Below are positions 1-64,000 of a stretch of DNA of 64,000 nucleotides, piece after piece. Numbering within the stretch: position 1 is the stretch's first letter; the number at the start of each line of letters is the position of its first letter. The stretch is from the NCBI GenBank assembly GCA_000482145.1, contig AUXH01000023.1, positions 1 through 64,000 on the forward strand. The letters run 5' to 3'. Source of the DNA: Strigomonas culicis. Lineage: Eukaryota > Euglenozoa > Kinetoplastea > Trypanosomatida > Trypanosomatidae. A model generated the notes under the pieces. It ran no database searches, was not told the origin of the DNA, and saw only the letters and a list, made by a program, of their open reading frames with translations. Position numbers and translations under genes: made by a program.

Positions 1-1
1 G

Positions 2-58
<57 letters not shown>
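1..58. repeat. (TG)n dinucleotide microsatellite
   Basis: An almost pure TG repeat runs from the window edge to about base 57. It lies downstream of the minus-strand P450 gene, in its presumed 3' UTR or the following spacer, and may extend beyond the window. Confidence 0.95.
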
Positions 59-62
<4 letters not shown>

Positions 63-321
63 GTCCTCCATAGAAGTGAGTAGATAAAGGGGAAAAGGAA
101 AGAGAGAAGGAAAGCAAAAAAAAAATATGGTTTCTCCTGTATAAGGTTGTATTCTTACTCATCCTGTTCTTTACTCATTTGTGTTTACGTGTCTGTGTCG
201 TCGTTAACGATGGTATTCATTTTCCTTTTCCTTGTTTGCTTCGCAGGCATGCATTACTCTTTTTTTTTCTCGGTGTTGCTCTTAAGATCGGATATAACCC
301 TTCACACTTTTTGACTTCTCT

Positions 322-360
<39 letters not shown>

Positions 361-460
361 GCTTTTTTTTTTCGTGTTTGAATACGGTTGCTTTTACATA
401 CGTTATCTAAGTTCATTTTTGCTGTTATTTGAGAGGATATGCGGCTGGCATTGACTGTGT
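59..460. other. Non-coding 3' flank of the P450 gene
   Basis: AT-rich spacer with a (CT)n run at about 326-356 and several T runs. On the plus strand it is T/C-rich, which is A/G-rich in the sense of the adjacent minus-strand gene, as in the 3' flanks of other genes here. No gene is seen. Confidence 0.7.
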
Positions 461-2197
461 TCAAATTTTATTTACCGAGCCAAACACCTTCAGCCCATCA
501 TGTGGGACTTGGGGAATGATGAAGTCATGATGACGGCCAACCTCCTCTTCCCAGTTGGGCGTTTCCGGTGTACGGGGATTGCGGTAGAGCTTCAGGTCCC
601 AATTCAAAAACAAGTAGGCGAGTGCAACTTGGGTTTCCATGATGGACAAGTGCTGTCCAAGACAGTTGCGAGGCCCATTAATGAACGGAATAAAGGCGTA
701 GGGGTCAATCGTCTTGGCATACTCATGCTTCACCTTGGAGTTGAGCGTGTTGGTATTGTTGGCAATATCCGCATCGACGAAGCGCTCGGGGTCAAACTTC
801 TCCGGATCCTCCCAAACATTTTCGTTGTGGTGCACACCTGCAATACCCACAGCCACCGTGCAGCCTGCGGGGACCTTCAGATCCCTGTCCAGGCCGCTCT
901 CCGAGGCGGGCCACACGTCGTCCTTCGCGGCGTAGCGCATGACGAGCGGCACCACGCTGTGGAGGCGCAGTGTCTCTCGCAGGACGGCCGGCGTGTACAC
1001 CAGCTGCCGCACCTGGTCCGCCGTCGGGACGCCTCTCTTGCCATAACGCGTCTCGATCGTCTCTTTGCAGTTCTTAGGGTCAAAAAGGCGCTTCGCCTCC
1101 TCCACAACCTTTGCCCGAGCCTCCGGGCGGCGCACCAGTTCGTAGGACGCCCACGTGAGCAGCGCCGCAGACGTCTCGTGTCCAGCCAGCAGCATCGTCT
1201 TCACGTCATCCCGCAGCTCCTGAACGACGTGGTCGTCAATCGCACTGATTTGCGACATGCAAAGCGCGAGAATATCTGGCTTGCCGGACGCCATGGCCGC
1301 ATCCTTCGTCTTCCATCGGGAGACAATAATATCACCCAGAACCTTGTTCAGCGCCACCAGACACGTGTTGCGCTCGCGGGAGCCCTTCAGAAAGGGCATG
1401 AACTCCCGCCACGGCGCCCACACACGCTTGTTGCACTCGTGCACGATGGGCAGGTAGAGAGCCGGGAAGATCCTATCCGTTTCCTCCGGGGTCAGGGACA
1501 GTGAACTCTCGCCAATCACCTGCAGAGTCATGTGCCGGAATTCTTCGTTCAAATCCACGAAGGAGGCTTTGCCGCCGACCGCGTCGAGCTTCTGCATGAT
1601 GCGGTCGACCGCGTTCATGGTCATGAGTGGGATATCCTCCAAGATGTCGATCCGCAGAGCGTGGGAGAGCAGCAGTCGGCCCTTCTTCCACTGTTCGTCC
1701 TCCGACGTCACCAGGCCCGTGCCGAGGAGACACATAAAGTGCTTGTAGGCCGAGTCGATGGCCTTTCGGTAGTTCCGCTGGTGCGTCAGCAGCACGCGCC
1801 GCAGCAGCTTGGGCTCGTTGATGTAGAGAACGCGCATCCCAACCACATTGAAGTAGACAACGCGATTCCCTCCCTTTCCCTTGGCAGCATTCAGCTCTGG
1901 GCGGAAGCTCCAGCGCATCATCTTTCCCCACGGCGCGGCACCCGTCAGCCGTAGGGCGTGCCCAAGGACAGGAAGTTTCCCGGTCATGGTGGGGAACTTG
2001 GAGAGGTAGTAGTCCATTCGCAAGCCGGGCAAGATTTTGAATAAGAATACGTAAGTTAGCAAAACAATGATGATTGATACCACCAAGGAGAAGCCAATAG
2101 CATCTTCATTGAAGTATGAAGCGGCCCAAGGCTGCAAAGACGCTGGTGCTCCTTTCTGTACAACTGCAGCAAGCAACCCAAGAAGCTTCGAAGGCAT
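461..2197 (-). CDS. Cytochrome P450 monooxygenase, membrane-anchored
   Basis: A 578-residue haem-thiolate monooxygenase. One membrane segment at about 35-55 should anchor it in the ER membrane. The P450 core follows: I-helix motif AGHET at 338-342 with the oxygen-activating Thr, the K-helix ExxR pair at E408/R411, and the haem loop FINGPRNCLG with the Cys ligand at C512. It is longer than a typical 500-residue P450 and has a longer N-terminal extension. The haem loop and N-terminus do not look like CYP51. Among the few P450s known in trypanosomatids, CYP5122A1 (sterol metabolism in Leishmania) is the closest I can name; that assignment is inferred. Electrons presumably come from a separate reductase. 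It is the leftmost gene of the minus-strand unit. Confidence 0.93.
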   Translation of the reverse strand: MPSKLLGLLAAVVQKGAPASLQPWAASYFNEDAIGFSLVVSIIIVLLTYVFLFKILPGLRMDYYLSKFPTMTGKLPVLGHALRLTGAAPWGKMMRWSFRPELNAAKGKGGNRVVYFNVVGMRVLYINEPKLLRRVLLTHQRNYRKAIDSAYKHFMCLLGTGLVTSEDEQWKKGRLLLSHALRIDILEDIPLMTMNAVDRIMQKLDAVGGKASFVDLNEEFRHMTLQVIGESSLSLTPEETDRIFPALYLPIVHECNKRVWAPWREFMPFLKGSRERNTCLVALNKVLGDIIVSRWKTKDAAMASGKPDILALCMSQISAIDDHVVQELRDDVKTMLLAGHETSAALLTWASYELVRRPEARAKVVEEAKRLFDPKNCKETIETRYGKRGVPTADQVRQLVYTPAVLRETLRLHSVVPLVMRYAAKDDVWPASESGLDRDLKVPAGCTVAVGIAGVHHNENVWEDPEKFDPERFVDADIANNTNTLNSKVKHEYAKTIDPYAFIPFINGPRNCLGQHLSIMETQVALAYLFLNWDLKLYRNPRTPETPNWEEEVGRHHDFIIPQVPHDGLKVFGSVNKI

Positions 2198-2759
2198 TGA
2201 TTGAAAGGAGTAAAAAGTTTTTTTTTTGATGAAGAAACGAGAAGTATAAAGAGAGAGAAAGTGTTTAAAAAAAAGTATTGATTTTTTATAATTTTTTTTC
2301 TTACTTATGAAGTCCCACGTGCAAGCAGTTGCGTCGTTAAGGATGAGAAACGCAGAAAAGGGAAGAGGAGTGGGAAAGAAATGATTTTCTCACTGTGTTT
2401 ACTTTTTTTTTTGCATTTTTCCAAAGGAAAAAAAAAAGAGCATCTAACACAGATCGCTTACACAAAGAGAAAAAAAGCGTGTCCATGAAAAATTTCTACA
2501 GTACAATTAAATACAAGTGTAGTAACAGATTCAGGAGAGAGAAAAAATGAGAAAACAACAACACTAATAATAATATTAATGAACGTATATACATCTTCGT
2601 TGTGATACAGCAAGTCGGAATATAAAAAGTTGACATCTACGTCGACACTAATGCACATACAGATGCTGCACAGCCATTGGGCGGTAAAACAACACTGTTT
2701 TTTATTATTATTATTATTATTATTTTAAAAAAATGCGTGAAAATGGGCATTATGAAAAC
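2198..2759. other. Spacer between kinase and P450
   Basis: The part next to the P450 start is purine-rich on the plus strand (2228-2275), which is the polypyrimidine tract expected for trans-splicing of that gene. A (TTA)n repeat at 2701-2726 lies just after the kinase stop. No gene seen. Confidence 0.7.
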
Positions 2760-4625
2760 CTACGTTCTGGTGCGGTACTTTGCCAGTAGGGCCTTAATTG
2801 AAGGAGAAGCGGCCTGAGCTTTCACGGGAGATGGAGTAGGCTTTGCTGGATCTCTAGAGAAGTCGGATTTAGCATTCTTCAAATTGAGTTGCGCTGCAGC
2901 TTTGCCGTCACCAGGTGTACTTCCCTCATCCACGGAGGACTTTTTATACCGCGCATTTTTCAATAAATTGGAGACTACATCCTTTTGTCCTCCCGACGGA
3001 GAGCTAGGTAGCACATCACTCTTATTTTCCTGCTTCGCCGTGGCAAGCCCTAACCCTGCCATCTCTGTCGCAAACTCGTCCATAAGGTTGTCCAAGTCCA
3101 CGTCCTCCTTCGCGGCACCGTCCCCGGCTCCTGCCTCCTTGCGCGCCTCTGCCTTCGGACGAGACGACAGCGACGCATTCTTCGCACCGTCGATCTCCGC
3201 CACAGCGTTGGCTGGCTTGGAAGCGGCATTTTTCGCATGAAGGCCGTATTTGCCGGAGAGGTTCAATCCGGATCCCAGCAGAGCGTCTTCCTTCCCCTTT
3301 CCTTTGCTGTCTGAGCTGCCATCGTCTGTCCAGTTACTCTTCGGTAATACATTCTTCAAGTTGAGCAGATGCGAGCCATTGGATTCCTTTGTGGAGGGCG
3401 TAACCTTCGGGCTGCCGGGGCCCATGCCGGGCGGCGTCGGCGCAGACGACTCTTGCTGGCCGGGCGGCGACTTGGAGCCCTGCTCCTTCTCGCCTTCGTT
3501 GCCATCGTTGCGCTTTCCCAACGTGAAGAGCTTCTGGGGTGAGCCGTTGTTATGCATCTCCGTTAGGGAGTCGCTCTTGCCTGTCTTCTCCTTCCCGCCA
3601 TCCGCTAGATACCCTTGCAGCCCGGCTGGTGCGCTCTGCGGTCCTTGCTGGAGGCGGCGCGCTGCATTGGACAATTGATCCAATGCGGCGGCCGACAGGC
3701 CGTTACTCTCATCGACTCCCACATTGAAAAACGGGTGCTGCAGGCACTGCTCGGCGGTGGGGCGCAGCTTGGGGTCGTAGATCAGCATCTGCTTCATTAG
3801 GTCCAGTGCGTGGGCGGGGATGTGGCTAGGCAGCGTCTTCGGCAGACCGCACCCCTGGACGGAAGGGAACGAGTAGCGAATCTTCTTGGCGAGTACCATG
3901 CCTGCAGCCCACGTCTTATCCGTGGGGGACCCGAACACACTCATGATTTTGAAAAGCTGATCTACTTCGTTGGAGCCGGGGAAGAGCGGCTTTGTTGTAA
4001 TAAGCTCCGACATGATGCACGCCGCCGCCCAAATGTCAACCGCCGGCCCATACGTGCGGTCCTGCAGCAGGAGCTCGGGCGACCGGTACCAGCGGGTGGA
4101 GACGTAGTCGGTGAATGGCGGACGCGCACGGATATCCTTCACAAGTCCAAAATCCCCTAACTTGATGGTCTCCTCTTGTCCCTCCTGCTTGATGAGCAAG
4201 TTCTCTGGCTTCAAATCGCGATGGAAGTAGCCACGCTTGTGAATGTAAGCGAGTGCTTGCAACAGCTGCCGCATGTACAACTTCACCTTCTGGTAGGGGA
4301 TAGGCGGCGCCGTTGCCATGGTCTCGGGTTTCTGGTTCTGCTTGGACTTCTTGATAATGCCTAGTAGATCACCATCCATGTACTCAAACACAAAAAAGAG
4401 CTCGTTGTTCTCTCTAATCACCTCGCGCAGCTTCACTATATTGGGGTGCCCGTGAATTTTCCGCACCACATCGACCTCCGGCAGCTTTACACACTCTTCC
4501 CATGTGTAGTATTTTTGCTTCATTTTTTTAATTGCCACAAGCTGTCCCGTCTTCTTGCTTACCGCCTTCGCTACAGAGCCGAACGTGCCATCGCCTATTT
4601 GATTTAGCAGTTCATATTTCTCCAT
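2760..4625 (-). CDS. MAK/ICK/MOK-type (RCK family) protein kinase
   Basis: A 621-residue serine/threonine kinase. The catalytic domain spans about 4-304: glycine loop GDGTFGSV (11-18), ATP lysine K33 or K34, catalytic HRDLKPEN (135-142), DFG (158-160) and an activation loop with TDY (172-174) followed by STRWYRSPE. TDY, rather than the TEY/TxY of classical MAP kinases, is typical of the RCK family (MAK, ICK, MOK). Members of this family regulate flagellar or ciliary length and intraflagellar transport, so a flagellar role is a reasonable inference. The C-terminal half (about 310-621) is low-complexity, rich in Ser, Pro, Gly, Lys and Asn, with a conserved-looking extreme end (SIKALLAKYRTRT). 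Autophosphorylation of the TDY tyrosine is expected from the family. All catalytic residues are intact. Confidence 0.93.
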   Translation of the reverse strand: MEKYELLNQIGDGTFGSVAKAVSKKTGQLVAIKKMKQKYYTWEECVKLPEVDVVRKIHGHPNIVKLREVIRENNELFFVFEYMDGDLLGIIKKSKQNQKPETMATAPPIPYQKVKLYMRQLLQALAYIHKRGYFHRDLKPENLLIKQEGQEETIKLGDFGLVKDIRARPPFTDYVSTRWYRSPELLLQDRTYGPAVDIWAAACIMSELITTKPLFPGSNEVDQLFKIMSVFGSPTDKTWAAGMVLAKKIRYSFPSVQGCGLPKTLPSHIPAHALDLMKQMLIYDPKLRPTAEQCLQHPFFNVGVDESNGLSAAALDQLSNAARRLQQGPQSAPAGLQGYLADGGKEKTGKSDSLTEMHNNGSPQKLFTLGKRNDGNEGEKEQGSKSPPGQQESSAPTPPGMGPGSPKVTPSTKESNGSHLLNLKNVLPKSNWTDDGSSDSKGKGKEDALLGSGLNLSGKYGLHAKNAASKPANAVAEIDGAKNASLSSRPKAEARKEAGAGDGAAKEDVDLDNLMDEFATEMAGLGLATAKQENKSDVLPSSPSGGQKDVVSNLLKNARYKKSSVDEGSTPGDGKAAAQLNLKNAKSDFSRDPAKPTPSPVKAQAASPSIKALLAKYRTRT

Positions 4626-5305
4626 GACGGTGTGACTCTTTTTCTCTTTGCGCTCTGCCTTGTTCTACTCAATAGGCAACGAGTCAGTAGTTAAACAAAT
4701 AGTATAATTTCAAAGGATAACAAGTCTTACAACCAAATGGTGTAGATACATGCACAGGTATAACAATGGTACAAGACTGTGGAGTGGTTTCACTCTCTTC
4801 TATATGTGTATAAGTAATAGCTTGAAGCCCTCTTGAATGGAGTCTAGTTTGTTTCCTTCCGTAATTCACTTTGCAACAGGTTCTGTTGCCTTCAAACGAA
4901 TTTCCTTTACGGTAATGTAGAAAATGCGTACACACACATACACACGCATACGCAAAAAAAAAAAAAGAACAAGAAGATAGAGTAGGAGGAGGGAGATAAT
5001 CGATAACGAATAGTACGGACAAGCGAACAGGCAAATAACAGGAACTTTTTTCGTTCACCCACGCGAAATAGGTGTCGTTACTTCTCTGCCCTTCGTGAAG
5101 ACACTGAATGGAAATGAAAATACTATAACACAAGAAGAATCCCTAATGGTAATTAAGTAACCGAGTAGAAACAAGAAAAAAAATACTAGTGACTATAAGT
5201 TAGTAAGAAAAAAAAAGAAAAGCAAAACTGTTACTAAACTACAACCAGTCTTCTTTTCTACACATGGACAAAGAAAAGAAAAAAAAGATGCGAAAAGGAA
5301 ATCCT
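4626..5305. other. Spacer upstream of the kinase gene
   Basis: AT-rich with a short CA-rich stretch (4929-4950) and A runs. A 149-codon minus-strand open frame here is cysteine- and tyrosine-rich without any domain and is not called. No gene seen. Confidence 0.65.
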
Positions 5306-5563
5306 TTAAGGGTGCAGCGAGTGCGGGTCCGGAGGCCACGCGCCGCTGAGGCCGCCATTGGCAGCAGCAATAATGAAGAACCCCATAATAAAGTTGGGGA
5401 GCATATTGCTGATGGTCCAAGTGCCCAGCACTACGAACTGGGTGGTGAAAGACCTGGGCACGTAAGCAGGCTTCAGGCTGTCAAACTTGAGAGGGACAAC
5501 ACGACCCTTACCAATGGGGGCGGTAACGCTCTCATAAAAGAGAGCCGAAGAGCGGCGGAGCAT
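5306..5563 (-). CDS. Small single-pass, mitochondrial-like membrane protein
   Basis: An 85-residue protein. Its N-terminus begins MLRRSSALFYES, which is basic and hydroxylated like a mitochondrial presequence. A hydrophobic stretch around residues 44-68 can span a membrane once, and the tail is Pro/His-rich. Size and layout resemble the small accessory subunits of respiratory complexes in trypanosomatids, but I cannot assign it to a particular complex. Codon composition (balanced GC) contrasts with the AT-rich flanks, which supports it as real coding sequence. The start is the only in-frame ATG at the N-terminus. Confidence 0.7.
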   Translation of the reverse strand: MLRRSSALFYESVTAPIGKGRVVPLKFDSLKPAYVPRSFTTQFVVLGTWTISNMLPNFIMGFFIIAAANGGLSGAWPPDPHSLHP

Positions 5564-6168
5564 TATTCTTTTTTTCCTTAAAATCTTCTTTTACTTCGAT
5601 TGTAGATGATAAAAAAAAAAAGTAGAAAGCAAGAAGGTGGGGATAAGAGTAAAACGGATGTCAGTGAGTATATTAATTGCTTTACGCCCTGTCGCACAGA
5701 GCGATGGTGCTCAACAGTACAAGTTGCACCACATCACGATGCCCAGAGTAGTTTTTACACCGTCCGCGCCGGTGATAACCCGTTTGTGGATTTAAAAGGG
5801 AAAGGAAAAAAGAGACGGTTAGTTTAACAATAATTGCAATGATCCTTTTAGGGGTTTTCTTCTTTAATTACCTATTAGTTACGATGAGTGAGGACCTAAC
5901 AGCTTACGCTTTATTATTACGATAGTGTACCCCATTGTCTTGATATCTCCGCTTAAAACAACACACTAAAAGGAAGAATTATTTTAATTATTATTATTTT
6001 GACTTTGTTTATTTTAATCAAGTAATCAAACGTTTATATTATTTTTACTGTTAGTAATTATAAAAAAAAAGAGAATCTGGACGAAAAAAAACGAGTAAAA
6101 GAGAGGTCAGAAATGAAAAGAAGGGGAAAAAAACGTTGAAATGTAAACTAGCTAATACAAGCACCAGC
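5564..6168. other. Spacer with a GC-balanced pocket
   Basis: Mostly AT-rich, except for about 5640-5820, which is GC-balanced without a convincing frame on either strand. It could be a conserved UTR element or an RNA, but no tRNA fold or known ncRNA motif is recognised. Confidence 0.5.
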
Positions 6169-6480
6169 TCAATTGTCTTCCTTCTCTGGTGCAGCAAGCT
6201 CTTCCGCGCCATGGGCAAAAGCGCAGCGGTCACCCCATGCGCAGGATCCGTTCTTCTCCCAGTAAATGCACATCTTCGTCTTCCGCTTCTGCTTATCAAT
6301 ACCTTGGCGACGGTTGTGGTACCCACGGCCGTACCCATACGGCGCCTCCGTCGTCGGCAGATTCCAGTGAGTAGTTTTCGTATTGTGGTCAATGTAGTAG
6401 ATCTTCCCCTCCGCGGTAGCGGACTCCTCCCAGCCAGGGGGGAGCATCTGGGAAGCAGTCTTGTAGGAGCGGTAAGACAT
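6169..6480 (-). CDS. Small WW-domain plus CCCH zinc-finger protein (ZFP2/ZFP3-like)
   Basis: A 103-residue RNA-binding regulator. A WW domain occupies about 12-42 (LPPGWEE ... [15 protein letters not shown], both signature tryptophans and the Pro present). A short RG-containing linker (YGRGYHNRR) follows, and then one CCCH finger of spacing C-x8-C-x5-C-x3-H ([20 protein letters not shown]). In Trypanosoma brucei the tiny ZFP proteins with this arrangement bind mRNA and control life-cycle differentiation, with the WW domain mediating partner binding. A similar role is inferred. The first ATG at 6480 is used; the longer frame begins with a non-ATG codon. Which of ZFP2 or ZFP3 it corresponds to cannot be told from this sequence alone. 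Confidence 0.9.
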
Positions 6481-6848
6481 ACTGTGCAATCTGAGGAGAA
6501 ACCAAAGAAATAAAGAAGAAAAAAAAGAAAAAAAAGAACTAGGAGCTAAATTACTAACCTGTGAACGATAAGGGAAGGGAGAAGAAAGTAAAACGAGTAT
6601 TTATGGAAAAAAAAATGATGATAATATGAATATTTAGATGGATAGATCGATAGATAGGCGTCTATATTTAGTTGTCTTTGAAAATCACAAACAAACATGG
6701 TAACGTCATGTAGAAATTGATGAAATAGACATGCAGTACGCCACTGGAAAAAGTTCATCCACATTATTTTCATGGCAAATAGTATAAGGAGAAAACGTGA
6801 GAAAGGGTAACAAAAAAAAAGTGAACGGCAGTTAATTTACATAAAGAG
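6481..6848. other. Spacer upstream of the WW/CCCH gene
   Basis: AT-rich. The purine-rich run on the plus strand at about 6490-6540 is the probable minus-strand polypyrimidine tract for the WW/CCCH mRNA. No gene seen. Confidence 0.65.
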
Positions 6849-7577
6849 TTAAAAGGGTGCGTAGACACCTTTTGTGGGCCGCTGGCACTGCATCCGCATG
6901 ATGTACTCTTCCATCGCCCTATGATTATACGGTGTGTCCGTTTTCCCCGCCGTGTGGGCGGGGTGCTCCAGTGCATACGGCTTCACCTGACCAGTCGTCG
7001 TCTCGAACTTCTGCTTACACTCAAGCGCCTTGCTCGGTACGACGGCGGACCGATCCGCCGCCTCCTTCTCCTCCGCCGTGGCGCGGCGCGGGTCCACCTC
7101 GCCAGCAATCACCACGTTCTCGCTCTTGGACTCCTCTGCTGAGCGAGCGGCTGCACGCCGCTGCATCGGGTCAAGGAAGTAGGACGTGGTGTCCGCCGTG
7201 GTGCCGCCCAGGTACTCCGCAAGGTCCTCGATGTGCCTATAACGGGCGTCTTGCTTCTGGCTCAAATGGCTGTACACCTTGGCCTCCGACTTCCACTTGG
7301 GCATGTAATCGCGCTCCACTTGCCCTCCACGACTGTTCGTCAAAGGGACCGGAGCGTCGTCCTCCTCCTTTGTCTCCAGATGGGCATGCGGCTCCATGCG
7401 CAATGCATGTGGCTTTGCCGCGCCACGCCCCCGCAGGTAGGACTGCGCCTGCATGTGGACGGGGGCCGTGCCGCGCGGCGCGCTCCCCTCGCGCTCATAG
7501 TAGCCCTGCCGCAGCGTCGGGGGCAGCACCAAGTGTGACCTGCAAGTGGCATCCCGGGCGACTGGCGTGATCTCCAT
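6849..7577 (-). CDS. Conserved-looking protein of unknown function
   Basis: A 242-residue hydrophilic protein starting at MEITPVARD. The reading frame is open further upstream, but only from a non-ATG codon. No membrane segment, signal peptide or known domain is visible. It is rich in Glu, Ala, Arg and His, with mostly loop-like sequence and short charged helices (for example around ATAEEKEAADRSAVV). The C-terminus has YIMRMQCQRPTKGVYAPF. Composition and length are compatible with a cytoskeletal or flagellar structural protein, but no function is claimed. GC-balanced codons against AT-rich flanks support it as coding. Confidence 0.7.
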   Translation of the reverse strand: MEITPVARDATCRSHLVLPPTLRQGYYEREGSAPRGTAPVHMQAQSYLRGRGAAKPHALRMEPHAHLETKEEDDAPVPLTNSRGGQVERDYMPKWKSEAKVYSHLSQKQDARYRHIEDLAEYLGGTTADTTSYFLDPMQRRAAARSAEESKSENVVIAGEVDPRRATAEEKEAADRSAVVPSKALECKQKFETTTGQVKPYALEHPAHTAGKTDTPYNHRAMEEYIMRMQCQRPTKGVYAPF

Positions 7578-8346
7578 GGGAGGTAGAGGATTATGTCCGT
7601 CGAAAATGAGTATACAATGTCTTTTTTCTTTTTCCTTACTCGGCACCTACTAGGTTAAAAAGGGGGGAAGTTGAGAAATAAGAGACAAGAGGTTGGAGGG
7701 AAACGAAGCATGCATATAGTACCGATGTTTTACAGACATAGCCATCAAAAGAAAGAGAGGGAAAAGACTTTATTCAAACAGCTCAGCGGTTTTTTTTTGT
7801 GGTTGGTGTTGTTGCTGCTGTTGTTGCTTTTTGTTTGTTTGTTTGTTTGTTTGTTTGTTTTTAAAGGAATTATTATTAGTTACTTTATTGAAAGGAAAAG
7901 AAAAGAAAGGAATAAACAATTCATGGAAAGGAGACAAAAATACCGGCAAGATTACTGAGGTACGTTTCCTTCGCTTTTTATATAAATATGTAAGAAAGCA
8001 TATCTCGTGCAAGTATGATCAATAAGGATTTTGTTGTGCATTTCTTTTTTTTTCTGCTTGTAAAAACAGACATATTTGTGTTAATGTGTCAAAGTTACAC
8101 TAATTTACTTTCCTCCTTGCTTCTTTCTTATTGTTGCTGTTGTGTGTGGGTGTGTGAAAGAGTAAGTGGAGCGAAAGGGAACCAAGTCAATTAGTTTTGA
8201 ACAAAATTGTATACATCCTTTGAAAAAAAAAGTGATAAAGAGCAAACAGAACGTATAATAATTCGGAGAAGCATTTGGGCTTCTCCTGAGGAGGCAGACA
8301 ATCCCTTCGTTCTCCAATTGACATGTAAACAAATAAGGTATGTAGG
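7578..8346. other. Spacer with (TTTG)n repeat
   Basis: AT-rich spacer. A GTT/TGC-rich run leads into a clean (TTTG)n microsatellite at 7828-7860. Short low-complexity open frames over this repeat are not genes. Nothing else recognised. Confidence 0.75.
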
Positions 8347-8997
8347 CTAGTTCTGCAGCATGCAGCGCGTGAAGGTCTGGGCTACGTGGGCAGTGGATGT
8401 TCGCAGCGGCAGCGCCAGCGCCGGCGGAAGATTGTGCTCCAGGTACTGCTCCGGCGGTCTGTATTTGGGAGGCTGCTTAAGACTATTCAGTTGTGTTGCC
8501 AGTGAGGTGGGCGAGTTCGTGGGCATCAGCTTGCTGCTAGGCCGTGGTTGCTGGTACGGAAACTGGGGCCTGCTACTGGCGGTGCCGTTGACGCCGAGGG
8601 TCAGCGGCGAGCTGGACGTAGACACTTGCATCGGTGGGTTGCTCATCGCGATCGGGGGCCCCGGCACTGTCTTTTGGGCATTGTGGACGTTCGGGTTCAG
8701 GATGAAGCCCAGGCCGTTGACATCCAAGTGCCGCTCGTCCGGCAGCTCGTGTAGGTAGGGACAGTTCGCCCCGCGGAGGCATCCGCCGTTGACAAAGTAC
8801 TTGCAGATCTCCTGTGCGCGATCCGCGTTGGAAGAGCCAGAGGGCACAATCCCGCTGCCCTGCATGACGCTCTGGAGTGGCATCATGGACGAGTTGGCAG
8901 CCATAAAGGCATAGCTATTCTGAGGGGTGTTATTAGAAGGACGTGTTGCCGATCCCGAGCTAGAAGGGATGCTCCAGATCTCCTTTGTGGAATGCAT
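8347..8997 (-). CDS. CCCH zinc-finger RNA-binding protein
   Basis: A 216-residue protein with one CCCH finger at about 65-84 (CKYFVNGGC LRGANC PYLH, spacing C-x7-C-x5-C-x3-H). Directly after the finger is the block HLDVNGLGFILNPNV, a sequence style I associate with trypanosomatid ZC3H regulators. The rest is disordered, rich in Ser, Pro, Asn and Gln. Such proteins bind 3' UTR elements and control mRNA stability or translation, the main layer of gene control in organisms with polycistronic transcription. The start is the ATG at 8997. The specific ZC3H number cannot be assigned here. It is one of three CCCH genes in this unit. Confidence 0.88.
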   Translation of the reverse strand: MHSTKEIWSIPSSSGSATRPSNNTPQNSYAFMAANSSMMPLQSVMQGSGIVPSGSSNADRAQEICKYFVNGGCLRGANCPYLHELPDERHLDVNGLGFILNPNVHNAQKTVPGPPIAMSNPPMQVSTSSSPLTLGVNGTASSRPQFPYQQPRPSSKLMPTNSPTSLATQLNSLKQPPKYRPPEQYLEHNLPPALALPLRTSTAHVAQTFTRCMLQN

Positions 8998-9520
8998 TTT
9001 CTTTTCTCCGTGCTGTTGGCGCTGTGGTGTATTCCTTCACCTGATCGCAACCTTACACTGACAACGTAGAAAAAGAAAAAAAGAAACTGTGCGCCTACTC
9101 TAATTACAAAAAAAAAAAAGAACTACATGCCCAAGATCAGTACAATTATTGACGAAGAAAAAAAAAAGAAGGAATCAATAAAAAGAGAAGCAGAGTGAGA
9201 AGAAGAACGAATAATCAAAATGTTTGTAGTCACAGCCAGAAAAACACAAAAGTGAAAGGAAGAAGAAATCATAGATGTCATTTTATTGCCTTCCGTTTGT
9301 CTGTGAAGCAGTGATCATATCACTTTGTGCTTCCATATACGGTTGTGAAATACAAAAGAGAGTTATGAATTATGTAAAAAGGAAATAATAAAAAAAAGGG
9401 TTTGGGAAAAGGTACGCATTACCATCTATTGAGCATCCGACATTCACTAGGCTACCTAGAGGCAGAACAAAAGAATAAATCACAACTTCAACGAAAAGTA
9501 ACAAAAAAAAACGCGTTTAG
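8998..9520. other. Spacer upstream of the CCCH gene
   Basis: Very A/G-rich on the plus strand (9060-9260), meaning pyrimidine-rich in the direction of the minus-strand gene and suited to trans-splicing. No gene seen. Confidence 0.65.
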
Positions 9521-10477
9521 TTATAAATTTCTGTGTTTTTCCTCGGACCGGCCGATCAGCAGTCGTCGAATAAAGACTGTGATGGGGAACAGGAGCACTA
9601 GAAACAAAACGGTGACCGCGCCAACGCTTCGGCTCTTGCACTTGACACAGGTGCACTCAAATCCCCAGCGCCTTTTCATCGCCAAGGCAAAGCGGGAAAT
9701 GGGCAAGTTGTTGCCGGGCATGTAGTGGATGTAAAGTTCCTCCCCCTCCCGTATCGGCCGCACGGCTCGCGCACTGAGGAAGAAATTACTCTTTACACTA
9801 TTATAGTTGACCGATATCTCCACATTGGGCTCGCAACTGTGGTTGAAGTAGGACGCCTCCGTGAAGAGACACATTCCGCGACGGCCGCGGTACTCCACCT
9901 CGAAACGGTTAAAGTCAATAATGAGCGGAAGCTTCTGCAGGTCGTAGGAGGAGAACTCACCGCTCAGCAGGTAACTGGCCCCATTACAGATGGTGCCCTC
10001 CTTGCCAGGAGGCCGCACCTCTTCTGCAAAGTCGAACACGTCCTTTTCCCGGGTGAAATAGGAGACGCCGCCAGACATCAGAGTCATGACGCGTGTCTTG
10101 ATGTACTCCTTCTCCTGTGGGGTTCCGTAGACTAGCTTGCTGAACACATCCTTTGTTATTATCATGACCTGCTCGCGGAGGCTTTCCTCCTTGTGCTCGC
10201 TAATGTACATGGCAAACGCGGGGACGTTCATGATTTCGCGACCGAAGCTTATCTCTCTAGTGGCAAACACACCCCGTGCGTACGTACCACCGAAGCTCGG
10301 ATTCATGTCAATTTTGATATCCGTGGTCACAAAACCGCCAGGTGGCGATGGGATGATGCCGTTAATCGTTGACACGCGCGCAAAGCATCGCACCTGAGCA
10401 AACACAGACCCATGGTACAGCGGAGAAGAAAAGACGCCACTGCGCAAGCGTGACGACAGTCGAGTGCCCAATCGCAT
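9521..10477 (-). CDS. SET-domain protein with C-terminal membrane segment
   Basis: A 318-residue putative lysine methyltransferase. The SET core is visible: an N-terminal block GGTYARGVFATREISFGREI (64-82), then the hallmark FNHSCEPN (211-218) for AdoMet and substrate binding. EGEELYIHYM (244-253) follows, with a post-SET cysteine set CTCVKC (275-280). The arrangement resembles SMYD-like or other non-histone SET enzymes more than SET1 or Trithorax types. Residues 285-303 form a strongly hydrophobic segment followed by a basic tail, suggesting a tail anchor. The Arg-rich N-terminus (first 30 residues) could be a mitochondrial presequence. Location at an organelle membrane is therefore inferred. 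The substrate is unknown. Confidence 0.87.
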   Translation of the reverse strand: MRLGTRLSSRLRSGVFSSPLYHGSVFAQVRCFARVSTINGIIPSPPGGFVTTDIKIDMNPSFGGTYARGVFATREISFGREIMNVPAFAMYISEHKEESLREQVMIITKDVFSKLVYGTPQEKEYIKTRVMTLMSGGVSYFTREKDVFDFAEEVRPPGKEGTICNGASYLLSGEFSSYDLQKLPLIIDFNRFEVEYRGRRGMCLFTEASYFNHSCEPNVEISVNYNSVKSNFFLSARAVRPIREGEELYIHYMPGNNLPISRFALAMKRRWGFECTCVKCKSRSVGAVTVLFLVLLFPITVFIRRLLIGRSEEKHRNL

Positions 10478-10700
10478 TTCAACGACTCAACACAACTTGG
10501 AAACAGGAAGGGGGAACAGAAAATAAAGAAAAAAAAACGCAAGGTGGAAGGGAAGTGAGAAAGTTAAGATGTGACTCTAAGAAAAGAACATGAAAAACAC
10601 TCAATCAGATGCAACAATACAAGAAACAAAATAGTAAAGCATTGAGTGAGAAGAAACTGCCCACTATAACAGCATAATAATAATACTGGACAAAATGTAG

Positions 10701-12023
10701 CTACGCTGCTTTCATTATAATGACTGTGTTTCGCTCGACAAGGCACATGCAGAACGGTTTGCCGACAATGGCGGAGAAGAACTGCTTGGACGGTCGTGTC
10801 TCTTGCTCCTCCTCGTAGAGATTTACACTGGGCTCATACAGCCGCTTCAGCGGCTTATGCGCGAATGGAACGAGTTGCGTAGCATCGAGAAAGAGGACAG
10901 CTCCGCTCTCCAGAACGATGCACAAGACAGGCGACTCTACCCTAAAAAGTGCCACTTCTCGCACGGGCACTTCATCGCTGCAGTAGGTCCTTTCCGTGGG
11001 CACAAACTCAATTCGCTTGATGCGGCGGTCTGGGGAACCCTCCGCCCTGGGGCGTTTGGCGCACTCCGCAATCTTCATATGAAAGGTCGAAACAATGTTG
11101 TGACTCAACACTGCACTCAGGAAGGCGCTGCTGTCGGCGCCTCCGCACGACGGGCAGACCACCGCCAGCGTGTAGTGCACCATATCGTCCGCGCCGCCCA
11201 TGATGAAGCCCTCGGCGGTCACTCCACCATGCGCCACGTCCAGCAGCTGGACCAGCCCGCTCGACCACACGCACACGACCTCCTCGGCGCACCACCAGCT
11301 CAGGTGCAGAAGGTCGTGCGCAGCCAGCTCGGTCGCCGCGGCGGCGTCGCTGAAGGAGCTGACGTCTCTCCAGGGCAGCGTCACGTGGCACTTGCCCCCA
11401 CTCGCCTGGGCGCCCACCATCACGAGCTGTCTCGTCAGCTGGTCACCCGGTGTAAAAGGGATGTGCACAAAAAAGGAGGCGCCATCGCTGCTAAACCGCA
11501 CCAGCGGGGCGCCGAACGAGCCGTCGCCCACACTGGGATAGTCCGCGACGGGCGACGGCGGGCCCCGCTGCACGCGCCTCCCGTCGGCCCCTGAAGGGTC
11601 GATGAGGTGCGCCTCCACCCTCTTGCCGGCTGCCACCACCAGCACCGCGCTGTTGGCGCTGAGGCTGTGGCAGTCGAGCCCTACCTTTTCTCTCTTGTGG
11701 GCGGTCTTCCGCTCCTCCCTCTGCGTGTCTGCGCCGGCCGTTGCGGGCGGGAGCTGCTCCCTCCCCGGCAGCGATACTTTGAGAAGGCTTTGGACGTCAA
11801 CCAAGCAGATCTCGCCATCATTCAGGGCGCACACAAGATGGGACGACGTAGGTCCTTGGGATGGAATCCAGCGGCACTCCGTAATGCACACTTTTTCTGA
11901 CGCAGAAGGCGACGAAATTCGTTTTTCGCAGTCCACTGCCATGTAGCGCGCCAATACGCTTTTCGTTACGCCCCTTTTCCCATTGATATCATCCGTCACA
12001 GTCACGGGCTCTAAGCATTCCAT
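10701..12023 (-). CDS. Beta-propeller-like protein of unknown function
   Basis: A 440-residue soluble protein. Several blocks look like propeller blades: a W-x(n)-LVCALNDGEICLVDV block near 53-78, a VLVVAAGKRVEAHLIDP block and LSWWCAEEVVCVWSSGLVQLLDV. These have the hydrophobic-strand / turn / Asp pattern of WD-like repeats, but canonical WD dipeptides are mostly absent. No enzyme motif is seen. It could be a scaffold subunit of a larger complex (nucleoporin, TFIIIC-like or trafficking coat); I cannot decide between these. The middle of the gene is markedly GC-rich compared with its flanks. Confidence 0.75.
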   Translation of the reverse strand: MECLEPVTVTDDINGKRGVTKSVLARYMAVDCEKRISSPSASEKVCITECRWIPSQGPTSSHLVCALNDGEICLVDVQSLLKVSLPGREQLPPATAGADTQREERKTAHKREKVGLDCHSLSANSAVLVVAAGKRVEAHLIDPSGADGRRVQRGPPSPVADYPSVGDGSFGAPLVRFSSDGASFFVHIPFTPGDQLTRQLVMVGAQASGGKCHVTLPWRDVSSFSDAAAATELAAHDLLHLSWWCAEEVVCVWSSGLVQLLDVAHGGVTAEGFIMGGADDMVHYTLAVVCPSCGGADSSAFLSAVLSHNIVSTFHMKIAECAKRPRAEGSPDRRIKRIEFVPTERTYCSDEVPVREVALFRVESPVLCIVLESGAVLFLDATQLVPFAHKPLKRLYEPSVNLYEEEQETRPSKQFFSAIVGKPFCMCLVERNTVIIMKAA

Positions 12024-12198
12024 TGGGTGCGATTAAACACAGATTGGAAAACGTTATGCTGTATGGTCGAGAGAACAAGAAGAAGAGGGAAAAGAAGATG
12101 AAGTAAAAAAGCCGTACGCCACGCCTCTACAAAGAAGAGATCACAGAACTTTTTCAAAGGGGGAAAGGGGGGGGGTCAACCAACAATTAGTGAACAAC

Positions 12199-12232
<34 letters not shown>
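12199..12232. repeat. (CAA)n trinucleotide repeat
   Basis: A clean ACA/CAA repeat in the spacer between two minus-strand genes. It follows a short poly-G run at about 12162-12175. Non-coding. Confidence 0.9.
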
Positions 12233-12305
12233 AAGAACAACAACATGGAGAGAGAAAAAAAGAGCTATACGAATTGCGACCATTATACTTGTACTTATCC
12301 ATGCA

Positions 12306-12845
12306 CTAATCGTCCTCCTCCTCCGCGGCATCGGGTATGGGCTCAAAGCCAGAGGGGGGGTTCTTAGCCCCGGCCGAGTTAAGAACTTTGAATCTGTTGC
12401 CAGACAGTTTCCTATCATTACGCTGTGCTTTATTAATATCCTTGTGCATACGATACGTTGAAGGTAAGGAAGTACCATGCACCGTCATGTCATAGAGCAA
12501 CTTGCCATACATGGCATTATCCTCATTGGGTATATCGCGGCGTGCGAACAGCTCGTAATGTGTGTTATTGGGTAACCTCTTTTTCATGATAAACTCGGGC
12601 AGGTTCTGGCCGTACCCAGGACGCATCTCACGCATGGGGTATCCCGTGAAGGTGTGGAACTCGGGCGACAGATGACGCTCGTCCTCCAGCTGCCAAGAGC
12701 CAGGCGCCTTCTCCTCGATGTACTCTTGAAAGATGCGAGCCTTTGCCAGACGAAGATCCCAGCGCTGGGCGCACGGGACAGGCAAAGAAGTGGGGCTTTT
12801 GTGGCCCACCTTGTGAACGCCTCGCAGCAGGTGCGACCGGTTCAT
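12306..12845 (-). CDS. Protein of unknown function, possibly mitochondrial
   Basis: A 179-residue basic protein starting at MNRSHLLRGVHKVGHK. The N-terminus is rich in Arg, Lys and His without acidic residues, compatible with mitochondrial import. The body carries charged helices (RLAKARIFQEYIEEK) and aromatic loops (EFHTFTGYPM), and the tail is acidic (AAEEEDD). No known domain is recognised. Size and composition are like kinetoplastid-specific mitoribosomal or respiratory-complex subunits, but this is only an impression. The longer frame begins with a non-ATG codon, so the ATG at 12845 is chosen. Confidence 0.68.
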   Translation of the reverse strand: MNRSHLLRGVHKVGHKSPTSLPVPCAQRWDLRLAKARIFQEYIEEKAPGSWQLEDERHLSPEFHTFTGYPMREMRPGYGQNLPEFIMKKRLPNNTHYELFARRDIPNEDNAMYGKLLYDMTVHGTSLPSTYRMHKDINKAQRNDRKLSGNRFKVLNSAGAKNPPSGFEPIPDAAEEEDD

Positions 12846-13371
12846 CGGACGTCGCAAGCAAACAGAGAATGGAAGTAGAAGAGAATAAGGGAACAGAAAC
12901 TAAAAAGAAAAAGAAATTTCGCTCGTTCACTCCCTTTTTCGTGCTGAAAACGCGATACAGCAAGGCAAAAATGGACACACCAGGATGGAAAAGGTGGAAA
13001 TGCGAAAAAGCAAAAGGCAAAATAGAGGTAAAAGAAAGAAAAGAGAGACAAGAATAGATATTAAGAATGTACTAGATGCATACACAACGCTCTTAACGCA
13101 GGGACAGAAATACTACTGTCACTGTTATGGTTTATGCGTGTTTGACCTGCTTGCTTTAAAATGAGATATTATCTGGAAAAGGAAAGACAAAAAATGAAAA
13201 ATTCTTCTTTTGCTATTTCCTACCATGTTTCTCTAGCTACATTCCTTTTCTCTTTCTTCCTTTCGCTCTTCTGTCATTTGGTGTTTCTGTTAGTTTCTTG
13301 TAGTTGTTGTTTTTGAAAGGCAAATTGGAGGAAACAAGTAAAGAAGGTATCACAATAATAATAGTCTAGTT
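12846..13371. other. Spacer downstream of proteasome alpha-7
   Basis: A/G-rich on the plus strand near 12860-13060 (pyrimidine-rich in the minus sense, upstream of the 12306 gene) and T/C-rich at 13200-13320. It shows the two-part spacer pattern of this region. No gene seen. Confidence 0.65.
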
Positions 13372-14085
13372 CTATGAAGCAGCCGGTGGAGCGGGAATCA
13401 TGTCATCCGGAACATGCTCGAACTTCCGATTTGTCTTATCAGAGACCCAGGCTACTTCAACCTCGTAAATCTTGTCCTTCTGCTTATCGTGCACCTCGTG
13501 GATAATGCCGACCAACTTGGGCATCGCCTCCTCACAGGTCAGGGTGTTGAAATTGAGCTTCTCGAGCTCCGTCTTGGCGAGCGTCTTGGCCTTTCCCAGT
13601 GCAACGCCAAAGTAGCCGCCAACGGTGCCACTCGTGTCGCTGACAAACAGCTGGGGGCCGTCATCCGCGTACGAGGCGATAATCACAGCGCAGCCGAACG
13701 GACGGTAGCTGTAGTGCGTGGTGAAAATGTGCATGTACTCCCCAATGCGGTTGGCTAGGACAGAGCCCAATATGGGTGTGGCAAAGATCTCCCGACTGTT
13801 TTCCGCCTCCGCCCTCGCGCGGGAGACAACGCCGCGACCGTCGGGCAGCATGCCGCAGATGCAAAGACCTGACTGACGGTCCACGTTGAAAATACGATTG
13901 TTGGAACCGCTTTCGAGCATGCGGCTAGTGTGAATCTTTTCCACCGCAACCACCACGCCGTCCTTGCAGCAGGCAGCAACAGCAGTGCTGCTGTTCTCTA
14001 CCGCCTTACCCGCGTACTCGACCTGGAAGACGCGTCCTTCCGCGGAGAAAATATCCGTAGACAAATCGTGGCCTCCACCTGACAT
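13372..14085 (-). CDS. 20S proteasome alpha-7 subunit
   Basis: A 237-residue alpha-type proteasome subunit, the usual length. The N-terminal alpha signature is present (YDLS-like HDLSTDIFSAEGRVFQVEYAGKAVE), followed by GVVVAVEK, the RIFNVD block and the GCAVIIASYADDGPQLFVSDTSG segment. Residue-level resemblance is to alpha-7 (human PSMA3) rather than other alpha subunits, notably KAVENSSTA, NVDRQSGL and RPFGC. It forms one position of the outer alpha ring that gates the core particle. Alpha subunits are not proteolytic and, as expected, it lacks an N-terminal catalytic Thr. The ATG at 14085 gives the normal short N-terminus; the longer frame begins with a non-ATG codon. Confidence 0.96.
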   Translation of the reverse strand: MSGGGHDLSTDIFSAEGRVFQVEYAGKAVENSSTAVAACCKDGVVVAVEKIHTSRMLESGSNNRIFNVDRQSGLCICGMLPDGRGVVSRARAEAENSREIFATPILGSVLANRIGEYMHIFTTHYSYRPFGCAVIIASYADDGPQLFVSDTSGTVGGYFGVALGKAKTLAKTELEKLNFNTLTCEEAMPKLVGIIHEVHDKQKDKIYEVEVAWVSDKTNRKFEHVPDDMIPAPPAAS

Positions 14086-14238
14086 TCTACCCAATAAAAG
14101 AAAAGAAAAAAAAAGTGACGAAAGTGGTTTATACTAAGACCTTTGAATAGGACAAATAGAAAGGTGAAGAATATGATGGAGGGAGAAAGAAAGAAGAGAG
14201 AAATTGTTCAACGGAAGAAAAGAATGACAAAAAAAAAA

Positions 14239-14258
14239 AGAGAGAGAGAGAGAGAGAG
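14239..14258. repeat. (AG)n repeat, minus-strand (CT)n
   Basis: A pure AG run following an A tract, upstream of the proteasome gene. In the minus sense it is a CT tract, suited to the polypyrimidine signal for trans-splicing of the proteasome mRNA. Confidence 0.8.
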
Positions 14259-14355
14259 CGCAATGAGCACGCAGTAAACTATCATCGGATAGAAGGAAAA
14301 CGAAACAAAGCGTGCTACTGAATTCGCACGTATGGATATCTGTAGAAAGAATAAT

Positions 14356-15438
14356 CTAGCATCTATACTTACGAAAGGCGACCAGCACGGTAAGCAAAAA
14401 ACCCACTGCAACGAAGGGAGCGGCAAGGCCCAAACGAGGTCGGCTGTCTTTCATGGGCAGCACAGGTTCATCCCGTTCTGCCTCCTGCTTGAGCTGCTTC
14501 CGCCGCTTCAAGTTGAGCTTGGGCCCTCTGGTGTTACCATCGTCCGGTCCCTTCCACGAGGCGCCCTCCGCGGCGCGCGGGGGCAGCTTCTGCTCCCAAT
14601 CACCGCCCGTTGAGAAGAGCTCCGATATCTTCTGACCCAGCTCGACCGACGTCGGGTCCTGCCCTGCAGAAGTCAATGCATGGGAATAGAGGCAGGTGTC
14701 ACCGTTAGGGCAGCAGTTGAAAAGATGGGCTACGCAAAAATGTGTGTTTGCGCTCTGTGCGCGAACGATGCGCTGCATCCGACTCTTCAGTCGATTCAAG
14801 TCTGTCTCCTTAAACAGGGACTCGTCGATTGAATTCCCATTGCCCTCAAAGTTACTTTGATTAAACTGGCAGGCCACATCGATCTCGTCCAAAACGTCCT
14901 CCGAGATGAGTGTCTCGCCCACCACCACCGTGCGTAAAAACGGAGACACGTGCGCGAGAGCAGCCAACGAGCGCCCCGCGTCGTCCTCCAGTGGGGTGTT
15001 GGACAGGTCAATGTAGTTCACGCGCGATCGCACGAGCGACTCACACAGTGAGGAAATCGACTCATCGCTGACCGAAATGCCACTCAACGTCAGTGCTTCC
15101 ACCGACAAGTTATACTGGAAGGCCAGCGAGAGCGTGTACACTTCCATGTCGCTGAAGTAGCCGGTAAAGTCGTCAAAGACCATAACGGAACGGATGGAAT
15201 TATTCAGCACCTCCTCGGAAAGTGTGTAAATCTCGTCCTCTTGCACCTTTGTGTATTTACTATTGTTGTTCGCGAAAAAGGCAAGCGCCCTCTCCAGCTC
15301 ATTCAAAGGGTAGTTGGAAGTCGCACTTTTGGTTATGCGGTTCACGAGTGACGCGATTTCTTTCGAACGCTTACTCTCGGACACAGCCTCCGCTAGCGTG
15401 CGAGACGCGCCAAGCACGCGACCCGGACGGCCTTCCAT
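14356..15438 (-). CDS. Leucine-rich-repeat plus CCCH zinc-finger protein with C-terminal membrane segment
   Basis: A 360-residue protein. Residues about 95-190 have leucine-rich-repeat character (VEALTLSGISVSD, VNYIDLSNTPLED, LRTVVVGETLISED). A CCCH finger follows at about 233-251 (CVAHLFNCC PNGDTC LYSH, C-x7-C-x5-C-x3-H). The C-terminal region is basic and disordered, then residues 337-355 form a hydrophobic segment with a short basic end (RKYRC). This predicts an RNA-binding protein anchored by its tail to a membrane, probably ER, facing the cytosol. LRR plus CCCH is known in trypanosomatids; the tail anchor is what stands out. Function in local mRNA regulation is inferred. The start is the ATG at 15438. 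Confidence 0.85.
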   Translation of the reverse strand: MEGRPGRVLGASRTLAEAVSESKRSKEIASLVNRITKSATSNYPLNELERALAFFANNNSKYTKVQEDEIYTLSEEVLNNSIRSVMVFDDFTGYFSDMEVYTLSLAFQYNLSVEALTLSGISVSDESISSLCESLVRSRVNYIDLSNTPLEDDAGRSLAALAHVSPFLRTVVVGETLISEDVLDEIDVACQFNQSNFEGNGNSIDESLFKETDLNRLKSRMQRIVRAQSANTHFCVAHLFNCCPNGDTCLYSHALTSAGQDPTSVELGQKISELFSTGGDWEQKLPPRAAEGASWKGPDDGNTRGPKLNLKRRKQLKQEAERDEPVLPMKDSRPRLGLAAPFVAVGFLLTVLVAFRKYRC

Positions 15439-15970
15439 ACAATTTGATAAGCGATTGGCAGTGCCTTACTAGACCTTTGGTATAGAGTAGAGGAGGAAAG
15501 GGGGGGAGAGTAGATAAAACTGAGGAGTGAGAGCGATAGGCAATACAATTAACGCAGCAGTAGGGGGGGGGGTCATGCTAGGCTCAACGTTCATATTTGC
15601 CATTTGTTTTATTTCTGTTGTTTGGTTTGAGTTTTGTTAGTGTTTCTTTATTTTTTTTCGTTTGGAGAGGGAAGTAATTTAGTTCATTTATTATGAATAT
15701 GATTTTTAGAGTTCTTAATTTTATTTACCGATTTTTTTTTTTCATTATTATTCTACCTCTTCAGCACACATGAATAATGCTGTTCTTGCACCTGGCAAAA
15801 AATGTAGTTACTGTTTTGAAAAACAGAGATAGCTTTTTCTTTTTTTAATCTGCGCTTTAGTTATATTGCTTTTTTTTTTTTTCAGAATGATGAGTTCTTA
15901 CTTTTTTTTGTTGTTTGTTTAAATAAGAAGGGGGAAAATGTCATGGAAGACCGTGTAGATCGCATCACAA
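15439..15970. other. Spacer between VIT transporter and LRR/CCCH gene
   Basis: Two-part spacer. 15480-15575 is purine-rich with poly-G runs on the plus strand (splice tract of the LRR/CCCH gene in the minus sense). 15600-15930 is T-rich (presumed 3' UTR of the transporter). No gene seen. Confidence 0.7.
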
Positions 15971-16819
15971 TCACAGCCCGGGGACCTCACTCCGCAGGGC
16001 CGACTCAATAAGGTTGCCCGTAAAGAAACTGACGACACCGCTAATGAGGCCATTCAAAACCATTAGAAGAGCAGCACGGAATAAGCTCATGCCGACGAGG
16101 TATCCCTTGAAGGCGCCTAAGACAGCAAGGGACGCCATGGTGAGTAAGCAAGAGACGCCGAACACGGCATCTGTTCCCTGGCCCTTACCGGGTAGGTACG
16201 CCAGGAGAGGGATGCACCCGAACATAAGGAAGGAAGTAAACATGACCAGTCCTTGCTTCTTCGGACCTTGGTGGTCATCGAGATCGATCAGCAGCCCGAG
16301 CTCCTCTATCATCATGAAGTCCACAAAGAGTTTGGGGTCCTTCGAGATGATACTGACAATGCTATTGGCATCATCAAAGGAAAGACCTCTAGACACGTAT
16401 ATCTGCACCATCTCATCCACCTCGAGGTCGAACGAATTCTCGACTTCCCACTCCTCTCGGCGGCGCTCCGTCAGTGCATTCTCCCGCTCAGCCTCGCCGG
16501 ACACGTACTCACCAAACCCCATAGAGAAGCCATCCGCGATAACGTTGGAGAAGCCAAAAATGAGCACAGTCGCGAAGTTACCGTTACTACCGGCGGCCGC
16601 CGCAATGATGGCAAACGTCGTCGTGATGCCGTCCAGCCCTCCGAAAACAACCGACTTGACGTACTCGGAGGCACTCGAGTTGTGGCTCTCCGCATGGAGC
16701 GGCTTCATGTGCTCGCGGCGGGACGCCTCCACGTCGCCGCGCCGGAACGCATCGCGTGCGGCGTCGCAGCTCTTGTAGCCCTCCGGGGCGTTGTGTACCA
16801 GCTTGAGGATTTCGCTCAT
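15971..16819 (-). CDS. VIT/CCC1-family iron or manganese transporter
   Basis: A 282-residue membrane transporter. The family core is clear: KSVVFGGLDGITTTFAIIAAAAG in the first membrane helix, then FGFSNVIADGFSMGFGEYVSG in the second. An acidic cytosolic segment (about 110-175, many Glu and Asp) follows, of the kind that binds metal in VIT1. Three more helices make up the C-terminal third. Family members move Fe2+ or Mn2+ out of the cytosol into vacuoles or acidocalcisome-like stores in exchange for protons, and they limit iron toxicity. The start is the ATG at 16819 (MSEILKLVHN); the longer frame starts at a non-ATG codon. The substrate metal is not decided by sequence alone. Confidence 0.92.
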   Translation of the reverse strand: MSEILKLVHNAPEGYKSCDAARDAFRRGDVEASRREHMKPLHAESHNSSASEYVKSVVFGGLDGITTTFAIIAAAAGSNGNFATVLIFGFSNVIADGFSMGFGEYVSGEAERENALTERRREEWEVENSFDLEVDEMVQIYVSRGLSFDDANSIVSIISKDPKLFVDFMMIEELGLLIDLDDHQGPKKQGLVMFTSFLMFGCIPLLAYLPGKGQGTDAVFGVSCLLTMASLAVLGAFKGYLVGMSLFRAALLMVLNGLISGVVSFFTGNLIESALRSEVPGL

Positions 16820-17213
16820 TGTCTCAGTTTCTAAATTGCACAAGTGTATGCTGCTTTACTTATATAGCAGGTTCTGTTGTGTACGTGGCAATGACAAAGG
16901 TGCTAGATGGCAATAGTGAACTGAGTGCTTGTGCTTATGTGCTAGGGGGGGAGATGAACAAAGTAATTACGTAATAATACGTGCATATAAGAGCGAGGGG
17001 AAAGGAAGGTAGTGTATACAGTTTATCGGCACACCTTCTGCTTAATCTCAGAAGAGAGCGGAAAGACATGAAGCAGCCGAAAAGTGACCATGGGGGAAAG
17101 CAACACAAGGATGCAAAGGAAAGAGTGGAAAAGAGTAGGAAAAATGGTGTTTCCTTGCCCATCTCATCATACCACAGCAGGAGGACCCACTCGTGAACAA
17201 GGGTGTTCATCGT
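16820..17213. other. Spacer upstream of the VIT transporter
   Basis: AT-rich near the transporter and purine-rich on the plus strand around 17060-17150. No gene, RNA or repeat recognised. Confidence 0.65.
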
Positions 17214-18059
17214 TCATTGGGACGCCTCATGCTCAAGGCCCATAAAGAGTTCGTCCCCTTCCTTCAGATCCTTCAGGGCGCAGAGCACGACACGCCGCGA
17301 GGCGAACGGAGCCACCTCTAGCACAAGGCGGCGTCGGGTGGAGGGTGATACAAATTCAGACGCCACGCATGTGTAGAGCTCACAATTGTCACGCGACTCG
17401 TCGCTGTTCGGACTGGGCCGCACCAAGTCAATAGCAGGCACAAGGGACGGCAGCACCCGCAGGCTCGTGTCCGTACTCAGAAAGTCACTTAGCGTGTCGG
17501 GGGCGGAGGGAGCCCCATTTAATGGGAGGATGAGAGAGCGCTGGCGGACAATCTCGCACGAATTGGACAAGAGCTCAAGACTGGGGAGCCTCTTCCGCGG
17601 TATCCGGTTGCGCTGAAAGAAAAACTGCAGAACAGCGTCGATCAGATGCAGATGATCTTCCATCACCTGCGGGCGGGAGGTGTAGGGTGGCTTCGGCGTC
17701 AACGAGTCAACAAAGAGCGGAGCAAATTTGCTCGGCGTGCCCCATGGGCAACGCGACAGCGCCACAAAGGAGGCCAGCCACAAGCTGTGGGCTGTGATGA
17801 AGTCCATGCGATGCCGCCGCGTGAGGAACCTCACCATCTTGGTGGCAGGTGGTAGGCCTCGCGGCAAGCAATCGCCTCTCACTGTTTGGCAGTTCAAGAC
17901 GCTAGTGTAGGGCACAGAAATAATTGGAGAGCCACGTTTGATTGGCTCCCCCGCCATTAGAGAAAGCGTATCTGCATTTCTGTGAAGGGCCAATTTTTTG
18001 CTTACAACACCCACGCCCCCACAGTAGGACCAAAAGTTGTCTACGTGCGTGGGATCCAT
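17214..18059 (-). CDS. Degenerate SET-domain-like protein (SETD3/SETD6/Rubisco-LSMT type)
   Basis: A 281-residue protein with the outline of the split-SET methyltransferases. The N-terminal block is GEPIKRGSPIISVPYTSVL (37-55, matching the IxxGExLLxVPxxLxL block). A middle helical region has SKFAPLFVDSLTP (110-122, matching the SxWxPYLxxLP block). The catalytic-core position reads SLVPAIDLVRPSP (205-217), where the family has P-x-x-D-x-x-N-H. The C-terminal LKEGDELFMGL (265-275) matches the GEELFxxY block. The Asn-His pair is not present and the last aromatic is Leu, so AdoMet binding or catalysis may be lost or altered. Start at the first ATG (18059). It may be a pseudoenzyme or a divergent lineage-specific enzyme. 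Confidence 0.72.
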   Translation of the reverse strand: MDPTHVDNFWSYCGGVGVVSKKLALHRNADTLSLMAGEPIKRGSPIISVPYTSVLNCQTVRGDCLPRGLPPATKMVRFLTRRHRMDFITAHSLWLASFVALSRCPWGTPSKFAPLFVDSLTPKPPYTSRPQVMEDHLHLIDAVLQFFFQRNRIPRKRLPSLELLSNSCEIVRQRSLILPLNGAPSAPDTLSDFLSTDTSLRVLPSLVPAIDLVRPSPNSDESRDNCELYTCVASEFVSPSTRRRLVLEVAPFASRRVVLCALKDLKEGDELFMGLEHEASQ

Positions 18060-18340
18060 GAACACGCGTCGTCTTCGAAGCACTACGTACTCTTTAAGCG
18101 GTTCATTGAAAAAATAAAGAATATAAAAAAAAAGAAAAGAAGAGAGAGAAAGAGAGTAAAAACACTAGTAGAGAAAGAGGGTCGGCCTGCTTATGCCAAG
18201 TATATAACACTGACTCACTTTGTATTGCTTAGGGGAAAGGAAAAAAAATGTTTCAAACACTCCACGAGAGCAAAAAAGAGGGAACGCGCCAAAACTACGA
18301 AAAAAAAAATGACCACTAATGATATTAATAATAATGTGAG

Positions 18341-18904
18341 CTAATACCCAGACGCCTGCTCCGCGAGAGCACCTTCCACGCGGGTGATGCCACCGAGCTC
18401 CGGGACTCGCCTCCAGCGCGCCGCCGGAATCACATGCCGCTCGGTCGAGTGTTGCCAGAAGTTAGGGCAGCTGTTGGCGCCCTTGTACGATGCGGGCTTG
18501 AAGTAAGCGGCCGAGTCCGCTGTTTTGTACGAAAAACGTGCTTCCAGCTCGGCCTCCGACATGCACTTGGAGGCGTCCGAGAGGATGGCGTTGTTGATGT
18601 CGCGCTGCTGCTTAATGCGGTGGATCCAAATGGTTCGGCGGCGAATAGACTCCATCAGCTCTCTATTGTGAAAGTTTTGCCGTTTGTTTGGGACCATTTT
18701 GAAAATGCCATTAACTAGCGCAGTGCCTGGAAACTTGTTATCAAATACCTTATCTCGCACATAAAAATTGCGCACCACTTCCTGATGCGCCTTGTGGAGC
18801 TGGATAAGCTCATAGGCACTATTGTAATACGTCGGAATACGATTCGGGCGTACTCCCGCGACCACAGAATGGAAAGACCCGCGCCCTAGAGCCCCGGAAG
18901 ACAT
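18341..18904 (-). CDS. Conserved-looking protein of unknown function
   Basis: A 187-residue basic, mostly helical protein. The central region (about 25-110) is rich in Lys, Arg, His and Asn with repeated charged helices (ELIQLHKAHQEVVRNFYVRDK, MESIRRRTIWIHRIKQQRDIN). The C-terminal third has aromatic loops (SAAYFKPASYKGANSCPNFWQ). No membrane segment or known domain. Such composition is common among kinetoplastid mitoribosomal and flagellar proteins; no function is claimed. The start at 18904 is an ATG. Confidence 0.7.
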   Translation of the reverse strand: MSSGALGRGSFHSVVAGVRPNRIPTYYNSAYELIQLHKAHQEVVRNFYVRDKVFDNKFPGTALVNGIFKMVPNKRQNFHNRELMESIRRRTIWIHRIKQQRDINNAILSDASKCMSEAELEARFSYKTADSAAYFKPASYKGANSCPNFWQHSTERHVIPAARWRRVPELGGITRVEGALAEQASGY

Positions 18905-19306
18905 TTCAACAGTAGTAAAAACGGTTGATGTAGAAGAAAAAACTAATCCCTAGCTGTACGTCGCAAAAGGGGGAAAGGGGAGAATAATAATAAAAAGAGC
19001 AAACAGAGAGAGGGGGGAGAGAAGTAGCATCACTCACACGATCTCCTCATAGCATCGCACACGTTCCGGATCTGCAGTAGGTGCGGCACGGCTTTGCAGT
19101 AATGAGTTGCACGAATTGAGAAGAGAAACAGAAATACACTTGATGTAGGTGTGTCTATTTCACTTATAGCTCTTCTTCTTTTTTTCGTTTATTATGTGTG
19201 GTGCCATTTGAATACCAGGGACTATGTATGCCAAACAATCTATGGAAAAGGTATCAAAAAGAGTAATAAAAGGCTCTATGGTCTTTGGATGGTCTAGGGT
19301 AAAGGA
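18905..19306. other. Spacer downstream of FEN1
   Basis: AT-rich at both ends with a purine-rich stretch on the plus strand at 18965-19020 (minus-sense pyrimidine tract for the 18341 gene). The middle (19020-19110) is GC-balanced without a usable frame. No gene called. Confidence 0.6.
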
Positions 19307-20488
19307 TTACTTTTTCACCGCCTTCTTGTGGCCTCCTGTCCCTTTGCGAAGAGTGCCAGAGAGCTGAACAGTTTTTTCATCCGAGCGGGGCCTCTTGAGG
19401 CCTGCCGCCGCACTGCCAGGTTTGGGCGCCGCCTTCGTCACGGTGAAGAACTGATCCAGTCGCCCCTGTGTTTTTTTCTGCAGTGCAGCGCGAAGACGGG
19501 TGACTCCCTTTGCCACGCGGTCGTGGCTAAACATTTTTTCACGCACCAGAAATTGAATGAGCCCCTCCTCATCGGGCTCGTTGAACTGAATGTCGACACT
19601 CTCTGCCGCGGTGACCTCCGGCTCGATAAAGAACTGGCGTGCTTCCTTGAAGTAAAAGTCTGGAGGCACCGCGTGCTTCGTCTGATCGAGGTGCTCTATG
19701 ATCTCTTCGATGCTTCCATACTTCTTGATCTGCTCCCATGCTTTCTGTGGACCAATACCGGGAATCTTAGGCACGTAGTCACACCCGAGCAAAATGCAGA
19801 GATCAATGAACTGACCCATGGTGAGCTCGGTCTGCTCCAGCACCTCCTTGAGGTGAATCTCTGCTATGGGCCGCTTTTTCGGATCGCTGTAGTTCAAATG
19901 ACGCAGCATGATATTAGAGCCAAACGTGAGCGCATCCATGTCCTCTGTTCCTACAGCCCACGCCTTCCCCTTTTGCACGAGTTCCGCGCACTGCGCCTCC
20001 GCTTCCGACGGGGCCTGGATGACGGGGATACCCATCAACGAAAGCATTTTCTTGCAGTCCTCTATTTGCTCGCGGCTCACGCGAACTGTCCGTTTGCTCA
20101 TTTTCTCCATCAACTCGTCGTCGCCCGCCTCCTTTGCCTTCTCGAACTCCTTCTCTGCCTCGCTCGCCTTCTTTTTGCGCGACTCCAGCTCCCCTTCCTT
20201 TAGCTTGGGTGGCTTTCCATCAAAGACATAAATAGGCTTGATGCCCTCATCGACCATGCGCAGCGTGCGAGTAAAGAGTCCGTTCAAGTGAGAGGTGACT
20301 TCGCCGGCTTCGTTTGTCAACTCAACTCCCTGACCTTCTTGGAAACCCTTCATCGCAATAATGAACTGGTATATGCTCATGGAAGCATCAATGGCTATTC
20401 TTCGCCCAAAGTAGTTCCTCAGCTCTTGCTCCTTAATGGCTGAGGGTGACTTGTCATACAGAAGCTTGGAAAGCCCAAGAATCCCCAT
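19307..20488 (-). CDS. FEN1: Flap endonuclease 1 (FEN-1)
   Basis: A 393-residue structure-specific nuclease, the usual length. It removes 5' flaps during Okazaki-fragment maturation and long-patch base-excision repair in the nucleus. Key residues are present: D34 in IAIDASMS, the Asp of YVFDGKPP, the acidic pair of QAPSEAEAQCA, the Asp pair of GTEDMDAL and the Asp of LLGCDYV. After the catalytic domain a PCNA-binding box is visible (QGRLDQFF, near residue 340). A basic Lys-rich tail follows (KGTGGHKKAVKK), as in other FEN1 proteins. The N-terminus MGILGLSKLL matches the family exactly in position, confirming the start. Confidence 0.98.
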   Translation of the reverse strand: MGILGLSKLLYDKSPSAIKEQELRNYFGRRIAIDASMSIYQFIIAMKGFQEGQGVELTNEAGEVTSHLNGLFTRTLRMVDEGIKPIYVFDGKPPKLKEGELESRKKKASEAEKEFEKAKEAGDDELMEKMSKRTVRVSREQIEDCKKMLSLMGIPVIQAPSEAEAQCAELVQKGKAWAVGTEDMDALTFGSNIMLRHLNYSDPKKRPIAEIHLKEVLEQTELTMGQFIDLCILLGCDYVPKIPGIGPQKAWEQIKKYGSIEEIIEHLDQTKHAVPPDFYFKEARQFFIEPEVTAAESVDIQFNEPDEEGLIQFLVREKMFSHDRVAKGVTRLRAALQKKTQGRLDQFFTVTKAAPKPGSAAAGLKRPRSDEKTVQLSGTLRKGTGGHKKAVKK

Positions 20489-20586
20489 TGTTCTAGAAAC
20501 AACAATAAAAAGTGCAAGAAGGTGTAGTTACCAATACACAGATATATAGGAATGGCGAGAGAAATGATGGTGAGTCAGATTTATTG

Positions 20587-20650
20587 CTGTGTCGATAAAA
20601 AAAGGGGGGAAATGAGAGAGTGGGAGAAAGAGAGAAATCAAAGGAGAGAA
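20587..20650 (-). promoter_or_regulatory. Probable trans-splice acceptor for FEN1
   Basis: In the minus sense this is a long CT/C/T-rich tract ending in CACAG, with the AG at plus positions 20588-20587, about 99 bases before the FEN1 ATG. This is the layout of a spliced-leader acceptor. A closer AG only 4 bases before the ATG is an alternative. Confidence 0.5.
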
Positions 20651-20778
20651 GCAGATTGACTCCAAGCAAGTAGTGCGAACAGCAGAGCAAGCACTGCTAA
20701 GCGCATAATAGCAAACACAATAACACAGGGGCAGTAGAAACAGCCATGATAACAATAATAATAATGCGAAAGGTATGT

Positions 20779-21768
20779 TCACATGCGCAGTGCGAACAGC
20801 ACGGCAGCGAGTACTATGATCGCCGCGCCCAGGTACAGAGCCATGACATTCCCTTCACCCTTGCTAGCTTGTCTGACCTTACTGGCGGAATCTGGCAACG
20901 GCAAGGACGACACGTTTGCGTTGTTCTGAAAGGTCGCAGCGCTCGCAGGAGTGCCAACAAGCTGGCTACGCTCCACGGCCTCCCCCACTGCATCTCCAAT
21001 CCCTTCACTCACGGTGCGCCACTGTTCGTCCGTCAGTGGGACAGCAAACCCACTGCCGAGGCAGCAGAATACAAATCCGGGATACACGTTGGACTGAACC
21101 TGCACACAGGCCGCGCCTCGCTGCTGCGCTGCTCCAGCATACTGCTGCATGTAGCGGAAAACGTCGCAACCTCGCGTGTGTGCAAGACTGAGAACCAGTA
21201 GAGCGGTGCAACGCTTGTTGTTGCCAGTGGGAGCACCGAGTTGCTTGGCACGAACCACTTTTCCGCCAACGCCTATATCGGACAGTGTCCTTTTATCGTT
21301 CAAGTCAACAACAATCTCTTTCGAGTCATCCGCCGCAACGAGGATGGGAAGAGCACATATGTGAGAGAAGAAAGAGCAGTCAAAGTGACAGAATTCTGCG
21401 TTATCCAAAATGTGGGCTGCGATCTCTTTGCTGTCAAAGCGATGAGCGGAAAGGCCTTTTTCCCGTCGCTCCATAGACACAAGCTCCCCGCAACTGCGGT
21501 GATCCCTCAGCAACACAGCTGCTTTTCGGTGGAAGGAGGCATCCCCAAATACACCTAAGACTTGTAGGCTCGTGGGCAAGATCTCCTCAATGATGTCGAC
21601 CTGTTCTGCCAAAACATCTACATCAGCGCACGGGATGGCTTGGAAAACCAAGTACTTGGTATCGGACCGGTGACTTTCATGGTCCTCCCCCCGAACGTAC
21701 TGACCAATAAGAATCTGAACGGACTTGGCACTAGATAGTAAGGATGGGTCTACGTACACAGAAAACAT
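20779..21768 (-). CDS. ODR4-like protein with C-terminal membrane anchor
   Basis: A 329-residue protein that I match to the ODR-4 family. The N-terminal part has the family layout: VQILIGQYVRGED, then KYLVFQAIP and VDIIEEILPTSLQVLGVFGD. Internal strands follow, and the C-terminus has a single hydrophobic segment (about 307-326, ALYLGAAIIVLAAVLFALRM). In animals ODR4 sits in the ER membrane, helps export certain receptors and partners the UFM1 protease UFSP2. In trypanosomatids, which have a UFM1 pathway, a role with that pathway is a plausible inference. The frame is open 46 codons further upstream, but that extension is low-complexity and hydrophobic. The ATG at 21768 (MFSVYVDPS) aligns with the family start and is chosen. 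Confidence 0.72.
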   Translation of the reverse strand: MFSVYVDPSLLSSAKSVQILIGQYVRGEDHESHRSDTKYLVFQAIPCADVDVLAEQVDIIEEILPTSLQVLGVFGDASFHRKAAVLLRDHRSCGELVSMERREKGLSAHRFDSKEIAAHILDNAEFCHFDCSFFSHICALPILVAADDSKEIVVDLNDKRTLSDIGVGGKVVRAKQLGAPTGNNKRCTALLVLSLAHTRGCDVFRYMQQYAGAAQQRGAACVQVQSNVYPGFVFCCLGSGFAVPLTDEQWRTVSEGIGDAVGEAVERSQLVGTPASAATFQNNANVSSLPLPDSASKVRQASKGEGNVMALYLGAAIIVLAAVLFALRM

Positions 21769-22744
21769 GCCTTTTTTTTGTTTGTTCGATGTTGTCCTTC
21801 TTACATGAACCACTAAACACACTGATATGAAAAGTGAAATAAAAGAAGCAAACAAAAGAAAGAGACAAGGAGAATAAGAAAAAGGAAAAGGTAACAAGAT
21901 TTGCAAATAAGATTCTTTGCACTTTTGTACGTTATCTGGTTCTCAATATGAATCGTGTTGATCTAGCAAGAATGGTTAAGGAAATGTATAATGAGCCAGC
22001 GAAGCGTATGAAAATATAACATACAAGCACACACACACACCACATACATACACACATGCACAGACACAAACACACAAACACACAAACACACAGAACTATA
22101 TGCATATGTATATAGAAACGACCATCTGAGTGCGTAGAGTGTGTATCAGATACCTCAAAAAAGAAAAAAGAAATGTTTGAGAAAGATATATTTTTGATGT
22201 TACATTTTCTTCTTATTGCTTTTTGCTTTTTTTTTTTCTGAGCCATAAGCCTCGTTTTTTACTATGATATTTGTGAAACCGCCACTCTGAGGCCGTTGCG
22301 GTCAAAGGAAAGAATGGGGAAAAAAAAGGAAAAAGGAGTGAGACCAAAAACAAAAAAGCACGAAAAAGAGAAAACAAAAGATACCAAAATGAATAACAAT
22401 AAGAAAAAGAACGAAAAAAAAGTAATAATAATAAGTGGTTTTGCGGCTGTCAAAACCACACCTTTCCCTTTTTTTTTGCCAATCGCCTCTTTTTCCTTTT
22501 TATTATTGTTATTGTTTGTTTTTTGTAGTTGCTGCTTTTTTTTTTTCATTTTTGTTGTTGTTGTTTTGCGTGCTTTTTTGTTTGTGTTATTCTTGTTTGC
22601 TCTTGGTCTTTCTTGACGTATTTGTGTTTACTTTATACATATGTATATATTGAAAGACAAATATGTAACTGCAACAAATTTACAAATACAAGCTCACTTA
22701 ATAGAGCTCAGTATACATACATTAAAACTAGACGCATTTGGCTT
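21769..22744. other. Long low-complexity spacer
   Basis: 976 bases of AT-rich low-complexity sequence: CA repeats at 22027-22092, A-rich runs at 22300-22440 and T-rich runs at 22450-22620. Open frames here are Lys-rich or Phe-rich artefacts of those runs. No gene or RNA is recognised. Confidence 0.7.
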
Positions 22745-25669
22745 TCAATTCCTGGAGGTCAATGGGTACGCATTGCGCTTGCCAGGACCAGCCATACTCG
22801 AGGGAAGGGTGGTTCCTCCTGTTGTTCGGATGGGAACCGGGGTCTTGGCCTTGGCCGCCGCCGCGGAGGGAGGTGGTGTGACCAACCTGCCGATCGCGCT
22901 TGGCAGTTTCGTTGCGGGACCGCTGGCGTTGGGCACGCTCTGCGCATGCCCTCGCGGCGGGATCGCGCTCGTCTCGGCCGCGTCGTTGGGGAGGGTGCCC
23001 TCCGCGGGAGGCATGATCACCACGTTGTTGCCCGAGCGGGGCCGCGGGGCCGCGTTGGTAGGTCGGTTGGAGCCCGAGTCAATGCGTGGTAGTCGGCTCT
23101 GTGAGGACAGAAACAGACGGTCTTCCAAACTGTCCACATTGGACTCCTTGATCTCGCCTGTCTCCTCGTTGGGGAGAGCTGATATACTCAGCTCGTGGCT
23201 CACATGCTTTCGGTCGCGACGTGAAGCACGGCGCTTGGAGCGCCGCGCGGGGGAAGTCTCCAGAGTAGCAGTCGTGGACTCGCTAGCGCCGTCCGCTGAT
23301 GGCGACTGCGGTACCGGCAACACCGTTACCCCCACCCCGTGCGTGCTGCTTGTCGCACCCGCCTTTGTGGATGTGCGCGTGGGGACAGCTTTTGCTACCC
23401 AAGGCCGTTCGGAGGCGGAGGTCCGTGCATCGTCCTTATTCTCTCGGTGCTCCAGGTCGGTCTTGGTCTCCACAATCTCGCCAGCAGTCACTTCGTCTAG
23501 TTGAGAAATACTAATCTCGCGGCTTCGCCCTATGCCTCCTTTCTTGCGACTCCTTCGCTTGTGAACTAAGGCTGGCTCTCTGGCCCCATCGGGGTTGAGT
23601 GGCGTGTCTTCCTTGGCGATATCCTTAGGTGCATCGCCCTTCACGGCAACGGCGTCCGCGCTATCATGGGCGTCGTCGGTCATCCTCCGACACCAGCTAG
23701 CCCTCTTTGCTGCAGGCTTAGCGGGGGCCTCGGCCCCCATTCGGATCGGCACGGTGCGCGCCGGCATGGAGCGCTCACGAGTTGCTCCCAGCTGACTAGC
23801 AGGAGAGGAAGATGACTCCGCATTGTTGCTAAACGACCCATTTTGACTCGAGGAGTGGAGCCCCGTAAATACGCCACCCTCTAGCTCATGATTATCATCG
23901 CGAATCTCGCCTGCAGCCTCCACTACGATATCCGAAAAACTGCAGCTTCGGCCGCAGTTCCGCTTGCCACCAGTGCGCTTTCCACGCTTGCTCGCAGAGG
24001 GTCGCTTCTCAGTCGTCACAGCGGTATCTTCTTTCTCTTCGACCAGCTCGATCACCTCATCCTCCAGTAGCTCTGTGAAGGATACGCTGCGGCCTGCGTG
24101 TCTGCCGCTTTTTCGGCGCTCCTGTTGCCTCCTCTTTCTCAGCTGAAGCTGTCGTTGAGCTGCCGCTGTAGGGCCCCCCCTATCGCTGTTGGAGGTGGCC
24201 TGCACGCTTTCCGCTTCTCCAAAGAACGGCTGCGTGGGCTGCCCTGAAGCTGTCACCAGCTCCGCGTCCCCTTCGACAATTTCACTGTCCGCTGTTGGAC
24301 AAAGCACTTCAGAGAAAGTCATACTCCGGTTGGTACGCGCCTTTTTCTCGGAGCGGCGAGGCTTTTTAGCCTCCTCAAACATGCATCCCTCCTTGGGCTT
24401 CACGGAAGCGGTCTGTGCCACAAGAGCAGTGCCGTCCATTCGACACACCAGGCTGCTGGAGGCAGACAAGCGGCCTTCTCTTGCCTTTCGCTTCTTCTTG
24501 GGCGACACCGGAGCAAGAATGCTATCCTTCTGTCTCCCCACTTCGCAAGACGGCGCGCAAATCTCAGCTATGCTGTCCGTCATCTTTGGCTGAGTGGAGT
24601 TGCCGTTTGTAGCCGTTGCATTGCCCTCTTTGCGGCCTGCACGGAGCGTCCTTTGCGCACACTTCTGTGAAACAGGTTTCATTGGCTGCATGCCCTGTTC
24701 AACGGTACCGCCCTCGTGAACGCTTTTCTTGGGAGCTGCGCCTGCCTTTAAGGTGATGTTTCGCACAGCTGCCACTTTCGCTACGATGGCCTTTTCGGCA
24801 GGAAGGCCCATCAGTGCCTCCTTTACTTGCTTGTCCGCTGCGCGTGTGCTGGAGTTTCGGATGGCAGTCGACTTGACGCTCTGTACGGAGTGCGCCTTAG
24901 CCTCCAAGTACTCATAAATTTTCTTCAAAGGGGCGAGCTCCTTTTGAAAATTCTCATCCTCCCAGTTAACGCACTGAAATGCCTCCAAGGGAACGTTTTC
25001 CAGCGGATCTGTTCGCAGGCGCCGAACCAGATTCATGATCAGGTTTGCATTCAAAGGAGATTCGCCATCCGCATCGGAAAAAACTTCGCTTTCACACATT
25101 TCCACCTGTGGACCATCTTGCGGCACAAGTGCCGCATTCCTCGGTCGCTTCTTCATCTCCAAAGAGATGGGCAACGGTTTGCCCGATGATGGGAAGTCCG
25201 ACTCGTTCATGCTCCTTAGGGATATGGAAGCTTCAGCCAAATCAACGTCAACTTTCCCAAAGTGACGACGTGCACCATTATTTTGGGTTTGTGCCAGAAG
25301 TGGTTCCTCATCGTCATCAGAGCTTCTCTGCGCTTTCCCGGTAACCGTTATCGACGACAGTCTTTCCATGGTAGCGCATCCACATCGTCTGCTAGGACTT
25401 CTCTTGACCACTTCAAAGGCCAAAGGCCGATACTCTTCGCTATTATCAGAAAAAACGGAAGAACCACTCTCATCCGAGTAGTCATCGGAATCGTCGTCAT
25501 CGTCCTCAATCATGTGCTTGTATTTATTCGTAATCGGATACGCGGCATTGCTGTCTTTTTCAGACGGGAATCTCTCCGCACGCTCAATTGCAGCCGTTCT
25601 CCGCTTTCCCTGTTGTGAGTTTGCATTCACGGGTACATGTTTCTTTGCGACCGCAGCAGTGTTCGACAT
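22745..25669 (-). CDS. Large basic protein with five copies of a basic-RSxSFS-GEIxE motif; unknown function
   Basis: A 974-residue, mostly disordered protein with no enzyme domain. An acidic patch (EDDDDDSDD, 55-63) lies near the N-terminus and a possible folded segment at about 205-300. The C-terminal half has five imperfect repeats at 442-466, 523-543, 570-590, 713-734 and 821-842. Each consists of a Lys/Arg cluster, a Ser-rich core such as RSMTFSEV, RSVSFTEL, RSCSFSDI, REISISQL or HELSISAL, and an acidic-hydrophobic end such as SEIVEGD, VIELVEE, GEIRDD, GEIVET or GEIKES. The basic clusters look like nuclear localisation signals. The Ser cores could be kinase sites, and the acidic-hydrophobic ends resemble SUMO-interacting motifs. 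A nuclear scaffold role is inferred. The C-terminus (850-974) is Pro/Ala/Ser-rich. Confidence 0.85.
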   Translation of the reverse strand: MSNTAAVAKKHVPVNANSQQGKRRTAAIERAERFPSEKDSNAAYPITNKYKHMIEDDDDDSDDYSDESGSSVFSDNSEEYRPLAFEVVKRSPSRRCGCATMERLSSITVTGKAQRSSDDDEEPLLAQTQNNGARRHFGKVDVDLAEASISLRSMNESDFPSSGKPLPISLEMKKRPRNAALVPQDGPQVEMCESEVFSDADGESPLNANLIMNLVRRLRTDPLENVPLEAFQCVNWEDENFQKELAPLKKIYEYLEAKAHSVQSVKSTAIRNSSTRAADKQVKEALMGLPAEKAIVAKVAAVRNITLKAGAAPKKSVHEGGTVEQGMQPMKPVSQKCAQRTLRAGRKEGNATATNGNSTQPKMTDSIAEICAPSCEVGRQKDSILAPVSPKKKRKAREGRLSASSSLVCRMDGTALVAQTASVKPKEGCMFEEAKKPRRSEKKARTNRSMTFSEVLCPTADSEIVEGDAELVTASGQPTQPFFGEAESVQATSNSDRGGPTAAAQRQLQLRKRRQQERRKSGRHAGRSVSFTELLEDEVIELVEEKEDTAVTTEKRPSASKRGKRTGGKRNCGRSCSFSDIVVEAAGEIRDDNHELEGGVFTGLHSSSQNGSFSNNAESSSSPASQLGATRERSMPARTVPIRMGAEAPAKPAAKRASWCRRMTDDAHDSADAVAVKGDAPKDIAKEDTPLNPDGAREPALVHKRRSRKKGGIGRSREISISQLDEVTAGEIVETKTDLEHRENKDDARTSASERPWVAKAVPTRTSTKAGATSSTHGVGVTVLPVPQSPSADGASESTTATLETSPARRSKRRASRRDRKHVSHELSISALPNEETGEIKESNVDSLEDRLFLSSQSRLPRIDSGSNRPTNAAPRPRSGNNVVIMPPAEGTLPNDAAETSAIPPRGHAQSVPNASGPATKLPSAIGRLVTPPPSAAAAKAKTPVPIRTTGGTTLPSSMAGPGKRNAYPLTSRN

Positions 25670-27263
25670 GCTGAAGCTCAGAAAGAGACTATGTTAATGA
25701 AAAATACAAAAGAGTAAAGGAGTACAAGAAAGAAGTGGTAGAAGTAGCCTTGATGAGGTCCGTCAAATTGCGTGGAGTAGTGAAAATCAACAACAAAAAA
25801 AAGTGAGAAAACAAGAAAAAAAGCTTCTGTCAAGGAAACAAACAAACAAAAAAAAAAAGAATCAAGTATTGTAACAGAAAAAAGAAAAAAATAGTAACAA
25901 AAAGCAAACGCGTGTAGATGTACAATAGAAGAAAAAAAAACTTGTTATCAAAATGAGTGTTTAAAAGGTAAAAGAGAGGAAAGAGGAAGGGGTAGAAAAA
26001 TGAACAAAAGACTACAAGAAAAACTGCAAACTCAATTTTAGTACATTGGAAAATGGAGTATCCGATACAACTATGCGTCTTTGCGAAAGACAGTGGAGTA
26101 ATAAACGAGAAAAAAAAACAGAAAACAGCAGGATAATAAGAAAATGAAAAGGAAAACTCGAGTGCAATACTCCAAAATAACTCTTCTCCTTATCTGTATC
26201 ATAAAACCTAAAGATCAAGGCCACACATTAACCTGCATACAGGGAAATAAGAAATGCATTCCCTATAGATTAACCAAAAAAATACGTTAAACCAATGTAT
26301 ACATTGCATCGAGAAAGGAAATAATGCCACGAAGCTGTTACTTAGCTTTATCCTCTGAGGTATAAGACAAAACAGAATGTGTTTCCTTTTGCTGCATATA
26401 TGCCTCCGTGTGCACGTGTATTTGAAGGTGTACGATAAAGCTGTTAATTTTTCTATGTGTGTTCTATGCTAGTGCTGAGGGGTAAACAAAGGTTGACACT
26501 CCATTTGAGGAAATCTAGAGAGAAAAAATTGTCCAAATGAAAAGAGAACAAGAAGAAGTAGGGGGAAAAAAGGTTCATGCACCAACTAAACTGGAATGCA
26601 AATGCGGCAGAGACAAATATCACAGAATCAAGCGCTAAGAGTGAAAAGGAGGGGGAAAAAAAAGACGCGCACAAGAGGGAGGTAAGGTTAATAATAAGTG
26701 TTACTGAAACCAAGTAATAGTGACGCTAGAGCAACCTTGTAGGGTAAAAACAAAGTAAGCTATGGGCAACGATGCCTTTTATCATTATGTGCCGTTCACT
26801 GCTCTCATTAGTATTATTTTCTGTATTATTTCTTAATTCCTTTACAAGCCTTCACATAAAAATTGAAACAGAAAAGAGAATACTCGGCACCATTCTGCAA
26901 AATGCTAGCTACTTCTAGAACCCTACTTTGCATAACACTTTAGTTTTTTTTTTTAAGGGAAAGGAAAAATGTAATCCTAAGTAGTACTAATTGTTAAAGT
27001 ATGTTTTTAGTTTTGTTTTGTTTTGTATTGCATCCTATTCTCTTTTTTTTATTATTATGTGCATAATACTTTTTTTTCCCACTTAACTTGCTGCTTTATT
27101 ATGATTATCATTATCATATCCTTTAGCTTGCGAAATAAAAACAATAAAAATACGTACAACAAGAAACCCGTCAGATAAAGCGACACGTACGTATAGTTTT
27201 TTTTCCTGTTTTTACAGATTCCATAACAGATAAAAACTGAATGACAATCAGCCACGCATGAGT
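25670..27263. other. Long intergenic region, no gene seen
   Basis: 1594 bases of AT-rich sequence between the ACP gene and the repeat-protein gene, the longest spacer inside the minus-strand unit. Segments 26040-26110 and 26330-26480 are somewhat less AT-rich, but no frame, tRNA or C/D-box snoRNA arrangement was recognised. It probably holds the long 3' UTR of the ACP mRNA and the 5' region of the 22745 gene. Confidence 0.6.
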
Positions 27264-27716
27264 TTACTTAGCCATGGGGTTCTGGGCAATGTATTCAACG
27301 GCATCGGGGATAGACTGGATCTTCTCAGCGTCGTGATCAGGAATGTCTAGAATAAACTCCTGTTCAATAGCGAAAACAACTTCCACAACATCCAAAGAGT
27401 TGAGACCCAAATCGTTGACAAAGTGAGACTCGGGTGTCACCTTGGAAGCGTCCACTTTTTCAAAGTTCTTAACAACCTCAAGAACACGAGTCAGCACGTC
27501 GTTCCTGTCGAGCAAGTAGTGACCACTACGAGCGGCAGGCTCCTCATCGTGACCGCCACCAGAATAAAAACGAGAGAAGGAAGCGCTCACAGGGAGGCTG
27601 ACCATAGGCTTGGCAGAAACAGTGTTCATCGCCAAGCGAGCGGCAGGGAGAGACACGAAAAGTCCTCCAACGGTGATGCGCCGAACAATGGAACGAGCTA
27701 CAAGGGTGCGCTGCAT
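27264..27716 (-). CDS. ACP: Mitochondrial acyl carrier protein
   Basis: A 150-residue acyl carrier protein for type II mitochondrial fatty acid synthesis. It also serves, by family knowledge, as a structural partner of LYR proteins in respiratory and iron-sulfur assembly. Residues 1-50 are Arg/Ser/Val-rich without acidic residues and form a mitochondrial presequence. The carrier domain (about 68-148) contains the phosphopantetheine attachment motif GLNSLDVVE with Ser107. It continues with FAIEQEF and IPDHDAEKIQSIPDAVEYI, the conserved helix-3 region. Asn replaces the more common Asp before the serine (NSL instead of DSL). It is the first gene of the minus-strand unit, directly beside the strand-switch region, so it should be the promoter-proximal gene. 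Confidence 0.97.
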   Translation of the reverse strand: MQRTLVARSIVRRITVGGLFVSLPAARLAMNTVSAKPMVSLPVSASFSRFYSGGGHDEEPAARSGHYLLDRNDVLTRVLEVVKNFEKVDASKVTPESHFVNDLGLNSLDVVEVVFAIEQEFILDIPDHDAEKIQSIPDAVEYIAQNPMAK

Positions 27717-27868
27717 TTCTCGGTGTTGCGGGATCGTATGCTAGCCAGCAAGAAATATATATATTATTATATCGAAAAGCTTGAAAACTAGTGAAAAGCA
27801 GTGGAATTCCAGAGAAGAGAGGCAAAGAAAACGAGAACACAGTAAAAAAAAAAACACAACAGTTTTTT

Positions 27869-27890
27869 GTATATATATATATATATATAT
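27869..27890. repeat. (TA)n repeat
   Basis: A clean TA dinucleotide run in the strand-switch region, just upstream of the ACP gene. Non-coding. Confidence 0.9.
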
Positions 27891-28178
27891 TCTACAGTGT
27901 AGAGAAACGGCGAAAAGTGTAAATGAAAGTGAAGTGAGACGGAGTGAATACACCAACATGAAAAAAAAAATAGTGTGAACATAATAGACGCAGTTGGTTT
28001 AGTCAACTTTTTTTAAAAAATATTTACCAACACATTGCTTTGCTGCATTATTTGTTTCGATACAACAAAATACATATCAACGAAAGTGATTGGAAATGAC
28101 ATGTGGTTTCTTCCTAAAAAAGAAAAAGTATAACATATTGAATTGACATAGGTATCTGGAAAAAAAATGATGTGTTTG

Positions 28179-28181
<3 letters not shown>

Positions 28182-28215
<34 letters not shown>

Positions 28216-28218
28216 ACA
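28182..28218. repeat. (CA)n repeat
   Basis: A CA repeat, interrupted once near 28211, immediately left of the GC-rich island. On the minus strand, the direction of the ACP transcript, it reads as TG. Confidence 0.9.
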
Positions 28219-28254
28219 AATCAGAAAAAGTCTATATATAACACATAGAGAAGA

Positions 28255-29515
28255 GCCCCTTCACAGCCACACGTTTCACGACCAGAGAAACCGCGCCCGG
28301 GCCACGCCGCCGCGCGAAAAGGCAAAAGCCCCGGGACGCCGCGGCCGCCCGGACGACGATCGGGCGCCTTTCCACACCGGGGGGGGCCCGCGGGCCAAAT
28401 GGAACCTCGCGGCACCTGGGGATTATCGCCAGGTGGCAAGCGGGGGGGAGGGGGGGGGGCGACCGCGCCCTATCACAGACCCCCGCCTCGCCACACACGC
28501 ACGGGCCGCGTGAGGAAAAACACACAAACTGGCAGTGAAAAAGGAACGGCGGCCGCTGGGAAAGGGTTCGCGAGTGAATACCCCGACCGGCATCGGCCTG
28601 GTGGTGCGGCCTAGACACGGCCCTCTGGGGATGGCGCCGCGGGATAATTGGGGCAAACGTTCCCTCGGCGGATCGGCCGGACGGGCTAGGGATGTGTAGC
28701 ATTGAAACACCACGTTGGCATGGACGTTTGCTAGCACACCTTGCAAGAAGATGGTGGACCGCCGCCCCCGCCAGCGGGAACGCACCGAGGAAAAACCAAA
28801 AGGACCAGGCACCATGGCACCCCGCAACTAGTTTTGGTACACACACCATGTCCAAAGGGTGTTCTTTGTCTTGCTTCGCTTCATTTCCAGCCTTTTTTTT
28901 TTTCGGGCGCGGACTTTGCTCATCGGTGGTGCGGGGGCGCCGTGTTTTTTTGCTATGTTACCAAGGGCGGTTCCTAGCCACGGGGTGTGGCAAAACCATG
29001 TCATCCGCGACGCGGCATGGGTGAAGGAGGCCGGCATCTCCTCGCCTTTGTCCCTGCGAATGGAGAGGCCCGCCCGCTCCACTTTTTTCCAGGGGCGGCT
29101 CTTGTTTTCCCCCACGGCCGAGGCGGGGGATGCCGTTGCGGGTGCTGTTTTCCTCCATTCTCATGCAGATGAAAAGTGCTTGGGCGACCTTTCCTCCTGG
29201 CCCATGGCTGGCGCTGGTTCGTTGGCGCGGCTTTGCGGCCGGCGGGAGCCACCGCCCTCGGTGTTGCGAGGAATGGAAACCGTCCTTGGCCACGGGCGGG
29301 GGACTTTGAAGACCCGTTGCGCCGGGCGCGGCGGTGCGCGCGGGGGTTCGTTTGGGGTGGAGGGAAACCCGCCCCGCGTCCTTTATCCGCAAAGGGGCTT
29401 TTCCCGAGTCCCGCTTCGCCACTGGTGGCATCTTTTTTTATGGGTCGCTTCACCTTTTTGGGGCGGCGATCCTTAATTCTTTGGGGGTTTGAGCGGCGCT
29501 GCGTTGGTGGTTTGT
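28255..29515. promoter_or_regulatory. GC-rich island with opposing strand skew; candidate bidirectional initiation element
   Basis: Composition changes abruptly at both edges from AT-rich to GC-rich. Hand counts give 28261-28860: A138 C191 G203 T68 (66% GC) and 28861-29460: A67 C173 G198 T162 (62% GC). The excess of A over T on the left becomes an almost equal excess of T over A on the right. G exceeds C slightly on both sides. Poly-G runs occur at 28379-28386 and 28442-28459. No ATG-initiated frame with a domain, no tRNA and no repeat array was found. The position at the centre of the divergent switch suggests an initiation role; a foreign insertion is the main alternative. Confidence 0.55.
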
Positions 29516-31208
29516 AATTAATTAGAGGTGATGAATGACCGTGACGTGAAAATTGGGCTAGTACATAGACAATAGGAACGACACGTTTTTCTTTACCCTT
29601 TGTTTATATAAACAAGCGGTGCATACATACATACATATAAGTATTGTATTTATATGTGTACATATATACATCAGATACGGTCATCGTATTGACGCACCCG
29701 AACAAGGAACTCCCCTTTCTCACTTTTTTTTTCTGTAAGCGTAAAAGCATTCCATTACATCACTTCCAATGTGAGCGGAACGTTGCGTCAGGTGCTTTTT
29801 TTTTTTTTACAACATTTTATAAATACGGACACAAACGCTTTTTTTGTTGTTGCGTGATCGGGCTCACTCTTTGGGTTAAATAAAGCAGGATACAACATTT
29901 GCACAGATAATCAGGCAATAGTGAATAGTCTAAGTGAATTTTTTTTTTAGCAGTGAAAATGCTCTGTATGAACCTCTTAATTCGTTTTTAGTTAGGTGTA
30001 ACGTTACCTTTCGCTTCGTTGTTTTGTGAATAAAATGAAACAATTTATTGTGAGTTTTGCTTTAAACTATGTCTTAACACGTACACAGAAACTAACATAT
30101 CATACATATATGTATTATTACACATGTGCAAGTGGTCCGCTCCTTTTTTTTTGTTTGGACCCACAGAAAATATTGATGGAGTAGGTAAGAAGTCCGATGG
30201 AGAGTAGAACGCCTTATTCGCAATTGAGAAGAGTGCATCATCAAAAGATTATTTATTTCTGTTTCCCTCTTCCTGTCCACCTTGAGAAGATTTCTTTTCT
30301 TTCTTTCGATAATATGTCAACTCACATCTGTGTTTTATCATGACAGGGCTCTTGCGATTTGGAGAATACAGATGACGTATTTCTCGCATATCGCATGAGG
30401 CAGTATTTAGCTGTTTATTTTATAATAAGCAATGTACAGAAAGCACAATAATAAACTAATACAATTTATTAGTTCAATGTTTTTCATCGCTTTTGATTGC
30501 ATCAATGACGAATACACTCAGGTGGCATAAACCATATTTCTTTCTTTTTTTTTTTGTTTCCTTTTTCAATATATTTTTATGAACTGAGTACTTTTATCAT
30601 TTTTTTTTGTATTTGCCTATGTGTAGGAAAGGGAGGGGAAATAAGTCAGAGTATTTCACGTGGATCAGGGGTCCAATTTCTTCTTAATACATATTTTATT
30701 ATTATTATTATTGCGCTCTCTTTTTTTTTTTGCTTGTTTCATATTATTTATACCATTACTCCCTATTTGTTAATATATTTATATATTAAGGTGAGGAGAC
30801 CTTACGACTGTGAAGATGAATAAGAAGTCGCTAAAATACATTTATTGGACTCTTACTAATGCTGCCGTTGATAATAATAGGAATGCTATTCTCATTTTTT
30901 CTTATTGTTTTATTAATAGCAATACTACCACTAATAGTATTCACAATAACAGTTAAAAGAACAAGCAAATACCCATAATGACCTTTACTATTCACAACAG
31001 ACTTTTGGTAAGTTTGGGGTTATTTATAGGAATTGTTGAGGCTTTGCTATGCTTATTGTCCTTGCCACTCTTTATTTCAACATCTTTTGGCTTTTTTTTC
31101 TTCCTTTCGTTCCAGCTCACATGTGTTCACTGATATTCTTTTATTCCCTCCGATCTGAAATGGTTCTAAAGTAACGTAAGTCAATTTTAAGTATATTACT
31201 ATTATAAA

Positions 31209-31934
31209 ATGTCCAACGAAAAACCGAAAGTGTTTGGAGCGGTTGTTGTCCGACTTGCGGACCGCATGATGCTGTCTAAAGTTATGGGTGTGTCATGCGA
31301 GGGATTCACTATTCCGAGCACCGCCTGGGCCGATTTGGTGAGCCGTTGTGGAGCACCTCACTTTCGGACTTCTGCCTTCTTACAAGTTGCGTCAGATGCG
31401 TCACCGTCGCAGGAAGTGCAGCTGTCGTATCATATCATGACAGACGAGGCACTTGGATATGCAGTTCTTTGCACCAAGTCCATGAGTAGGCGAGAGGGGC
31501 ATGCCGTTTTGGACGATCTTTCCGTCCTCTTCAATAAAATGTTTGTTGAAAATGCGGCAAAGCTGAACCCCAAAACAGTGGAAGTTTTTACGCAACCTGC
31601 TCGCGATCTACTGATCAAGACAAGTGCGGGTGCATCCGACGGTACCCAGGACAAGGTAAGACAAGTTAAGCAAGCTGTTGATGAAGCAAAAAATCTCGCT
31701 CTCGACAACGTGGACAAGGCGATACAGAGGAGTAAGCGAATTGATGATATTGTCCATGCTTCTGACGATCTCCAGTTTCAGGCCCAAGGCTTTCAGCGCA
31801 GCAGTCGCGAGTTAAGCGACCAAATTTGGTGGAATTCGGTAAGAGGAAAACTGATAATTGGCGGGACAGCCGTTGTTTTTTTGCTAATGGTTTTCTTTGT
31901 TTTTTTAATTAATAAAGTCATATTGGGATTTTAA
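31209..31934 (+). CDS. Longin R-SNARE-like protein (VAMP family) with Ala at the zero layer
   Basis: A 241-residue membrane-fusion protein. A longin-type domain (about 5-130) is followed by a SNARE coiled coil (about 150-208) and a C-terminal membrane anchor (214-236), with a two-residue-long lumenal end. The juxtamembrane WW (207-208) is as in VAMPs. Aligned on the GF...WW spacing of synaptobrevins, the central zero-layer position is Ala184, where R-SNAREs have Arg. It should act in vesicle fusion in the endomembrane system; the compartment is not clear. It is the first gene of the plus-strand unit. Start chosen at the ATG at 31209. Confidence 0.85.
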   Translation: MSNEKPKVFGAVVVRLADRMMLSKVMGVSCEGFTIPSTAWADLVSRCGAPHFRTSAFLQVASDASPSQEVQLSYHIMTDEALGYAVLCTKSMSRREGHAVLDDLSVLFNKMFVENAAKLNPKTVEVFTQPARDLLIKTSAGASDGTQDKVRQVKQAVDEAKNLALDNVDKAIQRSKRIDDIVHASDDLQFQAQGFQRSSRELSDQIWWNSVRGKLIIGGTAVVFLLMVFFVFLINKVILGF

Positions 31935-32438
31935 CAATTTCTTTGAAAGAAGTCTCTTTTTTTTTTTTGACAGTATTTATACTGCAGTTTGCGTATTTTG
32001 TCGTTGTGATGAATTTATCTTGACAAAAACTCTCTTCATTTTCGTAAGAAATAAAGAAGAAAAAGCTACACTTGCTCTTTACTTGTCTCTGATTTAATTA
32101 TTCTATTTTATTTATTTGTGCTTCTCTTATTTTTTTCTCTCTCGTTCTCTCTATTTATGAATGTAGTATTGTTATTGTTTTTATTTCTGTTTCCTTACCT
32201 CTTTCCCTCTTTTTTTTTTTCTCAAGAAAATACTAAAAGCATAGATTTTTTTCACTCGTTTCTCTGGTTCACCAGCTACAACTTTTATAGACTATTGTTT
32301 TTTCTTACTTTTTGTTGTCCTGACACTGTTCTGTGCTTGCACACGCGGATATATTAAGCTTCGTACTTGGAAACGCATCATCTACATACACAAATATAAT
32401 ATAGATTAATTGTTTTCAGATTTCAGACGGTAATAAAT
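31935..32438. other. Spacer upstream of the RRM gene
   Basis: AT-rich with T/C-rich tracts (32120-32230). It ends in two candidate splice acceptors, TTTTCAG (AG at 32418-32419) and TTTCAG (32425-32426), close to the RRM gene ATG. No gene seen. Confidence 0.65.
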
Positions 32439-33830
32439 ATGTGGACAGCACTGGATGGTCTGTCACCTTGCCACTCCATTGTCTCTGACAGCAGTTCATG
32501 GTCTACTGCAGAACCCACTGCAGGCGGAGATGTTTCTTCCTTTTTAAGCCGAACTGGCGATGATTCTCGTGAAGATGGAGCCTCGTTTGGTTTTCACTGC
32601 AAGTTTTGGGTGCGGGTCAAGTACCTTGAGGAAAACACAAGTGAATCCGCGTTGAAGAAGATGTTTTATCCTTATGGAGCGGATGAAGCGTTTACTTCCG
32701 TTGAAAACGGAGAATTCCGCGGGTTTGTTGGCTTTGAAGTAGATTGCATGGCGGCACTGGCTTCCGAAAAAATGAATGAATTCATCCCGTGTGGCCAATC
32801 GCAAGCGCTTCAAGTGCACGTGGTGGATATGGATGAGGTTCTTGTCGCACGAACGAGGTCCGTGGCTCAGAAGAAGAAAGTGCGCACTTTTATCTTGGAA
32901 AAGTCACCGGCTGGTGCTGCGGCTGAGCTTGCGAACCAAGTCAAATGCAGCTCTATACAAGCTCTTGTTCCTCTTCTCTCGTCTGTATCCATTTATCTTT
33001 CGGCTGGGGACAGACAGACACAATTTGTCAAAGATGAGCTCTTCAAGCTGCTGCTAGTCCAAATAGTGGAGGGGTCGGATAGAAGCGTGTGTGCTAACTG
33101 CGGAACTGCTCTAGGTTTTTTTTTCTCTTGCGGTATGCTCTTGGGAGATCCCTTTCAACTGGCGACTGACCTTCTGCAGCGCGGTATTGTCTCGGTGGCA
33201 CAGGCGGACGGCATTTGCACGCTTGCTGTGGCCAGCAACGCGACACCGCTGCCCATTTCCAAGGCATCTTTTTGGGCCATGGTGGGCCACGTGGCAGCTG
33301 AGGTGTCCGATACCGCCATCCGCACAGCCCTTCTCGGCCATTTGCGCCATCTAAAGCAGCAGACTATTCCGTGGCCGATTTCTTTCTCGCCCTCAGAGAT
33401 GCCTCCGTGCTCTCTGCAGGTGAGTTCGACTGCACAGCACCAGCAAGGCGAAGCGCGGCGCCGCACGGTGTACGTATCGCATCTTCCCGCACAGCTGCCG
33501 CAAAACACCCTCATGGAGTTCTTGTCTCATGCGGGTGTGGTGGACAAGGTGCGCGTGTGCGTAAGCCCTGGGTACAGCACCATGTTCGCGTTCGTGGAAA
33601 TGCACACAGTCAAGGGGGCCAAGGTCGCGATTGAACTGAACGGAGGACACATGATGGGCTGCGTGGTGCGCGTGCAGGCCGCGCGTAATCCGATTCAAGA
33701 TGTGATGAGCGGGGATGCCATCTACTCCCCCACCGGTCTGCTCCAACAACACTGTCTGTTCGGCCAGAGTAGTGCTCCGCTAGCGGCGTGCGCCACAGAA
33801 CCGAGCTGTGTCATTCGCCACCAAATGTAG
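32439..33830 (+). CDS. RRM-type RNA-binding protein
   Basis: A 463-residue protein. The C-terminal RRM is clear (about 339-418): RNP2 is RTVYVSHLP and the RNP1 region is YSTMFAFVEM, with the usual GHMMGCVVRV last strand. An N-terminal segment (about 48-130, FWVRVKYLEEN ... FRGFVGFEV) is a second, more diverged RRM-like fold. The middle (about 150-320) is helical and Cys-containing, with no recognised domain. The C-terminal 40 residues are disordered. It probably binds mRNA and regulates stability or translation; the specific trypanosomatid RBP name is not assigned. The gene follows the SNARE gene in the plus-strand unit. Confidence 0.85.
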   Translation: MWTALDGLSPCHSIVSDSSSWSTAEPTAGGDVSSFLSRTGDDSREDGASFGFHCKFWVRVKYLEENTSESALKKMFYPYGADEAFTSVENGEFRGFVGFEVDCMAALASEKMNEFIPCGQSQALQVHVVDMDEVLVARTRSVAQKKKVRTFILEKSPAGAAAELANQVKCSSIQALVPLLSSVSIYLSAGDRQTQFVKDELFKLLLVQIVEGSDRSVCANCGTALGFFFSCGMLLGDPFQLATDLLQRGIVSVAQADGICTLAVASNATPLPISKASFWAMVGHVAAEVSDTAIRTALLGHLRHLKQQTIPWPISFSPSEMPPCSLQVSSTAQHQQGEARRRTVYVSHLPAQLPQNTLMEFLSHAGVVDKVRVCVSPGYSTMFAFVEMHTVKGAKVAIELNGGHMMGCVVRVQAARNPIQDVMSGDAIYSPTGLLQQHCLFGQSSAPLAACATEPSCVIRHQM

Positions 33831-34611
33831 GCGCTGCTGCACGCATGTAGCCAGCGCGCTCATCCAAGTCATAGATTATACACACGCACCGAGAGAGACA
33901 CATAGGTAGCTTCATGAAGGGCAAATAGAAAGCATAGAATTGTACTTACTGAACTTCTGTTTACACACGAAGGATTTCTATAGATACACTTTTTTTTTTT
34001 CTTGTTCATATTCAAAACACCTTTTCACGAATATATATATATATATATATATATACAATAAGCGTAACAACTGTGATACAAATAAGCAGAAAGCAGAATA
34101 AACCAAGCAAAAAAAAAGCAAAAAAAAAAGAAGACAAAACATGATAAATGCACATGATAGAAGAGATTAAGCACATTCTAACTGTTAGAATACTATTTAT
34201 ATATCACTGACATCCGGTCTCTTTTTTCGTTTACTATAGATTTGTGAGATGACTATTGCACACATACTCATCATATTCACTACCTTTACTTCAACTCAAT
34301 GCATTAGAGAAAAAAAAAAAAGAAAAAAAAAATACAGGCAAAAACAGTTTTTGTTTCGATTTCCTGTTTCTCTCTCTCCTTTCATTATTAACCTATCTTC
34401 TCTTCTCCTTAGAAGCGTATGTTCCCCCCTTTTTTGCTCTCTTTTACGTACACATGTCTGTTAAACTCAGATTATTCGTGTTCACTTTCCATTTCTCCTT
34501 CTCTGCGGCAATTTTAGTTTCCCTTCTCTCCCTCCTCCCCTCTTTCTTCTTTCCGCAGTGTGCATTGCATCCGGCATACTTGCAGACGGCTTCGTGTAAG
34601 GATACGTGCCC
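33831..34611. other. Spacer with (AT)n repeat
   Basis: AT-rich with an (AT)n run at 34030-34054 and A tracts at 34108-34130. The last part (34360-34558) becomes strongly pyrimidine-rich toward the AAA ATPase gene. No gene seen. Confidence 0.7.
34520..34558 (+). promoter_or_regulatory. Probable trans-splice acceptor for the AAA ATPase gene
   Basis: An unusually strong C/T tract (CCCTTCTCTCCCTCCTCCCC and following) runs into CCGCAG, with the AG at 34557-34558, 53 bases before the ATG at 34612. This matches the usual distance of a spliced-leader acceptor. Confidence 0.7.
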
Positions 34612-36600
34612 ATGATTAGCGTTCCTCAGAGCTGGTCTTGCTCGTCCTCACCCTGTGTATGTGTGCAACTGGGCGCCGATGACCGTCACTTTCTTTGTAA
34701 TGTACGCACTGGATCGAGTTCTTCCGTTTTTTTTGAATGGAGACCCACCATCTTACTTGACAGCAGAGAGACGAGAGTTATGCTAATGCAAGATTTTAGC
34801 ACTCCGGAGCTCCACCAGGTGCTTGCTCGTGAGAGCGCTGGCGGGTTATGGTGGACCTACACCCCATGTCACCATGAGACAGCCGCTCCCGGAAGCGTCA
34901 CCTTACGTCTTTGGCGTCCTCACATTCGATACGTCGCCAAGTCGATTGTGTTGAGAGGCCCTCGCCTCGGAACTCGCGCCACACCTGCTCTCCTGAAAGC
35001 AGAACTTGCTGGGCTCAGCGTTGCTACTGGCGCTGTGGTACGTACATCCCTGGGCTCGTACACCGTTGTGGGAATGGAGCTCATGGAGGGGTACAAGGGG
35101 GTAACACTCGTGGGTGCCGCCTGTCGCATTCGGCTCAACGACGGCAGCGCACCGCAGCCAAACAGAGCGGACCACACTGCCCTGCCTATTGGACTTGATA
35201 AGGAGCAGGCGAGACTCACGGCCGTGATTCGTTTTGCATTGCAGACGCGGTTCACCCAGTCCTTTGTCCTCGTGCGCGGCCCCCGTGGCTGTGGGGTGAC
35301 CACTACGGTTGACGCCGCCCTCGCGTGCATCGGTGACGAGGCGGTTCTTGTCCCATGGAGTTTCACTTTTAATGCGGTTGACACAAGCCAGAGCTGCAAT
35401 GCGCGCGTGGTTGTCGTGCGCATTCACCCGTTGGAAGAGTACTTTCCCGCAGTTGACGACGGCGAGGCCCTTCTTGCGCGGTGCAAGCTGGAGAGTGACG
35501 TCCGCATCCTCTCTGACGCCCGTGCCGGCGGCCAGGGCCACTCCGTGGTCGTGGTCGGCTCTTCCCACCATTACGGAAGTGACTGCGCCGTGTCTGTGGT
35601 GGAGCAGTGTTTCACCACCCACATTGTACTCGCGCTTCCCGACGCGACCCTCCGCGCGAAGCTCCTTGCGACGGTGCGCGGCGGGGCGGCGCACGACTGG
35701 GCAGAGGTGGCGCATGCGATGGTGGGCCTGTCCGCGGCGGAGGTGCTGGAGGCCGCACGCGACCCGACGTGGGATCGGCCAGCGGCGTTCCAAAAGGTGG
35801 AGTGGTCAGATATTGGTGGTCTGCGGGAGGTGAAGGAGTGCCTCTACAAAACGCTCATCCTACCCTACCGAAATCCAGAGCTGTTTGAGCGGTTTGGCCT
35901 CACGCCGACGAAAGGCATGCTCTTGTACGGCCCTCCTGGATGCGCAAAGACGACGTTGATCAAGGCACTCTGCTCCGAGAGCTATTTTTCACTGATTTAC
36001 TTGGACTCTGCTAATGTGATCAGCGCATACGTGGGAGAGAGTGAGCGACGACTGCGGGACGTGTTTGCCAAGGCGTCGAAAATGGCTCCCTGCATCGTTT
36101 TCTTTGATGAGGTCGAGGTGCTTGGGGGACGACGTCAGTCGTCTGCGGCCCGATCAAGCGAGCAGGTGCGCTTGTTGTCAACGCTGCTCACAGAGCTGGA
36201 TGGGTTTGCACCCACCAAAGGTGTGTGCTTCATTGGTGCCACCAACGTGCCGCACTTGATCGATCCTGCACTTCTGCGTCCTGGAAGGTTTGACTACCTC
36301 CTGCGCGTGCCCTTACCGGGCATGGAGGACAGGTGTGATATCCTGCGGACGTCGCTGCAAAAAACGGCAGTGAACATTTCGCGAATTGCCGCTCTGACGG
36401 ACGGTTTCAGTGGCGCCGATTTGAAGGCGTTCTGCGCCGGCGTCTTGCTCGAGTTGCTGCGTGATGGCGATGCTTCTCTTGTTTTGCAGGACAAGGAGCA
36501 GATCACATTGCTGTTTGAGAATAAGCTTAAAGCATTTAATTGCACTACGTACGACTTATCTGCCCTCACTAATTTTGAAAATGAGCACCACCTTGCCTGA
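34612..36600 (+). CDS. Tandem AAA ATPase, AFG2/SPATA5L1-like, with inactive first domain
   Basis: A 662-residue type II AAA protein. The second AAA domain (about 403-640) is intact: the WSDIGGL entry motif, Walker A GPPGCAKT (440-447), Walker B IVFFDE (495-500), ATNVPHLIDPALLRPGRFD (second region of homology with arginine finger) and FSGADLKAFC. The first domain has lost its motifs. Walker A reads GPRGCGVTT with Val229 in place of Lys, and the Walker B position reads VVVVRI instead of hydrophobics-DE. The D2 sequence, especially GCAKTTL, resembles AFG2B/SPATA5L1 and other Cdc48 relatives involved in late 60S ribosome maturation. PEX1/PEX6, which also have a degenerate D1, are the main alternative. 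The first ATG is at 34612. Confidence 0.83.
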   Translation: MISVPQSWSCSSSPCVCVQLGADDRHFLCNVRTGSSSSVFFEWRPTILLDSRETRVMLMQDFSTPELHQVLARESAGGLWWTYTPCHHETAAPGSVTLRLWRPHIRYVAKSIVLRGPRLGTRATPALLKAELAGLSVATGAVVRTSLGSYTVVGMELMEGYKGVTLVGAACRIRLNDGSAPQPNRADHTALPIGLDKEQARLTAVIRFALQTRFTQSFVLVRGPRGCGVTTTVDAALACIGDEAVLVPWSFTFNAVDTSQSCNARVVVVRIHPLEEYFPAVDDGEALLARCKLESDVRILSDARAGGQGHSVVVVGSSHHYGSDCAVSVVEQCFTTHIVLALPDATLRAKLLATVRGGAAHDWAEVAHAMVGLSAAEVLEAARDPTWDRPAAFQKVEWSDIGGLREVKECLYKTLILPYRNPELFERFGLTPTKGMLLYGPPGCAKTTLIKALCSESYFSLIYLDSANVISAYVGESERRLRDVFAKASKMAPCIVFFDEVEVLGGRRQSSAARSSEQVRLLSTLLTELDGFAPTKGVCFIGATNVPHLIDPALLRPGRFDYLLRVPLPGMEDRCDILRTSLQKTAVNISRIAALTDGFSGADLKAFCAGVLLELLRDGDASLVLQDKEQITLLFENKLKAFNCTTYDLSALTNFENEHHLA

Positions 36601-37046
36601 GAAGTTAGTGAAGGAAAAACACACACTCGCACGTGTGTGTGTGTATGTGTGTGTGTGTGTGTGCAGTGGAGCCAACACCAATACTTTATAACCAAACAAA
36701 AACAAAAAGCAAAGTGCTACTAGACGATATATACGTACATGCACATATTGATTACTATTCTTTTTGTCCGTCCTCCTTCTTTTCAGCGTTATGCGTGGAG
36801 AGCCCAGTGCATACATATGTCTGTGTAAGTGCGATTCTCTTGCGTTCTTCTTTCCTTCCTTATTCTATTTACGACTCATTCGATGTCGTTAATACATCTT
36901 TATGTTCTGATATCGTTCGTTTGTAGCGGTGTCACCGTGCTGACCCCCTCCTCTTTTTAGAATTGCCTTTTTTCCCCGTAAGCTTTATAGACGCCTTTGC
37001 TCTTTTGAACTGTTCCCACATTTTTTGGTTCCCCTTTGTCGTGGCG
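36601..37046. other. Spacer with (GT)n repeat
   Basis: Contains a (GT)n run at 36633-36663, interrupted once. Pyrimidine-rich stretches follow at 36755-36785 and 36940-37035 before the next ATG. No gene seen. Confidence 0.75.
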
Positions 37047-37601
37047 ATGTCTGTAGATGTATCCGACAGAATCTTTTTCGAGGGTGCTGAATGTATCGTT
37101 TGTGTGTCCGAAAGCTGTTGCTCAGAAAAGCTAAAGTGCTGCTCCGAAATGCTTCATTTTGATGAGTACAGAGAGACGAACAGAATAGTAGACGGCCTCC
37201 CACCCCTCTTTCAATATTTTTCCTCCAAGGAGGCCTCCCCTACTCTGGTGCTCTTCAAAACGGTTCTGAATAACGCCGTGGACATATATGGCGCTTTGAC
37301 CGTCGTCTATGACGAGGCTGAGGCGTCAAAACCGTTTCAGCCGTTCTCATCCGAGATGCAGCACTACGATGACTGTCTCCCCCAAGCAGACCCGAAGGTC
37401 CCCACCATGCGGGAGCGTCTGCGCCGGAGAACGCGGCCGTACATTTGGTCTCTCGTCGATAACGGATCCAAAATCGAATCATATGCGGTCAATAGTGTGG
37501 CCAGTGCAAAATTTAGTTCTGAAATGCAGCATTGGGATGATTATAGAATGAGCAAAGGTGAGTTGTGTCTGGATACCATGGCTAAAGCTTTTCGAGAATA
37601 G
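37047..37601 (+). CDS. Small protein with three SEM-x-H-aromatic-D motifs; unknown function
   Basis: A 184-residue protein starting at MSVDVSDRIFF; the frame is open upstream only from a non-ATG codon. Three copies of a nine-residue motif are spread along it: SEMLHFDEY, SEMQHYDDC and SEMQHWDDY, at residues 33-41, 102-110 and 158-166 of this start. All three are preceded by CC or FS. Between them the sequence is unrelated, with a short basic block RERLRRRTRPY. The fixed SEM, His and Asp with a changing aromatic (F/Y/W) suggest a short linear binding motif used three times by one partner, or repeated phosphosites. A Cys-rich start (CVSESCCSEKLKCC) precedes copy one. I do not recognise the family. 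Confidence 0.75.
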   Translation: MSVDVSDRIFFEGAECIVCVSESCCSEKLKCCSEMLHFDEYRETNRIVDGLPPLFQYFSSKEASPTLVLFKTVLNNAVDIYGALTVVYDEAEASKPFQPFSSEMQHYDDCLPQADPKVPTMRERLRRRTRPYIWSLVDNGSKIESYAVNSVASAKFSSEMQHWDDYRMSKGELCLDTMAKAFRE

Positions 37602-37997
37602 TGTAAAGGGTCATGTCGATTGTGTGTCTTTGGCGAATTTAGTAATGACTGCTGGCAAAAGCAAGTGTGTGTTGTTTCTTTCCTTGTCGGTGTTCGTGTC
37701 CCTTTGCCTTTCCTTTTCTTGTAACTTAACTTTTTTTTTCTTCTTGCGATTCCACCCATCATTTCACACCATGGAACCTTTTTTTTTTTTGTCGTATCGG
37801 TCCTTCTCCTCTCTGGCACTTTTAGCGTTAATCATGTCACTGCTTCTTTCTTCACCATCCCCCACTCAGTTCCATCTCTTGAAGCCTTTTTCAGAAATTT
37901 GAAATCACTGTTTTTTTTCATTTTATTTACTATATTTACTATAATTTCTCTTTTCAAGACTATCGTGTAATATAGATCCTGATTCAAGTTATCAAAA
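37602..37997. other. Spacer upstream of methylmalonyl-CoA mutase
   Basis: T/C-rich on the plus strand (37670-37900) with repeated pyrimidine tracts, the expected signal for trans-splicing of the mutase mRNA. No gene seen. Confidence 0.7.
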
Positions 37998-40169
37998 ATG
38001 ATGCGTCGCACTTGCTCGGCTCTCTCAGTGGCACTTCCCGCCAAATGGTGTGAGATGGCGAAAAAGGAAACTAAACGCGACCCGGAAAGCCTGATCATAC
38101 ACTCGATCAACGGGTTTGACATCCAGCCCCTCTACGTGTCTGAGGATGGCAAGGGTGCGACGCTACCGGGCTTCTTCCCCTACACGCGTGGTGTGCATGC
38201 TTCCATGTACACGGGCCGTCCGTGGACCATTCGTCAGTACGCTGGTTTTTCCACTGCCGAGGAGTCCAACAACTTCTACAAGGCTGCCCTGAAGAGCGGC
38301 CAGCAAGGTCTATCCGTCGCCTTCGATCTGGCCACCCATCGCGGGTACGACTCGGACCACCCTCGTGTGACCGGTGATGTGGGTATGGCTGGTGTGGCCA
38401 TCGACTCTGTTGAGGATATGAAGATTCTGTTCAGCGATATCCCCCTCGACAAGGTCAGTGTGTCCATGACAATGAACGGTGCCGTGATTCCCTGCTTGGC
38501 CTTCTTTGCTGTAGTTGCGGAGGAGAGCGGCGTCCCTCAGGAGAAACTCCGAGGCACGATTCAGAACGATATCCTGAAAGAGTTCATGGTCCGTAACACG
38601 TACATTTTTCCGCCCACCCCCTCTATGCGTATCATTGGCGACGTTATGGCCCACCTCCACAAGAGACAGCCCAAATTCAACAGCATCAGTATCAGTGGGT
38701 ACCATATGCAGGAGGCCGGTGCCGACAACGTTCTGGAGCTTGCGTTCACCATCGCGGACGGAATGGAGTATATTCGCTGCGCTGAGAGCCGCGGTCTCAC
38801 AGTGGACGATGTGGCGCCCCGTCTTTCCTTCTTCTTCGGTATTGGCATGAATTTCTACTGCGAGGTTGCGAAGTTCCGTGCTGCGCGCCAGCTCTGGTCG
38901 ACGTACGTGAAGAAGGCCTTTAACCCGAAGAACAACAAGAGTCTTCTCCTCCGTACGCACTCCCAGACGTCTGGCTGGTCGCTGACCGAGCAGGATATGC
39001 AGAACAACATTATTCGTACCACGATTGAGGCCATGGCGGGTGTGATGGGCGGCGTCCAGAGCATGCATACGAATGCCTTCGACGAAGCCGTCGCGCTTCC
39101 TTCCAAGCACAGTGCCCGTACGGCGCGTAATACGCAGATCATTATCCAAGAGGAGACCGGCATCTGTGGTGTGGTCGATCCCTGGGGCGGCTCGTACATG
39201 ATGGAGGCGCTCACCGAGGAGATGGTCCGCCACGCGAGTAGCATCATCGACGAGGTTGAGGCGAAGGGTGGCATGACCAAGTGCATTGAGGACGGCTTCC
39301 CCAAGCTGAAGATTGAGGAGAGCGCTGCCCGCCGTCAGGCTGCCATCGACTCCGGCGCGGAGACCATCGTGGGTGTCAACAAGTACATCAACCCCGATGA
39401 TACGAAGAGCGAGTTCCTTCGTATTGATAACGATAAGGTCCGTGCCTCCCAGATCGCAAACATTCAGAAGCTGAAGGCCTCTCGTGATAACGAGAAGGTG
39501 AAGGAGACCCTCGCGCAGGTCACGGCCGCGTGCAAGGACCCGAAGCTCAACATCCTCACCTGCGCCATCGAGGCCGCCCGCGCCCGCGCGACGCTCGGGG
39601 AGATCACCACTGCAATGGAGGATATTTTTGGCCGCTACGTGGCGAAGAACCAGGTCGTGCAGGGCGTGTACTACAGCTCCTACCTGAAGAGCGGCAGCAA
39701 GTCGGAGCAGGAGAAGATTGAGGACATCAAGAAGCGCATCGACGCCTTTGCCGCCAAGGAGGGTCGCCGCCCGCGTATCATGATTGCGAAGATGGGCCAG
39801 GACGGTCATGACCGCGGCGCCAAGGTGGTCGCGACGGGCTACGCCGACCTGGGCTACGATGTGGATATCGGCCCGCTGTTCCAGACGCCGGAGGAGGCTG
39901 CTCGCCACGCGGTTGAAAACGATGTGCATATCGTGGGCGCCAGCTCACTCGCGGCTGGTCACCGTACCCTGATCCCGCAGCTCATCCAGGAGCTCAAGAA
40001 GCTGGGCGCGGATGATATCATGGTCATCGCGGGTGGCGTCATTCCGCCTGAGGATTACGACTTCCTTTTCAAGTCTGGCGTCAAGCACGTTTTCGGCCCC
40101 GGCACGACCATCCCCTTCTCCGCGGAGGCCATGATCAAGACTCTGGAGGAGCGCGGCAACAAGCAGTAG
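37998..40169 (+). CDS. MUT: Methylmalonyl-CoA mutase, mitochondrial
   Basis: A 723-residue full-length, single-chain adenosylcobalamin enzyme converting (R)-methylmalonyl-CoA to succinyl-CoA. It is the last step of propionate, odd-chain fatty acid and branched amino acid breakdown. A short basic N-terminus ([13 protein letters not shown]) suggests mitochondrial import. The TIM-barrel substrate domain (about 40-560) includes [16 protein letters not shown] and [12 protein letters not shown]. The C-terminal cobalamin domain (about 590-720) has the base-off motif DGHDRG with the cobalt-ligand His604, then SSLAAGH and GGVIPPEDY. Codons are strongly GC-biased, as expected for a highly expressed gene. 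All motifs are intact. As I recall, African trypanosomes lack it whereas Leishmania has it. Confidence 0.98.
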
Positions 40170-40965
40170 ATTTATCCTCAAGCGCGTAGAGCAAAACTCA
40201 AGCATGCAGTTCAACTGTTTTCAGTATTCTTCTTTTGTAAATATGAATTCATCACATTAAAGGCAATCTAATACTTAAGAGAACTGCCTTAACGTCAAAA
40301 GTGACAAGAAACCCTTACATGCAAAAAGAAAACAGCAACAGCGAACAGTCAACACGTATATGCTAAAGTGAGAGGAAGCAAACAACTGCAAAAAAAAACA
40401 ATGGAAAACAAATAAAGGTAGATGCGGATTCAACTCTTAAAGCGGTTAATCCATCAGGTTCATGCTTTTTTGCTTCTTCCTTTTTTTTTTAATTTTGCTT
40501 CCCACCAAAAAAGACAAAAATAAAAACAATTCTTTTACTCGCACCTTTTTTTTTCCCTTTTTTCTTTTTTTTTCTTTATTGAGATCCTTTTTCTCTCTTT
40601 TTTTTAAACATTTTTTTTTTAAATATATACAACAAAAAGAAAAAGAAAGCGAAGGTATGAATGGCTAGAATCTAACGCACAACATGAATCGTGATTTCTT
40701 TTGGTAGTTCTTTACAAAGCAAACACAAGCAGATAATCAAATGCTCACATACTTATATGTTTTTTCTTCTGTTTCTTTTGCTTTTCCTCATTCTACTTCA
40801 TGCACAGTACCTAAACGTTTTTTCTTGTTTCCTTTTCCTCTTCTCAACTTCTCCTCTTCTCATTTTTTTTTTGATTTCCTTTAAATACTCACACTGTGTT
40901 TTCGAAACATCACGATAAAAGTCTTCTTTTTTTTTTCGCTAGCTATCGTTATATTACCCAGCAGA
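40170..40965. other. Spacer upstream of CAND1
   Basis: About 800 bases. The first half is A-rich (3' flank of the mutase) and the second half T-rich with many T runs (40480-40620, 40760-40940), typical of splice tracts. No gene, RNA or repeat recognised. Confidence 0.7.
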
Positions 40966-43900
40966 ATGCAGAGCTTTACGTACGAAAAGTTCTTTAAGGA
41001 CATGGTGAATGCCGACCAAGATTTCCGTGACATGGCTCTGTCCGATTTTGAAGACTATCTGTCTACTCCGGAGATAACTATTGATCCCAAAGCGATTCAA
41101 GAGGTTCTTCAACGTTTCCAGCCCAACGAAACAAGCTCTAACGTGCGGACGGCGGCCATTCGTGTTGTTCCGTTGCTCGTCTGCCGATGCACGGTACAAG
41201 CCCAGGAAATGATCCTGAAGGACCTCATTACGAATGTTTTGTCGTGTCCCAGCCAGCAGTGGGCACCACCGACTGAAAGCGCGGTGCTTGCTCTCAAGGC
41301 ATCGATCACCAAGTTGGTCGAGCGCGCCCAACAAGAGGTAGCGTTCTGGCAAGCAGCCGAGCCGGTGGTCGCGAACGTGGTGACGTTCTGCATCTCCAAG
41401 ATGAAGGGCGTGCCCGTTCGCGCAAAGGAGGTTGTGTACACGCTCCTCAACACCATTGTGCCGTGCTTTGCAAAGGCTTGGGAGTGCAGTTTAAAGAGCG
41501 AGCTTGTCAGAGAAGCCTTCGCCGACGTGACGGCCGCGGAGGGCCCACATCAACAGGCGACAACTTGCCTGGCCAACATTTCGTGCTTTCTGGAAGCAAG
41601 CGCACTTCACCAGCTTCAAGAGCAAATCAACGCTTGCATAGCGCGCGCCAATGCTAGCGGCCCGCGCGTCACGCAGTTGTGCTTGGCCATGCTGCGTGTG
41701 TCGCCTGAAGTTCTGCGCGCCTGCTCGGCGAAGCTCATCGGCACGTTGCTTTTACAGATTAAGCAGGTGTCCTCAGCGTCGGATGTAACGGATGAGATCC
41801 TCATGGCGGCACAAGTTTTGAATGAACTGATGGAAGTGTTTGTGGAGACCACGAAGGAGAACTGGGGGCTCTGTGTGGAAGTGTGCGCCACATTAAGTCA
41901 AGTTGGCGCCAACTACGTGGATGAGTCCAACACTGCTGATCGCGTAGAGGAGGAGGAGGAGGAGGACGACGACAGCGATTACGATTATTACTACGACGAG
42001 GAAGACTCCAGCATTTCTCACCGGCTACGAGCGAGGTGTCTACGTGTACTTTCTACCATCTTGGCGGCCTCAAGCGACGAGCGTTTGGGGAGCACTGGGC
42101 TTACAGCCGCCACCGTGGCGCTGTCTGACGAGAGCGATGAGGTAAAGGCGGAAGCCCTCAAACTCCTGACAAGTTTGGCCACGGAGAGTTTCGCGTCGTC
42201 AGAAGCCTTTGCAGTAGGTATCTCCAAGATGGGCACAAAAATGATTGTGCTGATCGGTGTGTCGGATAAGACGACGAGCCTCATTCTGGCCACGCTGGAC
42301 GCACTTCTGTTAAAGATCCGCAGGCCGTGCCCCGCTCTGCTGGACTGCACTGGAGAGGCGGTCGGGAAAGTGTTTCACGCTTACGGGACGACCAAGAGTA
42401 TCCGGGCGGATGCCCTCAAGGTGAGCGAGACGTACTTGCGTGCCATGCAGACGGTGGACCCAGGCGCCTATCCACGGGATAAGGTGGCGAAGGCCTGCAA
42501 TGATGTTACGTCGAACTGCGTCGCGAACCAGCCGTCGAATGTGATAAGCACCGCACTCAAGGCAACCAAAGCCATCAGTGAGGCCTATCTAAAGGACCCG
42601 AGCTCCACTATCTGTGCGAACTCCGTAAAGGCACTCTCCTTGCTCGCAAAGTCGAAAGACGCCGGCACTGTGGAGTCGGAGGCGATGGCGGTGTGGCTGG
42701 AGGCCTTGGAGGCATCCCACCCTGTCATGCACGAGGTGGTGGCCTCCCTCGAGGCCTCCCTCGCGAGCGAGCGGGCGCGTCTAGCCGGCGTGCAGGCGCT
42801 GCGGAAGGTGGACAGCTTGGCGAAGGCGAAGTTGTTTTCGCCGGCCGTCATGGATCGACTGGGCTCCTTCATCCTGTCCAAGGAGGTGGCGCTGAGGCTC
42901 TACGCCGCGGACGCGGTGCGAAATTTGATTCGCCTGGGCGTTGCCGTTCCTGCTGCACAGGCGGTGACGTGGATGAAGAGTCCATTTTTATCTGCTGTCA
43001 GTTTGAACGTGATTCAGTCCTTTCTTCAACTCTTCGCCGAGCTCGCACACACCGATAAAAACCTCTGTAAAGCTGTCCGCGAAGATCTCTTACCGCAAAC
43101 GTGGAATTATTTGCTAAACCTAAGTTCCAGCGGCGACACCAACTTTTTGAACTCGATCGTGCAAGGAGCCACCAAGATCGCCAATGCTGTTTTTGTGGCG
43201 GAGGCTTCGCAGCAGGACACCATCACCGATATGGTGTGCAACTTCATCGTACATGGCAAGATGGATGTCACCCGCAAAAGCATGGCTATTCTTGCGCTGG
43301 TCAAGGACGACAACGTGACAGAGGCGAAGCGCGTCATCATGGAGAAGCTGTCCGCCACAGGTGAGACACGGCTGCTGATGCTCGCGTGCACCGGCCAGAT
43401 CGGCTCCCGTGGCCAGCTCGACTCGGATCTGACCGCGCTCTTGCTGAGCGGCGTGGAGGACCTCACGGACGAGCGGGTGCGCCAAACTGCGACGGAGGCC
43501 CTCACGGCGACGCTTCGCAATCGCCGCAACGTTCCGTTCCTGAAGGAGTGTGTCGCGCGCTCCGCCGCCACCACGTCCACGGCACGCGTGTACCTCCTCC
43601 AGGCGGCGCAGGAGGCCGTCGCCGGCGCTGCGCTGACGGAGGAGACCACTCTGCTGGACCCCGCGTCGTGCCAGGAGCTGCTGCTGCTGCTGTTCGCGCA
43701 GTACAGCGGCGAGGATGACAGTGGTAACCGGAAGAACGCGGCCTGCATCGGCGCGATTGCCGCGTCCCGCATCGATGTCTATGCGAAGGTGGCGGCAGAG
43801 GCGATCACCCAGAAAGCCGAGAGCACCCTTGTCGTTGGGTCACTCTCCCCCACTCTGACGACGCTTGCGCGTTTGGGGAAGGATGCCACCCCGCTCAAGG

Positions 43901-44568
43901 CCATCATCAAGGAGACGTGGACGCTTTACAGCCGTTCGGCCACCCCCGAGATGCGCGTGGCGGTGCAGCAGCTGATCCAGGCCGTTGCAAACATCAACCC
44001 TTCTCTGTTCCAGGAAACCTCGTTTGCGGAGCTGCATGGTATGGTGAACTTGATCGTTGAGCTGAAGGAGGACAGTAGCCTTATCCAAGTGCTGGACTTT
44101 AACACGTGCAAGCATCGAACCGACGCAGGACTGGGATGCCGGCGCCTTGCTTTTGACTGCGTGAAGTCGATGGTCAAGGCTGCCCGCCGCTCTCCAAAAC
44201 TGCTGACGTACTGGGGCTCCACAGGTGAACTCATCGACGCGCTCGTGGCGGCATCCAACGCGGACGACAAAGGGGAAATATGTGCAGAGCTCAACCGGGC
44301 GGCGAAGGAGATTCTGTGCCTCATTGCCGCGCTGTACCCACTCGTGCAGTTCTCCAAGTCTCAGATGGAGTCCTTGACTGCGCGTCTGGGTAATGATATA
44401 TCGGGAAACTATGCAGCGTCCTCTGAAAAGACAGCTTTGAAGATCGACGCCTTGATGACCATCGATAAACTGATGCGTTCCGCACCATTTGCGCAGAATA
44501 AAGAGTTCCAAGCACTATACAGGAGGGCACAAAAGGATCAACTCCTAGCAGCTGCGCTTCGCCAGTAG
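40966..44568 (+). CDS. CAND1: CAND1 (cullin-associated NEDD8-dissociated protein)
   Basis: A 1200-residue HEAT-repeat protein of the same length as animal CAND1. Evidence: the N-terminus FFKDMVNADQDFRDMALSDFEDYL matches the first HEAT repeat. An acidic insert (EEEEEEDDDSDYDYYYDEED, about 328-347) followed by SHRLRARCLRVLST lies at the same place as the acidic loop of CAND1. Near the C-terminus GCRRLAFDCVKSMVKAA matches the penultimate repeats, and the end (KEFQALYRRAQKDQL) matches too. In other eukaryotes CAND1 exchanges substrate receptors on cullin-RING ubiquitin ligases by binding un-neddylated cullins in the cytosol and nucleus. Sequence outside these anchor blocks is strongly diverged. 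No catalytic motif is expected. Confidence 0.88.
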   Translation: MQSFTYEKFFKDMVNADQDFRDMALSDFEDYLSTPEITIDPKAIQEVLQRFQPNETSSNVRTAAIRVVPLLVCRCTVQAQEMILKDLITNVLSCPSQQWAPPTESAVLALKASITKLVERAQQEVAFWQAAEPVVANVVTFCISKMKGVPVRAKEVVYTLLNTIVPCFAKAWECSLKSELVREAFADVTAAEGPHQQATTCLANISCFLEASALHQLQEQINACIARANASGPRVTQLCLAMLRVSPEVLRACSAKLIGTLLLQIKQVSSASDVTDEILMAAQVLNELMEVFVETTKENWGLCVEVCATLSQVGANYVDESNTADRVEEEEEEDDDSDYDYYYDEEDSSISHRLRARCLRVLSTILAASSDERLGSTGLTAATVALSDESDEVKAEALKLLTSLATESFASSEAFAVGISKMGTKMIVLIGVSDKTTSLILATLDALLLKIRRPCPALLDCTGEAVGKVFHAYGTTKSIRADALKVSETYLRAMQTVDPGAYPRDKVAKACNDVTSNCVANQPSNVISTALKATKAISEAYLKDPSSTICANSVKALSLLAKSKDAGTVESEAMAVWLEALEASHPVMHEVVASLEASLASERARLAGVQALRKVDSLAKAKLFSPAVMDRLGSFILSKEVALRLYAADAVRNLIRLGVAVPAAQAVTWMKSPFLSAVSLNVIQSFLQLFAELAHTDKNLCKAVREDLLPQTWNYLLNLSSSGDTNFLNSIVQGATKIANAVFVAEASQQDTITDMVCNFIVHGKMDVTRKSMAILALVKDDNVTEAKRVIMEKLSATGETRLLMLACTGQIGSRGQLDSDLTALLLSGVEDLTDERVRQTATEALTATLRNRRNVPFLKECVARSAATTSTARVYLLQAAQEAVAGAALTEETTLLDPASCQELLLLLFAQYSGEDDSGNRKNAACIGAIAASRIDVYAKVAAEAITQKAESTLVVGSLSPTLTTLARLGKDATPLKAIIKETWTLYSRSATPEMRVAVQQLIQAVANINPSLFQETSFAELHGMVNLIVELKEDSSLIQVLDFNTCKHRTDAGLGCRRLAFDCVKSMVKAARRSPKLLTYWGSTGELIDALVAASNADDKGEICAELNRAAKEILCLIAALYPLVQFSKSQMESLTARLGNDISGNYAASSEKTALKIDALMTIDKLMRSAPFAQNKEFQALYRRAQKDQLLAAALRQ

Positions 44569-45037
44569 GCCGAAAAATGCTGAATACAAAAACAACAATA
44601 ACAACAGCAATATCAACAAGAGAGCATAACAAAGCAAAAATGTAACCAAGAAAAAAAAAGAAACAAGAAAAGGATAGCCAGATGAAGAACAATAACCTAA
44701 AACACTATAACGCACAAAAAAACGAAAGGATGAATAGTATTATTTCTTCTTTTTTTTCTAGTTTGACTTTTATTACTTTTATTCTAGCTCGACCATAGGT
44801 AAAGGAGAAAAAGGCGGCACCATTTTACAAGCAAAACAATCAGAATTTATCTACATTTTTTTTTTCAATTTATTATTATTATTATTTTTGATGAATAAAG
44901 GAGGATGCTGAATGCATCATTTCCTCATCTCCCTTTTTTTTTTTTAGAGTGTTATTAGTGTGTAAAAAGTTCATTATGGCCCCTTCTCCACCCCCTCTTT
45001 CTTTCTCTCGGTCCACGATTTAGCACATTTCCGAAGT
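44569..45037. other. Spacer downstream of CAND1
   Basis: AT-rich with CAA/ACA-rich sequence just after the stop, T runs and a short ATT repeat at 44870-44886. C/T-rich near 44975-45010. No gene seen. Confidence 0.7.
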
Positions 45038-46462
45038 ATGTTTGCACGGTCTCTTGTGCTCCTGTCTGAGCTTGTCTTAGTAAACGGACTCACTTCGCAG
45101 TCGCAGGACTTATTAAAACGGGCGTTGAGCCCTTCGACACCGGTGCCAGAGGTCGCTGCCATCGCCAGCGAAATAGTTCCCTTCCTCTCTTCCGACCAAG
45201 TCACCGTCCGTGACAAGTTCCATCTGCTGCACAGTCTGGCCTCTCGAAAAGTACGCCATGAGGGCGTCTTGCAAAAGTGCCTCTGGGACATTCTGAAAGC
45301 TGACCCTAGGTCACTCGCGTCCCCACCCGTGCGCGGGGCGCACGCCTTGTCGGCCGCCGAGGAGTGGTCTCCCGCAGCGATGACGGCGTCAACATTCCGC
45401 CTCTTTAGCGAGCTAGAGTGTGTTCAAGACCATCAGCTGGTCGCCTTGGCGCTCGGTCGCTGCGTGGAGGTAGCGCCCCTCCTGTCACTGCGCAGCACGG
45501 CAGAGGTGTACGCCGGCCTCGCTGCACTGAACGTGCAGCACTTTAGTTTGACCGCAGTTGCGCTACGTGAGAGCAGTGTAACGGCGGACGCTACTGTCAA
45601 AGAGTTCTATGAGGTTACGGCACCGGAGGGAGCCGCTCTCAGCATGCAGCCGAACCTTATCGACGTGCTGTGTGGGGAGCTCGAGGAGCGCCTGCGGGCG
45701 CTCGCCCCGCTGCCGCGCGCGGGTGCGGCGGGCTCGTCGACCGACGCCGTGCGGCGGACGGCGGGAGGGGAGGCTGCCGCGCTGCTGGACAGCGACCAGC
45801 ACGCGCTTTTGTTGATCGCGTCCTCCATGAGGAAGGCGGGGCTGCAGCGCGCGAGCACCCTGACGGCGCTGGGGGACATGGTGCGTCGCGTGGCACCTCT
45901 CCCGCTGGGCGCGCTGGTGTTCCTGCTGGGCGAGCTGCTCGCGGCGGAGCTGCGCGTGGTGGACGTGCTGGCTCACACGGGAGGTGACGGCGAGCTGGCG
46001 GACGTCAAGGCAAGTGTGGCGCTGTTCCTGGCGCACCGCATCATGATGCAGGCCAACGTGGGAAGGGTACTGCGACACGCTCCCGACACGGTCATACGGC
46101 TGCGACGCTTGTTTGAAACATCTCTCATTCTACAAGAAAATGCGACGGCGTTGTGGGACGTGGTGCGGTGCGTCAAGGTGGCTCACAAACATGTGGCACC
46201 CAAGCCGAAAGACGGCGTGGAGCGTACAAGCAGACTTTTCAAGACAAAGTACGCCGTGAAGCCGCAGCGCGTCACAAGTGATCTGTCCGAGGCGGAGCGA
46301 TTTGTGCCACCTCAATTCAAGACGTGGCGATCCCCCGTGCATTCACCTAGAGGTGGCCACCGACGGGACAAGAAGCAACCCCGCGTCGTTCCATTTGGCA
46401 ACCAACGGATCACAAAGGACTATATGAAGAAAAAACGGAGGAAGTACGCACGTCATGCTTAA
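45038..46462 (+). CDS. Alpha-helical protein of unknown function, possibly mitochondrial
   Basis: A 474-residue Ala/Leu-rich protein. It consists of successive amphipathic helices of about 35 residues (for example LSLRSTAEVYAGLAALNVQHFSL, LLLIASSMRKAGLQRAST), like the helical-hairpin arrays of PPR, OPR or FASTK-type proteins, but no canonical repeat consensus is clear. The start MFARSLVLLSELVLVNGL is hydrophobic with one Arg and could be a mitochondrial presequence. The C-terminal 70 residues are strongly basic (RGGHRRDKKQPR, MKKKRRKYARHA). Mitochondrial RNA- or ribosome-associated function is a guess from this layout. The central part is very GC-rich. Confidence 0.72.
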   Translation: MFARSLVLLSELVLVNGLTSQSQDLLKRALSPSTPVPEVAAIASEIVPFLSSDQVTVRDKFHLLHSLASRKVRHEGVLQKCLWDILKADPRSLASPPVRGAHALSAAEEWSPAAMTASTFRLFSELECVQDHQLVALALGRCVEVAPLLSLRSTAEVYAGLAALNVQHFSLTAVALRESSVTADATVKEFYEVTAPEGAALSMQPNLIDVLCGELEERLRALAPLPRAGAAGSSTDAVRRTAGGEAAALLDSDQHALLLIASSMRKAGLQRASTLTALGDMVRRVAPLPLGALVFLLGELLAAELRVVDVLAHTGGDGELADVKASVALFLAHRIMMQANVGRVLRHAPDTVIRLRRLFETSLILQENATALWDVVRCVKVAHKHVAPKPKDGVERTSRLFKTKYAVKPQRVTSDLSEAERFVPPQFKTWRSPVHSPRGGHRRDKKQPRVVPFGNQRITKDYMKKKRRKYARHA

Positions 46463-46767
46463 TGGGACACGAGTTCAATTGCTGCAGAATACAATGTACA
46501 GTATTCATTCTTTTTCTTTTTTTGCTCACCTTCAATGAACTACCATAAGGTCATCTTTAATCCTGTATTAATTCGCAGAGTGGATGGAGACTCATCGTTT
46601 CCCTACATCAAAAAAAGAAAAAAGAAAGTATACGTCTGTAAAACCCGCTTGGCAAAGTGCATGCGAACTCTATTGTTATCCGTACAACTTCTGTTCTACT
46701 TCACGCATGTTGACGTACACAACTTGTCTTCTTTCTCTTGTAGAAATAAGGTTACTAACATGTGTGT
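46463..46767. other. Spacer upstream of the TSNAXIP1-like gene
   Basis: AT-rich with a C/T-rich stretch and TTGTAG (AG at 46742-46743) shortly before the next start. No gene seen. Confidence 0.6.
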
Positions 46768-48861
46768 ATGTCGTTTAATAAAGAAAAAGTCAATGTTCCC
46801 TTTCCATGGGAGCGTCCTTACTCGGACAGCAAGCTACTTCAGAGAAGTACAGCTCTAGTTTCCCTTCCAGCGAGGGGGCAGCTGGCGCCTCTGCAGCGGC
46901 GCAGCGTCTCCGCGGGCGGGCTCGCCGCATGCACAAAGGCGGACGATGGCCGTGGGCAAGTGGCCCTGTGGCCTGCGAAGGCACCACGGAAGAAGGTCAA
47001 CGCCTTGACGACACGGTCGACGTCCAAGGCCCCACTGGCACTCCAGCTAGAGGGCTTCATTCGCAAGGAGCACCGCCAATACTTGTCGGAGCATCCTCAG
47101 TGCACGCGAGCGGATACGCTCCATATATTTAGGGAGGCCTTTGGCGCCTTTGTGCAACACTTCCCCGAGTACACCAGCGTTCTCCACGTCATTCGCGATG
47201 AGTACGACAGCACCATTGAGGAGATGAAGGAGCAGGTGAAGCAAATGCGCGTTATCGACTTGGAGAACAAGAGTGACCGGAGCGTGCACGCGATGGAACT
47301 CATGCAGCTGAAGGAGAGCCTCACGGCTGTTATTAGCAATCAGCAGGCGCAGATCGAGGCGTCCCAAGGGCTTGTGTTCTCGCTGCGCGACCAGCTCGCT
47401 GTGGCGGAGCACGCGAACAACCTCCTCAAGTTCGAGCTCGAGCGCAACATGAGAGAGTACGATGACGCAAAGGACAAGGCGAAGCTGGTGTCGCAGGCAA
47501 TGATCGAGGAAAGTGCTCGAACGGCTAGTATTCTAGAGGCATTAAAAAAGAAGGAAAAGGAGAATGATCTGATGAATGCACGGGTGCATGTCCTCACGAA
47601 AAGTGTCGCAGAGATGGAGGATTGCCTGCTCCACCGAGCGCGACAGGATATGGAGCGCGCCACCGGCTCCGAGGACGCCACCGCCCCCGGTGGCGCCGGC
47701 GCTCGGCACAGCGCGGCACCGGTGCCGAGCACGTACGCCTTGACCGCGGACGACGACCCACGGGCGCCGGGCAATGATGAGTACGTGGCGCGATTGCAGG
47801 CGCGCATTGACGCATTAGAGTTCGAACTAGAGTCCTGCAATCGCACAGCTCCCGGGTGCGAGGACGCGGCGCTGCCCGACCCCGAGGAGGCACCCCCCGT
47901 TTTGAAAAAAGACGAACGGCAGCCGGTAGAGACGCAGTTTCCCATCATCGGCGCATGGCTGCGGGACGAGGGGGTGGCGGAGGAAGACCTGGAGGAGGGC
48001 GAGCGCCTGCTGCCCCCTGGGCTGTGGCCGTCGGAGGAGTTCGCCTTTCTGAAGGCGACGCAGCCCCTGCGCAATCGTCACCTCAGCAGGAGGGATGTTG
48101 TATCACTGGTCACGCGATTCTGGGAGGAGCGCGAGCGGCAGGTTAACAGTAGCGGCATACAAACGCAACCGTTTTTTCTGGAATGGCTAACAAAGGAGAG
48201 CGCCAGTGCGTACACGGCGAAGGAGCTTGGTCTCAACCTGCTGATGGGCTGCAGTCGGCATGTGGATCATCCAGACTGCCGCACGCTCTTGCAGGCGCTG
48301 CGAGGTTTTATTCCGGAGGCTGTTGTGCCTGCCTCGCGGCGGCTGTTGCGCCATCTGCGCAAGTGCTGCGACACGAGCACTGATTTGATTAACGGGACTC
48401 ACTTACCGTTCGAAGTGTTTTTTGATTTGGTGCGGGTCGTGTACCCAGAAAAGTCTGCCGCCAACATGCTGCAGTTGCGCTTTTTTGCCTTCCGTGAGTG
48501 TCGTGAAACAGTCCACATTGGCACGATGCTCGATCCTGCCTCCTACTTTGTTGTGCTGTTAAAACAGCAGTTCTACCGCGAGGTGGAGCAGTTCACATTG
48601 GCGGTAGTGGAGGGCATTCGGGAGACCGCAGATGCAGTGGGAAACTCCGTGACGATTGCAAATGCCATTAAAGTCATCCAGAGCGTAGATCCGGCCATGA
48701 ATCAAGCCATGCTGCACGCGCTGATGGCAGAGGCATGTCAACGCAGCGTGGTGGATATTGCCACAACGAGCGATAGCACAACCGTGCGCTTGGAGGTGCT
48801 GCTAAACAGGTTTCGAACCGCTGTTCTGCTGCGCCGCTGCTCTCCAGTAGATTTACCGTAA
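46768..48861 (+). CDS. TSNAXIP1-like coiled-coil protein (probable flagellar protein)
   Basis: A 697-residue protein. After a basic disordered N-terminus, residues about 92-205 match the N-terminal domain of translin-associated-factor-X-interacting protein 1: LEGFIRKEH, then IFREAFGAFVQHFPEY, VIRDEYDSTIEEMKEQV. A long coiled coil follows (about 145-300, heptad-rich with LKESLTAVISNQQAQIEA and SLRDQLAVAEHANNLLKFELE). An acidic, Pro/Ala-rich linker and a helical C-terminal half come after it. TSNAXIP1 relatives are found mainly in organisms with motile cilia, so a flagellar or basal-body role is inferred. The ATG at 46768 (MSFNKEK) is chosen; the frame upstream starts with a non-ATG codon. Confidence 0.83.
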   Translation: MSFNKEKVNVPFPWERPYSDSKLLQRSTALVSLPARGQLAPLQRRSVSAGGLAACTKADDGRGQVALWPAKAPRKKVNALTTRSTSKAPLALQLEGFIRKEHRQYLSEHPQCTRADTLHIFREAFGAFVQHFPEYTSVLHVIRDEYDSTIEEMKEQVKQMRVIDLENKSDRSVHAMELMQLKESLTAVISNQQAQIEASQGLVFSLRDQLAVAEHANNLLKFELERNMREYDDAKDKAKLVSQAMIEESARTASILEALKKKEKENDLMNARVHVLTKSVAEMEDCLLHRARQDMERATGSEDATAPGGAGARHSAAPVPSTYALTADDDPRAPGNDEYVARLQARIDALEFELESCNRTAPGCEDAALPDPEEAPPVLKKDERQPVETQFPIIGAWLRDEGVAEEDLEEGERLLPPGLWPSEEFAFLKATQPLRNRHLSRRDVVSLVTRFWEERERQVNSSGIQTQPFFLEWLTKESASAYTAKELGLNLLMGCSRHVDHPDCRTLLQALRGFIPEAVVPASRRLLRHLRKCCDTSTDLINGTHLPFEVFFDLVRVVYPEKSAANMLQLRFFAFRECRETVHIGTMLDPASYFVVLLKQQFYREVEQFTLAVVEGIRETADAVGNSVTIANAIKVIQSVDPAMNQAMLHALMAEACQRSVVDIATTSDSTTVRLEVLLNRFRTAVLLRRCSPVDLP

Positions 48862-49293
48862 AAAGGTAAGCTACCAGCGTACGCTGTACGCGCTACTGCC
48901 GACTTCCTGTCAGTGCGCTTTTTTTTATTTGTCGCTATCTTTTGCGCTCACCCGCTCTCTTTTGCATGTTATACTATAGTTTTTTTTTCTATTCTCTTCT
49001 TGTTCGAAAAACCATTCGAATTTGTACACTGAACATTATGTAACTGAACACGGTACTAGATTACCCTCTGAGCTTCTTTGCCTCCGCAAATGTGTATCCC
49101 TTCTTCCACATCCTGTGCTCACTTCACTAATGAGCATCATTCGCACAGATGAGGTGAAAAGGTGAGAGAGAGAAACCATCCCTGTATATGTATTTTCTCC
49201 ATTTCTCGTCTTTTCACGGACACTAGGTTTTCCCTCTGGGCTGTAGATCGTGCTTGTGCGCGTCTTCACTGTCTCCGCAGTCGTTGTTCGATC
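48862..49293. other. Spacer upstream of the RNase III-like gene
   Basis: AT/T-rich at first, later mixed composition. The frame of the next gene stays open back to 49162 from a non-ATG codon, but that part contains the splice signal. No separate gene seen. Confidence 0.65.
49259..49280 (+). promoter_or_regulatory. Probable trans-splice acceptor for the RNase III-like gene
   Basis: CGTCTTCACTGTCTCCGCAG lies 13 bases before the ATG at 49294, with further C/T tracts upstream (49190-49235). If used, it rules out the longer upstream reading of the frame. Confidence 0.6.
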
Positions 49294-50454
49294 ATGCTCA
49301 CACGCGTCCATGCGCGTCATTACCCACGCGGCGCACCGGTGAGGATAGTATACAACGGTGTAGCTCAGTTTTTCGCTGTAGCGAATTCGGTGCAGTGGCG
49401 ACACATGTCGTCCCCACCAACAACGGATGCGACTTGGTTTGAGGAAGGGCTAAAAGAGGCGTTAGTTGCACGTTTGTGCGATTCGGATAGACCGCTTCCC
49501 CGTTGGGACCTCTTCTCTGCTTTGACCGACTCGCACAAGGTGCTAGCGGAGCTGATGCACCACACCACTTCACGCCGACATGCGGCCTCCCGGCGCTGCT
49601 TGCACTTCCTACGCCGCCACAATGTGCTGATGCACAGTTTGCTCTTCTACGAGCGGCACACGCGGACGTGGAACACCACGAAGGAGTTTGATCGGCTCGC
49701 TTTCTACGGTGAGTCCGTGCTGCGGTCCGAGGTGTACAGTCGCGCGCTCAGGCTGTTCCCTCTCATGTCAACCGAACTGTACGCCACGTTCGTGCAACGG
49801 GCTCTGAGCGAGCCCGCGTTGACAAGGCTCTTTGACACACTGGCGCTTCATGACATTGTCGGCTCTCGGCCAGAGCAAAAGCGTTGGTGGGTATGTGACA
49901 AGGAAGAGGCGCACCGGGGTCACGATACTCCGCCCACACTTCTTTCGCCGAGCGCCAAATGCCACATGCTCTTTGCGCTGGTGGGTGAGATGAGCTGGTT
50001 TGTTTCATGCACCAAAGCGTCTGACCGGACACACAACAACGCTCTTTTCCCGCCGTCGGACGTTCTTGTCCTTCACGTGCTGTGCTCCCATCTGCTCCAG
50101 TGTGTCCCCGCGGAGCTGCTTTACGTCGACATGGAGGCCACGGTCGAGTCGGTCCGCGCTGTCTGGGTGAACGAGCCCATGTCGCTGCCCTCTCAGCTGA
50201 CAGCTAGGCCGCACACACTGGGGGTCCACCTGTTGCGGAAGAACCCGCGGCCGCTCAGTAAAGCTGAGCACTCACCCGAAGACTCCCATGCGGTCGAGAC
50301 CTCACCGCTAGCAACGACGCCGAGGAAGGCGGTCGTGTCGCGTATGAGTCCCAAATTCAATACCAAACACATTGATGCGCTTGACAACGCTTTTTTCGGT
50401 GAACGCAAAGTGAAAATGGAAGACCCGAGCTTCCGCATGCGAACAATTGTCTGA
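49294..50454 (+). CDS. RNase III-fold-like protein with degenerate active site, probably mitochondrial
   Basis: A 386-residue protein. The segment DRLAFYGESVLRSEVYSRALRLFP (133-156) has the pattern of the RNase III signature helix (ERLEFLGDxVL). At the catalytic positions Ala136 stands where the first Glu should be and Glu140 where Asp should be. A preceding helix pair and the following LFDTLALHDIVG fit the second half of the fold. The N-terminus MLTRVHARHYPRGAPV is basic and mitochondrial-like. Kinetoplastids have several inactive RNase III-like proteins in the mitochondrion, as editosome partners and mitoribosomal mL44/mL57-type proteins. This is a candidate for one of them. The C-terminal 100 residues are disordered with basic and Ser/Pro-rich sequence. 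Confidence 0.7.
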   Translation: MLTRVHARHYPRGAPVRIVYNGVAQFFAVANSVQWRHMSSPPTTDATWFEEGLKEALVARLCDSDRPLPRWDLFSALTDSHKVLAELMHHTTSRRHAASRRCLHFLRRHNVLMHSLLFYERHTRTWNTTKEFDRLAFYGESVLRSEVYSRALRLFPLMSTELYATFVQRALSEPALTRLFDTLALHDIVGSRPEQKRWWVCDKEEAHRGHDTPPTLLSPSAKCHMLFALVGEMSWFVSCTKASDRTHNNALFPPSDVLVLHVLCSHLLQCVPAELLYVDMEATVESVRAVWVNEPMSLPSQLTARPHTLGVHLLRKNPRPLSKAEHSPEDSHAVETSPLATTPRKAVVSRMSPKFNTKHIDALDNAFFGERKVKMEDPSFRMRTIV

Positions 50455-50770
50455 TTACCACATACAGAGAGTCTTTTTTTCGCCCCACGCGCGGCCGTGT
50501 TGGCTCAGTGGGAGCAAGTCGCTGCGCATTGAATCCCAAGGAACTCGCAAAAATGGGATGGTACATTTCCGAGCGCGTACTGGACACCTTGCGTAGGGGT
50601 CTTCAGCGTAACTATTTGGATAGTGAATTGCTGTGCGTTGACTTGTTGCTCTTTCCACCTCACATTTCTGTACTATCTTGACACCACCACCACCAACAAA
50701 AAACAAATGAGGGTGCTACGCTTGTTTTACTTTCATTACTACACCTCAATTATTCTTTGCTTCCCACTTC

Positions 50771-50801
<31 letters not shown>

Positions 50802-50948
50802 CCTCTCTCTCTATCTGTTCATCATTCTTTTCCCCCTTTCTCTATCTTACATTTTCTATTCGTACTATGTATTGTTTTCTAGCTCTTTAGATTAATTTTT
50901 TTCCCCTGTTTAATAATTATAGTATTATTCATTGTAGCTCTATAGAAC
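50455..50948. other. Spacer with strong (CT)n tract upstream of NUP158
   Basis: Contains a long CT repeat (50775-50815) continuing as a C/T-rich tract to about 50880 and ending in TCTAG (AG at 50881-50882), 66 bases before the NUP158 ATG. This is the probable trans-splice acceptor. The first 150 bases are GC-balanced but hold no convincing gene. Confidence 0.75.
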
Positions 50949-53900
50949 ATGTTCGGCTCAGGCTTTGGAGGCGTTGGCCAGAACCAACAACAAGGTCCTC
51001 TTGCGCCACAGCCGCAACAGCAAGGCGGTTTCGCTCAGCCTATGCAGACGCAACCGGCCGGCTTCGGCCAGCCCCAGCAGGGCGGGTTTGGACAACCGCC
51101 GCCGCCGCAGCAGCCTGGCGGCTTTGGCGCGCCGGCACTGCAGCAGCAACAGGCGGGTGGCTTTGGCGCGCCGCCGCCACAACAGCAGCTGGGCGGCTTT
51201 GGTCCGCCAGGACAGCAGCAGCAGGCGGCCGGCTTCGGCGGTGCTGGCGGTGCCGGTGGTTTTGGCCAGCCGCAGCCGCAGCAGGCTGGCGGCTTCGGTC
51301 AGCCACAGCAGCAGCAGCAGCAGCAACAACAAGCGGGCGGCTTTGGTGCACAGGGCGGGTTTGGCGGACAAGGTGGCTTCGGCGCGCAAAAGGCCGCCGG
51401 TTTTGGAGCCGGAAGCGGCTTCGGGCAACCACAGCAGGCCGCCGGCTTTGGACAGCCACAGCAGGCGGGTGGTTTTGGCCAGCCACAGCAGCAACAGGCG
51501 GCTGGTTTTGGTCAGCCGCAACAGGCACAGTCCGCTGGCTTTGGCCAGCCCCAACAGGCACAGCAGCAGCCCGGCGGCTTCGGCGCGCAGGGCGGTTTCG
51601 GCCAACCGCAGCAAGCGCAGCAGCCTGGCGGCTTTGGCGCACAGAGTGGCTTCGGCGCACAGAAGCCGGGCGGCTTCGGTGGTGGTGGCGGTTTTGGCCA
51701 GCCGCAGCCGCAGCAGGCGGCCGGCTTCGGCCAGCCGCAGCCGCAGCAGCAGCCGGGCGGCTATGGCCAGCCACAGCCACAGCCGGGTGCGTTCGGAGCG
51801 CAGGGAGGGTTTGGCGGGCAGAAACCGGGCGGCTTCGGCGGCGCCGCCGGCTTCAGACAGCCGCAACAGCCGCCGCCGCAACAACAAGGCGGCTTCGGTG
51901 GTCAAGGTGGCTTTGGTCAGCCCCAACAGGCACAGCAGCAGCCTGGTGGTTTCGGCGCGCCGCAGGCGCCGCAGCCGCAGGGCGCCTTCGGCCAACCGCA
52001 GCAGCCTGGCGGCTTTGGCGCACAGAGTGGCTTCGGCGCACAGAAGCCCGGCGGCTTCGGCGGTGGTGGCGGTTTTGGCCAGCCGCAGCCGCAGCAGGCG
52101 GGCGGCTTCGGCCAGACACAGCCGCAGCAGCAGCCGGGTGGCTTCGGCCAGCCGCAACAGCCGCAGGCGCCGGGTGGCTTTGGCGCACCGCCGCAGCAAC
52201 AGCCTGGCGGCTTCGGCCAACCACCACAGCAGCAGCAAGGTGGCTTTGGCCAGCCACAGCCGCAGCAGCCGGGTGGCTTTGGCCAGCCCCAGCAGCAGCA
52301 GCAGCAAGGTGGCTTCGGGGGACGGGCGCCACAGCAGGCTAATTTCGGACAGGGCGGCTTCGGGGGACCGGCCGGCCCGCAGAACTCAGGTGCCGTGCCT
52401 CTTGCGCAGCCGCCTAGCGGCATCGCGCCTATTCGTCCTGCGAACAGCGATCTTGATTTTATGCGCCTTCCTCTTTCCGAGGATATTCCATACTGCATTG
52501 CGAGTGACGCCGTGGACGAGATTGCAGAGATGCCCAAGAGCTTGGTTACTCCGCTGAGTGCGCCGCAAAACTATGTTCCTCAATACCAAATCTTCAGTGT
52601 TCCGACAGTTCATAGAAAGGAGCATACGGAGGAGTGCTCGCGCACGCTGCTGAATGCACCCCTATCGTCCGCACAGCTGAAAAGTGTGGTTACACCAGCG
52701 CATCTTTTCGGTGCCTCGGAGCCCTCAGCTGCTTTGTCCGTACTCCCGGGTGCACTGGTGGAGACCTCACCGTCTAGCCCGGAGCGTCCTGCTCACCACG
52801 TGGAGCAACCGGCCGATGGCGGTGCCACTTTTTCGACTCCACACGCCCCGACATGCGCCACGGACGAGTACGAATTTGTGCCCAGCTTCGAGGTCCTGCG
52901 CAACATGGACGAGCGCGCGCTGAGTGCGGTTGCCAACTTGTGGGTCGGCAGACGTGATAATAAGTGCGAAATACGGTTCAAGAACCCCGTCAGCCTGTTG
53001 CGCACCGAGATCACGGAGGTCCTGCGACTGGGCGAGGATGGCCATGTCAGCTTGTTTCCGCTACACAATGCCCCGCCTCTTCACAGTGGCATCAACACCA
53101 CCGCGGTAGTTTCCGTGCATCGCCTTAAGAACAAGACGGAGGCGGAGGTGCGCGCCTGGTGCAAGAAGTTAGGGGGCACCTTTGTCACCTTCAGTGGAGA
53201 GGACCTCATTTACACCCTTAACGACGAGGATGGCGTGTACGCAAGCGAACTGCGGGAGGCGCATCAGCCGCTTCAGATCGACACGGAGAAAGAGCCTATG
53301 TTTGATGAGACCAGGCTAACGTACAAGTCGCAGCCGCACGTCTCCCAGACCGAAATTGCACGCCGACTGGAGCCCGCCCCGTCCACTGTTGCCATCAAGC
53401 TGCCCGTGCCCCCGGACGACTTGTTTTCCACTTCTCATGTGGTGGAGCTTCCCTATGGCCTGCCAGACACCACGAAGCGCGTGGAGCAGCTGAAGGGCAA
53501 GGTGATTCTAGGCAAGTATTTGACATCAACGACAAGCCCCGTTTTTCTTGTCAACACGAAGGATTCCCTGCTGCACAACCGCTACGTCGCCCGCGCGGCG
53601 GAGATCCAGTCGGGCGCGTTCCAGTCCCTGGTGGCCCGCAGCTTCAACACGAGCAGCCGCGCGGATGGCATGTTGGCGTACCCGCACTTCGCGGCCGTGC
53701 GGGACGGCCTCGAGGAACGAGGGGACGTGCCCGAGGTGCACGGCGCGAAGCCCAAGCTGACAAATCCGTACGTGTGGCACTCGAACTCGGGGAAGCCGCT
53801 GCAGCGGTGCTGCGTGGCCGTGCTGGAGTGGTGCCTCAGGCACGCGGTGGCGGAGCCCGAGGGAGCCAACACGAGTCGCCAGCTCAGCGAGAAGCTGGAC

Positions 53901-55232
53901 AGGTTCTATCCACAGGTCAGCATCAATGTCAACGGTTCTCAGTTTCGAAACTCACTCTCCAAAAACAAGCTAGACGATCTTCTCCTGACGCTCAACCGTT
54001 TCAAGAAGGAAGACACCCTGTCCCACGTGGAGACCGCCACCATCCGCCAAAGTGGCTCGGTGCTGTCGCTGCTGAGCGCGCTCTACGGGCTGCCGGACTC
54101 CGACAAACCGTTTGAAGAGGCCCTCGAGGAGCAGCGGTACTTGCGGCAGCTGCGCCACCGGAACTTGGTGCAGTGGCTGAATGCGGAGCTGCGGGAGCTG
54201 GTCAGCGCCCACCCGGTGGGCCACCGCTCGCGCGGCGAGCAGCTGGTGCAGTACATCCTGTGCCGCCAGCTCGGCGACGCCCAGAAGGCGGCCAGCGACC
54301 TCGGCGAGGATGACGTGGCGGCGGTCGTGCGGATTTGCGGAGAGGGCAGTCAGTTCGGCTCATACGTGCAAATGGCAAAGAACCGCTTTCGCGACGGCGA
54401 GGAGGTGCGCGACCGTGTCGTGGCGCTTCTCTCTGGCCAGGCAGACCCGTTTCTGCGCGCCCCGGAGTACGTGGTGGAGGGCAAGGGAGCGGACGGGCCC
54501 ATGACGAGCGACCCAACGGCGGCCACATGGAAGCAGATCCTTGGCATCTTCGCCTTCTACGGGTGCTCCCCCGACGCCCCCGCGGAGGACATCATACACC
54601 ACTTCAGCACGCGGCTTGAGGACGAGGGCGCGCGCGAGAGAAAGCCGCTCCCACCGTACTCGGAGCGACTGGGTGAGGCGGCGCTGGCGCAGCGCAAGGG
54701 CCGCGACCTGGTCCGCAAGGGTCGCCAGTTCCGCGACTCGGCCTATCTCGTGCTGAAGGGCTTCGCGGCGGGCAGCGCGCCACCGGCGGCGGCGCTGCAC
54801 CCGAACGCATCGAGCTACTCGCCGACGGACTTCTTGACGCCCTTTCTCATTCTGCTGTGCATCCGCGCAGCCCACGTCGCGCGAGACCGCAGTTACCGCA
54901 CCGCCGAGACGACCGCGCTGGTCGGCGTTGCGGCGCAGCTCGAGCTGTGCGACGACCTGTGGTTCTGGGGGCTGCTGCCCCTGCACATGATCGAAAGCGA
55001 GGGCGACCGCCTCGACGCGGTGCAGTGCTTCTGCAGGCGCAACGCGGTTCGCGTTGAAACCGCTCGCAAAACGGACACCTTTTGCAATCTCCTGAGCCTG
55101 CTGCGCGTTGATGAGGAGGAGCTGAGGGTCGCGGAGGCGCCCGTGGAAACAGCGGCGGTGCCAGTGCGCAATGAGCCAAGCATCAATATGCATTTGAGTC
55201 TGCGACGGGCCATCCAGAACTTAATGGACTAG
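50949..55232 (+). CDS. NUP158: FG-nucleoporin NUP98-NUP96 type (NUP158-like), uncleaved
   Basis: A 1427-residue nuclear pore protein. Residues 1-480 are a GFG-repeat domain (GGFGQPQQ-type repeats, very rich in Gln, Pro, Gly and Ala), the permeability-barrier part. Residues about 640-761 are the NUP98 autoproteolytic domain fold (YEFVPSFEVLRNM ... WVGRRDNKCEIRF ... LLRTEI). Residues about 860-1427 are the helical NUP96-type scaffold. In NUP98 the domain ends in HFS, where the chain cuts itself; here the matching position reads NDED (758-761). Cleavage is therefore not expected and the FG part and scaffold should stay joined. This matches the uncleaved Nup158 described in trypanosomes. It lines the central channel and contacts the outer-ring complex. 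Confidence 0.93.
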   Translation: MFGSGFGGVGQNQQQGPLAPQPQQQGGFAQPMQTQPAGFGQPQQGGFGQPPPPQQPGGFGAPALQQQQAGGFGAPPPQQQLGGFGPPGQQQQAAGFGGAGGAGGFGQPQPQQAGGFGQPQQQQQQQQQAGGFGAQGGFGGQGGFGAQKAAGFGAGSGFGQPQQAAGFGQPQQAGGFGQPQQQQAAGFGQPQQAQSAGFGQPQQAQQQPGGFGAQGGFGQPQQAQQPGGFGAQSGFGAQKPGGFGGGGGFGQPQPQQAAGFGQPQPQQQPGGYGQPQPQPGAFGAQGGFGGQKPGGFGGAAGFRQPQQPPPQQQGGFGGQGGFGQPQQAQQQPGGFGAPQAPQPQGAFGQPQQPGGFGAQSGFGAQKPGGFGGGGGFGQPQPQQAGGFGQTQPQQQPGGFGQPQQPQAPGGFGAPPQQQPGGFGQPPQQQQGGFGQPQPQQPGGFGQPQQQQQQGGFGGRAPQQANFGQGGFGGPAGPQNSGAVPLAQPPSGIAPIRPANSDLDFMRLPLSEDIPYCIASDAVDEIAEMPKSLVTPLSAPQNYVPQYQIFSVPTVHRKEHTEECSRTLLNAPLSSAQLKSVVTPAHLFGASEPSAALSVLPGALVETSPSSPERPAHHVEQPADGGATFSTPHAPTCATDEYEFVPSFEVLRNMDERALSAVANLWVGRRDNKCEIRFKNPVSLLRTEITEVLRLGEDGHVSLFPLHNAPPLHSGINTTAVVSVHRLKNKTEAEVRAWCKKLGGTFVTFSGEDLIYTLNDEDGVYASELREAHQPLQIDTEKEPMFDETRLTYKSQPHVSQTEIARRLEPAPSTVAIKLPVPPDDLFSTSHVVELPYGLPDTTKRVEQLKGKVILGKYLTSTTSPVFLVNTKDSLLHNRYVARAAEIQSGAFQSLVARSFNTSSRADGMLAYPHFAAVRDGLEERGDVPEVHGAKPKLTNPYVWHSNSGKPLQRCCVAVLEWCLRHAVAEPEGANTSRQLSEKLDRFYPQVSINVNGSQFRNSLSKNKLDDLLLTLNRFKKEDTLSHVETATIRQSGSVLSLLSALYGLPDSDKPFEEALEEQRYLRQLRHRNLVQWLNAELRELVSAHPVGHRSRGEQLVQYILCRQLGDAQKAASDLGEDDVAAVVRICGEGSQFGSYVQMAKNRFRDGEEVRDRVVALLSGQADPFLRAPEYVVEGKGADGPMTSDPTAATWKQILGIFAFYGCSPDAPAEDIIHHFSTRLEDEGARERKPLPPYSERLGEAALAQRKGRDLVRKGRQFRDSAYLVLKGFAAGSAPPAAALHPNASSYSPTDFLTPFLILLCIRAAHVARDRSYRTAETTALVGVAAQLELCDDLWFWGLLPLHMIESEGDRLDAVQCFCRRNAVRVETARKTDTFCNLLSLLRVDEEELRVAEAPVETAAVPVRNEPSINMHLSLRRAIQNLMD
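50979..52350 (+). repeat. GFG-coding tandem repeat tract of NUP158
   Basis: Imperfect tandem repeats of about 24-60 bases coding for GGFGQPQQ-like units. Several longer blocks occur nearly identically more than once, for example QQPGGFGAQSGFGAQKPG at about 51620 and 52005. It is part of the coding sequence and likely varies in length between strains. Confidence 0.9.
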
Positions 55233-55834
55233 CGTACCACGCGCGAGAGAGGGAATGAATGCTCTGCCATCTTTGCCAGAAGCACCCCATAATGTTATTT
55301 TTTTTAGCCTTTTTTTGATGGAAACAAATTAGATGGACTCGAATGTTGACAGAAGCGAATCTTGTTGCTTGCGGTGCAGAGATCCAAGAAGTGTTATGAA
55401 TAATTAAAAGAAAAAAAAAGTACGTTTAACACCAACTGCGATGCATAATTGCAGCATAGAACATATATGAAAGCTCTTCGTTTTTTCATATTCTCTTTTT
55501 TTCCCCCTTTGTAACTATCTAATACATAACGCTGAGTATGATCATAACGATGATCACAGGTTTACCTTGAGAGTAGCCCATGACCTTGTTTTTTTTTTGT
55601 TCTCTTTCATTTTTTTTTTGTTGTTGTACGCGCACAACGATTTGCTGTTTCTTTTCTTTCACTCTTGCCCTCTTCTCCTTTTTCTTTCGTTGCCTCATTG
55701 ACTTATTCTCTATCCCTTTCTTCACTTTTTGTTTTTTTTAATATTTATCTTTAAGGTGATTTCTCATCCCTCTTGTCGCTTACGCTTGTTCCCACGTGTG
55801 TTAGTTGGTCGCTGCTCTGTGGCGGAGTGAGTGG
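55233..55834. other. Spacer upstream of ATG9
   Basis: AT-rich with T/C-rich tracts at 55580-55740. The ATG9 frame is open back to 55805 from a TTG codon, but the first ATG is at 55835. No separate gene seen. Confidence 0.7.
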
Positions 55835-57535
55835 ATGGCGTCGCTTCTAGGAGACACCTCCCTTTTCGACGACGACGGGGCTATTCGCGACGTTGGCTTA
55901 TTTATGAAATGCATTTATACGTACTGGGTGGCGAAAGGCTACGAAGGTGTTGTTGTGGACTCCATTGTGGACTTTATAAATGCTCTGTTTTTGTTTTTTG
56001 TGACTGTCGTTTTCACGGTCTTTTTCAATTGGGAAGAAGCCGCTTCGTGCACGGAGAGTACGTGTCACTACAGTAATCTGCTACAAAAAGGCTCCCTTCC
56101 ATACGTTGGCTATAGGAGTACGTGCGGCCGTGGCTGTGCCGCCGTTCTTCTCGTCACCATGTTTTCGATCATGGCGTACCAGTGTGCTGAAATGGTGCGG
56201 TCGTTTCGCTTCACCAAGGAGGTGGATTTGTTTGTTCGGAGAGGCAACAGCTTTGATGGCGTTGGCATCTTTTCGTACCTGTTCTCCCATGTGCTGGGCG
56301 TGCGCGACGAGCGCTATTCCAGGCCGTCTGTGGCTTCCATGCCGTGGTCGGACTTCCTTTCGATTGTGTGTCGCAGAGTAAACGAGCGACGCCTGCTACG
56401 CTATGGCCGTGCACAGCAAGGCAACGAGTGGAGCCCCGAGTTGGCACTCTGTTCCCTCTTACAGAGGGAGAATTACGTTGCCCTACTCTATAAAAGCGAG
56501 GTCACACACACTGGTGCCTTGTGTTTCATGGATGCGGGTATGATCTTTATGCTGGTCGATCATCTCCTCGCGAACTTGGGGTATCTGCAGTCAGCTGAGC
56601 GGAAAACGGTTTCTTTTCGCCTATCCATTTGGGTCCGAGCGGCACACTACGTCTTGTTGTATCCGTTTATCATCACGTATCGCGTGCTGAAAATGCTGAT
56701 CAAAAATGTCGCCGAGATTCGTGGCAGCTTTAATACACTAATGCTCTCTTGTTGGAATGACAACGGGGTGTGGTCGTTCCGCGACTACAACGAGGTGGAT
56801 CATCGACTGGAGGAGCGTCTCGGCGAGGCTCTCGAGATTGTCGTACGAATGAAGAGTCGACTTGTGGTGTCGCACTCCATGGCGCATCTGGTGCGGCGTG
56901 TCAGTGGCACTGGTGTGTTTGTGATGCTTGCACTGTCCTTGTTCAACTCGTCCCTTCTGGTGTCGGGACGACTGGGTGGCATGCACATCATGTGGTGGCT
57001 GACCACGTCTCTTCTGTTGTTTCAGTGCTTCGGCGAGCCAGACTTACGCGCGCGTGAGTACAACTACCGAAGTGATGTCGCCGCGCTGACCGTCTTGCTC
57101 CATGATGACAGCCCTGTGTGGCTGGAGTCCGAGACCGCGTGTGCCGCCCACCTGCAGAAGTTCTTAAGCTACCGCGTCTGGACACTGCTCACCAGTTTGT
57201 TGCGCACGTGCTGTTATCCTTTTATTCTGTGCTGTGCGCTGCGCGACGGCAGCATCGAGACAATGGTGCGGGTGATCGAAGACAATACGGAGTGTGTGCA
57301 TGGTCTGGGCTGCTTTCTGCGAGACAGCGTGCCCTCAGCCCAACGCGTGAGGGAGGCTCACGAGGAGATGGTGTCCTTGCGGCCCCCTCCCTCACGCCCC
57401 TGGCGCCCGTGCGCCGATGTAGCCGATGACTCTGACACGCTTATGCGAGAAGATACGCGTAGCGATAGCGAAGATCTACTGTCTGTGTCCAGCTGTGCTC
57501 CCATGTTTCCTTCAGATGTACAATCTACACGATAG
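55835..57535 (+). CDS. ATG9: ATG9, autophagy lipid scramblase
   Basis: A 566-residue multi-pass membrane protein with ATG9 hallmarks. The N-terminal block GLFMKCIYTYWVAKGYEGVVVDSIVDFINALFLFFV resembles the first ATG9 helix (YYREKGxxCIxLSRxxDLLTLxF). The central block WSFRDYNEVDHRLEERL (near 310-326) is the most conserved ATG9 segment (RxFNExxHxFxxRL). Several further hydrophobic helices follow. The protein is shorter than yeast or animal ATG9 (about 800-1000) because the disordered N- and C-terminal extensions are small; the C-terminal 80 residues are Asp/Ser-rich. ATG9 vesicles seed autophagosome membranes, and the family scrambles phospholipids. The start at 55835 is the first ATG. Confidence 0.88.
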   Translation: MASLLGDTSLFDDDGAIRDVGLFMKCIYTYWVAKGYEGVVVDSIVDFINALFLFFVTVVFTVFFNWEEAASCTESTCHYSNLLQKGSLPYVGYRSTCGRGCAAVLLVTMFSIMAYQCAEMVRSFRFTKEVDLFVRRGNSFDGVGIFSYLFSHVLGVRDERYSRPSVASMPWSDFLSIVCRRVNERRLLRYGRAQQGNEWSPELALCSLLQRENYVALLYKSEVTHTGALCFMDAGMIFMLVDHLLANLGYLQSAERKTVSFRLSIWVRAAHYVLLYPFIITYRVLKMLIKNVAEIRGSFNTLMLSCWNDNGVWSFRDYNEVDHRLEERLGEALEIVVRMKSRLVVSHSMAHLVRRVSGTGVFVMLALSLFNSSLLVSGRLGGMHIMWWLTTSLLLFQCFGEPDLRAREYNYRSDVAALTVLLHDDSPVWLESETACAAHLQKFLSYRVWTLLTSLLRTCCYPFILCCALRDGSIETMVRVIEDNTECVHGLGCFLRDSVPSAQRVREAHEEMVSLRPPPSRPWRPCADVADDSDTLMREDTRSDSEDLLSVSSCAPMFPSDVQSTR

Positions 57536-57998
57536 TTCAACGTGTTCCCATCGCACCAGTCTGTTTGACTCTTTATCTTCATTACCTTTTTTTTTAAATT
57601 AGTTCCATTACCTCCCTTTTTTTTCCTTGTTATGCTTGTATCAAAAAGAAAAAAAAATAGGTGTTTCCCTCTTCAATGAGGACATGGACCGATGACTGCT
57701 GGATGTGCCACATGAAGTGGAGACAGAATCAAACGTCGAGTCATTTACAATGCTCTACCATTTTATTATGCAGTACGCATTGTCAGTACTTTCTCTGTTT
57801 CTTTTCACTATCATGTCAAATACCCCCTTTTGTGCACGTAACAATCACTATTTCCCCCCTACCTCTTCTCTTTGGACACTTTCTCCACTACTACAAAAGC
57901 AAAGAAACAGACAGGCACACATATCCTTTGATAGAGCGTACACATAGAGACTGCTCATCTCTTGTTTTAAAAATATCCGCGTGCAATCACCCGGTACC
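57536..57998. other. Spacer upstream of the small coiled-coil gene
   Basis: T/C-rich (57565-57640 and 57780-57900), partly GC-balanced at 57680-57730. Two short overlapping frames have no domain and run through splice-type tracts; they are not called. Confidence 0.6.
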
Positions 57999-58412
57999 AT
58001 GAACTCATTAGAAAAGCAGGTTGAATCCGCCTGGAAAAATGTTGATCAGCAAAAAGACACATTGATAAGTGAGCATTCACACCATTTGCAAAACAGCGTC
58101 GATGAGGAGCTGCGTACGTTGCTGCAGTCGGTTCGACAGCTACTGGATGACGACGGTCAGCAGCTGGAAAAGGACGTAGACAAGCTGCAGCTGATTGCGC
58201 AGCAGTTTCGCGAAGGTGTAGAGATGTGGCAGCAAAAGGCACAGAGCTCTGTCAAAGCGATCGAGGAGAAACAACGGGTACTGAGTTTGCTTGTTGAAGA
58301 CGTTTCGGTCCGAACGGAAGGGCGGCGGGAGAGTCTCATTCAGCGTCAGCAACAGCGTGTCGCTGATACGGAAGATAACTGTTTTCGTGTTTTGCAGGGC
58401 ATTTCCTCATAG
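57999..58412 (+). CDS. Small coiled-coil protein of unknown function
   Basis: A 137-residue protein, helical almost throughout. Heptad patterns run from about 5 to 125 (SLEKQVESAWKNVDQQ, ELRTLLQSVRQLLDDDGQQLEKDVDKLQLIAQQF), rich in Gln, Glu, Leu and Val, with no membrane segment. A single long coiled coil of this size suggests a small subunit of a larger assembly (tethering, basal-body or BLOC-type complexes), but no family is recognised. The first ATG is at 57999, with a longer reading from a non-ATG codon. Balanced codon use against AT-rich flanks supports it as a gene. Confidence 0.78.
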   Translation: MNSLEKQVESAWKNVDQQKDTLISEHSHHLQNSVDEELRTLLQSVRQLLDDDGQQLEKDVDKLQLIAQQFREGVEMWQQKAQSSVKAIEEKQRVLSLLVEDVSVRTEGRRESLIQRQQQRVADTEDNCFRVLQGISS

Positions 58413-58747
58413 ATAGAATCCACAACTCATACATACTTTTTTTTTTCTTCCTTTTCATGTTCTTATTCATTGTACCTCTTTCCTTCTCCTACTCGTTTGT
58501 ATCGTTTCAGCGCTCTTCTTCATTGGCGAAGTTCCTGTTTTTTTTTTTTAAAGAATCTTCTCTCTCCTTTTCGTCTCTTTCGTCTCTTTGCTTCGGTTTC
58601 CTTGCCCCCCCCCCTCCTTCTCTCTATATTTGTTTCTTTCACTTGCAAAGTTTGGGAGTCTGCGCTTTTTAGGGCCTTGTCCGCACCTACTTGGTTGTTC
58701 ACATTTTTAGTTATTTTCTCATACTTGTTTTTTCTTGCCTCTCCAAG
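58413..58747. other. Spacer with splice signal upstream of the J-protein gene
   Basis: Strongly T/C-rich. A clear tract at 58475-58508 runs into TTTCAG (AG at 58509-58510), and further tracts follow, with an AG at 58709-58710 closer to the ATG. No gene seen. Confidence 0.7.
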
Positions 58748-59845
58748 ATGCGACTGGGTGTGTTTCCGAGACGGGCTGCCTTCAGCTTTCTCACCCGTCC
58801 GTATTCGTCTCGCACATATGCTGCTTTCGGGCCGAGCGGTGCCTCTTCCGTCCGCAGACCCATGCTGCCGGGCAGCTTCTCGGCCCCTCGGGCGGCGGCC
58901 GGAGCGCCCTTCACGTTTAGCGCGCGCAACTTCTCCTCCACCAGTGAGGATTACTACGCCACGCTGGGCGTGTCCGCGAACGCGACGCAGGATGAGATCA
59001 AGGCCGCCTACAAGAAGCTGGCGCTGCAGTTCCACCCGGACCGCAACCATGAGGCGGGGGCGGAGGAAAAGTTCAAGACCATATCGGCTGCCTACAACGT
59101 CGTGGGCAATAAGGAGAAGCGTCGCGAGTACGACGCGCAGCGCTCCATGTTCAACGCTTCCGCGGGCCGCCCCACCGGCGGCGGCGCGCAGACGCACCAG
59201 GGCTTCCCCGGCTACGGCGGTCACAACGCCTACCAGTACCGCGAGATGTCGAAGGAGGAAGCGGACCGTTTATTTAGGGAGATCTTCGGCGGCATGCGGG
59301 TGGAGCAGATCTTTCGCAACTTCGAGGAAGAGCTGCGGAAGGGCAACATGCGCTCCAACCGCGGCGGCGTCAATGTGGGACATTCATTTAATTCATCTGA
59401 TCAGACCTTTCGACCCTTCTTCACCACGCACTCCTCCACCTCCCAATTCGTGGATGCCTACGGGAACCGTATGGAGGAAACCGTCTACCAGGACGGCAGC
59501 GGCCACCGCTACACCGTGCGGCGGTCGAGCAGCAGCGACCCCAATGCGAGCGTGAACCAAACGGCTGACGACTACTTCAAGAACCACAAGAAGTCGAGCG
59601 ACGGCCGTGTCCACTTCGGGCGCTCGTCGGTGAAGTACAACGCCCCCAACACGGACTTCACGCAGCAGCTAATGGGCGTCCGGTCGCACGGGCGAAGCCC
59701 GCTGGTTGGTATCCTGCTGTTGTTTGCTTGGTTTATTGTCATCACGACGTTGCTCTATTGCTTCATCTACTTCATGGCACGCCACCCCATCTTCACGACG
59801 GCATTGTTCTTCATCCTTCTTGCGGGGCGTATCCGCCGCTTCTAG
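58748..59845 (+). CDS. Mitochondrial membrane J-domain protein (DnaJ, type III)
   Basis: A 365-residue co-chaperone. Residues 1-65 are Arg/Ser/Ala-rich without acidic residues, a mitochondrial presequence. The J domain spans about 68-130 with [24 protein letters not shown] and the Hsp70-activating HPD at 96-98. A short Gly-rich linker follows, without the zinc-finger region of DnaJ type I. The middle is Ser/Asn-rich and probably folded in part. Two hydrophobic segments (about 318-336 and 343-360) form a membrane hairpin ending in RIRRF. It should recruit mitochondrial Hsp70 to a membrane site; the client is unknown. The ATG at 58748 is chosen. Confidence 0.9.
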
Positions 59846-60371
59846 AGCCAACGGAGACCAGACCACTAGCAGGCCGTGCCTCTTTCTCTCCTTCTCCCCT
59901 CTTAGGTATCTTTGGTGTTTGAAAACAAACTCGCTTTGCGTTCTTAGCCTTATGCATAGTTATGACTGAATGACATCTTTTCTTTCCCCTTTGTGTGTTG
60001 CTGACTGTTGTGACGAGAACATGAGCTCGACCGGCACTCCTGTCTTTTCTGTCCCCCTCCTTCCCATAATGCCTTCTCAGTGTTAGTATGCAAAATTGCT
60101 TTCTCTCATCCTGTCCTCTTTCTTCTTTTTTTTTTTTCATTGCGCAGTATTGTTTCCTTTTTTTTCTTGTGTGTATTAGACTTTTCTTTCAGTGCCCTTT
60201 AAAAGAGAACACTTTTTATCTGTCAGGTTTTCTTTCTTTCCGCGTCAGTGTGTTCATCTCTTTTTTCCCCCTGCACACAGTTAGAGTTATTTCATCATTA
60301 TATAATATTCCTTTTCCTTCTTTTTTTGTCCCCACCCCCACCCCCTACATACACATTTCACACTTTCTACA
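59846..60371. other. Spacer upstream of the serine-rich protein gene
   Basis: T/C-rich with many candidate acceptors, including TTTCAG near 60190 and CACACAG with the AG at 60279-60280. C-rich run at 60331-60350. No gene seen. Confidence 0.65.
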
Positions 60372-62087
60372 ATGACAGAAGTATACGAAAGCGAGACACG
60401 CATCCGGTCCAAGCCGACTTCGCGGCAGCCGTCGCCGGTGCCGCGCCGCCAGCTCGGTATGCTGCCGCTGAACCAGCGCTCCTACTCGCGCATGGGCTCC
60501 AAGGCGATGCTCGGCGACGACTCACTGATGTCGCCGCTGCCGTTTTACCCGCGCCGGCGCAGCGTCAAGTTTGCCGGCGACGAGTCCCGCGAGGAGCGGC
60601 CGTACTACAACCCGACCTTCTCCGCCTCCGCGCCCGGCTCGCCCGTGCGCGCGCGCGACGCGTCGCCGCCGCCGGTGTCGATCCTCAAGGCGAACTCGTC
60701 GTACGCCGAGGGGGAGCCGGGCGCGGCCGCGCCGCAGCCGCAGCCGGCGGCTGCCAAGTCGTCGCGGAATGGCTCCCCGGTGCCGCCGCGTGGCCGCTCC
60801 GCCAGCCGCCAGCGGCTCGCCGCGCGCCGCCGCGAGGCGCAGCTGCACCACAGCTTCTACGACGACAGCTTCGTGGAGGAGTTCGTGCTGAGCACCAAGA
60901 CGGAGCAGGAGAAGGAGAACGCGGAGCGCGAGCTGCAGCGCGAGCAGGAGCGGGAGCAAGAGCGCGCGAGGCAGGCGGAGGAGCGCACGCGCGAGTCGCA
61001 CGGCAAGATTGCGGCCCTGCTGCACGCCAAGGAGGTGCTGCGCGCCGCGGCGAAGCGCCAGCGCACGTCGGAGACACCCTCGCCGTCGCGCAAGCCGTCG
61101 CAGCCGGCGCGGCCCTCCGACGCGGAGGTGCTGCGGACGCTCGAGGAGGACAGCGACCCCGACGTGCAGGCCGCGCTCGCGGAGATCGCGGCGGCCGCGG
61201 CCGCGAAAGGCCGCCCCGGCGGCGCCAGCCGTCGCCGCCGCTCGCTGCCCATTGCGTCGGAGCACGCGCTCTTGGACGCGGAAGGGGAGGACGAGGGCGG
61301 CGAGGAGCGCAAGCGCGCGAAGCTCGAGCGCATCGTGTCGAACATCCTGACCAAGCAGGGCAAGAGCAAGAGCAAGCACAGCGTCGTCGTGATCAACTGG
61401 TCCGACTCGGAGTCCCAGGGCGAGGACGGCGGCCGCCCGGATCGCTCCGCGCGCCGCGAGAAGAGCCGCAGCGCCAACGTCACCACGGCGCGGCAGGCCC
61501 CGCGGCGCCCGGTGGGCTCCTCGCAGCGCGCGGCGTCGGGTCGCAAGCGCAGCGCCGTGCCGGACCTGGGCGACTCCCTCCTGTTCGAGGACGAGGCCGA
61601 GCAGCCCATTCTGCTGCCCCGCCGCACCCACAAGCGGCCCGCCACCACGCGCTCCATTTCGCAGTTAGACGTCGAGGCGGATGACGCTGTGCTCAACGAG
61701 TCGGACATCGAAAGTATTGTCCGCAAGCCCCCCCGCGCGCCGCGGCGGGCGCCGGCGAAGCAGCCGACGCGGAAGAACCAGACGCGCTCGCACAACACAA
61801 ACGCGAACGGCAGTGTGAGTGCCACCTTCGCGTCTTCGCGTAGCGACCCGCATGCGTCGGAGGTGGAGCGCTCTCCCGTCGCGCCGGCGCGCCGCCGCGG
61901 GCCGCGCGCCAACGCGGGTAAGCTCAATGCAGATGATCCAATGGCGGTCTTCTTTGATGCCGCCTTCCCTAGCCCCTCCAAGTTTGATGAGATGATGGTG
62001 CGCGCCGGCGGTCTTCCGGAGGGTCGCCGGGGCGGTAGAGGTCAACCGAATTTAGTTCTTCCCAGCTCGATTGGTCGCCGTCGGTAG
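60372..62087 (+). CDS. Basic disordered protein with RVxF and SILK phosphatase-1 docking motifs; unknown function
   Basis: A 571-residue Arg/Ala/Ser/Pro-rich, largely disordered protein from a very GC-rich gene. An RVxF-type motif RSVKF (63-67) and a SILK motif (103-106) lie 40 residues apart. Both are PP1-binding motifs, and together they occur in PP1 regulators such as KNL1. A charged helix or coiled coil follows (about 165-240, rich in Glu, Arg and Gln), then alternating acidic and basic stretches. The end has GRRGGRGQPN, AT-hook-like. Many SP sites (QPSPVP, GSPVRA, SPSKF) are possible CDK targets. A nuclear or chromosome-associated PP1 adaptor is an inference from these motifs, not a family match. 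Confidence 0.8.
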   Translation: MTEVYESETRIRSKPTSRQPSPVPRRQLGMLPLNQRSYSRMGSKAMLGDDSLMSPLPFYPRRRSVKFAGDESREERPYYNPTFSASAPGSPVRARDASPPPVSILKANSSYAEGEPGAAAPQPQPAAAKSSRNGSPVPPRGRSASRQRLAARRREAQLHHSFYDDSFVEEFVLSTKTEQEKENAERELQREQEREQERARQAEERTRESHGKIAALLHAKEVLRAAAKRQRTSETPSPSRKPSQPARPSDAEVLRTLEEDSDPDVQAALAEIAAAAAAKGRPGGASRRRRSLPIASEHALLDAEGEDEGGEERKRAKLERIVSNILTKQGKSKSKHSVVVINWSDSESQGEDGGRPDRSARREKSRSANVTTARQAPRRPVGSSQRAASGRKRSAVPDLGDSLLFEDEAEQPILLPRRTHKRPATTRSISQLDVEADDAVLNESDIESIVRKPPRAPRRAPAKQPTRKNQTRSHNTNANGSVSATFASSRSDPHASEVERSPVAPARRRGPRANAGKLNADDPMAVFFDAAFPSPSKFDEMMVRAGGLPEGRRGGRGQPNLVLPSSIGRRR

Positions 62088-62699
62088 AGCGCCGGCAGGT
62101 GTAGGAGCACTGAGTACAGAACAAGCGAAACATTCGCTTCAACGAGCTTACCGAGACAGCCTTTTCCTCCCGTTCTGTTGGTAAGTTGCCATTTTATAGA
62201 TTCTTAGATTCTTTTTTTTTCTGTTTCCCGTTTTCTTTCTTTCATTCTTGTCTTTTTGCAAGCAACGTTTCATGCAATAACCTAGATTCTTTTTTGTCAA
62301 TGAAGCAAGAAGAGCAGCAACCTATTGAAAAGCAAGTTTTTTTTTTTAAAAAGAGTCATTTGTTTTCTCTTTAGATAAGACCGAAGTGTAAGCAATCCTT
62401 TCCATGAAATACCTTAGATAGAAACGACTACATCCTATTCATATGAGTGCGTGCCCTTACTTTGCTTGAATGGGGCAGCAAACAAACAAACAAAAAAAAA
62501 ACCGTTGTAACACTACACGATGCATTTGCAATGAAGTTGATTACTCCAAATGATTGGACTACGTCCCACTTTTCTCTTTCCCCTTTCTCCTTTTTCTTTT
62601 CCTTCTCCCTCTTTTCTTGTTGCTGCCTTCGTAGAGGAGGACTGTATACTGTGTCTACTACATACCACCCTGTGTGCGCCGGCCTCTACAGAGTAGCCG
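62088..62699. other. Spacer upstream of the last gene
   Basis: AT-rich, then strongly C/T-rich from about 62565 to 62630, ending in TTCGTAG (AG at 62633-62634), 65 bases before the next ATG. This is the probable trans-splice acceptor. No gene seen. Confidence 0.7.
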
Positions 62700-64000
62700 A
62701 TGAGCTTTCACAGCGTGCTCGCACCGCCCGACGTGGCTGCTTGTATCCTCGACGGCGGTGCGCAGATCATCGAGAAGCACGCGGACGGCAAGGCATCACG
62801 GTTCATCTTAGTCGCCGACGAAGCTGCGCGAAGGGAATTCCTGGCGCGTCCGACCGACGACGGCATCGCGCTCAAGCACAGGGCGTACCTCAAGAACCTC
62901 CAGTGGGCGAAGGACACGCTCTGGTACGACAGTAGGATGCAGCCGTACCTCGTGTCGGATGACTCTGACCTGTGGCCTTCGACCGACAGCATCCGCGACG
63001 CCGTCGAGGTGGTGGGCCTCCTGAAGCAGACGATGGACAAGGACACCCATGGCGCGGAGGCGCTGGGTCGCGCGTCCGCCATCCTCCGGCGCGAGGTGCA
63101 GCACGCCGGGCTGTACCCACTGCAGGAGGTGCCCTTCGCGGGCAGGCTAGTCCCGTACGTCGCGCTGCCGCCCGGCGACGCGCTCGAGCGGCTGGACCGC
63201 GTGCGGCTCGCGCCCAACGCCCTTCGCGTGCAGCTCGACGAGCGCGCGTATCAGTTGGCGGACGTGCTGACCATGCGGCTCGTGCCCTCCGCGCTGAAGG
63301 CGCTGGGGGCTCTGGTGCCGCTCCCCCCCGCGGCCGCGGCGCCGGCGAACGGGTGGGCGGGGCTCGTGGAGCTGCACCGCCGCTCGACCGCGGCGCAGGG
63401 CCCGGGGCTGCTCCTCACGTTCCAGGACGCGTGCCGCGCCTTTCACTGGCCGCAGGCGCAGGCCGTCCTCGCCATGCAGCAGCAGGCCGGCGCCGGCGCG
63501 CGCGTGCGGCTGCGCTCGGGCGTGTTCGCGACGGTCGTCCACTGGCCGGAGGCGACGATCGTGCTGAACCGCCGCGGCGGCGCGGACGTCACGGCCGACG
63601 AGGCACACGCTCTGGAGCCCTACGCGGCGCAGGACAGTATTTACGTGAGCGCGACGGACGCGGACACGCCAGGCGCGTTCGTGGCCAGGGTCTTCACGAG
63701 CCCGCTCGCCGCCAGAGACTCGGTGCACATCGAGGAGCAGCAATTGAGTGCGTCCATCACCGTCGCACACGTGAGGGCGGACAAGAATCCGTTTATAGTG
63801 ATCCATGGGAGCAAAGTGCGCGATGGGTTTGCGGGCCGCCTCGACGTGCTGAACACCTACAAGCGGCAACGCGACGACTTGGTTCAAAAGGAGATGGAGC
63901 AGAAAAGGCTGCAGACCGTCTTCACGCCGCGGGACGCGCCCAAGGCGGAGGCGGGGTCCTCCACGGACGGCCCTGCCGCCGCGCACGTCCCGTACGACCA
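62700..64000 (+). CDS. Protein of unknown function, cut by the window edge
   Basis: Open from the ATG at 62700 to the end of the window, 433 codons so far without a stop, so the gene continues to the right. The protein starts MSFHSVLAPPDVAACILDGG. It is a soluble, Ala/Arg/Val/Asp-rich protein from a strongly GC-biased gene. An early helical part (about 40-150) contains ALKHRAYLKNLQWAKDTLWYD. A central part rich in short strands follows. A basic helical region (TYKRQRDDLVQKEMEQKRLQ) lies near the visible end. No membrane segment, signal peptide or known domain is recognised, and no function is claimed. Confidence 0.8.
   Translation, partial: MSFHSVLAPPDVAACILDGGAQIIEKHADGKASRFILVADEAARREFLARPTDDGIALKHRAYLKNLQWAKDTLWYDSRMQPYLVSDDSDLWPSTDSIRDAVEVVGLLKQTMDKDTHGAEALGRASAILRREVQHAGLYPLQEVPFAGRLVPYVALPPGDALERLDRVRLAPNALRVQLDERAYQLADVLTMRLVPSALKALGALVPLPPAAAAPANGWAGLVELHRRSTAAQGPGLLLTFQDACRAFHWPQAQAVLAMQQQAGAGARVRLRSGVFATVVHWPEATIVLNRRGGADVTADEAHALEPYAAQDSIYVSATDADTPGAFVARVFTSPLAARDSVHIEEQQLSASITVAHVRADKNPFIVIHGSKVRDGFAGRLDVLNTYKRQRDDLVQKEMEQKRLQTVFTPRDAPKAEAGSSTDGPAAAHVPYD

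Follow-up and report, generated by a model that had tools for sequence, protein, structure and literature searches.

A GC-rich island with an inverted A/T skew at a divergent strand switch of Strigomonas culicis: a probable core of a bidirectional transcription start region

Background

At the presumed transcription initiation sites of Leishmania major, a long G/C tract is the only motif reported, and the AT content is raised over 1-2 kb downstream (PMC2679053). The strand switch of Leishmania chromosome 1 is described as relatively AT-rich, with 50-54% AT vs 35% elsewhere in the genome (PMC1805754). As outlined in PMC7511235, the nucleotide skews of L. major mostly track transcription, the coding strand having a positive G skew and a negative T skew; at chromosome-internal acetyl-H3 sites, the T skew alone changes polarity; and at origin/kinetochore-marked sites, the G and T skews both change, even in head-to-tail contexts. 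That report links the local excess of T at origin sites to leading-strand replication. In Trypanosoma brucei, synthetic GT-rich elements have been reported to induce the deposition of H2A.Z as well as directional transcription (PMC5579346).

Here we analyze a strand switch of Strigomonas culicis, a member of the Strigomonadinae, the subfamily described as symbiont-bearing trypanosomatids. The stretch of DNA that was analyzed (hereinafter the window) consists of 64,000 nucleotides and corresponds to C23:1-64000, where the names C1, C23 and so on denote contigs of the S. culicis assembly (17.7 Mb, 670 contigs). An earlier inspection of the letters of the window (hereinafter the sequence-only reading) had singled out a GC-rich, skew-switching island and likened it to the GT-rich start regions of African trypanosomes.

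Results and discussion

A GC-rich, apparently non-coding island between two divergent gene units

The genes of C23 are encoded on the minus strand from 461 to 27716 and on the plus strand from 31209 to 65525, with the island between them and centered on the switch, so that this is a true divergent strand switch, as had been proposed. The features of the switch region, in order of position, are as follows:

27264-27716, minus strand: gene for a mitochondrial acyl carrier protein (homologs are named acyl carrier protein), the first gene of the leftward unit
27717-28254: AT-rich left flank, GC 0.316 over 538 bp
28232-28849, minus strand: 205-aa ATG ORF in the left arm, judged non-coding (codon score -53 bits)
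28255-28859, minus strand: left arm of the island, GC 0.66, AT skew +0.34, GC skew +0.02, T above A in the outward (minus) sense
28450-28459, plus strand: a run of 10 G, the longest G tract in the island, besides which there are a G8 at 28379 and a G7 at 28442
28860: A/T skew change point by maximum likelihood, the putative center of divergent initiation
28860-29515, plus strand: right arm of the island, GC 0.61, AT skew -0.44, GC skew +0.10, G+T 0.614, T above A in the outward sense
28955-29476, plus strand: 173-aa ATG ORF in the right arm, judged non-coding (codon score -51 bits)
28958-29431, minus strand: 157-aa ATG ORF in the island, from the ORF list
29516-31208: AT-rich right flank, GC 0.327 over 1693 bp
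31209-31934, plus strand: gene for a synaptobrevin-type SNARE (PF00957, E 7e-24), the first gene of the rightward unit

The island as a whole (28255-29515) contains 64% GC and was judged non-coding, whereas its flanks contain 32% GC, in agreement with the earlier description of a GC-rich island in AT-rich DNA. Recounting yielded A137 C192 G203 T68 (GC 0.658) for 28261-28860 and A67 C173 G198 T162 (GC 0.618) for 28861-29460; the previous counts (A/T 138/68 on the left and 67/162 on the right, with 66% and 62% GC) are correct to one base, and the claimed excess of G over C in both halves (203 vs 192 and 198 vs 173) holds as well. The 266 non-ORF segments of 200 bp elsewhere in the window have a mean GC of 0.355 and a maximum of 0.57, compared to a mean of 0.634 for the 21 segments of this length within the island. 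Two Leishmania-type start-region features, an AT-rich surround and a G/C tract of at least 10 bases, are both present. A CA repeat occupies 28185-28210, about 45 bases to the left of the left edge of the island. A search of 25700-31300 against Rfam returned only two sub-threshold microRNA matches (E 0.17 and 0.57), both in the AT-rich flank; no tRNA genes were found in the 64-kb window, and no repeats longer than 40 nt within 27700-31250.

That the island contains no ATG-initiated gene, as the sequence-only reading had it, is true in substance: the two longest ORFs (205 and 173 aa) appear non-coding by codon score and gave no Pfam match at E 0.01, and none of the 1477 candidates qualified as a homolog of the 205-aa ORF at E 0.01 or better. 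Taken literally, the statement does not stand, given the presence of ATG ORFs of 205, 173 and 157 aa. The search for a bacterial or vector origin that had been suggested along with that reading produced no match of the island in plasmid, E. coli and phage collections.

The acyl carrier protein (27264-27716) is 72% identical to its Novymonas ortholog and 63-66% identical to the Trypanosoma orthologs over the full length; an AAA ATPase encoded at 34612-36600 shows 100% identity over 404 aa to S. culicis STCU_07497, and at most 46% identity to other matches with trypanosomatid names. The genes for these two proteins flank the switch, and their homologs in Leishmania martiniquensis, LSCM1_03373 and LSCM1_03380, carry neighboring locus tags; in five Leishmaniinae, but not in two Phytomonas, the contigs that carry the matches to the two proteins are equal in length. 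Given the adjoining locus tags and the pairing in five Leishmaniinae, the neighborhood, and perhaps the switch itself, may be old.

The GC content of third codon positions in C23 falls toward the switch from both sides, from 0.72 to 0.54 on the left (rho 0.66) and from 0.77 to 0.54 on the right (rho 0.53), the values being 0.72-0.77 at 20-40 kb from the switch and about 0.54 near it. In C1, it is 0.52 within 2.5 kb of the switch, 0.71 at 2.5-5 kb and 0.83-0.88 beyond, with no trend along the whole length (rho -0.06), the fall being confined to about 5 kb.

Inversion of the A/T skew at the center of the island

The mirror symmetry at about 28860, which the sequence-only reading had described as limited to A and T, was borne out: the maximum likelihood change point of the A/T composition is 28860 (LR 28.1), a score reached by none of 300 permutations of the A/T letters of the island, and there is no accompanying G/C inversion. 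The left-minus-right difference in A/T skew is +0.63 (700 bp per side), which was matched at none of 5484 places drawn at random from C1 and C23, with divergent switches left out. The flip amounts to a z of 8.3 for A/T and 1.1 for G, that is, the polarity of T changes and that of G does not.

An excess of T over A on the sense strand is the ordinary state between genes, where the AT skew is -0.18 in C23 and -0.10 in C1, and a similar skew is observed at third codon positions (-0.21 and -0.16, respectively); over the whole coding sequence, it is +0.03 in C23 and +0.09 in C1, so there is no T excess. The inversion in the island has the sign of this unit-wide bias at weakly constrained sites, and the outward AT skew of the arms (-0.34 and -0.44) is stronger than the bias itself (-0.10 to -0.21).

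The outward G+T content of the arms is 0.550 on the left and 0.614 on the right, in agreement with the fractions given earlier (55% and 60%; 0.60-0.61 on the right by our count), and falls within the range of intergenic DNA inside the units (mean 0.527, sd 0.052, maximum 0.641, n=60). These values are too modest for a claim of a GT-rich promoter in the window, and because the organism is Strigomonas culicis, the African-trypanosome result is an extrapolation here; thus, the proposed link to GT-rich promoters of African trypanosomes is at most weakly supported. Other parts of the sequence-only reading do find support, namely, the divergent setting, the apparent lack of coding function, the absence of matches in the plasmid, E. 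coli and phage collections, and the recurrence of islands at other switches.

Islands at other divergent switches

Gene strands were mapped with Pfam family searches, short slices and, in the case of C1, tiling of the first 120 of 158 kb. GC-rich islands without a codon signal were detected at all eight divergent switches examined, with lengths of 0.39-2.9 kb, 56-81% GC, and 400-bp flanks of 30-44% GC:

C23:28255-29515, 64% GC: the island of the window, given
C1:6027-6415, 81% GC: switch found by tiling
C2:54100-54537, 73% GC: strand flip established by slices and a helicase match; stretch placed on a run of 12 C
C15:61256-61876, 72% GC: read for a run of 10 C, strand flip then obtained from family searches
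C16:52967-53367, 78% GC: read for a run of 10 C, strand flip then obtained from family searches
C39:18045-20966, 56% GC: located by gene strand alone
C103:17967-19241, 59% GC: located by gene strand alone
C148:16038-16464, 75% GC: located by gene strand alone

The C2, C15 and C16 islands are not independent of composition because C runs were the reason for reading the C15 and C16 regions and determined the placement of the C2 stretch. The minus-strand side of the C103 switch consists of one WD40 match below the family cut-off (25.7 bits), the slices having left the strand unsettled. Further slices searched for switches yielded none besides that in C2. The gene strands at C222, C113, C165 and C9 are convergent, and the count of eight refers to divergent switches only. 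The comparison of strand switches across the genome that had been proposed together with the sequence-only reading, which was to be abandoned if no similar islands existed, thus revealed such islands at each of the examined sites.

In all eight cases, the difference in A/T skew between the two sides of the island has the sign expected for an outward T excess; in three, it lies beyond all 5484 controls, and in the other five, it is matched by 132 to 491 of these. The within-island change point passes the 5% level with the expected sign in four islands (C23, C2, C39 and C103) and fails in the rest (36, 87, 16 and 21 of 300 permutations for C1, C15, C16 and C148, respectively). Within the C16 island, the A/T skew has the sign opposite to the expected one (left -0.44, right +0.14; z -2.7). 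The skew difference about the midpoint of the C39 island is unremarkable (reached at 286 of 5484 random places), probably because the switch lies off center, whereas the change-point test for this island is strong.

In C39 and C103, as well as in an additional island in C22 (see below), both A/T and G flip, with G flip z values of 5.6, 6.7 and 8.0, respectively; no G flip was detected in the compact C1 and C2 islands. One arm of each of these three islands exceeds the intergenic G+T maximum of 0.641, namely, the left arm in C103 (0.720), the right arm in C39 (0.683) and, just above the maximum, the left arm in C22 (0.646), and the opposite arms are all below it (0.558, 0.575 and 0.598, respectively). 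With respect to the skews, the window island fits the T-only pattern of the L. major acetyl-H3 sites, and C39, C103 and C22 fit the G-and-T pattern of the origin/kinetochore sites; the flip of both skews at the center that characterizes L. major origins of the AcH3/J/KKT1 type is not seen in the window island.

Specificity for divergent switches

We surveyed 186 kb of contiguous sequence (the first 120 kb of C1 and C23), which contain 65 intervals of at least 100 bp between predicted genes; in the C1 part, 2 of the 37 picked ORFs, located on the other strand, were dropped. When the intervals were ranked by the best GC-rich segment, the two divergent ones, with segments of 1175 and 389 bp, took the top two places. 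The intervals ranked third and fourth were set aside as overlooked genes, one with an RRM match and the other with a 138-aa frame at a codon score of +53.5 bits, and the longest best segment in the remaining 61 is 59 bp. Hence, with the overlooked genes removed, GC-rich segments longer than 59 bp are present in 2 of 63 non-coding intervals in these 186 kb, both of them divergent. With looser settings (350-bp windows, GC of at least 0.60, poor codon fit), four more stretches of C1 were picked up, all of them overlapping ORFs or gene starts.

Divergent switches are not the only places where the class occurs: GC-rich islands are present also in C22, C13 and C18, where the nearest genes that were identified are not divergent; these could be head-to-tail starts. 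The C22 island (C22:55501-58946) spans more than 3.4 kb and is non-coding with 65% GC, the A/T and G/C skews both flipping strongly at 56497; to its right lies a minus-strand gene, and far to the left, a minus-strand signal. This island is a candidate for a head-to-tail start, an origin or a centromere. The islands at C18:49256-49626 and C13:78336-78716 are flat, about 0.4 kb long, and contain runs of 14-15 G or C; the genes found on both sides are on the minus strand, and these islands might be internal start or stop sites.

Attempts to find islands by simple compositional signals were set aside. T-free runs did not separate islands from coding DNA. Ten places with runs of 10 C, taken among the matches listed in contigs C1-C29, included two divergent-switch islands (C15 and C16), three islands (C22, C13 and C18) without a demonstrated divergent switch, and five genes or stretches of ordinary intergenic DNA. 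A suspected switch in C25 proved to be a gene end.

Features shared by the islands

The islands of the window, C22 and C39, the three that were searched against the genome, each match only themselves, and when 11 islands were compared all against all (E 0.01), no match was longer than 54 bases. The 9-mer CGGCGCCCC occurs in seven of the eight divergent-switch islands; it was rejected as a shared motif because a 9-mer present in at least seven islands was also obtained in 7 of 400 dinucleotide-shuffled sets and in 45 of 300 sets of GC-matched coding sequences, and no non-homopolymer word common to the islands was safely beyond chance. Runs of at least 10 G or C are present in seven of the eight islands, including four of the five that were not found through such runs. 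What the islands have in common is the GC content, the G/C tracts, the AT-rich surround and the outward excess of T over A, rather than sequence.

These islands resemble Leishmania start regions in being located between divergent units, in the G/C tracts, AT-rich surround and change in T-skew polarity, and in the low level of sequence conservation. Unlike the AT-rich Leishmania switch, every examined switch of S. culicis contains a block of 0.4-2.9 kb with 56-81% GC inside the AT-rich zone. Similarly to the T. brucei start regions, as described in PMC5579346, the islands are dispersed, motif-poor, located at divergent switches and strand-specific in composition; in contrast to the GT-rich starts, the S. 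culicis class shares GC content and not GT content, the arms in the window having 55% and 61% G+T. GC-rich DNA at a strand switch is also a feature of T. cruzi and T. brucei centromeres, as reported in PMC3276562. Unlike these centromeres, the window island contains no long repeats, and every divergent switch that was examined has an island.

Vertebrate CpG-island promoters are GC-rich, often bidirectional and motif-poor start regions, and the island is similar to these in being GC-rich and motif-poor and in lying at divergent units. Unlike in vertebrate CpG islands, there is no CpG-depletion contrast because the observed to expected CpG ratio is 0.99 in the island and 1.05-1.17 in the genome around it. 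A full-text literature search, assessed by titles and the openings of abstracts, returned no study that deals with divergent switches in general as sites of GC-rich islands, or with the switches of Strigomonas, which does not prove that there are none.

A putative bidirectional start region and the alternatives

The sequence features described above suggest, with moderate confidence, that the island forms the core of a region from which RNA polymerase II starts in both directions, serving two divergent polycistronic units; it most likely marks transcription start in both directions and is best read as an enlarged form of the Leishmania G/C-tract core in AT-rich surroundings. Under this scenario, the GC-rich core with its G/C tracts would set the local chromatin, through exclusion of nucleosomes and loading of a variant histone and pre-initiation factors; the polymerase would start on both strands around 28.86 kb and run outward through the arms and then through the AT-rich zones, and the outward excess of T over A would be a record of this transcription. 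The start signal would then be encoded by composition and not by a motif. What speaks against reading the T excess as such a record is that T exceeds A on the sense strand also between genes and at third codon positions as a matter of course. The presence of a discrete GC-rich core in a neighborhood that is driven the other way argues against regional mutation bias, and the contrast between the two points either to selection acting on a start-region core or to a conversion process that is very focal, of which we judge selection to be more likely.

The main rival to the start-region reading is origin function, followed by focal conversion, and the three are not mutually exclusive. If the island were primarily a replication origin, the strand bias would be the leading-strand imprint of outgoing forks. 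The predicted origins of T. cruzi, as reported in PMC7310030, average 65% GC and 1083 bp, which is close to the window island, and origin-active sites of L. major are described as flipping the G and T skews by leading strand, regardless of the direction of transcription (PMC7511235), as the C39, C103 and C22 islands flip both skews. However, the window island flips T only, the pattern given in the same report for non-origin, chromosome-internal acetyl-H3 sites of L. major, the compact C1 and C2 islands show no G flip, and the T. cruzi origins are said to be preferentially subtelomeric and enriched within coding DNA (PMC7310030); on balance, we regard a primary role as an origin as rather unlikely. 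Somewhat more doubtful still is the possibility that the island is a functionless by-product of focal GC-biased gene conversion, whereby the open chromatin of a start would attract breaks, the repair of which would lift the GC content. The lack of motifs above chance and of other copies of the three searched islands is what would be expected if only composition arises in this manner, but the process would have to be sharply focal and opposite to the trend of the neighborhood, with its flanks of 32% GC and third-position GC that falls toward the switch, and something else would have to account for the stronger asymmetry of A and T between the strands of the arms.

That GC-rich strand-switch domains have been described as centromeric in T. 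cruzi and T. brucei (PMC3276562), along with the properties of the C22 island, namely, its length of more than 3.4 kb, the minus-strand gene on its right and the flip of both skews as at the kinetochore-marked sites of L. major, brings up a centromere-type domain as another explanation. We consider it very improbable for the window: the known domains span 11-16 kb and contain degenerate retroelements according to the same source, compared to an island of 1.26 kb with no repeat longer than 40 nt at 27700-31250 and no Pfam match for its two tested ORFs, and islands at eight of eight switches appear too many for one centromere per chromosome. Finally, the ATG ORFs of 205, 173 and 157 aa could hint at an unrecognized real gene, or else the island could be a foreign insertion or an assembly artifact; given the negative codon scores of the two longest ORFs, the lack of homologs of the 205-aa ORF and of plasmid, E. 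coli or phage matches, and the recurrence of islands at all eight switches, we find this explanation hardly credible.

Conclusions

The start-region reading lends itself to a broader, tentative generalization that we deem possible rather than probable. Every divergent polycistron start of S. culicis might be a composition-encoded promoter, that is, a GC core without conserved sequence that is surrounded by an AT-rich zone and has arms with an outward excess of T (in the long islands, of G+T). Two sub-classes would be distinguished: compact cores of 0.4-0.6 kb with 72-81% GC would be transcription starts only, and islands longer than 1.2 kb with G and T flips (C39, C103 and C22) would double as origins or centromeres. 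The window island, with its T-only flip, would be intermediate in build between the two.

How RNA polymerase II locates its start sites in trypanosomatids, which lack classical promoters, is a long-standing question. If the proposed reading is true, the start regions of S. culicis would be GC-rich islands without a shared motif, and the notion of composition as promoter would be directly testable, the islands being small, discrete elements that are open to deletion, swapping or replacement with a shuffled sequence of the same composition. The split between long and compact islands would additionally provide a forecast, from sequence alone, of which starts double as origins.
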